Made by a program: the position numbers and the translations under genes. From Alcanivorax sp. DG881 (GTDB lineage: Bacteria > Pseudomonadota > Gammaproteobacteria > Pseudomonadales > Alcanivoracaceae): DNA of 43,111 nucleotides. The stretch is from contig NZ_DS989915.1 of assembly GCF_000155615.1 (NCBI RefSeq), positions 3,613,796 through 3,656,906 on the forward strand, in the 5' to 3' direction. The notes under the pieces are model-generated. The model did not search any database. It worked only from the letters and a program-made list of their open reading frames with translations, and was not told the DNA's origin. Position 1 is the stretch's first letter, and the number at the start of each line of letters is the position of its first letter. Positions 1 to 43,111 of the stretch are shown piece after piece.

Positions 1-89
1 CGTTGTTGCGTTTTTTCGATGGATGGACATACACCTTCAAAAACGCGCCTAGATTGCGATCCATCCTGAAAGACTGAGCATGCAAGGAG

Positions 90-107
90 TTATTCAGAGG
101 CTCCCTA
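90..107 (-). repeat. Possible IS-end-like 16-bp repeat
   Basis: The bases at about 92-107 (attcagaggctcccta) recur exactly at 17319-17334. Read on the minus strand the motif starts TAGGGAGCCTCTGAAT. It resembles the terminal inverted repeat of some IS5-type elements, and the adjoining CTAG and CTAA would fit a YTAR target. No transposase is visible, and the sequence to the left (1-89) holds no gene I recognise. The identity is a guess; only the repeat itself is certain. Confidence 0.3.
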
Positions 108-158
108 GCTACAGGCTATCGGCTTCTTGCTGGCGATCAAGCCCGTTTTGAACTGTCG

Positions 159-167
159 TGCTATACT
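159..167 (+). promoter_or_regulatory. Extended -10 promoter for the ccm operon
   Basis: TG at 159-160 followed by one base and TATACT at 162-167 makes an extended -10 element, which can work without a good -35; none is seen at the right distance. Transcription would begin near 174, about 20 bases before the ccmA start. AGGGAG at 181-186 lies 6 bases before the TTG at 193 and is the ribosome binding site. Confidence 0.4.
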
Positions 168-192
168 TCGGCGCTGTTTTAGGGAGCCCGAT

Positions 193-846
193 TTGAGCCA
201 GCCATCCACCCATTCCGATGCCGAAACCGCCCCCCGGCTTGTGCTGGAGCAGCTCAGCTGTGAGCGCGATGATCGGCTGTTGTTCAGTGGTTTGAGCCTG
301 ACCGCATCGGCCGGTGAAATCTGGCAGATCACCGGTGCCAACGGCGCTGGCAAAACCACGTTGTTACGCATTCTGGTAGGGCTGCACGGCTTCTACGAGG
401 GCGTATGCCAGTGGTGGCAGCCTCAATGGCAACAGGAATTACTCTACCTGGGCCACCAGCCAGGAGTACGTGAAGAGCTCAACCCACTGGAAAATTTGCG
501 TTACGCCTGCGCGCTGAGCGAGCAGGGGGGCGACCCCATGGCGGCGCTGGCAGCGGTGGGGCTGCAAGGTTTTGAAGACGTGCCGGCGGCGCACTTGTCC
601 GCCGGGCAAAAACGCCGTATTGCCCTGGCGCGTCTGTGGTTGGAGCACAAGGCTGTGTGGGTGCTGGATGAGCCCTATACCGCCATCGATCAGGATGGCG
701 TGGCGGCGCTGGACCAGCGGATCCAGCAGGCGGCTCAGGCTGGCGCGTTGGTGATCTACACCTCCCATCACCAGGTGGGCGATGGCGTGCGGCGGCTGCA
801 TCTGGCCCACGGGCAGGCAGAAGTGACGTCAGGGGGGCTGGCATGA
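193..846 (+). CDS. ccmA: Heme exporter ATP-binding protein CcmA
   Basis: This is the ATPase of the CcmABCD complex, which releases heme-loaded CcmE at the inner membrane during system I cytochrome c maturation. The 217-residue product has Walker A GANGAGKTT at about residues 48-56, the ABC signature LSAGQKRR and Walker B VWVLDEP. The frame is open further upstream, to a TTG at 127. I chose the TTG at 193 because AGGGAG sits 6 bases before it and the length then fits the family. The stop overlaps the ccmB start in ATGA. Together with the four genes that follow, the assignment is firm. Confidence 0.93.
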   Translation: MSQPSTHSDAETAPRLVLEQLSCERDDRLLFSGLSLTASAGEIWQITGANGAGKTTLLRILVGLHGFYEGVCQWWQPQWQQELLYLGHQPGVREELNPLENLRYACALSEQGGDPMAALAAVGLQGFEDVPAAHLSAGQKRRIALARLWLEHKAVWVLDEPYTAIDQDGVAALDQRIQQAAQAGALVIYTSHHQVGDGVRRLHLAHGQAEVTSGGLA

Positions 847-1511
847 GCGTGTTCCGTGCGGCCCTCTCCCGGGAGTTATTGGTGCTGTGGCGCAGCCCGG
901 CAGAAATCATTAATCCGCTGTTTTTCTTTGTCATGGTGATCAGCCTGTTTCCGTTGGCCATATCGCCGAAACCGGAACTGCTGGCGCTGGTGGCCCCTGG
1001 CGTACTCTGGGTGGCAGCGCTGCTGGCGGTGATGCTGTCGCTGGATGGCCTGTTCCGGCGCGACCAGGAAAGTGGCGTGCTGGAATTGTTGCTCACCGCG
1101 CCGGTGATGGCGGTGGTGCCGGTGAGCGCCAAGCTGCTGGCGCACTGGCTGCTGACCGGTTTGCCGCTGGTGCTGATCTCCCCGGTGCTGGCGCATATGC
1201 TGCAGCTGCCCGATGCGGTGCTGGGCACGGTGATGCTGAGTTTGTTGCTGGGTACCCCGGCGCTGACCATCATCGGCGCCATCGGCGCGGCGCTCACCGT
1301 GGGCCTGAACCGGGGTGGTATTCTGTTGGCGGTGCTGGTGCTGCCGCTGTACATTCCGGTGCTGATTTTTGGCGCTGGAGCGGTGAGTGCCGCAGTCGAC
1401 GGCGGTGCGGTGAATGGCATCCTGGCCATTCTTGGCGCCTTGCTGGCGCTGACGGTGAGCCTGGGGCCGCTGGCGGTGGCCGCTGGCCTGAAAATCAGTT
1501 CCGGGAATTAA
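843..1511 (+). CDS. ccmB: Heme exporter membrane protein CcmB
   Basis: CcmB is a permease-like subunit that works with CcmA. The 222-residue protein is about the same length as E. coli CcmB and shows roughly six hydrophobic segments. The N-terminal stretch FRAALSRELLVLWRSPAEIINP and the downstream FRRDQESGVLELLL are typical of the family. The ATG overlaps the ccmA stop by four bases, so translation is probably coupled. A gap of 65 bases to ccmC holds no clear promoter. Confidence 0.93.
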   Translation: MSVFRAALSRELLVLWRSPAEIINPLFFFVMVISLFPLAISPKPELLALVAPGVLWVAALLAVMLSLDGLFRRDQESGVLELLLTAPVMAVVPVSAKLLAHWLLTGLPLVLISPVLAHMLQLPDAVLGTVMLSLLLGTPALTIIGAIGAALTVGLNRGGILLAVLVLPLYIPVLIFGAGAVSAAVDGGAVNGILAILGALLALTVSLGPLAVAAGLKISSGN

Positions 1512-1576
1512 ACGCGTGGCTATCCGACGGGAAAGCGGGCGGTATTGAAAGTACGTAGGTGAAGGTAGGTGTCTGA

Positions 1577-2335
1577 ATGGTTTGGCAAACGATAAAACGC
1601 TGGTACCACATGCTCGGTTCGCCGCGTTACTTCTATACGTTCAGTTCTGCGTTACTGCCGTGGCTGACGCCCATTGCGCTACTGGTGTTCACGGTGGGCA
1701 TCGTTTGGGGGCTGGCGTTTGCCCCCAGTGATTATCAGCAGGGCAACAGCTACCGGATCATCTTCATCCATGTGCCTGCGTCCAGCGGTGCGCTGATGGG
1801 CTACATGGCCATGGGCGTGGCGGGCCTGGTGGCCGTGGTCTGGCGCATGAAAATGGCGGAAGTGATGATGAAGGCCATTGCCCCTTTCGGCGCGGCACTG
1901 GCGGCCATTTCCCTGGCCACTGGCGCGCTGTGGGGCAAGCCCACCTGGGGCACCTACTGGCAGTGGGATGCCCGCATGACCTCCATGCTGATTCTGTTGT
2001 TCATGTACGTGGGTGTGATTGCCCTGCAGAACGTGATCCGTGACCCGCGCCAGGCCGCCCGTGCCGCCGGTTTGTTGGCCATGGTGGGGGTGATCAATGT
2101 GATCATCGTGAAATATTCGGTGGAATGGGTGCAGACCCTGCACCAGGGCTCCACCCTGAAACTGGTGGGTGAATCCACCATCAACCCGGCCATGAAATAC
2201 CCACTGCTGATCAGCATGTTGGGAACCTGGCTGCTGTATGCGGTCAATGTACTGGTGCGAGCCCGCACCGAAGTGGTGTGGCGCGAGCGGCGCAGCAAGT
2301 GGGTGCGCAAGCTGGTGAAGGGCGGGGGGCAATAG
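1577..2335 (+). CDS. ccmC: Heme exporter protein CcmC
   Basis: CcmC binds heme at the periplasmic face of the inner membrane and loads it onto CcmE. The 252-residue protein has about six transmembrane segments. The tryptophan-rich WWD motif, WGKPTWGTYWQWD, lies at residues 119-131. The two expected heme-ligand histidines are present, H65 in FIHVP and the one in TLHQGSTLKL. These are the family's defining features. The stop is followed directly by the ccmD start at 2337. Confidence 0.95.
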   Translation: MVWQTIKRWYHMLGSPRYFYTFSSALLPWLTPIALLVFTVGIVWGLAFAPSDYQQGNSYRIIFIHVPASSGALMGYMAMGVAGLVAVVWRMKMAEVMMKAIAPFGAALAAISLATGALWGKPTWGTYWQWDARMTSMLILLFMYVGVIALQNVIRDPRQAARAAGLLAMVGVINVIIVKYSVEWVQTLHQGSTLKLVGESTINPAMKYPLLISMLGTWLLYAVNVLVRARTEVVWRERRSKWVRKLVKGGGQ

Positions 2336-2336
2336 T

Positions 2337-2591
2337 ATGTATTTCGATAGCCTTGCCGATTTCCTGGCCATGGGGAAACACGGTTTTTATGTCTGGAGCG
2401 CCTACGGAATCAGCGCGTTCCTGATTATTGCCAGCATGGTGCTGGCGATGCGCGGGCAGGGACAGGTGCGCCAAACGCTGGCGCGGCAGTGGCGACTTGA
2501 GGCCCTGGCCAAGGAGCAGGCTCAAGAAACGCAGCGCCGCCAGCAACACACTGAGCAAAAACCTGAGGTAGATGATGAATCCGGTACGTAA
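2337..2591 (+). CDS. ccmD: Heme exporter protein CcmD
   Basis: CcmD is a small membrane protein that helps release holo-CcmE from CcmABC. This 84-residue copy starts [20 protein letters not shown], a recognisable CcmD N-terminus. A single membrane helix follows at about residues 18-38, then a charged, glutamine-rich cytoplasmic tail. The tail makes it somewhat longer than the usual 65-75 residues. Its last 17 bases overlap the ccmE start. Confidence 0.88.
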
Positions 2592-3033
2592 GCAGCGTCT
2601 TTTGGTGGTACTCGCCGTTCTGATCGGGCTGGGCATTGCCTGTGGCTTGATGTTTTATGCGCTGCGTCAGAACATCAACCTGTTCTACACCCCGCAGCAG
2701 ATTGCTTCAGGGGAAGCGCCGCTGGATGCACAGATGCGCGTGGGCGGCCTGGTAGAGCCCGGCACGGTAATCCGCAACCCGGATACCCTGGACGTTACCT
2801 TCGGGCTCACCGATGGCAAGGGGCGCTTCACCGTGCATTATCAGGGCATCCTGCCGGACCTGTTCCGCGAAGGGCAGGGCATTGTGGCCAATGGCACGCT
2901 GGTGAGCCGAACTCGCTTTGAAGCCGAGGAAGTGCTGGCCAAGCATGATGAAACCTACATGCCACCGGAAGTGCAGGAGGCTCTGGAGAAGGCAGGGCAT
3001 CCTGGTGCGAAGAAGGCAGGCGAATATAATTAA
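2575..3033 (+). CDS. ccmE: Cytochrome c-type biogenesis heme chaperone CcmE
   Basis: CcmE binds heme covalently through a histidine in the periplasm and passes it to the CcmF/H lyase. The product has an N-terminal anchor at about residues 8-28, a beta-barrel (OB) domain, and the heme-binding segment [13 protein letters not shown] with His124 and Tyr128. ATG codons occur at 2572 and 2575. GAGG at 2565-2568 is better spaced for 2575, and [10 protein letters not shown] matches other CcmE N-termini. The protein ends GEYN, the final codons lying in the AT-rich arm of the repeat at 3028-3172. ccmF, ccmG and ccmH would usually follow but do not. Confidence 0.95.
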
Positions 3034-3172
3034 TAATGAATAACGTCGCGTGATAGCGCGGTGTTTCCCTCCCGCAGAAGCCGCGTCCAAACCATGGACG
3101 CGGCTTCTGTGTTTAGAGGCCGGAGGAGCCGGTTCGCGTCGTTATTAATTATTCATTATTAACTATTAATTT
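3028..3172. repeat. AT-rich inverted-repeat element around a GC hairpin, copy 1
   Basis: AT-rich arms (left TTAATAATGAATAACG at 3030-3045, right complementary at about 3119-3168) enclose a GC-rich hairpin with a 14-bp perfect stem: 3075-3088 pairs with 3096-3109 around a 7-base loop. A second copy with the same layout but a different core stem is at 6748-6896. The ccmE stop codon is inside the left arm. It may act as a terminator or mRNA stabiliser, or be a small mobile repeat. Confidence 0.7.
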
Positions 3173-3175
3173 TCC

Positions 3176-3205
3176 TTGCTCTCACCCTCCCACAAGCCCT
3201 AAATT
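3176..3205 (+). promoter_or_regulatory. Possible promoter of the ATP-grasp ligase gene
   Basis: TTGCTC at 3176-3181 and TAAATT at 3200-3205 are 18 bases apart. Between this and the gene is a small hairpin (GGCACC at 3216-3221 with GGTGCC at 3229-3234) followed by CCCC and five Ts, which could be a leader hairpin or weak terminator. AGGG at 3247-3250 precedes the ATG at 3257 by 6 bases. Confidence 0.3.
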
Positions 3206-3256
3206 CGCCACTATCGGCACCCCGTCGCGGTGCCCCCCTTTTTGTCAGGGCTTTTC

Positions 3257-4744
3257 ATGAGTCAGGTCATCATTCTGGTAGACGATCCCGCCGACTGGGC
3301 CGCCTACTATCCCGCCCGCCATCTCCTGTCTGCCAAGGACTACCTGCAAGCGCAGCAGCCGGTCTGCACCGACAAGAAAGTGCAGGTAATCAACCTGTGC
3401 CGCAGCTATAAATACCTGAGCCCGGGTTATTACTGCTCGTTGCTGGCGGAAGCTCGGGGGCAGCGGGTGCTGCCGTCTGTACGCACGGTGAATGACCTGA
3501 GTCGCAAGGCGCTTTATGGCCTGCATTTTGGTCAGTTTGAAGCGGTCCTGGACAAGGCCATGAAACGCAAGGGCGGCAGTGGGGATCATTTCAGTCTGCT
3601 GTTGTTCTTCGGGCATACCGAGCAGGAAGGCCTGGCTGACCTGGGCCGACAGATTTTCGACCAGCTGCCGTGCCCGTTGTTGAAGGTGGATTTTCGCCGC
3701 CGAGAGCAGTGGGGCATCGAGGCGCTAAAACCGCTGACCCTGAAACAGCTGAAAGGGGCCGAGGAGGATGCGTTTGCCCGGGCGTTGGAGCAGTTCAATG
3801 CCCGAGTGTGGCGCAACCCGCGCCGGCGTCGTGGCGACCGCTACGAGCTGGCCATGCTGGTCAATGAGGAAGAGACGTTGCCGCCCAGCAACAAGACGGC
3901 CCTGAAGCGGTTTGTTCGTGCGGGCCGGCAATTGGGTATCAAGGTCGACCTGGTGGGTCGCGATGCCTATACGCGCCTTGGCGAATACGATGGCCTGTTT
4001 ATCCGTGAGACCACCGCGCTGGATCACCACACCTACCAGTTTGCCCGCAAGGCGGAGCAGGAAGGCATGGTGGTGATCGACGATCCGGGCTCCATTCTGC
4101 GCTGCACCAACAAGATATATCTGGCGGAGTTGATGCACGCCAATAACGTTCCTGTGCCGCCAACCGCGTTTGTGTTCAGCGACGATGACGCCCAGATCGA
4201 CCAGCTGGTTGAAGAACTGAAACTGCCCATGGTGCTGAAAATTCCGGATGGCAGTTTTTCCCGGGGGATCAGCAAGGTGGCCACCCGTGAAGCGCTGGCA
4301 GAGGCGTTGCGTGGTTACCTGAAACAGTCCTCCGTGGTGCTGGCGCAGGCGTTCATGTACACCGATTACGACTGGCGCATCGGGGTGCTGAACCATCGCC
4401 CGTTGTTTGCCTGTCAGTATTTCATGAGCAAGGGGCACTGGCAGATTTACCATCACCAGAGTGGCGGTAAAACCGAGACCGGCAACAGCCGAACCTTGCC
4501 GGTGCAGGAAGTGCCGCCCAGGGTGCTCAAAGCCGCCTTAAAGGCCGCCCGGTTAATGGGGAATGGCTTGTATGGGGTGGACCTGAAGCAATCCGGCGAT
4601 GATGTGGTCGTCATCGAGGTGAACGACAATCCCAATATCGATGCCGGGGTGGAGGATGCCTGGCTGGGTGAAGACCTGTATCGGCAGGTGATGCTGGAAT
4701 TCCTGCGACGTCTGGAGGCCAAGCGCATCGGCCTGCCGGTATAA
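3257..4744 (+). CDS. RimK-like ATP-grasp ligase
   Basis: The 495-residue protein has an N-terminal domain of the kind found before RimK-type ATP-grasp modules (about residues 1-160, MSQVIILVDDPADW and so on). A C-terminal ATP-grasp domain of about 290 residues follows. Visible ATP-grasp features are the lysine-bearing strand PMVLKIPDGSFSRGISKV and the metal-binding end VVIEVNDNPNID. Such enzymes join an amino acid to a carboxylate using ATP, but the substrate here cannot be told. A GTG at 3230 is in frame upstream; the ATG at 3257 is preferred for its AGGG. It is flanked by repeats, so probably transcribed alone. Confidence 0.8.
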   Translation: MSQVIILVDDPADWAAYYPARHLLSAKDYLQAQQPVCTDKKVQVINLCRSYKYLSPGYYCSLLAEARGQRVLPSVRTVNDLSRKALYGLHFGQFEAVLDKAMKRKGGSGDHFSLLLFFGHTEQEGLADLGRQIFDQLPCPLLKVDFRRREQWGIEALKPLTLKQLKGAEEDAFARALEQFNARVWRNPRRRRGDRYELAMLVNEEETLPPSNKTALKRFVRAGRQLGIKVDLVGRDAYTRLGEYDGLFIRETTALDHHTYQFARKAEQEGMVVIDDPGSILRCTNKIYLAELMHANNVPVPPTAFVFSDDDAQIDQLVEELKLPMVLKIPDGSFSRGISKVATREALAEALRGYLKQSSVVLAQAFMYTDYDWRIGVLNHRPLFACQYFMSKGHWQIYHHQSGGKTETGNSRTLPVQEVPPRVLKAALKAARLMGNGLYGVDLKQSGDDVVVIEVNDNPNIDAGVEDAWLGEDLYRQVMLEFLRRLEAKRIGLPV

Positions 4745-4749
4745 AGGTG

Positions 4750-4810
4750 AGTGACGAGAAGCGGGCTACGAGTCGCGAAAAGCCCGTTCGGTTACCGGTT
4801 TTCGTTACTC
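4750..4810. repeat. Imperfect inverted repeat after the ATP-grasp gene
   Basis: GAGTGACGAGAA at 4750-4761 faces TTCGTTACTC at 4801-4810. An inner stem CGGGCT (4762-4767) pairs with AGCCCG (4781-4786). The wording (gacgagaagcgggctacgag) resembles the repeat text at 11860-11880 and 19060-19075, so this is probably a degenerate member of the same dispersed family. It lies just past the stop codon and could serve as a weak terminator. Confidence 0.4.
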
Positions 4811-4915
4811 GCCGTCCCTTTCCTGTTGAACACCCCGTGACATCCCCGGTTACCCACATGGATTGCCTTTGCGTCTTCCTTGCTGTCTGATCGGAAAAAA
4901 GCACAGGGATTCTGC

Positions 4916-6259
4916 ATGCAACTGCTTGGTTTATTGCGGCGCGAGCTGCGTAGCGAATGCCGCCAGTGGGTGGCCGACGGGGATATCAGCGAAGACCAGG
5001 GTAACCGGATCCTGGCCCGCTATGGCACCCGGCTGGACGACGATGCTGACAGCTCGTTGGCCTACAAGGTGCTGGTCACCGTGGCGATGTTGTTCGTGGG
5101 TCTGGCGATACTGTTGTTGGTGTCCGCCAATTGGGAAGAGATTCCCCGTGCGGTGCGCATGCTGGGGCTGATCGCCACCACCATTACGCTGAACCTGATC
5201 GGCATCCGGGGTTATCTGAAGCAGGGGGAGGGCAGCGGCTGGTTGTTTCTGGGCGGGATCAGCTACGGCGCCTCCATCATGTTGATCGCACAGATTTATC
5301 ACCTGGGCGAACACTTTCCCGATGGCCTGTTCTACTGGGCGTTGGGGGTAGCGCCCATGGCCTGGCTGGTACGCAGCCGGTTGTTGGCGCTGTTGATGTT
5401 GGCCGTGGCGTTTCTGTGGATGGGGGCGCAAGGTCAATACACGCCGCCCTGGGCCATGGTGCTGTTTCTGGGCGTGGCGGGTGCCATTGCCCTGCGGGCG
5501 CATTCCGGAGGCCTGTTGCTGGTTGTCATTGCGGTATTGGTGAGCTGGCTGAACCTGCTACTCGGTTGGGTGTACGGTGACGGCTGGGGGCCGGATTTTG
5601 AAGCCGGCCACCTGTCCCTGAATATGGGCTTGCTGGCGTTACTGTATGCATTCAGCCACTGGGCGGCGCAAAGCGAGGCTCATTATCTGCGACGCTCAGG
5701 CAGCCTGGTGGGGCTGTGGTCACTGCGTGGCTATTTACTGTTGCTGCTGATGTTCTCATTCAGGGAGTTTTCCGAAGGGTATCTGCATGAGCTGGTCGGG
5801 CTGGCCGATCCGGGGTTGTGGGCCGGGTTGCTGGCGGCGCTGTTGGCGTCTGTGTGGGTGGTCGTTCGTCGTTTGGGATCCAGTGGCCCCCGCCTGCTGG
5901 TGATGCTGTTGCCCTTTTTGTTGCTGGGTATTCATGCCTTTGGGGGTACTGAAATGGCGCGTGGGGATGCGGCATGGCTGTTTGTGGTGGCGGTGAATCT
6001 GCTGGCGCTGCTGTCTGCCATTGTGTTGATTCAGGAAGGTCTCAAGCGCGGGCTGACCCAATACTTCTATAGCGGCATTGTGTTGATACTGCTGCTGGCG
6101 TTGATGCGTTATCTGGATCTGTTCGGGGACTATCTGGGGGCGGCGGCCATGTTCCTGGTGGCCGCCGCGGTGCTATACGGCGCTGCCCGCTTCTGGCGGC
6201 GACAACACAGTCAGGAGGCGGCAGGCAAGGCCGTCGCCGCCGGGGAGGGGCAATCATGA
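4916..6259 (+). CDS. DUF2157 membrane protein
   Basis: The 447-residue product begins with a soluble stretch (about residues 1-45, LLRRELRSECRQWVADGDISEDQGNRIL). About a dozen hydrophobic helices follow, the arrangement of DUF2157 proteins. No catalytic motif is seen and the function is unknown. A TTG at 4880 would add 12 residues. The ATG at 4916 has AGGG 7 bases upstream and is preferred. The stop overlaps the next start in ATGA. The pairing with a GDYXXLXY protein recurs in many bacteria and suggests the two act together in the membrane. Confidence 0.8.
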   Translation: MQLLGLLRRELRSECRQWVADGDISEDQGNRILARYGTRLDDDADSSLAYKVLVTVAMLFVGLAILLLVSANWEEIPRAVRMLGLIATTITLNLIGIRGYLKQGEGSGWLFLGGISYGASIMLIAQIYHLGEHFPDGLFYWALGVAPMAWLVRSRLLALLMLAVAFLWMGAQGQYTPPWAMVLFLGVAGAIALRAHSGGLLLVVIAVLVSWLNLLLGWVYGDGWGPDFEAGHLSLNMGLLALLYAFSHWAAQSEAHYLRRSGSLVGLWSLRGYLLLLLMFSFREFSEGYLHELVGLADPGLWAGLLAALLASVWVVVRRLGSSGPRLLVMLLPFLLLGIHAFGGTEMARGDAAWLFVVAVNLLALLSAIVLIQEGLKRGLTQYFYSGIVLILLLALMRYLDLFGDYLGAAAMFLVAAAVLYGAARFWRRQHSQEAAGKAVAAGEGQS

Positions 6260-6762
6260 AGCGCTGTCATGTGATGGGATTGATGGTGGCCCTTGGGTTA
6301 CAGGTCGTGGTGATGGCCGGGGTGTTCCTCGGTGGGGTTTATCCATTGTGGGTCGGTGAGGAAATCCGCCTGGAAACCCGGCCGGTGGACCCGCGAGATC
6401 TGTTCCGCGGCAATTATGCCCGCCTGGGTTATGACTTCAGCACCGTGGAAGCGTCAGATTTGCGGCCGGGCGATGTGGTGTATTTGCCTCTGGAAAAACA
6501 GCCGAATGAAGCGCTGTGGCGCGGCGGTGAGCCCCAGGCTGCTGAGCCGGAAACCGGGTTGTACCTTCGGGGTCGCGTGGCCGGCCAGCCCTGGAGCGCA
6601 GGCAATACCGTGAAGTATGGCATTGAGGCGTTGTTCGCCCCCAAGGAAAAAGCACTGGCGCTGGAGAGACAGCTGCGCGATAGCGCGGTGGCGGTGGTAC
6701 GTGTGGCACCTAACGGCAAAGCCGCGCTGGTGACAGTGGAGGCAAAGGCAATTAATAATTAA
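6256..6762 (+). CDS. GDYXXLXY-domain protein
   Basis: This 168-residue protein has one N-terminal membrane helix (about residues 8-28) and a periplasmic domain. The domain includes RPVDPRDLFRGNYARLGYDF, with GNYARLGY at 52-59 as the family's signature. The biochemical role is unknown. It overlaps the DUF2157 gene by four bases and is clearly co-translated with it. The C-terminus EAKAINN is encoded by the left arm of the AT-rich inverted repeat at 6748-6896, which also supplies the stop, so the original end may have been altered by that element. Confidence 0.8.
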   Translation: MKRCHVMGLMVALGLQVVVMAGVFLGGVYPLWVGEEIRLETRPVDPRDLFRGNYARLGYDFSTVEASDLRPGDVVYLPLEKQPNEALWRGGEPQAAEPETGLYLRGRVAGQPWSAGNTVKYGIEALFAPKEKALALERQLRDSAVAVVRVAPNGKAALVTVEAKAINN

Positions 6763-6896
6763 TAACGCGCGATCCAGGTTTCCTGCTTTTGAAACGCAAG
6801 AGGCCGCTTCCATGGCTTGGGCGCGGCCTCTTGCGTTTCAGGTTTATACGCGCTTTCACGCGTCGTTATTAATTATTCACTATTAATTATTAATTG
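6748..6896. repeat. AT-rich inverted-repeat element around a GC hairpin, copy 2
   Basis: The left arm (AATTAATAATTAATAACGCG from about 6751) and right arm (to about 6894) are AT-rich and complementary. They enclose an 18-bp perfect GC-rich stem, 6790-6807 pairing with 6823-6840 around a 15-base loop. The arms match those of the copy at 3028-3172 while the core stems differ in sequence. The glutathione S-transferase gene converges from the right and ends within 3 bases of the element, so the hairpin could terminate both genes. Confidence 0.7.
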
Positions 6897-6898
6897 CT

Positions 6899-7552
6899 TC
6901 ACCCCATGACTTTCTGGATAAAGCCGGATTCCTTCTCGATGGTTTGTGCGAAGGGCGCCAGGGCGTGCATGCGCTCAATGTGTGCAGCCAGGTTCGGGTA
7001 GCTGGCCGGGTCGATCACTTCGCCGCCATGGCGGAAGTTCACCATCTGGCTGGCTAGGGCAATATCGGCGATGGTCATGTTGTCGCCCACCAGGAACTCG
7101 CGGCCGTCCAGGGTCTTTTCCAGATAAGCGAATAGCGGCGGGATAGTGGTGGTCAGGGCATGCTGGACTTGTTCTTCATCGCATTCCTTGCCGAGCAGCC
7201 GCATCACCACGCGGTTACGGAACACCGCAAAGGTGCAGCGCATGGCAAGGTCGTAATCGATGAAACGCTCAAACCAGATGGTCTGGCCCATTTCCATGGC
7301 GTCGCTGGGGTAGAGCGCCGGTTGCGGGTGTGTCTTTTCCATCCAGGCACAAATGGCAGCGGAGTCAGCCAGGAACTGGCCATCCACTTCCAGCGCAGGA
7401 ATCCGTTTCATGGGGCTGATCTTTTCATAGCCCTCCGGGGTGTTGTTAGGGTCAATGTGGACGGATTCGAATTCGATCCCTTTCAGTGCCAGAGCAACCC
7501 GGGTCTTGCGGACGAAAGGTGACAGGGCGGCCCCGTACAGCTTGATGGACAT
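6899..7552 (-). CDS. Glutathione S-transferase family protein
   Basis: The 217-residue protein has the two-domain GST layout. The N-terminal thioredoxin-like half (about 1-75) has Ser11 in LSPFVRK as the likely glutathione-activating residue, the cis-proline segment RIPALEVDG, and DSAAI for binding the glutathione gamma-glutamyl group. An all-helical C-terminal half follows. The likely role is conjugation or reduction of electrophiles in the cytoplasm; the substrate is unknown. GGGAGAG lies just before the ATG. The stop abuts the inverted-repeat element at 6748-6896. Confidence 0.88.
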   Translation of the reverse strand: MSIKLYGAALSPFVRKTRVALALKGIEFESVHIDPNNTPEGYEKISPMKRIPALEVDGQFLADSAAICAWMEKTHPQPALYPSDAMEMGQTIWFERFIDYDLAMRCTFAVFRNRVVMRLLGKECDEEQVQHALTTTIPPLFAYLEKTLDGREFLVGDNMTIADIALASQMVNFRHGGEVIDPASYPNLAAHIERMHALAPFAQTIEKESGFIQKVMG

Positions 7553-7675
7553 GTTTCTCTCCCGATAAGTGAATGTTTTTTCGCCAATTTGATGGAATCG
7601 GCAGGGTTATAGCGCGTCATTACTAGAGCAGCATGACTTTTTCGGGTCAATGATGGTCTGCGACAAAATTTTTCC

Positions 7676-7704
7676 TTGACGATTGCCCGGCAGATACCTA
7701 TTCT
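7676..7704 (+). promoter_or_regulatory. Promoter of the tRNA-Glu/tRNA-Gly unit
   Basis: TTGACG (7676-7681), a 17-base spacer and TATTCT (7699-7704) make a near-consensus sigma-70 promoter. AT-rich sequence just upstream (7661-7675) could act as an UP element. The -10 is followed directly by ACGCGCC, a GC-rich discriminator of the sort linked to ppGpp control of stable RNA. The same seven bases follow the -10 of the tRNA-Ser promoter. Confidence 0.75.
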
Positions 7705-7737
7705 ACGCGCCGCTTTGACGTACCAAGTCAAGCCCGG

Positions 7738-7813
7738 GTCCCCTTCGTCTAGTGGCCCAGGACACCGCCCTTTCACGGCGGTAACAGGGGTTCGACTCCC
7801 CTAGGGGACGCCA
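7738..7813 (+). tRNA. tRNA-Glu (anticodon TTC)
   Basis: This is a full cloverleaf with acceptor stem GTCCCCT/AGGGGAC, anticodon stem CCGCC/GGCGG, anticodon TTC at 7772-7774, a standard T arm with GGTTCGACTCC, and an encoded CCA end at 7811-7813. It is followed after 34 bases by tRNA-Gly and shares its promoter. Confidence 0.97.
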
Positions 7814-7847
7814 CTAATTCGCTAGTGATTAGCTGGCAGCAAGTTTA

Positions 7848-7923
<76 letters not shown>

Positions 7924-7929
7924 AACAAG

Positions 7930-7958
7930 AAAGGGACCCAATCGGGTCCCTTTTTTTT
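7930..7958 (+). terminator. Rho-independent terminator of the tRNA unit
   Basis: The stem AAGGGACCC/GGGTCCCTT around AATC is followed by an uninterrupted run of T to 7958. It stands 7 bases past the CCA of tRNA-Gly. Confidence 0.93.
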
Positions 7959-7960
7959 GT

Positions 7961-7998
7961 GCCGCTCTGCGGCTGCAACGCGCTTCACGCAACACGCA
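7961..7998 (+). repeat. Post-terminator repeat, copy A
   Basis: Directly after the T tract comes GCCGCTCTGCGGC and then about 24 bases. Together these match, with about five differences, the sequence beyond the minus-strand terminator at 34982-35009 (copy B, 34945-34981). Both copies have the same orientation relative to their terminator. The reading frames through it give the spurious peptide CCVKRVAAAERHKK. Confidence 0.6.
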
Positions 7999-8033
7999 TA
8001 CACGTGACCCACACCTAATCCCCCTCTCATGGT

Positions 8034-8061
8034 TTGCTTTCGCTATGGCGCTCCGTACACT
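8034..8061 (+). promoter_or_regulatory. Probable promoter of the histidine phosphatase gene
   Basis: TTGCTT (8034-8039), a 16-base spacer and TACACT (8056-8061) are well placed 27 bases before the ATG at 8088. It lies downstream of the tRNA terminator, so the gene needs its own promoter. Confidence 0.45.
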
Positions 8062-8087
8062 AAGGCCTGACCCAAAGTGAAGAGACT

Positions 8088-8753
8088 ATGGCGCGCCTAC
8101 ACCCGCGATTGCTGGAAGCCCTTAACCTGTTACCGCAGGACAAACCCGTTCATTTGCTGACGCGGCACTCTGTGCGTGAACTGGCCAAGAACGGTTTTGC
8201 GGATTACCGCCTGCCCCTGACGCCGGAAGGCATCGATATGGCCCGGGAGTGGGGTAGCCAGTTGGCGCGTCCGGTGGATGCGTTCTTTTCCAGCCCGGTG
8301 GGGCGTTGTGTGAACACCGCCAAGGCCATGGCTGAAGGGGCCCGCAAGGCAGGGCTGCTTGAGACGATTCCCGAGATTACGACCGACACCACCCTGGTAG
8401 AGCCAGGCTGTTACGTGGAAGACCTGAACCAGGTTGGCCCCACGTTCCTGAAAATGGGGGCGTTCAAATTCCTTAATCAGCACTTGCAGCAACCCTTTGA
8501 GGGCATGCTGTCGCCGGCGGAAGGCCGCGCCAAGCTGGCGCGCTACCTGAGTGAGCGCGAACCGGCCCCGGGGCACCTGAATGTGCACGTGACCCACGAC
8601 ACCATTCTTGCCGTGCTGGTGGCCGAGCTTCACGGGCATCGGCGTATTACCGAGGATGACTGGCCCTGGATGATGGAAGGGCTGTGGCTGTGGTTCAGTG
8701 GCGGCCAGCTTCACTGGATATGGCGTGGTGATCACGGCCACCGTGCGTTGTAA
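8088..8753 (+). CDS. Histidine phosphatase superfamily protein
   Basis: The 221-residue protein has the histidine-phosphatase core. TRHSVRE carries the catalytic His27 flanked by Arg26 and Arg30, LTPEGIDMA is a typical second segment, SSPVGRC holds the third arginine (R73), and HVTHDT carries the second histidine (H170). The usual RHG reads RHS here. A cytosolic phosphomonoesterase is likely; the substrate cannot be inferred. It stands upstream of yadGH, separated by 51 bases, and may be co-transcribed with them. Confidence 0.8.
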   Translation: MARLHPRLLEALNLLPQDKPVHLLTRHSVRELAKNGFADYRLPLTPEGIDMAREWGSQLARPVDAFFSSPVGRCVNTAKAMAEGARKAGLLETIPEITTDTTLVEPGCYVEDLNQVGPTFLKMGAFKFLNQHLQQPFEGMLSPAEGRAKLARYLSEREPAPGHLNVHVTHDTILAVLVAELHGHRRITEDDWPWMMEGLWLWFSGGQLHWIWRGDHGHRAL

Positions 8754-8804
8754 CCACATTTCTAAACCGATCTCTCCGTTTACCGACTTCTGACGAGGTG
8801 TGCC

Positions 8805-9737
8805 TTGTCCGCGCTGACAATTCGCAATTTGACCAAAACCTATGCCAATGGCGTGCAAGCGCTTAAAGGCATTGATCTGGAGGTGAAGAAGGGCGACTTT
8901 TTTGCCTTGCTGGGCCCCAACGGCGCTGGCAAATCCACCACCATTGGTGTGATTAGCTCGCTGGTGAACAAAACCGGCGGGGACGTCAGTATCTTCGGTT
9001 ACTCTCTGGATACCCAGCGGTCCCTGGCCAAGAAGCAGATTGGTGTGGTGCCCCAGGAATTCAATTTCAATCAGTTCGAAAAAGTGTTCGATATTGTGGT
9101 GACCCAGGCCGGGTTTTACGGCATTCCGGCGCCTCTGGCCCGTGAGCGGGCAGAAAAATACCTGCGCCAACTGGGCCTGTGGGACAAACGCGACAAACAG
9201 TCGCGGACCTTGTCCGGGGGCATGAAGCGGCGCTTGATGATTGCCCGTGCCCTGGTTCATGAGCCGGAACTGCTGATTCTGGATGAGCCTACCGCTGGCG
9301 TGGATATCGAGCTGCGTCGCTCCATGTGGGATTTTCTTACCCGCCTGAATGAGCAAGGCAAAACCATCATTTTGACCACGCACTACCTGGAAGAAGCCGA
9401 GTCGCTGTGTCGGCATATCGCCATTATTGATCATGGCATGATCGCGGAAAATACGGACATGAAATCCCTGCTGGAACAGCTGCAGGTGGAGACCTTTGTT
9501 CTGGACCTGGCCCGGCCGGTGACCGAGGCTCCGCAGCTGGAAGGTTTTGAGGTATGGCTGCGCGATGCCAAGACCCTGGAAGTGGCGGTGCCGAAAAGCG
9601 AAAGCCTCAATACCCTGTTTGTGGAGCTGGCCCGACTCAATTTTGAGGTCATGAGCATGCGTAACAAGGCAAACCGGCTGGAAGAATTGTTTGTGCGGTT
9701 GGTCGAGCAAAATCTGCCAGGAGAGCAAGCCTCATGA
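8805..9737 (+). CDS. yadG: ABC-2 type transporter ATP-binding protein, YadG-like
   Basis: The 310-residue ATPase has Walker A GPNGAGKST at residues 37-45, signature LSGGMKRR, Walker B LLILDEP and the switch histidine in TTHYLEEAE. A C-terminal extension of about 90 residues is usual for this subfamily. Size and partner match E. coli YadG (308 residues). The start is a TTG at 8805 with GAGG at 8795-8798. The stop overlaps the permease gene. The pair would export an unidentified substrate across the inner membrane. Confidence 0.85.
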   Translation: MSALTIRNLTKTYANGVQALKGIDLEVKKGDFFALLGPNGAGKSTTIGVISSLVNKTGGDVSIFGYSLDTQRSLAKKQIGVVPQEFNFNQFEKVFDIVVTQAGFYGIPAPLARERAEKYLRQLGLWDKRDKQSRTLSGGMKRRLMIARALVHEPELLILDEPTAGVDIELRRSMWDFLTRLNEQGKTIILTTHYLEEAESLCRHIAIIDHGMIAENTDMKSLLEQLQVETFVLDLARPVTEAPQLEGFEVWLRDAKTLEVAVPKSESLNTLFVELARLNFEVMSMRNKANRLEELFVRLVEQNLPGEQAS

Positions 9738-10507
9738 GTGCACGCGAGCAATGGGTGGCGTTCCTGACCCTGGTGACCAAGGAAATTCGCCGTTTCACCC
9801 GTATCTGGCCGCAGACCCTGCTGCCACCGGCAATCACCATGACGTTGTATTTCGTGATTTTCGGCAACCTGATTGGCAGTCGTATCGGGGATATGGGCGG
9901 GTTCGATTACATGCAGTACATCGTGCCCGGGCTGATCATGATGAGCGTAATCCAGAACAGTTACGGCAACGTGGTGAGCTCATTCTTTTCCACCAAGTTC
10001 CAGCATTCCATTGAGGAAATGCTGGTCTCGCCGATGCCGTCCCATGTGATTCTCAATGGCTATGTGGTTGGCGGCATGGTGCGTGGCATGCTGGTGGGGC
10101 TGATTGTCAGCCTGCTCAGCCTGTTCTTTACTCACCTGTCCATGCAGCATGTCTTTATCACCATCACGGTGGTGGTGCTCACCGCAGCGTTGTTTGCATT
10201 GGGCGGTTTCATCAATGCCACCTTCGCCACCAAATTTGATGATATCGCCATCGTGCCCACGTTTATCCTGACGCCGCTGACGTATCTGGGCGGGGTGTTT
10301 TATTCCATTGATCTGCTGCCGGAGTTCTGGCGCACCGTGAGCCTGGCAAACCCCATCGTGTATATGGTGAACGCCTTCCGGTACGGGGTGCTGGGCGTGA
10401 GTGACGTGAATGTTTATGCCTCGCTGGGCGTCATTCTGGCGTTTGTGATCGCTTTCTACTTATTCGCGCTGTGGTTGCTGCATCGTGGTACCGGTATTCG
10501 GCACTAA
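9734..10507 (+). CDS. yadH: ABC-2 type transporter permease, YadH-like
   Basis: This is a 257-residue membrane protein with about six hydrophobic helices, a close match in length to E. coli YadH (256). It contains the ABC-2 signature region FILTPLTYLGGVFYSIDLLP and ends with a basic tail. The ATG overlaps the yadG stop by four bases, so the two subunits are co-translated. The substrate is not known from the family or the context. Confidence 0.87.
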   Translation: MSAREQWVAFLTLVTKEIRRFTRIWPQTLLPPAITMTLYFVIFGNLIGSRIGDMGGFDYMQYIVPGLIMMSVIQNSYGNVVSSFFSTKFQHSIEEMLVSPMPSHVILNGYVVGGMVRGMLVGLIVSLLSLFFTHLSMQHVFITITVVVLTAALFALGGFINATFATKFDDIAIVPTFILTPLTYLGGVFYSIDLLPEFWRTVSLANPIVYMVNAFRYGVLGVSDVNVYASLGVILAFVIAFYLFALWLLHRGTGIRH

Positions 10508-10572
10508 CGAAACCGGTTAAATCCGGCTATGATTAAAGTCAGTCCCATGGACGGGAGTGCCAAGAGGTTATC

Positions 10573-11397
10573 ATGAGCTATCTGAAGGAAACGCCGCTGG
10601 GTCGCTCCAGCGAGTATGTTGACGAGTACATGCCTTCGCTGTTGTGTCCGGTGCCGCGCTGGGATGCCCGCGAGTCTCTGGAGCTGGAAGACACCACACT
10701 GCCGTTCCACGGTACCGATATCTGGAATGCGTACGAATTGTCCTGGCTCAACGAGAAGGGCAAGCCCCTGGTGGCCATGTGCGAGCTGCGTGTGCCCTGC
10801 ACCACCCCCAATATTGTCGAGTCCAAGTCGCTCAAGCTGTACCTGAACTCGTTTGCCAATACCCGCTTTGAAAGCCGCGATGCAGTGCGTGCAGCCATCG
10901 AAAAAGATGTGGCTCACACCGTGGGTGGCGATATCGAGGTGCTGCTGTATTCGTTGCAAGAGTCTGCCGGTTTCCCCGTCTGGGAAGACCGTGGTGACTG
11001 TGTGGACAATATCGATCTGTCCTTTGAGCATTATGAGTACCGTCCTGATCTGTTGCTCTGCGATCAGGGCTCCGAGCAGACTGGCCAGCTCTATTCGCAC
11101 TTGCTGCGCAGTCATTGTCCGGTCACCGATCAGCCAGACTGGGCTACCGTGGTGATCCGCTATACCGGCCGTGCCATCAGCCCGGCCAGCTTCTTGCGTT
11201 ATGTGGTGTCACTGCGTAATCACCAGGGGTTTCACGAACAGATTATCGAACAGATCTTCGTGGATCTGATGGCCCAGTGTTCGCCCCGTCACCTGACCGT
11301 GTACGGCCGCTTTACTCGCCGGGGCGGCATTGATATCAACCCGTTCCGCTCCAACAGCGAACAACCCCTCCCCAACCGTCGCACCATTCGTCAGTAG
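10573..11397 (+). CDS. queF: NADPH-dependent 7-cyano-7-deazaguanine reductase QueF
   Basis: QueF reduces preQ0 to preQ1 in the queuosine pathway of tRNA modification. At 274 residues it is the long, two-module type found in E. coli. The N-terminal half carries the family motif [12 protein letters not shown]. The C-terminal half carries the catalytic cysteine C182 in [11 protein letters not shown], with D189 as the proton donor seven residues on, as in E. coli QueF. The start is the ATG at 10573 after AAGAGG. No preQ1 riboswitch is evident upstream. Confidence 0.96.
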
Positions 11398-11440
11398 CAA
11401 GGATGGTGGCGGGTTTTATTTTTCAACAAGGAGCCTTTGA

Positions 11441-11809
11441 ATGAGCGAAGAAAATAACAGCAATGGTCTGGCGAAGCAGGAAGAGCGGAGCCTCGGTCTG
11501 GCATGCCACCTGTTGGCCTTTGTCGGTATGGTATTTCCGTTCGGCAATATTCTGGGGCCACTGGTGATCTGGCTGGTTAAAAAAGACGATAGTGCCTTCG
11601 TGGACGATCAGGGCAAGGAAGCGTTGAATTTCAATATCACTATTTCCATCGCAGGTTTTGTCGCCTTCCTGCTCACCTTCGTGGTTATTGGCGCCATCCT
11701 GCTGCCGATTATTGGTATCTTCTGGTTGGTGATGACCATCGTGGCTGCCGTAAAGGCCAATGGTGGAGAGCACTACCGTTATCCGCTGACGATTCGGTTG
11801 ATCAAATAG
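11441..11809 (+). CDS. DUF4870 small membrane protein
   Basis: The 122-residue protein matches the DUF4870 pattern. A cytosolic start (KQEERSLGLACHLLAFVGMV) leads into a first helix, then GNILGPLVIWLVKKDDSAFVDDQGKEALNFNITI and two further helices. There is no known function. AGGAG precedes the ATG by 8 bases. It stands 43 bases after queF on the same strand and may read from the same transcript. Confidence 0.8.
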   Translation: MSEENNSNGLAKQEERSLGLACHLLAFVGMVFPFGNILGPLVIWLVKKDDSAFVDDQGKEALNFNITISIAGFVAFLLTFVVIGAILLPIIGIFWLVMTIVAAVKANGGEHYRYPLTIRLIK

Positions 11810-11823
11810 CCTCCATCCTCATC

Positions 11824-12004
11824 GTAGGAGCGTCGCTTGCGGCGCGATAGATCAATAGTGACGAGTTGCGAGAAGCGAGTTCCGAAAATCCAAATCTGGA
11901 CGTTGGGAAAGTCAGGTTTTCGCTTCTCGCTTCTCGCTTCTCGTCTCTCGTCTCTCGTCTCTCGGAATTGAGTTTGGTGATCGCGCCGCGAGCGACGCTC
12001 CTGC
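11824..12004. repeat. Inverted REP-like pair enclosing heptamer repeats
   Basis: A 25-base arm at 11824-11848 (GTAGGAGCGTCGCTTGCGGC and on) is repeated inverted at 11980-12004 with two differences. Such GTAGGAGC...GCGGCGCGA arms resemble REP elements of pseudomonads. Between them, at 11921-11962, are three CGCTTCT units and then three CGTCTCT units, preceded at about 11862-11878 by a partly complementary CGAGTTGCGAGAAGCGAG. It sits between the convergent DUF4870 and AbgT genes and may end transcripts from both sides. Confidence 0.75.
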
Positions 12005-12018
12005 GCCGAGGTGAGTTG

Positions 12019-13497
12019 CTACGGCCCCAGCGGCCAGCCAAACCCGATCCACACGCCCAACAGCACCGACCACCCCAGCAGCAATGTCAGGCTGTAGGGC
12101 AGCATCAGGGCAATCAAGGTGCCGATGCCGGTGTCCGGTTGATAGCGCCTGGCGAAGCCCAGGACCAGCACGAAGTAGGGCATTAGCGGGGTGATGATAT
12201 TGGTACTGGAATCGCCAACCCGGTAGGCCGCCTGGCTGGCTTCGGGGGAAATGCCCAGCAGCATCAGCATGGGAATGAAGACCGGGGCGAGAATGGACCA
12301 TTTGGCTGAGGCGCTGCCGATCATCAGGTTGGTCAGCGCAGTGAGCATGACAAACAGCAATAGCAGAACCACTTTGGGCATGGTCAGTGCGCCAAGCCAG
12401 GCGGCGCCTTTCACTGCCAGTAGCAGGCCCAGCTGGCTGTAGTTAAACCAGGCCACGAACTGCGCTGCAAAGAACATCAGCACCAGATACCCGGCCATGG
12501 AGGCCATGGTGGTTTCCATGGCGGTAATAATGTCACCACTGCTGCGAAATTGCCCACTGACCCGGCCGTACACTGCTCCGCAGATCCCCGCAATCAATGC
12601 CACGATGACCACCAGGCCATGAATGAATGGCGAGCCCAGCACTCCGCCGGTCTCCGGGTGGCGCAGTGGCGCGTCACTTGGCAGTACCAGTAACGCCAGC
12701 CCGGCGAGCAGCACCACCAGGGTTAAACCCGTCCACCGCATGGCGCGGGGATGAGTATGTGGCACCTCCGGGGAGGCGGCCGTCGCTGCAGCGGAATGCA
12801 TCAGCCGGGGTTCGGTCAGCTTCCTTGTGACCAGTGTCACCAGCCCGGTCACAAGAAAGGTGGAGGCGATGATGAACCAGTAATTGCCGGTGGCATCCAC
12901 GGTGCGTTCCGGGGCAATAATATGCGCCGCTTCTGTGGACAGCCCGGCCAGGGTCGCGTCCACCGGCCCCACTAGCAGGTTGGCGCTGAAGCCGCCGGAA
13001 ACGGCGGCAAAGGCGGTGGCGATACCGGCGATGGGAGAGCGTCCAGCCAGCTGGAATACCAGCCCGGCCAGGGGAATGAGTACCACATAGCCGGCGTCCA
13101 CGGTCAGGCTGGAGAGCACGCCGGCAAACGCAACGGTGAACACCAGGGTGCTGCCGGAGGCGCGCCTTACCAGGCTGGCCAGGCTCACGGAAAGCAGGCC
13201 TGATTGTTCTGCCACCCCCAAGCCCAGCATGGCGACGAGCACCACGCCCAATGGAGCAAAGCTGGTGAAGTTGCCCACCAGGGTGGTGAACAGGTAGCGC
13301 AGGCCGTCACCGTCGAGCAGCGAGCGGGCGGTAATGGTGTCGTCGGTCAGGGGGTGGACGGCGGTGATATCCAGTGCGCCCAGCAATGCGGTAAGGGGAA
13401 GCAGCAGCAGGCACAGCCAGACAAACAGCAAGGTGGGGTGGGGCAGTCGGTTGCCCAGTTGCTCCAGCCGAGCCAGCCAGCCATGGGTGCGGGTCAT
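12019..13497 (-). CDS. AbgT family transporter
   Basis: This is a 492-residue polytopic membrane protein of the AbgT family. Members take up p-aminobenzoyl-glutamate or export antimetabolites such as sulfonamides. Typical segments are FTSFAPLGVVLVAMLGLGVAEQSG, LVGPVDATLAGLSTEAA and VGDSSTNIITPLMPYF. An open frame continues upstream through tRNA-Ser, so the start must be chosen: ATG at 13497 has AGGGGA upstream and begins MTRTHGWLARLEQLGNRLPHPTLLFVWL, a typical AbgT start. Whether it imports or exports cannot be told here. Confidence 0.88.
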   Translation of the reverse strand: MTRTHGWLARLEQLGNRLPHPTLLFVWLCLLLLPLTALLGALDITAVHPLTDDTITARSLLDGDGLRYLFTTLVGNFTSFAPLGVVLVAMLGLGVAEQSGLLSVSLASLVRRASGSTLVFTVAFAGVLSSLTVDAGYVVLIPLAGLVFQLAGRSPIAGIATAFAAVSGGFSANLLVGPVDATLAGLSTEAAHIIAPERTVDATGNYWFIIASTFLVTGLVTLVTRKLTEPRLMHSAAATAASPEVPHTHPRAMRWTGLTLVVLLAGLALLVLPSDAPLRHPETGGVLGSPFIHGLVVIVALIAGICGAVYGRVSGQFRSSGDIITAMETTMASMAGYLVLMFFAAQFVAWFNYSQLGLLLAVKGAAWLGALTMPKVVLLLLFVMLTALTNLMIGSASAKWSILAPVFIPMLMLLGISPEASQAAYRVGDSSTNIITPLMPYFVLVLGFARRYQPDTGIGTLIALMLPYSLTLLLGWSVLLGVWIGFGWPLGP

Positions 13498-13641
13498 GAA
13501 GGTTTCCCCTGAAAATGAACTCTCTACTTTAGCGACTGGGGGGAATCCCGGGCAAGTAACGGTAATAGGAGGGGCAGGATAACCTGATGCGATCGAAACC
13601 ATCCGGCGGAGCCGGACGTGTTGCGGCCGCGAAAGCAGCAT

Positions 13642-13670
13642 AAAAAAAGCCCCGCGTTTGCGGGGCTTTT
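13642..13670 (-). terminator. Terminator of tRNA-Ser
   Basis: Stem GCCCCGC (13649-13655) pairs with GCGGGGC (13660-13666) around GTTT. On the minus strand the stem is followed by seven Ts. It stops the tRNA-Ser transcript before abgT. On the plus side four Ts follow, so it may be weakly bidirectional. Beyond it (13614-13630) is GCGGCCGCAACACG on the minus strand, a short match to the post-terminator repeat. Confidence 0.88.
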
Positions 13671-13676
13671 CATGTT

Positions 13677-13764
13677 TGGCGGTGAGGGAGGGATTCGAAC
13701 CCTCGATACCTTGCGGTATACACACTTTCCAGGCGTGCTCCTTCGGCCACTCGGACACCTCACC
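13677..13764 (-). tRNA. tRNA-Ser (anticodon GGA)
   Basis: Read on the minus strand, the acceptor stem GGTGAGG/CCTCACC, a long variable arm (TACCGCAAGGTA), anticodon stem CACGC/GTGTG with GGA at 13730-13728, the T arm GGGTTCGAATCCC and encoded CCA make a class II serine tRNA of 88 bases. Confidence 0.96.
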
Positions 13765-13807
13765 AGATTGTCGTCAACAGCGCACTGGGCAACTCTTGAG
13801 GGCGCGT

Positions 13808-13836
13808 AGAGTACCGGAGGGCGCGGCGGGAGGCAA
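13808..13836 (-). promoter_or_regulatory. Promoter of tRNA-Ser
   Basis: On the minus strand TTGCCT (13836-13831), a 17-base spacer and TACTCT (13813-13808) form a good sigma-70 promoter. The -10 is followed at once by ACGCGCC, the same GC-rich discriminator as at the tRNA-Glu promoter. Transcription would start about 37 bases before the tRNA. Confidence 0.65.
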
Positions 13837-13855
13837 GCGTCCCGCCGCCGGTTGC

Positions 13856-14302
13856 TCAGGGTTTGAGCAGTGACAACAAAGAGCAGGCTTGATCCACGGC
13901 CAGCCAGCTGACCAGGGCGACCTGCACCAGGAAGAAGCCAAAGCGAATCTGTACCAGCCAGTGATTGACGCCAACCAGATGGATCGTGCTCTGGGCCACA
14001 CGGGCGGCAACGATCCAGGGCAGGAGGGTGTCACTCAGTGCAGTGTTGCCGAGCCACAATGCGGTGGCTACGACAACGATGAGAACGCCGAGCAATTCCA
14101 GTGTGTTCTGGTAAGCGCGATGCAGCCGGTTGAGCGGGCAGGCCGGGTTGTAGTGGTAGGGCGGAAACCCGTCCGCTTTGCTCTTGCCGCTCAACACGGC
14201 CAGGGAGCGGGCGGTGATCAGCAGGATAAGCAGAAACAGTGCCCAGCCCGCATACGCAAGCAAATAAAGGTGAGTGGTAAGAATGGTGATGTCAGCAGTC
14301 AT
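13856..14302 (-). CDS. MAPEG family membrane protein
   Basis: This 148-residue protein has four hydrophobic segments. The MAPEG-type motif RAYQNTLE lies at residues 62-69, after the conserved region PLNRLHR. Bacterial MAPEG proteins are poorly characterised relatives of glutathione-dependent eicosanoid enzymes. It is the last gene of a minus-strand trio, its start overlapping the thioesterase-like gene's stop by four bases. A glutathione-linked role would be an inference from the family only. Confidence 0.8.
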   Translation of the reverse strand: MTADITILTTHLYLLAYAGWALFLLILLITARSLAVLSGKSKADGFPPYHYNPACPLNRLHRAYQNTLELLGVLIVVVATALWLGNTALSDTLLPWIVAARVAQSTIHLVGVNHWLVQIRFGFFLVQVALVSWLAVDQACSLLSLLKP

Positions 14303-14751
14303 GGCAATCCGATCCTCGCAAGATAAAGACCCTGATATTCGCAGACCTGTGTACCGTTGGCACTGGTACCCTGCGCCAAAATTGACAGTGTGGCTTTCCC
14401 GCGGCGTTGCAGCCGCTGCTCGAAGCGGTGGATGTCGTCGGCGCTGGCTGAGGCAGTGATATGCATGTCGCTGTCCAGCGGCAGCAGGTACTTCAGCCCG
14501 GTTTCAACGGCAACCACATCCGCTGTTGCCCCCGCTTGCCGGGCTAACAGGGTCGTCAGGCTCCAGCCCGCCAGGGTCAGCAGGGCCGACTGGCTGCCAG
14601 CGAAGAAGGTGCCTTTGTCGTTGTGGTTGGGTGCCAGTGGCGCGGTAAGGGTCAGCGACTGGCCATCGAAGGTCTCAAGCTGAAAATCCAGATGCCGGGT
14701 AAGCGGAATGGCATCGCGCACCTGTTCTGCCAACTTCGCCAGATCCATCAT
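14299..14751 (-). CDS. YiiD C-terminal-like putative thioesterase
   Basis: The 150-residue product looks like a hotdog-fold protein of the YiiD_C type. It has a helix-rich start, the central NHNDKGTFFAGSQSALLTLAGW segment (the hotdog helix and its lead-in) and a strand pattern ending QVCEYQGLYLAR. Thioester hydrolysis is likely but the acyl substrate is unknown. Two ATGs are adjacent (14751 and 14748); either overlaps the nitroreductase stop, implying coupled translation. Confidence 0.7.
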   Translation of the reverse strand: MMDLAKLAEQVRDAIPLTRHLDFQLETFDGQSLTLTAPLAPNHNDKGTFFAGSQSALLTLAGWSLTTLLARQAGATADVVAVETGLKYLLPLDSDMHITASASADDIHRFEQRLQRRGKATLSILAQGTSANGTQVCEYQGLYLARIGLP

Positions 14752-15305
14752 GGCAGTTCGCGGATGAAATCAGCGGGGCTGTCGTTGGGCAGGGATTTCA
14801 GGCTGCCCACGGGTTTGCCCAGGTACAGGTAGGCGACGACCTGATCCTTGGCCGCGAAGCCGAGCTTTTCCTTGGCCAGGGTGGAATTGGCCATGGCTCC
14901 GGTGCGCCACATGGCGCCAATACCCTGTTCGTAGGCGGCGAGCATCATGTTCTGCACTGACGCACCCACCGCCAGCACCTGTTCCCAGACCGGAATCTTG
15001 TGGCCTTCGGTCACTTCGGCCACGGCGACGATAATGGTAGGGGCACGCAGGGCCTTGTTGCGGGCGATGTCCCGGGCGCGGTTATCGGCGTCGGGTTGTT
15101 CCTCAAGCAGGTGGGCGACCATGATGTCGCCCAGGCGCTCGCGCTGGCGGCCCTGTAGAACGATGAAGCGCCAGGGGCGCAGCAGGCCATGATCCGGGGC
15201 GCGGATGGCGGCACGCAGCAACATGTCCAGTTGCTCATCGCTGGGGCCGGGGGCTTCCAGGCGCGGGGCGGATACACGGGTGGTCAGGGCGGTGAGGGTG
15301 TCCAT
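14748..15305 (-). CDS. Nitroreductase family protein, YdjA-like
   Basis: The 185-residue protein matches the short YdjA type of FMN-dependent nitroreductases. Visible are APDHGLLRPWRFIVLQG for FMN phosphate binding, GASVQNMMLAAYEQGIGAMWRTG in the middle, and a YLYLGKP end. It probably reduces nitro compounds or quinones with NAD(P)H in the cytoplasm. It is the first gene of the minus-strand trio with the thioesterase-like and MAPEG genes. The 170 bases between it and the divergent adenylate cyclase gene presumably hold both promoters, though I see no strong match. Confidence 0.87.
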   Translation of the reverse strand: MDTLTALTTRVSAPRLEAPGPSDEQLDMLLRAAIRAPDHGLLRPWRFIVLQGRQRERLGDIMVAHLLEEQPDADNRARDIARNKALRAPTIIVAVAEVTEGHKIPVWEQVLAVGASVQNMMLAAYEQGIGAMWRTGAMANSTLAKEKLGFAAKDQVVAYLYLGKPVGSLKSLPNDSPADFIRELP

Positions 15306-15475
15306 TCAGGGCTCCTATTACAACGGCGCCATGGTAGCCCGAATTGCAGATGAGTCCCAGTTGCAGGGTGTGCCGGTTTTCCGGTGGCAGGGAATAGCAG
15401 ACCTTTAGTCATCCCAGTCTTTTTTCTTAGAAGGGAAACCGCTAAGCTTCGCAGAAATCGCGTGAAACCGTTCAC

Positions 15476-17020
15476 ATGACCTCCATGACGAAAAAGAAAG
15501 CTCGCCGCCCCCAGCTGGGCCCCATGGAGCGGGCGCGCCGTCAGGCAAACTACATCCGGCTATTGGCTTTTCTGGTGGCCGCCATGATTCTGATGGCGGG
15601 CCTGAAGCTGAACCTGTTCCCCGAGCTGTACATGCTGGGGGTGGCCGGGCTGCTCATCTATCCCATGTCCGCCCAGGGGTTGTTGTTCCTGTTCGACAAG
15701 CAGGACCGGCCCACCAAAACCGTTCACCAGTTGTTAATGCAGGCTGATGCCATGGTGATTGGGCTGGTCTGTGCCTTGCTGCACTTTGCGCTGGTGCCGG
15801 CCATGGTGTTGTTGATTATTGTGCATGCCAACTCCGTCAGCAGTGGTGGTCTCAAGCCCTGGTTGCTGAATGTGTTGATGACCGGGGTCGGCGCCCTGCT
15901 GATGGGCTGGATGCTGGGCTTTCAGGTGCTGTCGCCGGAACAGACGCCGGTGTTGTTGTCGGTTATTTCCATGCTTGGCCTGGGTATCTATGTGGGCGCC
16001 TCCTCCGCGTTTGCCCACCTGCAGGCCCGTTACCTGAAGCAGGCACAGGAGTTGGTGGGACGCCAGCAGAAGCAGGCGGTGGATATGTCCCGCAAGCTGG
16101 CCAAGTACCTGCCGCCCCAGGTATGGGGATCGATTTTTTCCGGCAAACGTGACGCCAAGCTGGAAACCCGACGCAAGCGCCTGACCGTGTTCTTTTCCGA
16201 CATCAAGGGATTCAGTGCCATCTCCGAAGAGCTGCCGCTGACCACGCTTACCAAAATGCTCAACACCTACCTGAGCGAGATGACGCGTATTGCCCTGCGT
16301 CACGGTGGCACCATCGATAAATTCATTGGTGACGCGGTCATGATCTTTTTTGGCGATCCGAAAAGCGAAGGCGCCCAGGAAGATGCGTATCGGTGTGTAT
16401 TGATGGCCATCGAGATGCAGGAACAAATGAAGCTGCTGCGCCAGCGCTGGCAGCGCGAAGGCATCGACCACAAGCTGGAAATCCGTATTGGCATCAATAC
16501 CGGTTACGCCACGGTGGGCAACTTTGGTACCGATTCGCGCATGGATTACACCATTCTGGGCACGGATGTGAACCTGGCCAGCCGCCTGGAATCGGCCTGC
16601 CGGCCAGGTGGCGTGTTGATCTCGGAGGAGACCCAGGCGCTGGTGAATAACCGGATTCAGTGCCGCAGCATGGGCGACATTCAGGTGAAGGGGTTTAACC
16701 GGCCGATACCGGTGTTCGAGGCGTTGGGTGCCAAACGGGATGCGGGGGCAAAGAACCGTTATGTGTCTGCGCAAACCGATGGGTTTGGCATCCACATCGA
16801 TCTGGAGCGCATCCGTAATTTCGACAAGAACACGATTTTACGCACCCTGGCCCGTTCCGCCACGGACCTGAAACAGGACAAAACGGTGGCCGTGGACTAT
16901 GAAGCGGAAGGCTTCAGTCTGCACGTGCAGAGCGACATCATGAGAAAACGTGACCGTGAAAAAGTCATCGAGATGATGGGTCGCGCTGCGAAAAAAGTGC
17001 AGACCGAGGTGAGAGTTTAA
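15476..17020 (+). CDS. Membrane-bound class III adenylate cyclase
   Basis: The 514-residue protein has about five or six N-terminal membrane segments (residues 28-180) and a coupling helix (about 185-212). The class III catalytic domain follows (about 235-420), then a C-terminal domain of about 95 residues that I do not recognise. Metal-binding D242 (FFSDIKGFS) and D286 (FIGDAVMIFFGD) are present. K282 and D364 (LGTDVNLASRLE) are the pair that selects adenine, so the product should be cAMP. R370 is the transition-state residue. It resembles membrane cyclases such as Pseudomonas CyaB. ATG at 15476 has no clear ribosome site; ATG at 15485 is an alternative. Confidence 0.87.
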   Translation: MTSMTKKKARRPQLGPMERARRQANYIRLLAFLVAAMILMAGLKLNLFPELYMLGVAGLLIYPMSAQGLLFLFDKQDRPTKTVHQLLMQADAMVIGLVCALLHFALVPAMVLLIIVHANSVSSGGLKPWLLNVLMTGVGALLMGWMLGFQVLSPEQTPVLLSVISMLGLGIYVGASSAFAHLQARYLKQAQELVGRQQKQAVDMSRKLAKYLPPQVWGSIFSGKRDAKLETRRKRLTVFFSDIKGFSAISEELPLTTLTKMLNTYLSEMTRIALRHGGTIDKFIGDAVMIFFGDPKSEGAQEDAYRCVLMAIEMQEQMKLLRQRWQREGIDHKLEIRIGINTGYATVGNFGTDSRMDYTILGTDVNLASRLESACRPGGVLISEETQALVNNRIQCRSMGDIQVKGFNRPIPVFEALGAKRDAGAKNRYVSAQTDGFGIHIDLERIRNFDKNTILRTLARSATDLKQDKTVAVDYEAEGFSLHVQSDIMRKRDREKVIEMMGRAAKKVQTEVRV

Positions 17021-17152
17021 TCCGCTACACGCTACGGAACATAGACAGGAAAACCTGAAAACTTCTTTCCCTGGGATGACGCTAGCGCAGAAAGATCGGG
17101 GTGTTCGAGCTTGGCAGGTTTCATGAAACGTTGCGGGTAGGCTCGGATTTTT

Positions 17153-17198
17153 GTCGCCTTGCTACGCTCGGTTCGCCCCTCAAGTTGGGCTCCTACAG
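17153..17198 (-). repeat. Degenerate REP-like repeat, left copy
   Basis: On the minus strand this reads GTAGGAGCCCAACTTGAGGG and then GCGAACCGAGCGTAGC. A diverged copy (GTAGG....CTTGAGGG..GAATCCGAGC) is at 19139-19181 on the plus strand, on the far side of the beta-helix gene. Confidence 0.5.
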
Positions 17199-17286
17199 TA
17201 GCGCCAGCGAAGGAGCGCAGGTGTCGGCTCCCGGTTTCCTTTTCAGCTTTTTCACTTTGCACTTTCGATGTATCGCGGACAGCCCC

Positions 17287-17319
17287 GTAGGTCGGCTTAG
17301 GCGTAGCCGTAAGCCGACA
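17287..17319 (-). repeat. REP element of the RAYT-linked family
   Basis: The sequence runs GTAGGTCGGCTTAGGCGTAG then CCGTAAGCCGACA: a hairpin with stem GTCGGCTTA.../TAAGCCGAC. It is the same family as the six REPs around the RAYT gene at 42178-42672, 25 kb away, so this is a dispersed copy. It follows the stop of the beta-helix gene. Confidence 0.75.
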
Positions 17320-17331
17320 TTCAGAGGCTCC

Positions 17332-18978
17332 CTAATTCAACGGGAACGCTGTCCAGTTGTCTGCCCACGTCTGCGCGCTGCCCGGGCGCATGGCACCGAG
17401 ATAATCCGCTGCTTCATCCCAGAACTCTCCCTGCGGAATCGCCGTGGCGCCATTGCGTGCAGGAGAGCGTGAGGTGGGGGCAAAATCCGGGTGGGACGTG
17501 CTGGTCGCATCACGGGTCAGCAGCGGGTCGGTGCCAAACTGGGCGCCCACGGTACGGCTCTGGAAATAACGGCGCTCGTCAAAACCGTTGTCGTCATCAT
17601 TGTCCATGCTTTCTGCGTCGAAGAACGTCAGGCCCCGGTTGCCGACCTTATGAACCATCATGCTGTTGAACGTGAGCTCGCCTTCCTGAATCCGGCGCAC
17701 GGTCTCGCCGCCTTTCAGGTCGATGGTTTCCCCGGAGAAGCCGTCAATAATCATGTTATTGAAATGCCCGCCGGTGCCCACTTTGAGGGTCATCGCACGG
17801 TGGTATTTTTCATGGCTGCGCGGGCTGATCAGGGTCACGTTATACATGACCGGGGCGGAAATGGGCGTGGCATCCGGATTCGCCTTGAGGTTATCGCCTT
17901 CAAAGGCATTGTCGCCCACATTGGCATGCTGCTGCGCCACCAGAAACTGCACCCGGCCACGCCAGCCCATATCCCAGTCCAGTGAATCATCCGCGGCGCC
18001 GGTAATAATGATGTGCTTGAGGTCCACTGTGCCACCGAACACTTCGATACCATCGTCCAGCGCGCGATGGACCTGCACATTGCGAACAATGGTGCTGCTG
18101 CCGCAGCCACCCAGGGTCAGGCCATTCAATTCATTGTTGGCGTAGACCTCGAAGCCGGCGAACTCCACGCGAGTGTATTCCATCACACCGCAGGAACTGT
18201 CCGCATCGCTGCCGCCAAAGGCTCCCCGGGTATCGCCGTCGGGAATGCCTTCAATATGCGCGTTGGCCACGTTCACCGGCGCGCTGCCGAGCATGACTAC
18301 ACCGCCCCAGTCACCGGCGGTACGGGTGCCTTCCGGTTGGGTGCTGGTGAATACGATGGGTGCGTTTTCCTGACCACGGGAAAACAGGGTGGCGTCCCGG
18401 GTAATCACCAGGGCGGAGCCGGGTTTGCCTTCAATGCGTGTGCCCGGCTCGATGGTCAGGCTGCCGCCCGCTTCCACATAGACAATGCCATCCAGTACCC
18501 AGGTGGTGCCGGCATGCCAGGTGTTCTGCCCGAACAGGGAGCCTTTTATGGTTTGCTGTCCGGCGATCATTTGCCGTACCGGGTTATAGGCGAAGTACCC
18601 CGTTATACACAGCACCACGAGGGCAAGGGCCAGCCAGGCATACATGCCTGACGGTTTGCCGGTGGTTGTCTGTCGGCGGCCCAGGGTTTCCGCGATATCC
18701 GGGTTGGTCAGTGTGGTCGGCAGGCTGGCGGAAGGGCGTTTGTGGAGCAACACGCCGTCCCGATTGGCTTCCTGCAGCTTCAGCCCCAATGCCCGGATTT
18801 TTCGGTTGTCACTTTGAATGGCGCGGGTAATGATTTCCGCTCGGTAGACCGGGTCGTTCAGCAGCGTGTTGAAATGAACAAACCGCAAGCTGCTGTCATT
18901 TTCCTGATCAAAATTCTGTTTAAGCTGCCACAGCAACTCGACCAATTGTGCACGCGGTGATGAAACTGCATCGACCAT
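17332..18978 (-). CDS. Membrane-anchored right-handed beta-helix protein
   Basis: The 548-residue product has a cytosolic N-terminal domain (about residues 1-110), one membrane helix at about 113-131 and a large outer portion. Repeated short strands such as GSLTIEPGTRIEG, GDWGGVVMLG and NNMIIDGFSGETIDLKGG suggest a parallel beta-helix like pectate lyases and related surface proteins. No catalytic site is clear. The outer part contains acidic DSLDWDMGW and DNDDDNG stretches that might bind calcium. The frame is open to a TTG at 19005; ATG at 18978 follows GGGGGGA and is preferred. The stop TAG lies inside the 16-base repeat at 17319-17334. Confidence 0.65.
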   Translation of the reverse strand: MVDAVSSPRAQLVELLWQLKQNFDQENDSSLRFVHFNTLLNDPVYRAEIITRAIQSDNRKIRALGLKLQEANRDGVLLHKRPSASLPTTLTNPDIAETLGRRQTTTGKPSGMYAWLALALVVLCITGYFAYNPVRQMIAGQQTIKGSLFGQNTWHAGTTWVLDGIVYVEAGGSLTIEPGTRIEGKPGSALVITRDATLFSRGQENAPIVFTSTQPEGTRTAGDWGGVVMLGSAPVNVANAHIEGIPDGDTRGAFGGSDADSSCGVMEYTRVEFAGFEVYANNELNGLTLGGCGSSTIVRNVQVHRALDDGIEVFGGTVDLKHIIITGAADDSLDWDMGWRGRVQFLVAQQHANVGDNAFEGDNLKANPDATPISAPVMYNVTLISPRSHEKYHRAMTLKVGTGGHFNNMIIDGFSGETIDLKGGETVRRIQEGELTFNSMMVHKVGNRGLTFFDAESMDNDDDNGFDERRYFQSRTVGAQFGTDPLLTRDATSTSHPDFAPTSRSPARNGATAIPQGEFWDEAADYLGAMRPGSAQTWADNWTAFPLN

Positions 18979-19005
18979 ACATCCCCCCAAACGGATATCA
19001 CGCAA

Positions 19006-19352
19006 TCACCAGAAGGGGGGCAGTGTGTAAAATAAATATGACAGTAGGGTGAAACAAGCGACGAGTTGCGAGCTACAGCATGATAGATAGTAAAGGCTGG
19101 AAACGTGCTCCAGCTTTCGGGTTTTCTACGAAGCCGCTGTAGGCGTTCCTCTTGAGGGATGAATCCGAGCTAGGGCCGGTCAGGCATCCGGGTTCGACAG
19201 GTCAGCAAAAAGGGGAACCCGGTGCCTCTGTTGCCTCGCTGCGCACGGTTCGTCCCCTGGAAGGGAACTCCTACCCATTCTTCGCAGGCGGGGCGGTTGC
19301 CGTGTGGCGTCCGTCCCCCCGCTCTCAACCAGCGTTGCTGCTTGTTGCTTTG
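19006..19352. other. Intergenic stretch with repeat remnants
   Basis: No gene is supported in these 347 bases. They include CGACGAGTTGCGAGCTAC at about 19058-19075, which resembles the repeat text at 11860-11880, and a degenerate REP-like copy at 19139-19181. The rest, to 19352, is GC-rich with no coding signal I trust. The beta-helix gene starts to the left and the GMC gene ends to the right. Confidence 0.5.
19139..19181 (+). repeat. Degenerate REP-like repeat, right copy
   Basis: GTAGG, CTTGAGGG and GAATCCGAGC are kept relative to the copy at 17153-17198, with several differences elsewhere. The two copies lie in opposite orientations on either side of the beta-helix gene. Confidence 0.4.
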
Positions 19353-20948
19353 TTACTTGCCGAGAATGGCGTCAGCCGCTTTTTCGGCAATCATCACGGT
19401 CGGGGCATTGGTGTTACCGCCAATCAGTGTCGGCATGATGGAAGCATCTACCACGCGCAGGCCTTCCAGGCCGTGTACGCGCAGTTCCGCGTCCACCACT
19501 GCCATGTCATCACTGCCCATTTTGCAGGTGCCCACGGGGTGATAGATGTTGTCGCACTTCTGGCGCAAGAACTCGCGGATCTCTTCATCACTCTGCGTGT
19601 CCTTGCCCGGGAAGAGCTCTTCGCCGCGCCAGTCATTCAGCGCCTGTTGGGCCATGATCTTGCGCAGGGCCTTAACGCCGCGAACCATGCCTTCCATGTC
19701 GTCCGGGTGCTCCAGGAAGCGCGGATCGATCAGCGCTGGTGAGCGCGGGTTGGCATCACGCAGGGTGATGTTGCCACGGCTTTTCGGGCGCAGGATGCAG
19801 ACATGGCCGGAATAGCCGTAGCCCATGCTGAACAGGGTGTTGAGGCCGTGATTGTCCAGCTTGGCCGCGGTCAGGTGCAGCTGCAGGTCCGGGATTGTCT
19901 CTTCCGGGCGGGATTTAATGAACCCGCCGGCTTCCGCCACGTTGGAGGTAAGCTGCCCATTACGGCGGTAGAAGAAATTGAAGATGCCTTTCAGGCCAGT
20001 GGTGAGCAGCGCGCCGGGGGCCAGGCTCAGGGTGTCCTTGCGCAGACTCTTGTGCACCACCAGAGCATCCGGGTGATCCTGCAGGTTTTCGCCGACACCG
20101 GGTAGCTCATGAACCAGCGGGATGTTGTGCTCGGCCAGCTCGGCAGCCGGGCCCACCCCGGACAATTTCAGTACCTGGGGAGAGTTGATCGCACCGCCGG
20201 ACAGGATGACTTCGTTGTCTGCTTTCAGGGTACGAATCTGCCCGTTGTGTTCCACTTCCACACCAATGGCGCGCTTGCCTTCGAACAGGATGCGGTTTAC
20301 CAGTGCACTGGTGAGCACGGTCAGGTTGGGGCGATCCATGACCGGGTGCAGGTAGGCCTTGGACACGCCGCAGCGCTCCCCATCCTTCTGGTTGACCTTA
20401 TACATGCCCACGCCTTCCTGGACATCATTGTTGAAGTCGTCGGTGGCGGGGTGGCCGGCTTCCACGCCGGCCTTGATAAAGGCACTGCTCACCGGGTGGG
20501 TGAAACGCAGGTCGGCGATGTTCAACTTGCCGCCGGTGCCATGGAAGGGGCCTTCACCGCCTTCATAATGCTCAGAGCGTTTGAAAACAGGGAGCACGTC
20601 GTCAAAGCCCCAGCCCTTGTTACCCAGGGCCGCCCAGTGGTCGTAGTCCGATTGGTGGCCCCGGGTGTAGCACATGGCATTAACGGCGGAGGAGCCGCCC
20701 AGGGTCTTCCCGCGGGGAATATAAAGCTGACGGTTGTTGAGGGCCTTCTGCGGTACGGTGTAGTAACGCCAGTTCCGCGCGTTGGAGCGCATCATCAAAA
20801 TGATGCCTGCCGGTATGCGAATGAACAGGCTGTTATCGGCGGGGCCGGCTTCGAGCAGGCATACGCGATTATTCGGATTTTCGGAAAGGCGGTTGGCGAG
20901 TACGCAGCCGGCAGAACCGGCGCCGACAATGATGTAATCAAACTGCAT
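19353..20948 (-). CDS. GMC-family FAD-dependent alcohol/choline dehydrogenase, AlkJ-like
   Basis: The 531-residue flavoprotein has the FAD dinucleotide fold at the N-terminus (DYIIVGAGSAGCVLANRLSE), the GMC signature region RGKTLGGSSAVNAM and the second signature GGAINSPQVLKLSGVGP. The catalytic pair is probably H470 (YHPVGTCKMG) and N514 (GGNTNAPTVMIAEKAAD). It is close to AlkJ-type dehydrogenases, which oxidise medium-chain alcohols in alkane degraders and pass electrons to the respiratory chain. Choline dehydrogenases look similar, so the substrate is uncertain. There is no betaine or alkane hydroxylase gene next to it. Confidence 0.88.
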   Translation of the reverse strand: MQFDYIIVGAGSAGCVLANRLSENPNNRVCLLEAGPADNSLFIRIPAGIILMMRSNARNWRYYTVPQKALNNRQLYIPRGKTLGGSSAVNAMCYTRGHQSDYDHWAALGNKGWGFDDVLPVFKRSEHYEGGEGPFHGTGGKLNIADLRFTHPVSSAFIKAGVEAGHPATDDFNNDVQEGVGMYKVNQKDGERCGVSKAYLHPVMDRPNLTVLTSALVNRILFEGKRAIGVEVEHNGQIRTLKADNEVILSGGAINSPQVLKLSGVGPAAELAEHNIPLVHELPGVGENLQDHPDALVVHKSLRKDTLSLAPGALLTTGLKGIFNFFYRRNGQLTSNVAEAGGFIKSRPEETIPDLQLHLTAAKLDNHGLNTLFSMGYGYSGHVCILRPKSRGNITLRDANPRSPALIDPRFLEHPDDMEGMVRGVKALRKIMAQQALNDWRGEELFPGKDTQSDEEIREFLRQKCDNIYHPVGTCKMGSDDMAVVDAELRVHGLEGLRVVDASIMPTLIGGNTNAPTVMIAEKAADAILGK

Positions 20949-21003
20949 GGTGTCTGCCTTCGGCTAATGGCACAGTAAACAGAGCATTCTAGGAATTTGG
21001 CCC

Positions 21004-21654
21004 ATGAAAACGAGGTTTGTTTGTGACCGGCAAGTCCAATGTATACCACGCTGGGTGGCGCTGTCTTTGGCCCTAATGCCTGTTCTGGCGGTTTCGGGCG
21101 CGCCGCAGGGCTGGAGGGAAGTGGAGTTCGCGGGGCATACGGAGTACCGGCAAGTGAACGGTTGCTGGCAAGCTCTTGCGAAAGGAACGGCCTCGGGCCT
21201 GGTGAGGGAGCAGGAGGTGGATCTCAACCAGACACCCTGGCTGATCTGGCAGTGGCAGGGTGAAGTCATCCCGCCCTGGCCTGACACGCTGGAGAAAACC
21301 AAGGCGGGGGATGACTTTCAGGCTCGCGTGTACGTGGTGAAAAAAGGCTGGTTGCCCTGGCAGACGCGCGCCATCAACTATGTCTGGTCCCGTGACGCTG
21401 AGCCTGGCGCCCATTGGCCCAACCCGTTTGCCAGCCAGGCAGAGATGGTCGTGGTGCAGGGGCCGGGTGGTGCTGGCCCCTGGCACCGGTTCTCGCGCAA
21501 TGTGCAGGCTGATTTCAAGCGCTTTCATGGCATGGAGGTGGATGTGGTGGATGCCGTGGCGATCATGACGGATGGCGATAATACCGGCACGCGGGTAATG
21601 AGCTGTTACCGTTTGCCGGTGTTTCGTGCTGCTGCACAGGATGAACGAGAGTGA
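21004..21654 (+). CDS. DUF3047 periplasmic protein
   Basis: The 216-residue protein starts with a signal peptide (about residues 1-32, hydrophobic core ALSLALMPVLAV, likely cut near VSGA). A DUF3047-type domain follows, with WLIWQWQGEVIPP, DDFQARVYVV, INYVWSRDAEPGAHWPNPF and a C-terminal DAVAIMTDGDNTGTR. The function is unknown. It diverges from the GMC dehydrogenase gene with 55 bases between the starts, so the two may share control sites. Confidence 0.8.
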   Translation: MKTRFVCDRQVQCIPRWVALSLALMPVLAVSGAPQGWREVEFAGHTEYRQVNGCWQALAKGTASGLVREQEVDLNQTPWLIWQWQGEVIPPWPDTLEKTKAGDDFQARVYVVKKGWLPWQTRAINYVWSRDAEPGAHWPNPFASQAEMVVVQGPGGAGPWHRFSRNVQADFKRFHGMEVDVVDAVAIMTDGDNTGTRVMSCYRLPVFRAAAQDERE

Positions 21655-21964
21655 AGAAACGGATAAGCGAGGGATAAGGGAGGATAAAGAAAGTTGCGGC
21701 CATCACCGCGAGCTGTTTATTATTTATTCAATCCGGTGTTTGTGATTAGCCTGTCGAGGCAGATTAATCAGAGATAACCGGGTAAAGGCGCTGCCATCGT
21801 GTTCATACACAGCCACAGGCAATTCACTTTCCTCCGCCGGTCCGTGCCGGACGGTGCCCCTGCCTCTCCCTGTCCCTTGCTGCCGCCCCTTGTGTCGCAG
21901 AATCGTCATTACTTTACGTTTATATCTGACACAGCCGTGCCTGATCACATTGCTGAGGTTGCCC
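21655..21964. other. Intergenic stretch before the HNH gene
   Basis: No gene is supported in these 310 bases. GGATAA occurs three times at 21661, 21672 and 21682, a purine-rich run with a 10-11 base period just after the DUF3047 stop. A small hairpin GTCCG/CGGAC is near 21840-21852. An open frame on the minus strand here (21724-22152) overlaps the HNH gene and shows no domain. Confidence 0.45.
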
Positions 21965-22525
21965 ATGAGTGAACGGATTCTGCGTCTGGATAAAGCCGGT
22001 ACACCGGTCGAGTGGCTCGACTGGCAAATGGCCGCCACCCTGTATGCGCGCGGCTTGGTGACCTGGACGCTGGGGGATGTGATCTTCCAGCTGCACGGCG
22101 GCACCAGTCGCCTTACGGGTACCCGCTCCTGCCTGTCGCTGCATTCGATCATCGCCTGCGATGGCGTGACCCATAATCACAAGCGCCCAGCACCGCCTTT
22201 GACCAACCGGGCGTTGTTCCGTCGCGACCAGCATCTGTGCCTTTATTGTGGCAAACCGTTTCCTGAAAACGTGCTCACCCGTGATCATATCGTGCCCACT
22301 TCGCGGGGGGGCAGGGACCGCTGGCTGAATGTGGTATCAGCCTGTCGGCGTTGTAACCAGCGCAAGGGCAGTCATCGGCTTGACGAAATCGAAATGGAAT
22401 TACTGGCATTGCCCTATGTGCCGAATATGGCGGAATACCTGGCATTGATTAACAGCCACCGTATTCGCGGCGATCAAATGGAGTTTCTGCGCAGTCAGTT
22501 TGGTAAAGAAAGCCGGTTGTTATAA
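21965..22525 (+). CDS. HNH endonuclease domain protein
   Basis: The 186-residue protein has a C-terminal HNH module: zinc-binding C92/C95 (CLYCGKPF) and C127/C130 (CRRCN), with the active-site DH pair at 107-108 (RDHIVPTSRGG) and N122. The N-terminal 80 residues are of the kind seen in stand-alone HNH proteins of proteobacteria, whose role is unknown. It has no restriction or toxin partner here. An open frame extends upstream to 21854, but ATG at 21965 has GAGG 7 bases before it. It stands 139 bases before pelA. Confidence 0.85.
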   Translation: MSERILRLDKAGTPVEWLDWQMAATLYARGLVTWTLGDVIFQLHGGTSRLTGTRSCLSLHSIIACDGVTHNHKRPAPPLTNRALFRRDQHLCLYCGKPFPENVLTRDHIVPTSRGGRDRWLNVVSACRRCNQRKGSHRLDEIEMELLALPYVPNMAEYLALINSHRIRGDQMEFLRSQFGKESRLL

Positions 22526-22598
22526 AACAAAATGTAAAAAATGCAGAGGCCGCTGCGTTTTTATTTATCCCGCCACTGTTCCACTTACCATATTTCAC

Positions 22599-22626
22599 TT
22601 TGTCTTGATGGCAATTCAGTTACACT
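22599..22626 (+). promoter_or_regulatory. Possible pel operon promoter
   Basis: TTTGTC (22599-22604), a 16-base spacer and TACACT (22621-22626) lie 39 bases before the proposed pelA start. The -35 is poor, which would fit an activated promoter. Upstream, at about 22543-22556, is a small hairpin (GCAG/CTGC) followed by GTTTTTATTT that may end the HNH transcript. Confidence 0.3.
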
Positions 22627-22652
22627 GAAATCGCGTTCGCATTTTATTGCCC

Positions 22653-22667
22653 AGGGGATAATCCATT
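22653..22667 (+). promoter_or_regulatory. Ribosome binding site and AUU start of pelA
   Basis: AGGGGA (22653-22658) is followed after 6 bases by ATT at 22665. From there the frame reads a full signal peptide, RHVIFSFCCLIAVAASA. The frame is closed upstream by TAA at 22659, and no ATG or GTG is available before the mature protein. The next candidate, TTG at 22695, lies in the middle of the hydrophobic core with only pyrimidines upstream. Confidence 0.6.
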
Positions 22668-25451
22668 CGCCACGTTATTTTCTCTTTCTGCTGCTTGATT
22701 GCTGTTGCCGCCAGCGCGGTAGAGAGCGGGACTGATTCCAAAACGGCGGCTTTTTATTACGGCCCGGATATTCCATGGCCTTCATTGGCCGCGTATGACT
22801 TTCCTGTGGTGGAGCCGGACCAGGCCGACAGCGTGCCGCAGGCGTATCGGGACGATGACTTCTATGCCTACGTGAGCCTGGGTGAGGTGCTGGCCCAACG
22901 GCATTATTTTGCCGGGCTGGACAAGGCCTGGTTGCTGGGAGAGAACCCGGACTGGGGCTCGTTCATTCTTGATCAATCTTCTCCGGCGCTACGCCGTTAT
23001 TTTATCGATGCGGTGATCGAGCCGCTCTGGGCCCAAGGCTACCGTGGCTTTTTCCTCGATACCCTGGACAGTTACCAGCTGGTTGCCAAAGACGAGGCCG
23101 AGCGTGAACGCCAGCGGCAGGGGCTGGCAGCGCTGATTAATGCCATCGCCGAGCGCCATCCCCAGGCGGGTTTTATTTTTAACCGTGGTTTCGAACTGAT
23201 GCCGCTGGTGCAGGCCCGGGTGGATGCGGTGGCGGCCGAGTCCCTCTACCAGCGGTGGTTGCCGGACAAGGATCAGTTTACTGCTGTCCCGGAGGAAGAC
23301 AGGGCCTGGCTGCTGGGCCAGTTTGAACAGGTCCGTGAGCGTTATGGCGTCAGCACTATCGCCATTGATTATGCGCCTCCTGCGTCCCGTGACCAGGCGC
23401 GCAAGATCGCCAGCGACATTGCCCAACACAACGTCATCCCCTGGGTCACTAACCCGGCGCTGGACATGATGGGCGTGGGGGAGCTGGAAATCCTGCCCCG
23501 CCAGGTGCTGCTGGTGTACGGCGGCAGCTCGGAGCGCACCTGGGAGTTGACCGATGCGGTGCGCTACGGGCTGATGCCCCTGCAGTTTCAGGGCTTGGTG
23601 CCGGATATTCGTGCGGTGGATGCGCCCATGCCGGCGGGCACACTGGCCGGCCGCTACGCGGGCATTGTTATCTGGCTGGAAGATTCGGAAGTCGCCAGTG
23701 ATGGCTTTGAAGACTGGCTGGCGCAACAGAAAGAGGCCGGTGTGCCCATCCTTATGCTGGGGTATCCTGCCATTGACCCGCAGGGCCCCCATGCTCGGGA
23801 CTTCGGTTTTGAGTCGCGCAACACACCGGCAAGTCCGCCACAGATTGTCTCTCAGCACCCGGACATGGGCTTTGAGATTCCGTTGCCGAAACTGCTGGAG
23901 CTGTCTGCGCCGGTGGACAACGACAACGCCACTCCCTGGTTAAAATTACGCAGCGAGAACCAGACGTTTACCCCCGCAGCGACAACCCCCTGGGGCGGTT
24001 ACGCCTTCCAGCCCTTTCTGATTCGTTCCATTTTGCCCGGCGTGCAAGGCGACGGCATGGATCGCTGGGTGTTGAACCCGCTCAGTTTTACCCGCGAAGC
24101 CCTGCAATTGCCCGACATGCCTATTCCGGACGTGACCACCGAAAACGGGCGGCGACTGTTGTTTGCGCACATGGACGGCGATGGTTTCCCCAGCCTGGCA
24201 GAAGTGGAAGGGTACCGCGGGCGGGCGGATGCCCTGGTGCTGCTGGATGAAATTCTCGAGAAATTTGATATTCCCACCACCATCTCCGTGATTGAAGGGG
24301 AAGTGTCCAGCGATGGGCTGTACCCCAAAATGGCCCCCGAACTGCAGCGTATTGCCCGTGCCGTGTTTGCCCTGCCCCATGTGGAAGCGGCAACGCACAC
24401 TTACTCGCATCCCTTTTTCTGGTACGACGCCCAGGCAAACCCCGGGGAGCTGTACGGGCCGGAAGGGCAGCTGCGGCTACCGCTGCCGGACTACCGCATG
24501 GACCCGGTGCGCGAAGTGGTGGGCTCGGCCAATTATATCGAGCGCGAGCTGTTACCTCCCGGCAAGAAGACCCGCATGGTGCTGTGGAGCGGTGACACCA
24601 TTCCCACACCGGAAGCGCTGAAAGCGGCCCGTGAAGGTGGGCTGTTGAACATGAACGGCAGCGACACGACCATTACCAACAGCGCGCCCACCTGGACACT
24701 GGTGAAGGGCATTGGTATCCCGAAAGGGGATGAGTATCAGGTCTACGCGCCCAACCAGAACGAAAATATTTATACCAATAACTGGACCGGGCCTTTCTAC
24801 GGCTTTGAGCGGGTTATTGAAACCTTCAAACTGACCGAAACGCCTCATCGCTTCAAGCCGGTGGATATTTACTACCACACCTATATTGCCAGCAAGAATG
24901 CGTCACTGGAGTCCCTGCGGCGGGTGTACCAATGGGCCAGCGATCAGCCGTATTTTCCGCTGTTCGCATCGGACTACAGCCGCAAAGTGCTGGATTTCAA
25001 CGACATGGTGATCGGCCGCCGGGGCGATCAATGGTGGATTCAGGGCAACGGCCAGCTACGTACGTTACGATTGCCGGACGGGCTGGCGCTTCCCGCCTTG
25101 GCACAAAGCAGTGGTGTGGCCGGCTACCGCGAGGACAAGCCCGGACGTTATGTGCATTTGAGCGGTGAGCAGGCACATTGGCGAGGCCAGGCATCCAGCG
25201 AGAACGGCAGCCGGGTGCCGTATTTGCAGCAGGCGAATGGCCGGCTGACGACTTTTTCCCGCGACGGGCGAAACCTGCGCTTCTCTCTGGAAGCCATGAC
25301 GTCGCTGGCGTTTTCCCTGGGCAATGCCCGGGGCTGCACGTTGTCTCATCAGGGAAAAACACTGAAACCTGCCGGCAGGGAAGGCCGGCTCTACCACTAC
25401 AGGAGTGCGGCGCGTGAGCTCAATGAGCTACGGCTACAATGTCCGCACTGA
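22665..25451 (+). CDS. pelA: PelA, periplasmic Pel deacetylase/hydrolase
   Basis: PelA partly deacetylates the Pel polysaccharide and can hydrolyse it. The 928-residue product (P. aeruginosa: 948) has a signal peptide (about 1-18). A glycoside hydrolase domain follows, with the acidic residues of FLDTLDSY (D132/D135) and E192 in AAESLYQRW. After a Rossmann-like linker comes a deacetylase domain with metal ligands in HMDGDGF (D504, D506) and THTYSHPF (H578, H582), then a C-terminal beta-rich region. The spacing of these residues matches the P. aeruginosa enzyme. The end overlaps pelB1 by 38 bases. The unusual AUU start is described separately. Confidence 0.93.
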   Translation: MRHVIFSFCCLIAVAASAVESGTDSKTAAFYYGPDIPWPSLAAYDFPVVEPDQADSVPQAYRDDDFYAYVSLGEVLAQRHYFAGLDKAWLLGENPDWGSFILDQSSPALRRYFIDAVIEPLWAQGYRGFFLDTLDSYQLVAKDEAERERQRQGLAALINAIAERHPQAGFIFNRGFELMPLVQARVDAVAAESLYQRWLPDKDQFTAVPEEDRAWLLGQFEQVRERYGVSTIAIDYAPPASRDQARKIASDIAQHNVIPWVTNPALDMMGVGELEILPRQVLLVYGGSSERTWELTDAVRYGLMPLQFQGLVPDIRAVDAPMPAGTLAGRYAGIVIWLEDSEVASDGFEDWLAQQKEAGVPILMLGYPAIDPQGPHARDFGFESRNTPASPPQIVSQHPDMGFEIPLPKLLELSAPVDNDNATPWLKLRSENQTFTPAATTPWGGYAFQPFLIRSILPGVQGDGMDRWVLNPLSFTREALQLPDMPIPDVTTENGRRLLFAHMDGDGFPSLAEVEGYRGRADALVLLDEILEKFDIPTTISVIEGEVSSDGLYPKMAPELQRIARAVFALPHVEAATHTYSHPFFWYDAQANPGELYGPEGQLRLPLPDYRMDPVREVVGSANYIERELLPPGKKTRMVLWSGDTIPTPEALKAAREGGLLNMNGSDTTITNSAPTWTLVKGIGIPKGDEYQVYAPNQNENIYTNNWTGPFYGFERVIETFKLTETPHRFKPVDIYYHTYIASKNASLESLRRVYQWASDQPYFPLFASDYSRKVLDFNDMVIGRRGDQWWIQGNGQLRTLRLPDGLALPALAQSSGVAGYREDKPGRYVHLSGEQAHWRGQASSENGSRVPYLQQANGRLTTFSRDGRNLRFSLEAMTSLAFSLGNARGCTLSHQGKTLKPAGREGRLYHYRSAARELNELRLQCPH

Positions 25452-26292
25452 ACGGCTGCGGGTTCTTGGTCTACCGGAATTATTTGCCTTTCTGATTCTT
25501 ATCGGGGTGGTGTGCTGGATGGTGTTCCCGCGGGACCTGTCTTCGTCCCTGCGTAGTGCGCGGCTGGACGCGGTGACGTTCAGCTATATGCAAGCCTGGC
25601 TGAAAGCCAAGCCGGATGACCACGAATTGCGCCTGTTGATGGCCCGGGAATTGATTCTGCAAGGTGATTTCGTGGCGGCGGATGAGCAGCTGCAAGTCGT
25701 GACCGCGGACAGTAATGGGCGCTATGACACCCAGATTGCCTGGCTGGAACTGCGCCGGGATTTTACCCGTTTGATGGCCATAGACGCCGACAACCGTCGT
25801 GGCACCATGCTTGAGCATGAAACCCTGACCCGTTTGCGCGCGATTGACTGGGCGGCCCTGAACAGTGAAAAACGCATTCGTTTCGCCGAGATGGCCCTGG
25901 CCATGGGCAGCGTGGACCTGGCGGTGCAGGCCTACCGCCGGTTGGCTGACAGCGCGGCCAACCCCAGCCAGTGGTACGTCAAGGCGGCGAAAGTACTGCT
26001 TGCCCACGGGCGCTATTCCGAGTCTGCGGATGCCTACATTGCAGCCATGGATGCGCGTGGCAATTACACGGTGCGTAAACGCTATTTCCTCGCCGCACTC
26101 AGCGCACTGCAGTCGGGTAGCCTGCATGACAAGGCGCTGCGCCTGGCTCAGGCGCGGGAGCGTGCTTTTTATAACGACAAGGCGGTGTTGTATCGCTTGA
26201 TGACCCTAGCCCAGGCCGGCGGCAACATGCCCCTGGCCGAGCACTATGCGGTGTTGTTACTGGGTCTGCCGTCCGAGGAGGGCAGCCGATGA
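25414..26292 (+). CDS. pelB: PelB N-terminal half: membrane-anchored TPR protein
   Basis: The 292-residue product has one membrane helix at about residues 18-36 (LFAFLILIGVVCWMVF). Helical repeats of the TPR type follow, for example WYVKAAKVLLAHGRYSESADAYIAA. This corresponds to the start of P. aeruginosa PelB, whose single 1193-residue chain has an inner-membrane anchor, many TPRs and an outer-membrane barrel. The GTG start at 25414 is 8 bases after AGGAG; ATG at 25423 is an alternative. It ends in an ATGA overlap with the second half. Its frame closes cleanly and the next gene has its own signal peptide, so this is a split gene rather than a frameshift. Confidence 0.8.
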   Translation: MSSMSYGYNVRTERLRVLGLPELFAFLILIGVVCWMVFPRDLSSSLRSARLDAVTFSYMQAWLKAKPDDHELRLLMARELILQGDFVAADEQLQVVTADSNGRYDTQIAWLELRRDFTRLMAIDADNRRGTMLEHETLTRLRAIDWAALNSEKRIRFAEMALAMGSVDLAVQAYRRLADSAANPSQWYVKAAKVLLAHGRYSESADAYIAAMDARGNYTVRKRYFLAALSALQSGSLHDKALRLAQARERAFYNDKAVLYRLMTLAQAGGNMPLAEHYAVLLLGLPSEEGSR

Positions 26293-29081
26293 CCCGCCGC
26301 CCGCTGATACGACGATGGCTCCATGCGGCCATTTTCCCCTTGGCGCTGTCTACCGTACCGCTTGCCCATGCGGACACGCCGGCGCCTTATGTGGAGCGCT
26401 ACTACGACCGCAGCTACCAGGTGTTCGTGGGGTCGGGGAACCTGGTTCGGGCCCGGCAGGTGGCTGAGAATGCGCTTTACTGGCGCCCGGATGATGAACG
26501 CTGGTGGCGCCGGCTGGCGGAGATATCCCGTTGGCAGGGGGATCCGGAAACCTCACTGAAAGCCTGGCGGCAGGTGGCCTTGCGCAGTAATGATCCGGAG
26601 GCCTGGAAGCAGGTGCTGGTGTTGGCACCGCTGACTTACAGCAACCGCCTCGCGCTGCGGGCCAACAAGGCGCTGTTAAGCGCCTCTCCCTACGATGCCG
26701 ACATCATTGCCACCATCAGTCAGCAGTATGAGCTGCTGGGGCAACCGGATGAGGGCCTGCGTTTCTTCGCAGACTGGCGTCGGCGTTACCCCAGTAAAGC
26801 GGCATTACGGGAAATGCAGCGGCTCGCCTTGAATCAGGGTGAGGATGTCTTGGCTGCGCGCTATTCACGGGAATATATGGACCGCTTTGGCCCGGAAGAG
26901 GCCATGGCTGCCCAGGCGGCAGACTTGTTCTGGCTTAATGGTCAGCGCGAAAAAGCCCTGCAGGACCTGGACCGTGACGCCAGTGATTTAGCCTATTCGC
27001 CGGCACTGTCCCGGCGTATTGCGGTGATGGCCGGAGAGTTGGGCGAGTGGGATCTGGCGCTGGATCGTTACCAGCAATTGGTGGATAACGACGACGACCA
27101 GATTACCGATTTGTACCATTACATCACGCTGGCCCGTTATTACCGCCCGGATCGTGTGGCATCACTGATGGATCGGGCCTGGCAGAAGAACCGCAATCCG
27201 CAATTTGCCCTGGGGGCGCTCTATCAGCTGAACGATCGCCGTGATGATGAGGCCATTGATGCTTTCCTGTCAGGGTTGAGTGAAGAGCAGTGGCAAACAC
27301 TGATACAGACTCCGGAATTTCTGCGCTTCTATGCCAATCTGCAATTGCGTCGCGGGGACCCGCAAGCCGCGCAGCGCTGGTTGCAGAAAGCACTGGCCCT
27401 GAATCCGGCTGACCGGGAAACCCGGGTCAGCTGGATGTGGCTGCTGATTGCCACCGGCCAGGACCGGGAGCTTCGCCAGGCCCTGGTCACCTGGGAAGGC
27501 GCGGCCCGAAGTGATCGGCGCTACTGGGAGGTGCTGTCGGCGTCACACATGGCATTGGGCAATGCGGAACAGGCCCTGCGCTATGAAACCGAATTACTGA
27601 AAACCGCACGCCAGAACTGGGAGCGCCAGTGGTATTACGCCCAGGCGTTGATTGCCACCGGTCGAAACGGGCAGGCCTGGCCGGTGCTGCGGCACCTCAA
27701 GGAACAATTGCCCTTGACGGTCGAGCCGCAAAAGCAGGCCATTTACCGGGATATGCAATTGACGCTGAGTCTGTTGTTTGACGATGGCGATACCTCGCTG
27801 AAGCTGGCTCGGGCGCAAACGCAAGGCATGGACAGTGATCCGGTGGCCCGGGCCGAGTGGTTGGCGCAATGGGCGATCGGGCAGTCAGAGCCCTTGCTGG
27901 CCCAGAGTTGGTATTTGCGTAAACAGCAGGCGCAAGGGGCGCTCAAAGCCGGCTCGGCACTGGCTTTTGCACTGGTGCAGGATGATCTGGACGCGGTGGC
28001 GCAGATCCGTGAGCAGTATCAGGGCCAGCTTACCCTGTCCGAGCAGCTGGAAGCCCAGGTGCGGCTGGATGAACCGCGCCGTGCTGCCAGTACCTTTATG
28101 GCCATTCAGGCCGGGTCGCCGGAACTGGCCGGCAGCAATAACCTGCAGGAAAGCCTGCTATTGCCCACGGCCCGCTCGTCACAGTTTCATATTGAACAGC
28201 GCCGTTTGGGGGCGCTGGATATTCAGGATCTGCAGTTTGTGCAGTACCAGCCGCTCAGTGATTTCACCCAGCTGTCTGTGGAAGCCCGCCAGCGCAATTT
28301 CAGCAGCAATGATGATGAACTGCTGCAAATCAGTGATGACGAGCAGCGGCTGTCGATGGCGCTGGCTTACCAGCGCGAACGGTTCCGCAGCCGCCTGGAG
28401 CTGGGCCAGCGCAACCTGTTGGGCAACAGCGAAACCATGGCGGACCTGGAGCTGGGCGCCAACTGGACCCGGTACTGGTCCGGTAGCCTGAATTACCAAT
28501 GGCGCATGCCCGCAGATGAGTCGTCCCTGCTGATTCTCGGTGCGTCGCGCACGGGTAGCCAGTGGTTGCTGAACTGGACGCCATCCTCTACCTGGCAAAG
28601 CAGTGTGGATTGGGCCAACTATGACTATCAGGATCTCAATGATAGTGATCTGGGCAGTGGCAGCATTATCAATGCCCAGAGTACCTGGCGCCCCTGGTTG
28701 TCGCGCTTCTCTCCCGGGGTACGGGTGAGGCATACCCGGGCTGACTTTACCGCCGGTGAAGACAGCATGGCAGAAGTGCGTGCCTTGCTGCCGCCGGGTG
28801 CCCAGACGTTACCGCTGCCGCAGGACTATCACGAGTCGGAAGTGGTGCTCCTGCTGGGCCAGCCGGATGTGCATATTCGTCCGCACCGTTTGCAGGGCTG
28901 GGCAGAAATAGGTTACAGCCATAACAGTCTTTCGGGAGCGGGTTTTACCGGCCGCTTCGGTGTGGAAGGGCCGCTGATCGGCCGGGATGAATGGAAGCTG
29001 TATGCAGAACAACAGCTCAATAGTGGGGGCAGTGGTGAAGACAGCTACCGCTTCGGGCTGCAATATAGAGTTTATTACTAG
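26289..29081 (+). CDS. pelB: PelB C-terminal half: TPR and outer-membrane beta-barrel
   Basis: The 930-residue product starts with a signal peptide (RRPLIRRWLHAAIFPLALS and on to AHA, cut near residue 28). About 550 residues of TPR-like helices follow, then a C-terminal barrel of about 300 residues with alternating strands ending in FGLQYRVYY, a final aromatic typical of outer-membrane proteins. It would form the Pel export pore, with the TPR part positioning PelA. Together the two halves (292 + 930) are about the size of whole PelB. It overlaps the first half by four bases, so both are translated from one message. Confidence 0.88.
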   Translation: MTRRPLIRRWLHAAIFPLALSTVPLAHADTPAPYVERYYDRSYQVFVGSGNLVRARQVAENALYWRPDDERWWRRLAEISRWQGDPETSLKAWRQVALRSNDPEAWKQVLVLAPLTYSNRLALRANKALLSASPYDADIIATISQQYELLGQPDEGLRFFADWRRRYPSKAALREMQRLALNQGEDVLAARYSREYMDRFGPEEAMAAQAADLFWLNGQREKALQDLDRDASDLAYSPALSRRIAVMAGELGEWDLALDRYQQLVDNDDDQITDLYHYITLARYYRPDRVASLMDRAWQKNRNPQFALGALYQLNDRRDDEAIDAFLSGLSEEQWQTLIQTPEFLRFYANLQLRRGDPQAAQRWLQKALALNPADRETRVSWMWLLIATGQDRELRQALVTWEGAARSDRRYWEVLSASHMALGNAEQALRYETELLKTARQNWERQWYYAQALIATGRNGQAWPVLRHLKEQLPLTVEPQKQAIYRDMQLTLSLLFDDGDTSLKLARAQTQGMDSDPVARAEWLAQWAIGQSEPLLAQSWYLRKQQAQGALKAGSALAFALVQDDLDAVAQIREQYQGQLTLSEQLEAQVRLDEPRRAASTFMAIQAGSPELAGSNNLQESLLLPTARSSQFHIEQRRLGALDIQDLQFVQYQPLSDFTQLSVEARQRNFSSNDDELLQISDDEQRLSMALAYQRERFRSRLELGQRNLLGNSETMADLELGANWTRYWSGSLNYQWRMPADESSLLILGASRTGSQWLLNWTPSSTWQSSVDWANYDYQDLNDSDLGSGSIINAQSTWRPWLSRFSPGVRVRHTRADFTAGEDSMAEVRALLPPGAQTLPLPQDYHESEVVLLLGQPDVHIRPHRLQGWAEIGYSHNSLSGAGFTGRFGVEGPLIGRDEWKLYAEQQLNSGGSGEDSYRFGLQYRVYY

Positions 29082-29092
29082 GAGTGAATCCA

Positions 29093-29617
29093 ATGAGACT
29101 GAGCATTCCGCTACTGGGAACCTTGCTGTTAGCCACCGTGCTGGCCGGGTGTACCCATGTTCGCAGCAGCCAGGATGTGGAACTGTCCGGCGAGGGCAAC
29201 TGGCTGGTTCTGCCGATGGTTAACCGTACCGCGACGCCCCAGGCGGGCTTACGGGCGGCGTCCATTGTCGAATCCGTGCTGTACCGCCATGGCGTGAATA
29301 ACGTAACCCGCTACCCGGAAAGCGATAATGAAGGGGTGTTGTTTGAAGGCACCTCGGCGGCCAACCGCAAGAAAATGAATCAGTGGGTTGCCTCGCAATC
29401 GGCCCAGTATGTGGTGAGCGGGGTAGTGCACGAATGGCGCTATAAAACCGGCGTTGATGGTGAACCTGCGGTGGGGGTGATGATCGAAATTCGTGAGTTG
29501 CCGGCAGGCCGTATCGTCTACAGCGGTACCGGCTCACGGGCCGGCTGGGCACGCCAGTCGCTCAGTGAAACCGGGCAGAAGGTCATCGATAAATTGCTCG
29601 CCCCGGTGGTGCAGTAA
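29093..29617 (+). CDS. pelC: PelC outer-membrane lipoprotein
   Basis: PelC forms a ring at the inner leaflet of the outer membrane that guides Pel to PelB. This 174-residue protein (P. aeruginosa: 172) has a lipoprotein signal with lipobox LAGC near residue 20. The residues after the cysteine are Thr and His, which does not block sorting to the outer membrane. The start was set at ATG 29093 because TAGGAG (29079-29084) is 8 bases before it; GTG at 29084 overlaps that site. The stop overlaps pelD in TAATG. Confidence 0.9.
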   Translation: MRLSIPLLGTLLLATVLAGCTHVRSSQDVELSGEGNWLVLPMVNRTATPQAGLRAASIVESVLYRHGVNNVTRYPESDNEGVLFEGTSAANRKKMNQWVASQSAQYVVSGVVHEWRYKTGVDGEPAVGVMIEIRELPAGRIVYSGTGSRAGWARQSLSETGQKVIDKLLAPVVQ

Positions 29618-30951
29618 TGCTTGAGCGCATCAGCAACGGCAAACTGGCGGGGCTGTTCATGCCCGAGCCAAGAGTGCTGTGGTCGCTGTGCGAAGCAGTG
29701 ATTCTGATGGCGCTGGCGGTTGCCATGGGGTTGTGGCTGCGTGAGGAGGATCCGCTGACACTTATCGGGACCTTCCGTTGGGTGTTGCTGGTACCGATAT
29801 TGCTGGCGCTGCGTTATGGCAGTTTGCTTGGGGTATTCGGCATGCTGTGCCTGGTGGCCAGCTGGTTTGTGCTGACTGCCCTGGGCTTCTATCCAGGGAT
29901 GGAGTTTCCGGAATCCACCATGCTTGGTGGTTTCGTGATTACCCTTATCTGCGGTGAGTTTGCGGATATGTGGCGCGTCAAGCTGATGCGCGCAGACAGT
30001 GCCGCCAGCTATGCACTGGAGCGCTTGCAGAACCTGACCCAGCGGTATGTGCTGTTGCGCCTCTCCCACGACCGGTTGGAAGAAAACCTGCTGATTAAGC
30101 CGTATACCGTGCGCGATGCGCTGGTGCGGTTACGTGATCTGACCCTGGATGAAAGTGACAAGGTGCGCCTTCCGGCGGCGGATGACCTGATCCACATGTT
30201 GGCAGAATATTGCCAGCTGCAACGTGCCGCGCTTTACCGGGTGGTGGATGGCGAAATCGATGATGAGCCCGCTTCCCAACTGGGTGAAATGCGTCCACTG
30301 GAGCGCAACAACGCCTTGCTCCAGCATGCACTGGAAAACCAGCTGCTTGCCCATGTGCAGCAGCATGACCACGACAGTAATTATCATGGCCAGTATCTGG
30401 TTGTGGCCCCTATTATCAACAGCGGTGGTGCCTTGATCGGGGTGATGGTGATTGAGCGTTTGCCGTTCCTGTCCATCAATTATGAAAACCTGCAGCTGTT
30501 GTCTGTGCTGCTTAACTTCTATGCCGATATCGTGCATGCCGGCGATGAAGTCGATGACATGCTGGATCGCTGGCCCACCATGCCGTTCCGGATTGCCAGT
30601 GAGTTGGCCGCGCTGGTGCGCCTGCGCGAGGGTGGCCGGGTGGATACCTCCCTCACCTTGTTTGTCGCTGACGAGAGCGAGCAGGCTGGATTGATTCTTG
30701 ATGACCTGGCCCGCGGCCTGCGCAGCCTGGATCTTGCCTGGTGGGTAAATGACAGCGTCTTGATGATCATGATGCCGATGACCGGGGAATCCAGTCTGGA
30801 AGGCTTTGTGTTACGTACCGAGAAATGGCTGGCCGATGAGTATGCCTTTATGAGCCTGCGTCAGGCCGGGGTGCAGTTCTATTACCGTCACCTGGATCAG
30901 CGTGAGGCAATGGAGCAGGTGGCCGAGCTACTGGAGGCGGCGGGTGTCTAG
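29617..30951 (+). CDS. pelD: PelD, c-di-GMP receptor of the Pel synthase
   Basis: PelD switches on Pel synthesis when it binds c-di-GMP. The 444-residue protein (P. aeruginosa: 455) has four membrane helices near the N-terminus (about 20-115), a GAF domain (about 170-310) and a degenerate GGDEF domain. The inhibitory-site ligands are kept: R369-x-x-D372 (LRSLDLAWW) and R400 (LRTEKWL). These fall within two residues of R367, D370 and R402 in P. aeruginosa. The operon should therefore be controlled post-translationally by c-di-GMP. No diguanylate cyclase gene is in the window. Confidence 0.93.
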   Translation: MLERISNGKLAGLFMPEPRVLWSLCEAVILMALAVAMGLWLREEDPLTLIGTFRWVLLVPILLALRYGSLLGVFGMLCLVASWFVLTALGFYPGMEFPESTMLGGFVITLICGEFADMWRVKLMRADSAASYALERLQNLTQRYVLLRLSHDRLEENLLIKPYTVRDALVRLRDLTLDESDKVRLPAADDLIHMLAEYCQLQRAALYRVVDGEIDDEPASQLGEMRPLERNNALLQHALENQLLAHVQQHDHDSNYHGQYLVVAPIINSGGALIGVMVIERLPFLSINYENLQLLSVLLNFYADIVHAGDEVDDMLDRWPTMPFRIASELAALVRLREGGRVDTSLTLFVADESEQAGLILDDLARGLRSLDLAWWVNDSVLMIMMPMTGESSLEGFVLRTEKWLADEYAFMSLRQAGVQFYYRHLDQREAMEQVAELLEAAGV

Positions 30952-31954
30952 TCTCAAGCTGCTTATCTATGCGATCAGTGCGGAGATCGCTTCCCTGCTG
31001 TTGCTGTTGAGCAGACAGGCAGACCTGTCCCTGTTCGTGCTGTACCTTTTCTCTCACGGTTTGGCATCGGCATTGCTGTCAGTTGTGGCCTGGGGACTGT
31101 TGCCGGCACGTTTCAGAACGCCAAAGATTCTTTCCTGGGTGCTGATTTTTTCCTTTGCGTTTTTTATTCCGGCGGTGGGGCTGGTCACCATCCTGGGTGG
31201 GGTGGCATTGGGTATCTGGCTGCCGGCGCTGTTTCGGGACAAACCCTTCGGATTGGTGGCGCAGCCTTATTTTTCCCCGGTACAGGTCAACAGCGCGGCC
31301 GGTTTTCGGCAAATCGATCTGAAAAGCCTGCTGACCACATCAAGGGCGCCCAATGCCCTGCGGGTGCAGGGCATGTTGGTGCTCAAGGACATGCCCGCCA
31401 AGGTAACCGGCAATTTGTTACGCCATACCCTGGGGGATTCCTTTGAAGATTTGCGGCTACTGGCCTACGGGATTCTTGATCAGAAAGAAAAGGAAATTAC
31501 CCGGGATATCGAGCGCGCCCTGCACCTGTTGGAGCGGGCCAAGGAGTCACGCCGCTACCGTTTGGCCCGTCGCCTGTCCGAGCTGTATTGGGAGCTGAAT
31601 TATCAGGACCTGGTGCGCGGGGATATCCGTACCCTGACGTTGGAACGGGCAGCATTCTATGCCGACATGGGCTTGATGGAAGCGCCGGAAGACGCCGGCT
31701 TGTGGTTGCTGCGCGGGCGTATTCAGTTAAGCCAGGGGGAAATCGGTGAAGCACACCAGTCCATGACCTTCGCCCGTCGCCTGGGATTGTCCGCAGCGAA
31801 AGTGAACCCCTGGCTGGCCGAGATCGCGCTGCAACGTCGGCAAATACCGCTGGTGCGGCTGCTGATGCGTGAAATTACCGATGACAGCCAATTCACCCAA
31901 CTCAATAAATCCGTTGAATTCTGGAGGGCCCATGAGCCTGCCACGGGCGGATAG
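30944..31954 (+). CDS. pelE: PelE, inner-membrane TPR protein
   Basis: The 336-residue protein (P. aeruginosa: 329) has two or more N-terminal hydrophobic segments (about residues 3-80) and a cytosolic helical part with TPR-like pairs (GDIRTLTLERAAFYADMGL, AGLWLLRGRIQLSQGEIGEA). PelE bridges PelD and PelF and stimulates polymerisation. The start is GTG at 30944, which has GGAGG 6 bases before it and overlaps the pelD stop. An upstream open frame to 30902 lies within pelD. The end overlaps pelF by 23 bases. Confidence 0.9.
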   Translation: MSSLKLLIYAISAEIASLLLLLSRQADLSLFVLYLFSHGLASALLSVVAWGLLPARFRTPKILSWVLIFSFAFFIPAVGLVTILGGVALGIWLPALFRDKPFGLVAQPYFSPVQVNSAAGFRQIDLKSLLTTSRAPNALRVQGMLVLKDMPAKVTGNLLRHTLGDSFEDLRLLAYGILDQKEKEITRDIERALHLLERAKESRRYRLARRLSELYWELNYQDLVRGDIRTLTLERAAFYADMGLMEAPEDAGLWLLRGRIQLSQGEIGEAHQSMTFARRLGLSAAKVNPWLAEIALQRRQIPLVRLLMREITDDSQFTQLNKSVEFWRAHEPATGG

Positions 31955-33500
31955 CGCCGATATCTGTTTATTACTGGAAGGCACTTTCCCCTATGTGAGT
32001 GGCGGCGTGTCCAGTTGGGTAAATCAGATTATTCGTGGTTTTCCCGAATATACCTTTGCCTGCTGTTTTGTGGGCAGTCGCCCGGAAGACTACGGCGACA
32101 TGAAATATGAGCTGCCGGATAACGTGGTGCATTTGGAAGTGCACTACCTGCACAATTTTCAGCGGGGGGCGCAAAAGCGTTCCCTCAAGGGCAATCGTAA
32201 GGCCTATGCCGATCTGCGGCGTTTCCATGAAATGGTGAAAGATGGCATTCATTCCCGGGAGCGTAGCGAGCTGTTCAGTCGCATTGTCACGCACCTGGGG
32301 GAAGGCGAGGATTATTCCGAGGAATCTTTCCTGCACAGCCGGGCCAGCTGGGATTACATTGCTGAATCGTACCGCGAGTTCAGCCGTGACCCGTCCTTTG
32401 TGGATTATTTCTGGACCATCCGCATCATGCATTCGCCCATCTGGGTGCTTAACGATATTGCCGACAACTTGTTGCCGGCAAAGATGTACCACACCATTTC
32501 TACCGGTTATGCGGGCTTTCTTGGTGCCATGCTCAAACGCCGCACCGGCAAGCCGTTGCTGCTGTCCGAGCATGGTATTTATACCAAGGAGCGCAAGATC
32601 GACCTGTTCCAGAGCGAATGGATCAGCGATAACCGCGGCCTGGTAGAAAAGAACAATGCGGAGATGGCCTATTTTCGCGAAAAATGGGTGAATTTTTTCA
32701 CCGAGCTGGGGCGCGAGTGCTACCAGGCATCGGACCGCATTGTGGCGCTTTATGAGCGCAACCGTGAGCGGCAAATGGAAGATGGCGCGCCGCCAGAGCG
32801 CACCCTGAATATCCCCAATGGCATTGATCTGCCCCGCATGCAGAAAGTGCGTGCCGCCCGGGGTGACAACATTCCCCCGGTGGCTTGCCTGATTGGTCGT
32901 GTGGTGCCCATCAAGGATGTGAAAACCTTCCTGCGCGCCATGCGTACTCTGGTCAATGTATTGCCAGATGCCGAAGGCTGGATTGCCGGCCCGGAAGATG
33001 AGGACAAGGAATACGCCAAGGAGTGTCACGGTCTGGTAACCAGCCTGGGGCTGGAAAAGAATGTGAAGTTTCTGGGTTTCCAGAAAATTGATGAGCTGTT
33101 ACCGAAAGTGGGCGTGATCGTGCTCAGCTCCATCAGTGAGGCGTTACCGCTGGTGTTGCTGGAAGGCTTTGCCGCCGGGGTGCCAGCGGTTTCCACGGAT
33201 GTGGGTTCCTGCCGTCAGCTGATTGAAGGCCTGGGTGAAGCCGACCGTGCCTATGGAAAAGCGGGCGAAGTGGTGGGCATTGCCGATCCGGAAGCGCTGG
33301 GCAATGCGGTGGCCGCGCTATTGAAAGACAAGGACGCCTGGCACCAGGCGCAGCAGGCAGGCATTCGCCGGGTGGAGAACCTTTACACCCAGGAAATGAT
33401 GTTTGGCGCCTACCGTGACCTGTACCAGTCGCTGGTGGAGGACACGGACGCAGCCAGCCCGCAAGAAAGCAACAATCGTCGCCGGGAGGGACGCCACTAA
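31932..33500 (+). CDS. pelF: PelF, Pel glycosyltransferase
   Basis: PelF is a soluble GT4-family transferase that polymerises the amino-sugar chain, using UDP-GlcNAc. The 522-residue protein (P. aeruginosa: 507) has the N-terminal Rossmann domain with the glycine-rich FPYVSGGVSSWV. The C-terminal domain has the EX7E motif, E403 to E411 in SEALPLVLLEGFAAG. The start is ATG at 31932 after GGAGGG, inside the end of pelE; the longer frame to 31869 is within pelE. The last codons overlap pelG by one base (TAATG). Confidence 0.95.
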   Translation: MSLPRADSADICLLLEGTFPYVSGGVSSWVNQIIRGFPEYTFACCFVGSRPEDYGDMKYELPDNVVHLEVHYLHNFQRGAQKRSLKGNRKAYADLRRFHEMVKDGIHSRERSELFSRIVTHLGEGEDYSEESFLHSRASWDYIAESYREFSRDPSFVDYFWTIRIMHSPIWVLNDIADNLLPAKMYHTISTGYAGFLGAMLKRRTGKPLLLSEHGIYTKERKIDLFQSEWISDNRGLVEKNNAEMAYFREKWVNFFTELGRECYQASDRIVALYERNRERQMEDGAPPERTLNIPNGIDLPRMQKVRAARGDNIPPVACLIGRVVPIKDVKTFLRAMRTLVNVLPDAEGWIAGPEDEDKEYAKECHGLVTSLGLEKNVKFLGFQKIDELLPKVGVIVLSSISEALPLVLLEGFAAGVPAVSTDVGSCRQLIEGLGEADRAYGKAGEVVGIADPEALGNAVAALLKDKDAWHQAQQAGIRRVENLYTQEMMFGAYRDLYQSLVEDTDAASPQESNNRRREGRH

Positions 33501-34870
33501 TGGCCGGCATTGGTTTTGAACTGCGTCGATTGCTGCGCAAGGACACCCTGCTTGGCCTGATACGGGCCTATGCCTATGCCGGTGTAATCAGCTCCGGCCC
33601 CTGGGTGTTGTCGATCATCGGTATTCTGATTATCGGTATCTTCAGTTTGGGTATGGTGGTGCCGGATGCCTCGGTGACACAGTTTCAGGTCACGGTGACC
33701 TACCTTATCGCCATCAGTCTGATCCTGACCGGCATTGTGCAGCTGGCCTTTACCCGCTTCTGCGCGGATCGCTCGTTTGAAAACCGTGAAGACCTGATTC
33801 TGCCCAATTTTGGTGGCGTTACGGTGTTGGTGACGGTTATCTCCGGCGTGCTGGCGTTGCCGGCGGCCATGTTCCTGTTTCCCGGGCAGAGCGTGCTGTT
33901 CCGGGTGTTGCTGATCGCCTGTTTTGTGGTGCTGAGCAATATCTGGATTGCCACGGTCTTTCTGTCAGGTATGAAGCAGTACAAGGCCATTCTGTTGCTC
34001 TATGCCCTGGGCTACACCATTACGGTGGTGGGTGCCCTGATGCTGCGGTTTCTGGACCTGGATGGCCTGCTGCTGGGGTTTCTGCTGGGGCAGGTGACCC
34101 TGCTGGCGGGGATGCTGGTACTGATTGTGCGAGGCTACCCGGCGGAGAGCATCGTCTCGTTCGACATGTTCGGCAAAAAATACCTGTACCCCAGCCTGAT
34201 GTTGGTGGGCTTTTTCTATAATGCCGGGGTGTGGGCGGACAAGGCCATGTTCTGGTTTTACGACGGCACCGGTAGCGATGTGATCGGGCCGCTGCGGGCC
34301 TCGTTGATCTATGACATTCCGGTATTCCTGTCCTATCTGTCACTGATCCCGGGCATGGCCGTGTTTCTGGTGCGTATGGAAACGGACTTCGTGGAGTATT
34401 ATTCCAACTTTTATGACGCGGTCCGTGAAGGTGGATCGTTGTCCTATATCGAAGACATGCGCAACCAGATGGTGTTCGTCATTCGCCAGGGCATCTTTCA
34501 GATTCTCAAGATTCAGGCGATCTCGGCGCTGGTGATCATGGTGGCCGGCGCGCAGATCTTTAACGCTTTGGGCATTTCGGAGCTGTACTTGCCGCTGCTC
34601 AAGGTGCAGCTAATCGCCACCGCGTTGCAGGTGGTCTTCCTGGCCATCATCAACGTGTTCTGTTATCTGGATCAGCGCCGCATGCTGGTGTTGCTGACCG
34701 GGTTATTCTTTGTGCTCAACGTGATCTTTACCGGCATAAGCCTGTACCTGGGGCCCCAGTTCTTTGGCTTCGGTTTCCTGCTGGCGTTGGCCGTGTGTGT
34801 GCTGCTTGGCCTGTGGCTGGTGAGTCGCAAAATGGCAGAACTGGAATATTCCACCTTTATGCTTAATTGA
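33500..34870 (+). CDS. pelG: PelG, Pel synthase membrane subunit
   Basis: This 456-residue integral membrane protein is the same length as P. aeruginosa PelG. It has about twelve helices and belongs to the polysaccharide flippase-like superfamily. The start MAGIGFELRRLLRKDTL is strongly characteristic of PelG. It is thought to carry Pel across the inner membrane with PelD, PelE and PelF. It is the last gene of the operon. The only terminator seen downstream is oriented for the opposite strand. Confidence 0.95.
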   Translation: MAGIGFELRRLLRKDTLLGLIRAYAYAGVISSGPWVLSIIGILIIGIFSLGMVVPDASVTQFQVTVTYLIAISLILTGIVQLAFTRFCADRSFENREDLILPNFGGVTVLVTVISGVLALPAAMFLFPGQSVLFRVLLIACFVVLSNIWIATVFLSGMKQYKAILLLYALGYTITVVGALMLRFLDLDGLLLGFLLGQVTLLAGMLVLIVRGYPAESIVSFDMFGKKYLYPSLMLVGFFYNAGVWADKAMFWFYDGTGSDVIGPLRASLIYDIPVFLSYLSLIPGMAVFLVRMETDFVEYYSNFYDAVREGGSLSYIEDMRNQMVFVIRQGIFQILKIQAISALVIMVAGAQIFNALGISELYLPLLKVQLIATALQVVFLAIINVFCYLDQRRMLVLLTGLFFVLNVIFTGISLYLGPQFFGFGFLLALAVCVLLGLWLVSRKMAELEYSTFMLN

Positions 34871-34944
34871 CAGCCTGCCAGGCCCCGGTTTTTGGGGGCG
34901 AATCTCAAGATGTACGCCTGCAGCGGGTTTATGGAAAGCGTCAA

Positions 34945-34981
34945 GCATGCTGCGTGAGGCGTGTTGCGGCCGCAGAGCGGC
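34945..34981 (-). repeat. Post-terminator repeat, copy B
   Basis: On the minus strand, right after nine Ts, comes GCCGCTCTGCGGC, then CGCAACACGCCTCACGCAGC and on. It matches copy A at 7961-7998 over about 37 bases with about five differences. In both places it begins within two bases of the T tract. Confidence 0.6.
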
Positions 34982-35009
34982 AAAAAAAAACGGCGCCAAA
35001 AGGCGCCGT
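34982..35009 (-). terminator. Rho-independent terminator, minus strand
   Basis: The 8-bp stem ACGGCGCC/GGCGCCGT around four bases is followed on the minus strand by nine Ts (34990-34982). It would end the transcript coming from the DUF3080 gene, whose stop is about 120 bases upstream, or a small RNA made in between. Confidence 0.88.
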
Positions 35010-35105
35010 GAATAGTTTGGCTCGGGAGAGCTATCACGGAGTAAAACTCCGGAGCCGGTGAATGGGACTCACCGACACCCGGAAGTATGTGGACAACTGT
35101 TCTCA
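34982..35105 (-). ncRNA. Candidate structured small RNA or structured 3' UTR
   Basis: Read on the minus strand, hairpins follow in order: CGGTGA/TCACCG with loop GTCCCAT (35074-35056), CGGAGT/ACTCCG with loop TTT (35051-35037), GCTC/GAGC with loop TCCC (35031-35020), then the terminator. Two loops expose C-rich sequence that could pair with ribosome binding sites. The 5' end is uncertain; no strong promoter is seen, so processing from the DUF3080 mRNA is possible. I cannot match it to a known RNA family. Confidence 0.4.
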
Positions 35106-35132
35106 CAAGCATTCGCTTTGTAGACTTTTTGT

Positions 35133-36224
35133 TTAGCCTTCTAGGTCAATATTTGCACTGTCGTTCAGTTTTTGCCCGCCATCAGGCATCAGATTGCATT
35201 GCCGCAGGCGCTCCTGCCAGAGCGAGACATGGTGCTTGAGCGCCCGGTTTAACTGGCTTTGCAGGCCTGTATTGGAAAAATAATGGTCCTGCCACTGTGC
35301 AAAAGCAGGGGGTGTGGGGGCCAGCAATGCTTCTATCTTCGCCAGCGCGTTGGCCAGTTGCTTGCGCTGGCGCTGTGCGTCTGCCAGGGCCTGTTGCACC
35401 TGGCTGCCCCAGATATTGTCCAGCACATTGCGCAGTTTTCGGGCTCGAGGCGTGGGTCGCCCTTTGGGGCAGAGCGCTACCGGGTCAATGTTTTCGAGCA
35501 GGGTGTTGCCTCGTTCCAGCTCTCGCAGCGCCAGCGCCAGCCGCCGCAGCAGTTGCCCGCCGGCCTGGCTGTGCGCGATTTGCTGCAAGCGGGCTTCCAG
35601 CCCGAACAATTGCTCCGGGCTTGGCAGGGTCTCGCCCTGAAATGGAGACTGGGCCAGTTGCTCCAGGCTTAACAGCGCTGCCTGGCTGTCGCCGGCCATG
35701 GCAGAGGGCGACTGGCTGAAAAACTGACGAAATTCCGCGCTGGCCACCAGCGCATTCCAGTACAGGGCGGGTAGCGCCGCCTGCTTCTCGGTGACCACCT
35801 GTTCAAGCAGGGTGATCAGTGCCTGATTGTCCAGTTTGTCACTGGCCAGGCACTGGCGGGCACGGCGAATAAAGGTCACTTCATGTTTGAATCGCAAGGA
35901 GTCGGCCTGCAGCTTGCCGAGCACGCTATTGCGTTCGCTGATCAGCGACATCAAGTTGCAGTGGCGCAGTTCCAGATAATCGAGCATGTCGACCCGGTGC
36001 TCGGGGATCGGTTGGTGCAGTTCCCGGTTGCCGGGGTAGGGCACTATCGGCAGGGGTGCCCGTTCGGGAACGGCCTGTTGTGAAAGCCGCGCCAGGCGTG
36101 AGAGATAATCCTCCCAGCGGGCCTCGCTGCCGTTGCCGGGCATTAGCCACCACAAGGTGAATGCCACCAGAAAAACCGCCGCAATGATCAGGAAACCCGT
36201 TTTTATCCTTGCTGCCAAATCCAT
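35133..36224 (-). CDS. DUF3080 family protein
   Basis: The 363-residue protein has an N-terminal membrane anchor (about residues 9-28) and a helical periplasmic part. The segment YLELRHCNLMSLISERNSVLGKLQ matches the conserved core of DUF3080 proteins, which are of unknown function. Many members are lipoproteins, but here no lipobox cysteine follows the helix. It diverges from the alpha-2-macroglobulin gene across 185 bases, and its 3' end leads into the structured region and terminator at 34982. Confidence 0.7.
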   Translation of the reverse strand: MDLAARIKTGFLIIAAVFLVAFTLWWLMPGNGSEARWEDYLSRLARLSQQAVPERAPLPIVPYPGNRELHQPIPEHRVDMLDYLELRHCNLMSLISERNSVLGKLQADSLRFKHEVTFIRRARQCLASDKLDNQALITLLEQVVTEKQAALPALYWNALVASAEFRQFFSQSPSAMAGDSQAALLSLEQLAQSPFQGETLPSPEQLFGLEARLQQIAHSQAGGQLLRRLALALRELERGNTLLENIDPVALCPKGRPTPRARKLRNVLDNIWGSQVQQALADAQRQRKQLANALAKIEALLAPTPPAFAQWQDHYFSNTGLQSQLNRALKHHVSLWQERLRQCNLMPDGGQKLNDSANIDLEG

Positions 36225-36327
36225 CCCCTGGATGCCGTTACTTACTGCTGTGCGCCGCCTGCTTAGCCACTTGTACCGTATTTTGTTTCCGAATGTGCGG
36301 CCTTGTTTCTGCGCGATTTCTTGATGT

Positions 36328-36343
36328 GATAGTTGCGACTATC
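36328..36343. promoter_or_regulatory. Perfect inverted repeat between divergent genes
   Basis: GATAGT (36328-36333) and ACTATC (36338-36343) flank TGCG. The site lies between the divergent DUF3080 and alpha-2-macroglobulin genes and overlaps a possible -35 (TTGATG, 36321-36326). It could be an operator, or just a hairpin in the leader. Confidence 0.3.
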
Positions 36344-36409
36344 GTCGAACGGAAGTCCCATGTCTGTGGTATGTTTCCCACGTTAACCATTTTGCCAGGG
36401 AAGGGTGTT

Positions 36410-39400
36410 ATGCCAAGTCGGGGTTTGTCTGTTTTTCGTCTCTTGATGTTGTGGGCTGTGCTGCTGATTGCGGCCTGTGATGATAAGAGTGACACCACCG
36501 GAAAGGGGGAAAGTAACGGCGCTGTTGCAGAGCAGGGTGAGACCGACCCAGCCGTCTCCCCTCTGGATGACCGCTGGCAAACCCATCTGGCAGCCCTGCC
36601 GGCCGGTACCATCAGTGCCCGGGCGCCACTGGTTGTGCGCTTTAATCACCCGGTGGTGACTCCTGATCAACTCGACAAACCTCAATCCGGGGTCGCGCGG
36701 CTATTGCCGGAGCGGGCTGTCACGGCGGTGTTTACCGCCGAAGACCGGCTGGAAATTCGCCCCGCCGAGCCGTTACCCGGCGGGGAGTCGTTGACCCTGG
36801 TGCTGTACGCCCAGGGGCTGGGCAATGTGGATGACGCCTTGAGTCCCGCTGAGTTCTCCCTGCAGGTGCTGCGTCAGCAGCTGAGCCTGACGGTGGAGTC
36901 CCTGTTGCCCACGGACGATGGCGGCGAAATGGTACTGCGCGGCAGTCTGGAGACTCGCGATCTGGCGGACCAGGCTCACGTAGAGGCGGTACTGGATGCC
37001 CGCCAGAACGACAAGACTCTGGCCATTAACTGGCAGCATGACAGCGCCGGCCTGCGCCATGATTTTTCGGTGACCGGGATTGTGCGCGAACAGCAGGCCA
37101 GTGATGTATCACTGCGCTGGGATGCGGCGCCCCTTGGCGTGAACAACGAGGGCAACCGTCATTACACGGTGCCGGCACTGAAAAACTTCGCGGTAACCAA
37201 TGTGCGGGCGGTCAGTTACCCCAAACCCCACGTCCAGGTGAATTTTTCCGAAGCCCTGAAAGCGACCCAGAACCTGAAAGGGCTGGTCACGTTGAATGGC
37301 AAGGCGCCCCGCGTGGAAGTGGATGGCAGTACCCTGCGTATTTATCCGCAGGATGAGCTGGAAGACGATGTGAAGCTGGTGATCGACGGCAGTCTGCGCT
37401 CCGCCAGCCAGGGTCGTCTGACGGACAAACTGGAAAAAACCGTCACCCTGATGACCAATAAGCCCGGTGTGCGCTTTGTGGGTGATGGTACCATCCTGCC
37501 CGACGGCAAACAGCTCAGCGTGCCGTTTGAAGCGGTGGGGGTGCGCTCGGTGAAAGTCCAGGCGTTCCGGGTTTTCGATGACAACATCGGCCGCTATCTG
37601 CAGGGCAGCGAGCTGAATGAAGCCGACATGGACTCTCGCAGCGGTCGCTACCTGTGGCAGAAAACGTTGACCCTGCCGGGCAATGGCGATGGCTGGCAAC
37701 GTTATCAGCTGGATCTCACCGAGCTCATGGCCAAACACCCCAACGGCCTGGTGCACCTGACGCTGGCGATTGATGGTGACGACATCAGCTACAGCTGCCC
37801 GGATGGTGCCCTCAAGAAAAAAACCACTTTGCCGGACAGCTATGAAGGCCCCGGGCAGGATGAGGACCGCTCTGACCTCTACGAGAACTACTATGCCGAC
37901 GCGGGCTACCTGAGCTGGTACGAGAAGGATAATCCCTGTTCCGACAGCTACTACCAATACAACGATCTGGCCAGCAGCACCCGCGCCTTTCTGGCCTCCA
38001 ATCTGGGCCTGATCGCCAAACGCGGCCAGAACGATACCCTGCTGGTGGTGGCCACCGAGCTGGACAGTAACACCCCCGCCGAAGACGTGGTGCTCAAGGC
38101 CTACAACTACCAATTGCAACAAGTGGGCATGGGGCTCACCGATGCCGAGGGCATGGCCAGCCTGACACTGGATGGTTCCGCCTATTATCTGGAAGCGGTC
38201 AAGGACCGGGACAACGGTTACCTGAAACTGGCTCGCAACCGGGCCCTGCCCACCAACCAGTTCAACACCGGTGGCCAGCAAGTACGCGATGGTCTGAAAG
38301 GGTTCTTCTACGGCGAGCGGGATGTGTGGCGCCCCGGTGATGACATTCACCTGACCTTTATTCTGGAAGACCAGGACAACACGATTCCCGCTGGCCACCC
38401 ACTGACGCTGGACTGGTTTGATCCCCGTGGTAACAAGGTGAAAAGCTATACGCTGGACAAGCCGGTGGGCGATTTTTATGCCTTTACACTACAGACAGAT
38501 GAGGACGCGCCCACCGGGAACTGGCGCGCGGTGGCTCGGTTGGGGCAACGCTATTTCGATACCCCGATCCGGGTGGAAGCGATCAAACCCAATCGGCTGA
38601 AAATCGAGCTGGATCTGCCGGAGACGCTCTACACTAACGAAGCCACCGACATCGGGCTATTCACCCAATGGCTTAACGGCGCCACCGCCGCCAATTTGAA
38701 CGCCGACATGAAAGTGCGGGTGAGTGCGCGCACCACCCGTTTCAGTGGTTACGACGCTTATCACTTCGACGACCCCACCCGAAAGCTCAGCAGCGAACCC
38801 TTCACTGCCTTCGATGGCAATGTGGATGCGAAGGGCAACGCCACCGTGCCGCTCACCGTGAATGTGGAGCAGACCCCGGGCATGTTGCGCGCCACCCTGA
38901 CCACGCGCGTGTTTGAAAACAGTGGCGATTACAGCACCCAGATTCGCAGCGTGCCGGTGTACCCGTTCAAGCATTGGGTCGGCATGCGTGTTCCCGAAGG
39001 CAGTGGCTGGGGCGGGGCACTGTCCCGTGAGGGCCTGCACGCCATCGACCTGATTAGCCTGGACAGCGACGGCAAGCCCGACGCCAGCCGGCCTTTGGAT
39101 ATCAGCGTCTATCAGATTGATTGGCGATGGTGGTGGGACCGGGCCGGTGACGACCTGAGTAACTACATTAGTGACCCCAACACCAAACGCGTAGCCGATG
39201 CACAGATCACCACCGACGCAGAAGGCCGCGCCCAGTGGAACCTGAACGGCGAAGACTACGATTGGGGTCGCCATCTGATCCGCATTTGTGACCGGCAAAG
39301 CGATCACTGCACCGCACAAACCGTGTACCTGGGCTGGAGCTGGGAGCAAGCCAGTGGCAGCCAGGATGCAGCCACACGGCTGTCCCTGTCAGCGGATCAG

Positions 39401-41992
39401 GACCGTTACGCCGTTGGCGACACGGCCCATATTCAATTGCCCGCTGTGGCCAAGGGCCGCCTGCTGGTGAGTCTGGAAACCGGTTCACGGGTACTGGATC
39501 ACTACTGGCTGCCCGCCAACGGTGAAGCGCAAACCCTGGATATCCCCATCACCGCCAACATGGCGCCCAACGTGTACGTTCACGTGGCGCTGCTGCAGCC
39601 GCACAGCGGCCGCAACAACGACCGGCCCATCCGACTTTATGGGTTGGTGCCGCTATTGGTGGATGACCCGAATACCCGTCTTGCCCCGCAAGTGAGCGCC
39701 CCCGACAAGGTGAAACCGGAAGACACCTTTACCGTGAAGGTCAGTGAAAAGCAGGGCAAGCCGATGACCTACACCCTGGCGCTGGTGGATGAGGGCCTGC
39801 TTGGCCTGACCAACTACCAGACCCCGAACCCTCACGACAGTTTCTACCGTCGCGAAGCCCTTGGCGTGCTGACCTGGGATCTGTTCGACATGGTGGTGGG
39901 GGCCTACGGGGCAGAGCTGGATCAGCTGCTGGCACTGGGCGGCTCCGACGGGGCTGACGATGGCCGGGAAAAGCAGCGTCGCCGCTTCCCGCCGGTGGTG
40001 AAGTTCCTGGGCCCGTTCACGCTGGATGCCAATGAAACCGCCAATCACGAGATTACCTTGCCGCCGTACATGGGCCAGGTGCGGGCCATGGTGGTGGCCG
40101 GTGACAACGGCGCCTACGGCAAGGCCGAACAGGACATTACCGTCACCCAGCCGCTGACGGTGCTGAGCACCTTGCCACGGGTGCTGGGGCCGGGCGAAAG
40201 CGTGTCGCTGCCGGTTACCGTGTTTGTCACCGACGACAGCCTGAAAACAGTCACCCTGACCGTGGACGCCGATGAAGACCTGTTCGAGGTGGAGCAGGGC
40301 AAAGCCACACTGACCTTCACCGGCCCGTCCGATCAGATTGCCATGCTGAAAATCACCGCCAAACAGCAGGTGGGCACTGGCGACATCACCGTCACCGCAA
40401 AAGGCGGCAAACACCGTGCCTCGGAAACCGTGCACCTGCCGGTGCGCGCGGCTAACCCGCCCACCACCCGCGATACCCGCAAGGTGCTGGCGCCCGGTGA
40501 AATCTGGGCGCTGGAATCGCAGCCCCATGGCATGGCCGGGACCAATAGCAGCACCGTGGTGGTCAGTGCTTTGCCCGCCATGGGTCTGGAGCGCCGGTTG
40601 GACTACCTGCTGCGCTACCCGCATGGCTGCATCGAGCAGACCACCTCATCGGTGTTGCCGCAGCTATACCTGAATCAGCTACTGCAACTGGACGAGCAGC
40701 AAAAGCAGGAGGTTCAGGACAACGTTACCGCGGGCATCGAGCGCCTCAAGCGCTTCCAGCTGGCCGATGGCGGTTTCAGCTACTGGCCCGGCCTGGCCAA
40801 TGCCAGCGACTGGGGCACCAGCTATGCCGGCCACTTCCTGCTGGAAGCCAAACGGCTTGGCTACGCGGTGCCGGCCACCATGCTGGATAACTGGACGGCC
40901 TATCAGGTTCGCCGCAGCCAGAGCCAGGGCGATCGCCCCTGGCAGTGGAGCGCGGAAGCCTATCGCCAGTACACCCTGGCCCTGGCGGGCAAACCGCAGG
41001 TCGGCGCCATGAACCGGCTGCGCGAGCGGCTGCAAATGGCCAAGCCGGATTACTCACGCAGTGCAAGTTATCACAGTGGCCGCTGGTTGCTGGCAGCGGC
41101 CTACCTGCAAATGGGCCTTAGCGATGTGGCGGCGGAACTCACCGCCAACGCTGCTGCCGATCTGGAATACGATGGCGCCAGTTACACCTATGGTTCCTTG
41201 CTGCGCGATCAGGCTATCCGCCTCACCGTGGCCGATGCCCGTGGCGATACCGCCGAGGCCTGGCCTCTGGCGCAGGACATCGCCAGCCAGCTTTCTGCCG
41301 ATCACTGGTACAGCACCCAGACCACGGCCTGGTCGCTGATGGCCATGGCCCGTTATGCGGGTAGCCAGAGCGATGAGCAGGGCTATCAATTTGCGATGCG
41401 TGAAGGCAAGCAGGGCTGGCAGGACATCGCGGCCACCTCACCGGTTTACCGCCAGGCACTGACCGATAGCGAAACCGCCCGGGCCTTTAGTGTCCGCAAC
41501 GACAGCGAACGCAAACTGTTTGTCACCCTGAGCAACACCGGCACGCCGTTGCCGGGGAACGAACAGGCCAGCAGTGACGGGCTCAGCCTGACCACCCGCT
41601 TCCTGGCAGAGGGCAAACCGGTGAACCCGGCCAGCTTGCCCCAGGGGCAGGATTTTGTTGTCGAAGTCACCGTGACCAACACCGGGAACAGCAGCCTGGA
41701 GAACCTGGCGCTCACCCAGATCCTGCCGTCTGGCTGGCAAATTACCAGCAGCCGGCTGGATGGTAGCGCCGACGATCAGGAGCGCGTCACGTACCAGGAT
41801 CTGCGCGACGATCGTGTCATGCATTACTTCGACCTGAAGCCCGGCAGCAAGCACAGTCTCACCGTGCGCGTGGCCCTCAACGCGTCCTTTGCCGGGCGTT
41901 TCTACCTGCCCGCCTGGAACGTGGAAGCCATGTACGACGGCACCCGCCAGGCCCGCAGTAAAGGGCAATGGATTGAGGTGAAACGCGATTAG
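36410..41992 (+). CDS. yfhM: Alpha-2-macroglobulin family lipoprotein, YfhM type
   Basis: Bacterial alpha-2-macroglobulins are thought to trap foreign proteases in the periplasm. This 1860-residue form is larger than E. coli YfhM (1653). The lipobox LIAAC places the lipid on Cys23. Asp at +2 (CDD) predicts retention in the inner membrane, as in E. coli. The thioester motif CIEQ is intact at residues 1407-1410 (HGCIEQTTSS), within an alpha-helical thioester domain. Macroglobulin-like beta domains precede it. The frame is open to 36209, but ATG at 36410 follows GGGAAGGG and gives the signal peptide. Its usual partner pbpC lies 967 bases downstream, beyond a REP/RAYT block. Confidence 0.92.
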   Translation: MPSRGLSVFRLLMLWAVLLIAACDDKSDTTGKGESNGAVAEQGETDPAVSPLDDRWQTHLAALPAGTISARAPLVVRFNHPVVTPDQLDKPQSGVARLLPERAVTAVFTAEDRLEIRPAEPLPGGESLTLVLYAQGLGNVDDALSPAEFSLQVLRQQLSLTVESLLPTDDGGEMVLRGSLETRDLADQAHVEAVLDARQNDKTLAINWQHDSAGLRHDFSVTGIVREQQASDVSLRWDAAPLGVNNEGNRHYTVPALKNFAVTNVRAVSYPKPHVQVNFSEALKATQNLKGLVTLNGKAPRVEVDGSTLRIYPQDELEDDVKLVIDGSLRSASQGRLTDKLEKTVTLMTNKPGVRFVGDGTILPDGKQLSVPFEAVGVRSVKVQAFRVFDDNIGRYLQGSELNEADMDSRSGRYLWQKTLTLPGNGDGWQRYQLDLTELMAKHPNGLVHLTLAIDGDDISYSCPDGALKKKTTLPDSYEGPGQDEDRSDLYENYYADAGYLSWYEKDNPCSDSYYQYNDLASSTRAFLASNLGLIAKRGQNDTLLVVATELDSNTPAEDVVLKAYNYQLQQVGMGLTDAEGMASLTLDGSAYYLEAVKDRDNGYLKLARNRALPTNQFNTGGQQVRDGLKGFFYGERDVWRPGDDIHLTFILEDQDNTIPAGHPLTLDWFDPRGNKVKSYTLDKPVGDFYAFTLQTDEDAPTGNWRAVARLGQRYFDTPIRVEAIKPNRLKIELDLPETLYTNEATDIGLFTQWLNGATAANLNADMKVRVSARTTRFSGYDAYHFDDPTRKLSSEPFTAFDGNVDAKGNATVPLTVNVEQTPGMLRATLTTRVFENSGDYSTQIRSVPVYPFKHWVGMRVPEGSGWGGALSREGLHAIDLISLDSDGKPDASRPLDISVYQIDWRWWWDRAGDDLSNYISDPNTKRVADAQITTDAEGRAQWNLNGEDYDWGRHLIRICDRQSDHCTAQTVYLGWSWEQASGSQDAATRLSLSADQDRYAVGDTAHIQLPAVAKGRLLVSLETGSRVLDHYWLPANGEAQTLDIPITANMAPNVYVHVALLQPHSGRNNDRPIRLYGLVPLLVDDPNTRLAPQVSAPDKVKPEDTFTVKVSEKQGKPMTYTLALVDEGLLGLTNYQTPNPHDSFYRREALGVLTWDLFDMVVGAYGAELDQLLALGGSDGADDGREKQRRRFPPVVKFLGPFTLDANETANHEITLPPYMGQVRAMVVAGDNGAYGKAEQDITVTQPLTVLSTLPRVLGPGESVSLPVTVFVTDDSLKTVTLTVDADEDLFEVEQGKATLTFTGPSDQIAMLKITAKQQVGTGDITVTAKGGKHRASETVHLPVRAANPPTTRDTRKVLAPGEIWALESQPHGMAGTNSSTVVVSALPAMGLERRLDYLLRYPHGCIEQTTSSVLPQLYLNQLLQLDEQQKQEVQDNVTAGIERLKRFQLADGGFSYWPGLANASDWGTSYAGHFLLEAKRLGYAVPATMLDNWTAYQVRRSQSQGDRPWQWSAEAYRQYTLALAGKPQVGAMNRLRERLQMAKPDYSRSASYHSGRWLLAAAYLQMGLSDVAAELTANAAADLEYDGASYTYGSLLRDQAIRLTVADARGDTAEAWPLAQDIASQLSADHWYSTQTTAWSLMAMARYAGSQSDEQGYQFAMREGKQGWQDIAATSPVYRQALTDSETARAFSVRNDSERKLFVTLSNTGTPLPGNEQASSDGLSLTTRFLAEGKPVNPASLPQGQDFVVEVTVTNTGNSSLENLALTQILPSGWQITSSRLDGSADDQERVTYQDLRDDRVMHYFDLKPGSKHSLTVRVALNASFAGRFYLPAWNVEAMYDGTRQARSKGQWIEVKRD

Positions 41993-42006
41993 ACCCAAAT
42001 GCTCAA

Positions 42007-42040
42007 TGTCGGCTTACGCCTTCAGGCTAAGCCGACCTAC
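42007..42040 (+). repeat. REP element A
   Basis: TGTCGGCTTACGCCTTCAGG followed by CTAAGCCGACCTAC folds into a hairpin (GTCGGCTTA/TAAGCCGAC). It is 14 bases past the alpha-2-macroglobulin stop and could stabilise or end that message. Confidence 0.85.
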
Positions 42041-42075
42041 GGGGAGTGCCCACGCGATATTTTGGTGCTCGGCGT

Positions 42076-42108
42076 GTAGGTCGTGTTAGGCGTAGCCGTA
42101 ACCCGACA
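42076..42108 (-). repeat. REP element B
   Basis: GTAGGTCGTGTTAGGCGTAG then CCGTAACCCGACA; inverted with respect to element A, together forming a BIME-like pair. Confidence 0.85.
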
Positions 42109-42139
42109 CCCTGCCTCGTTGCTTGCAGCACATGCCCAA

Positions 42140-42170
42140 TGTCGGATTACGTCTTGCAGGCTAAGCCGAC
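42140..42170 (+). repeat. REP element C (degenerate)
   Basis: TGTCGGATTACGTCTTGCAG then GCTAAGCCGAC has mismatches in the stem and lacks the CTAC end. It is the REP closest to the 3' end of the RAYT gene, 8 bases away. Confidence 0.7.
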
Positions 42171-42177
42171 GCAGGGG

Positions 42178-42672
42178 TTATTCGTTACCAATGTCGTCCG
42201 GAAGCAGCGGATTGCCGCCCCAATCAGCCGGATACAGGCCACGGGCCACGTCGCGGTGGAAGCTGCTGTAGGGCCAAGCGGCGGGTTGGTGGACGTAACC
42301 ATGCTTTACTGGGTTGAAGTAAATGTAGTCGGTGTGATTATACAGATCGCTTTCATCTCGAAGGGTGTGTTCCCAGAAGCGGTTTTGCCAGATCGGGGTG
42401 TCTATTTGGCGATTTTTTGTGACCATTCCTTTGAGTAAACGCCAACGGGTTGAGAAATCATGATCTTCTTCCGGCAAGGTCCAAATGCAGTGGAGATGGT
42501 CCGGAAGGATGACGATGGCGTCGATGCGCAAAGGGTGACGTTTTTGTACGGTTTTGAAAGCGTGGCGAAGTGCGTTAATCGTCGGTTCATTGGTCAGAAT
42601 CGGTTTGCGTTGATGTGTGACCAAGGTGAAAAAATAGCAGCCGCCGGAGAGATAATTGCGCCGGTAGTGCAT
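42178..42672 (-). CDS. REP-associated tyrosine transposase (RAYT)
   Basis: The 164-residue protein is of the Y1/HUH family that acts on REP sequences. The metal-binding His pair H59 and H61 sits in LPDHLHCIW. The catalytic tyrosine is in DYIYFNPVKHG (about residues 115-125). WPYSSFHR near the end is also typical. All key residues are intact, so it could be active. It is flanked by three REP hairpins on each side, which are the expected single-strand substrates. RAYTs do not usually move as IS elements do; they are thought to spread REPs and be kept by the host. Confidence 0.93.
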   Translation of the reverse strand: MHYRRNYLSGGCYFFTLVTHQRKPILTNEPTINALRHAFKTVQKRHPLRIDAIVILPDHLHCIWTLPEEDHDFSTRWRLLKGMVTKNRQIDTPIWQNRFWEHTLRDESDLYNHTDYIYFNPVKHGYVHQPAAWPYSSFHRDVARGLYPADWGGNPLLPDDIGNE

Positions 42673-42783
42673 GGGGCCTCATTGTTTGTTTTGGAATATC
42701 AGATTACGACCCAATACGCGAGAAAACGAGAGGACATTCGCGCAACCCATTGTCGGCGTTATGCCCACCGTGCAGCCCTCCGT

Positions 42784-42818
42784 GTAGGTCGAATTAGGCC
42801 GAAGGCCGTAATCCGACA
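42784..42818 (-). repeat. REP element D
   Basis: GTAGGTCGAATTAGGCCGAA then GGCCGTAATCCGACA; stem GTCGAATTA/TAATCCGAC with one mismatch. It is the first REP upstream of the RAYT start. Confidence 0.8.
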
Positions 42819-42847
42819 GCCCAGGGTACGGCCACATCTAACCCTTG

Positions 42848-42881
42848 TGTCGGATTACGCCTTTAGGCTAATTCGACCTAC
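42848..42881 (+). repeat. REP element E
   Basis: TGTCGGATTACGCCTTTAGG then CTAATTCGACCTAC; inverted with respect to element D, as in a BIME. Confidence 0.82.
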
Positions 42882-42897
42882 ATGCAGGAGCTCGGTC

Positions 42898-42930
42898 GTA
42901 GGTCGTGTTAGGCGCAGCCGTAACCCGACA
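42898..42930 (-). repeat. REP element F
   Basis: GTAGGTCGTGTTAGGCGCAG then CCGTAACCCGACA, nearly identical to element B. It ends 29 bases before the pbpC start. Confidence 0.82.
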
Positions 42931-42959
42931 ATGGGACTTGTTCCGGGCTCTCACCGACA

Positions 42960-43111
42960 ATGAACCTGCGCTACGTCTTCCTGATCCCGCTAATCACCGC
43001 CGTGCCGATCGTCGCCGCACTGCAGTTCTGGCCGCTGCCGGATCGGCTCACGAACACCCCTTACGCCACCTTGATGCTGGACCGGCATGACCGCCTGCTT
43101 GGTGCCCGCAT
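42960..43111 (+). CDS. pbpC: Penicillin-binding protein 1C, N-terminal part (runs off the window)
   Basis: Fifty complete codons are visible: a short cytosolic start, a membrane helix (about residues 5-22, VFLIPLITAVPIVAAL) and then LMLDRHDRLLGARI, which matches the start of PBP1C just ahead of its transglycosylase domain. PBP1C partners the YfhM-type alpha-2-macroglobulin in many bacteria, which supports the call. No clear ribosome site precedes the ATG; in-frame alternatives upstream are absent. The gap from element F is 29 bases, so the promoter may lie in or before the REP cluster. Confidence 0.8.
   Translation, partial: MNLRYVFLIPLITAVPIVAALQFWPLPDRLTNTPYATLMLDRHDRLLGAR

Follow-up and report, generated by a model that had tools for sequence, protein, structure and literature searches.

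In Alcanivorax, a marine oil degrader, PelB is probably made (we put this at about 0.75) as two translationally coupled proteins that represent separable PelB modules and are both encoded in the pel operon. PelB has been regarded as a single chain along which the slime sugar passes between the two membranes, inner to outer. Sequence assigns to the first gene (ORF A, PelB-N) the N-terminal module, a predicted inner-membrane helix followed by TPRs, and to the second (ORF B, PelB-C) the C-terminal module, TPRs followed by a predicted 16-strand barrel.

The pel operon and its two pelB genes

The window, by which we mean the whole 43,111-base stretch of Alcanivorax DNA that was analysed, holds a pel operon (pelA, two pelB genes, pelC, pelD, pelE, pelF and pelG), and adjacent genes overlap or sit 2 bases apart. 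Both pelB ORFs lie in this operon beside pelA, pelD, pelF and pelG; the 3′-end of pelA runs to 25451, the last base of its stop codon, and shares 38 bases with ORF A. The features, with positions in the window, are as follows:

22695..25451, + strand: pelA, 918 aa as a mechanical ORF (Pfam Glyco_hydro_114, 56.1 bits, cut-off 27)
25401..25405, + strand: AGGAG, likely ribosome-binding site of ORF A, read in the sequence
25414..26292, + strand: ORF A (PelB-N), predicted inner-membrane-anchored TPR module, 292 aa from GTG
25471..25524, + strand: the one hydrophobic helix in ORF A, residues 17-34 when numbering begins at ATG 25423 (AlphaFold2 model, hydropathy)
25570..26262, + strand: TPR region of ORF A, helical in the model from residue 50 to 280
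26275..26282, + strand: GAGGAGGG, likely ribosome-binding site of ORF B, lying within ORF A, read in the sequence
26289..26292, + strand: ATGA, in which the ORF A stop and the ORF B start overlap, read in the sequence
26289..29081, + strand: ORF B (PelB-C), predicted secreted TPR and outer-membrane barrel module, 930 aa
26289..26372, + strand: residues 1-28 of ORF B, a putative signal peptide, cleavable at LAHA/DTP (between LAHA and DTP)
26394..28169, + strand: helices in ORF B residues 36-627, TPRs among them (model; TPR_15, 131.4 bits)
26529..26843, + strand: stretch of ORF B, about residues 81-185, aligning with P. aeruginosa PelB 332-436 (pairwise alignment, E 8.2e-10)
28167..29075, + strand: beta barrel at the C-terminus of ORF B, modelled with 16 strands (PF24604, 189 bits, cut-off 31)
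29084..29617, + strand: pelC, 177 aa, named from position and size, with a lipobox LAGC read in the sequence; the profile search gave no family match
29617..30951, + strand: pelD, with PelD GGDEF and GAF domains
30902..31954, + strand: pelE, named from position and size, with a weak TPR match only
31869..33500, + strand: pelF from the mechanical start (NF038011, 827 bits, cut-off 100; family match from residue 31)
33500..34870, + strand: pelG (PF16933, 524.5 bits, cut-off 29)

Three start codons can be read for ORF A, the mechanical GTG at 25405 (295 aa), a GTG at 25414 (292 aa) and, possibly, an ATG at 25423 (289 aa); we take GTG 25414 as the better start because it lies 8 bases after the AGGAG. 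An earlier note on this DNA had described PelB as two overlapping genes that add up to a whole PelB. Both ORFs indeed lie where it placed them, the ATGA overlap at 26289-26292 is confirmed, and the two lengths (292 + 930 = 1222 residues) come within 29 residues of the 1193 of P. aeruginosa PelB (9h80_M). That the two products are two parts of PelB is borne out by profile comparison: a profile that combines ORF A and its relatives with the N-terminal portions of fused PelB from betaproteobacteria matches residues 5-278 of P. aeruginosa PelB (E 3e-38), and one built in like manner for ORF B matches residues 298-1188 (E 3.9e-98).

The PelB feature of an N-terminal inner-membrane helix followed by TPRs is present on ORF A. 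Its AlphaFold2 model (289 residues; pLDDT 90.2, pTM 0.78) shows an isolated helix at residues 17-34 and then TPR helices to residue 280, while Pfam yields weak TPR matches only and Foldseek general TPR proteins only (best E 6e-5). ORF B carries both a PelB-type C-terminal barrel and a periplasmic TPR scaffold ahead of it; in its model (pLDDT 89.9, pTM 0.65) residues 1-31 are disordered, helices span residues 36-627 and 16 strands follow. The top Foldseek match of ORF B is PelB itself (9h80_M, E 2.6e-15), and the cellulose exporter BcsC (9b8a) stands at rank 4, amid many unrelated TPR proteins. The single polypeptide seen in P. aeruginosa is absent here, and we do not treat a single chain as defining for PelB because pelB fission is already in print (see below).

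The history of the operon may be unusual, as suggested by an Alcanivorax PelF that shares 60-66% identity with betaproteobacterial PelF versus 50% with a row from its own order (L139). The best PelF matches that carry a name, at 97% and below, belong to Alcanivorax.

Conservation and targeting of the two products

Of 46 genomes examined in the family, 23 have a match to ORF B, and these hold 25 near-complete copies with open frames of 923-1017 aa. The split is conserved in the family, which the earlier note had thought worth checking: ORF B is a separate ORF in all 25 copies, and 24 of them have ORF A directly upstream, the sole exception being a second copy (L027) in genome G004. The result that would have spoken against the note, a single ORF in related genomes, appears in none of these 25 copies in 23 genomes; single-ORF pelB genes such as P. 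aeruginosa leads one to expect are present farther out, beyond the family. In addition to its intact operon, genome G004 has, at L170 (contig 1, 38000-57000), a diverged pel cluster in which a pelB match contains stop codons, and a further pelB-C copy that lacks both ORF A and a signal peptide.

In 41 of the 47 loci where both starts could be placed, the stop of ORF A and the start of ORF B share 4 bases, and in five they share 1 base (some organisms are counted twice, from two collections, and five other loci were not placeable); the remaining locus, L110 of genome G678, is misplaced owing to a frame break. Against the closest relative (L004), ORF A has a dN/dS of 0.064, ORF B one of 0.084 and the signal-peptide stretch one of 0.22, and against four more distant relatives it is 0.09-0.29 for ORF A and 0.09-0.24 for ORF B, rough values with dS >1. 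Judged by these ratios, both ORF A and ORF B are under purifying selection. Because both frames are kept in relatives, the two-gene layout is not due to chance, and the presence of a separate ORF B in 25 copies from 23 family genomes, together with purifying selection, argues that it is not a sequencing error.

The probability that the layout stems from an indel introduced in sequencing or assembly, or from a pelB that broke recently, is close to negligible: real breaks do exist, as in Cupriavidus basilensis OR16 (L188) and in G678, where ORF B shifts frame past the junction, but the same two-gene layout recurs in 24 of the 25 family copies with a start codon at the ORF A stop, the new hydrophobic N-terminus of ORF B is not homologous to fused PelB, and purifying selection is seen on both genes. 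On the strength of this conserved layout and constraint we reject an indel or a pseudogene. It is also very improbable that ribosomes shift frame at the ATGA in a programmed manner and so produce full-length PelB in addition. The overlap and the out-of-frame layout would permit such a shift, yet the overlap bases vary among relatives (ATGA, GTGA, TTGA, TAATG), positions 26270-26292 show no slippery run by eye, and the joined product would have a signal peptide in mid-chain; a programmed frameshift was rejected since its context is not conserved among relatives.

The two coupled proteins appear to be targeted differently. ORF A has one strongly hydrophobic helix, by our reading an uncleaved anchor, whereas in ORF B a short hydrophobic stretch leads up to an A-x-A site, which in many relatives lies a few residues ahead of the first TPR. 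A first home-made signal-peptide rule failed its control, with 100 of 128 anchored N-termini positive. Under the stricter rule that took its place, 50 of 54 ORF-B rows and 6 of 48 ORF-A-type rows score as having a signal peptide, counts in which species are repeated and the best of several starts was taken, which flatters ORF B. As 33 of 80 fused N-termini and 167 of 1366 internal pseudo-starts also score positive, the stricter rule is supportive and no proof. A 19-residue hydropathy of at least 1.8, typical of a membrane helix, is reached by all 48 ORF-A-type rows versus 14 of the 54 ORF-B rows, and the maximum for ORF B of the window is about 1.2.

These values bear on the alternative that the N-terminus of ORF B is itself an uncleaved anchor, so that both parts stay in the inner membrane, to which the barrel part would still be tethered. 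The rules do separate signal peptides from anchors incompletely, and 14 of 54 ORF-B rows reach 1.8; against this stand the uniform result for ORF-A-type rows, the A-x-A site just before the first TPR in many relatives and the low maximum in the window, and we consider a tethered ORF B quite improbable. It is well supported that ORF A remains in the inner membrane as a signal anchor, that ORF B reaches the periplasm through its own signal peptide and that its barrel goes to the outer membrane. The earlier note had given ORF B its own signal peptide and had held the barrel part to be no longer tethered to the inner membrane. By the home-made rules, and with model residues 1-31 lacking order, ORF B does look secreted by itself, and as far as sequence can tell its barrel would have no covalent tie to the inner membrane.

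The same junction in other lineages

The division might have been taken as peculiar to the source genome, which it is not, since the same cut is found in other lineages. Genomes were drawn from the order (390), the class (369) and the phylum (398), and a search of them with PF24604 above its cut-off, weaker hits excluded, found 39 different genomes outside the family. After removal of G074 (no PelF over the cut-off) and of G516 and G955 (contig edges), 36 loci were readable, and by hand count 28 are fused, seven are split at the junction and one is short. The seven are G772, G678, G564, G622, G646, G694 and G534, where the N-part of G694 is assigned from place, size and a hydrophobic helix only and the N-profile match of G534 is weak; in G534 the frame is open upstream by chance, and with an ORF A stop and a new start present we count it as split. 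A scan by PelF alignment, limited to the best 80 of 562 relatives, gave 54 fused loci, 17 split at the junction, one broken elsewhere (L188), three with the C part only and five without PelB in the stretch. Among these best 80, the 17 split loci comprise 13 of the Alcanivorax group and four whose titles name Acinetobacter sp. (L183), Moraxellaceae (L226), Hylemonella (L235) and Curvibacter (L241). Split genes part at about positions 281-305 of the fused profile.

Other rearrangements of pelB were met in the same material. In Cupriavidus basilensis OR16 (L188) the gene is broken at about profile position 412, and other Cupriavidus are fused. In G694 (L113/L169; 2700-6711 of reversed L113) PelB seemingly lies in three overlapping genes, for an anchored protein of 286 aa, a TPR protein of 547 aa and a barrel of 504 aa, the last two with signal-peptide-like starts; this three-gene form is found in that one genome only, and its sister G534 has two genes. 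A reduced pel locus in G1100 (L127) encodes a 634-aa PelB consisting of the last TPRs and the barrel only, and its PelA match is confined to residues 19-269 of the window PelA.

The junction is also distinctive in fused genes. Linker length was measured by local matches of two half profiles, which superseded a global hmmalign net insertion (median 2, n=61) that misplaced the linkers. In fused betaproteobacterial PelB the junction holds a linker with a median of 60 residues (n=60; range -2 to 133, one at 338), compared with -11 to +12 (n=19, one at -52) in other fused PelB, the Pseudomonas type included. A linker in the former, none in Pseudomonas-type PelB and the recurrent cut together identify the junction as a module boundary, and the measurements imply that the modules can be joined directly, through a linker or not at all. 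The linkers also speak against one rigid continuous solenoid in the betaproteobacterial group. In G080, the fused row that the tree places closest to Alcanivorax, a linker is missing (-9), which goes against a simple story of linker before split for the Alcanivorax lineage. A search of fused linkers for remnants of signal peptides found no overall excess (19 of 58 versus 16.1 expected from shuffles). The pattern is seen in seven of ten listed neighbours of the split Comamonadaceae, picked post hoc and with related rows, and the linkers of L199, L203, L204, L207, L217, L234 and L221, likewise chosen post hoc, have a hydrophobic stretch and then A-x-A, so that some fused linkers near the split Comamonadaceae look like worn signal peptides.

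A PelF tree of 67 rows, in which G534 was wrongly taken as fused, has five changes of state, and a PelF plus PelB-C tree of 65 rows with G534 as split, from which G1100 and L188 were left out and which covers part of the PelB genomes only, has four; both trees are unrooted, and changes are counted without direction, whether fission or fusion. Constraining the 21 split rows to one clade was rejected (p-AU 4e-58, from a quickly built tree in which the letter composition of many rows is uneven).

Proposed hand-over and known systems

In P. aeruginosa, PelB has an uncleaved N-terminal helix and was proposed in 2025 to bridge, perhaps, both membranes, with PelA binding at residues 332-436 (PMC12141448); PelA has likewise been placed on TPRs 9-14, and TPRs 1-9 have been proposed to guide the polymer (PMC12022489). 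In Alcanivorax the guiding part and the anchor would then correspond to ORF A, and the predicted PelA-binding equivalent and the barrel to ORF B. We suggest that ORF A may act at the inner-membrane synthase (PelD, PelE, PelF and PelG) and pass the growing polymer along its TPRs. PelA would dock close to the N-terminus of ORF B and the PelC ring would sit at the base of ORF B, which would receive the polymer, deacetylate it with PelA and export it. The hand-over at the junction would be non-covalent, either because the TPR ends meet or because the polymer is passed across a gap, and the overlapping genes may serve to keep ORF A and ORF B in step. Docking of the halves through their TPRs, which the earlier note had raised, and the altered assembly of the secretion complex that it had drawn from the split are both hypotheses. 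Provided that the operon works, a two-chain PelB would mean that one covalent periplasmic chain is unneeded for Pel export here.

Whether ORF A still takes part in export bears directly on this scheme. ORF A might have become an accessory that no longer touches ORF B, with ORF B alone exporting in the manner of PgaA and BcsC; ORF B by itself does have the PgaA/BcsC architecture plus the PelA-binding equivalent, BcsC is among its fold matches, and the pel locus of G1100 has a short PelB without the N-module. ORF A is nonetheless upstream of ORF B in 24 of the 25 family copies and equally constrained, and we regard an accessory role as unlikely. Returning to two cooperating modules, a wider reading, to which we give somewhat less than even odds, is that PelB consists of two machines, a TPR subunit of the inner-membrane synthase and an outer-membrane TPR-barrel exporter carrying PelA, which different lineages join by a continuous solenoid, by a floppy linker or by nothing covalent. 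Pel would then be handed over between membrane-bound halves, with no single bridge; on this reading several lineages would have arrived at the split independently, signal peptide and linker would replace one another at one junction, and G694 would have gone further, to three chains.

A natural two-chain PelB, conserved in the family and recurring at the same joint, offers a ready-made test of the covalent bridge (PMC12141448): should operons with split PelB make Pel, its export would require no covalent bridge. Each half can be deleted, tagged and reconstituted on its own in a harmless marine bacterium, and the junction shows where PelB might be cut into well-behaved pieces for structural work. 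Our literature search found no experiment on an Alcanivorax pel operon; for A. borkumensis SK2 a c-di-GMP-linked polysaccharide has been described, in a paper whose accessible text has Pel in a reference title only (PMC6440734).

Division of pelB as such is already in print, as a 2020 legend (Fig. 5) refers to "pelB fission ... in aquatic thermophilic species" (PMC7112194), and in a search thin on subscription papers that legend was the only place where a divided pelB was met. The two cases share a pelB in pieces within the pel operon, but the accessible text of that paper mentions neither a junction nor a signal peptide, and Alcanivorax is not named in it. Like P. aeruginosa PelB (9h80 chain M), Alcanivorax has an inner-membrane helix, TPRs, a PelA-binding stretch, a 16-strand barrel and the partners PelA, PelD, PelF and PelG; unlike it, Alcanivorax has two predicted chains, of which the second brings a signal peptide of its own, and nothing covalent connects the membranes.

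PgaA, for PNAG, and BcsC, for cellulose, consist of a signal peptide, TPRs and a 16-strand barrel (PMC12141448), an architecture that ORF B by itself shares. In contrast to those exporters, which have their own barrel family and lie in pga or bcs operons, ORF B has a barrel of the PelB family (PF24604), sits among pel genes and has a separate anchored TPR partner. In the alginate system the TPR part (AlgK) and the barrel (AlgE) are on separate chains, and AlgK is an outer-membrane lipoprotein. Unlike AlgK, ORF A is a predicted inner-membrane protein, and it is the three-gene pelB of G694 that comes closest to the AlgK and AlgE pair (named in PMC12022489).
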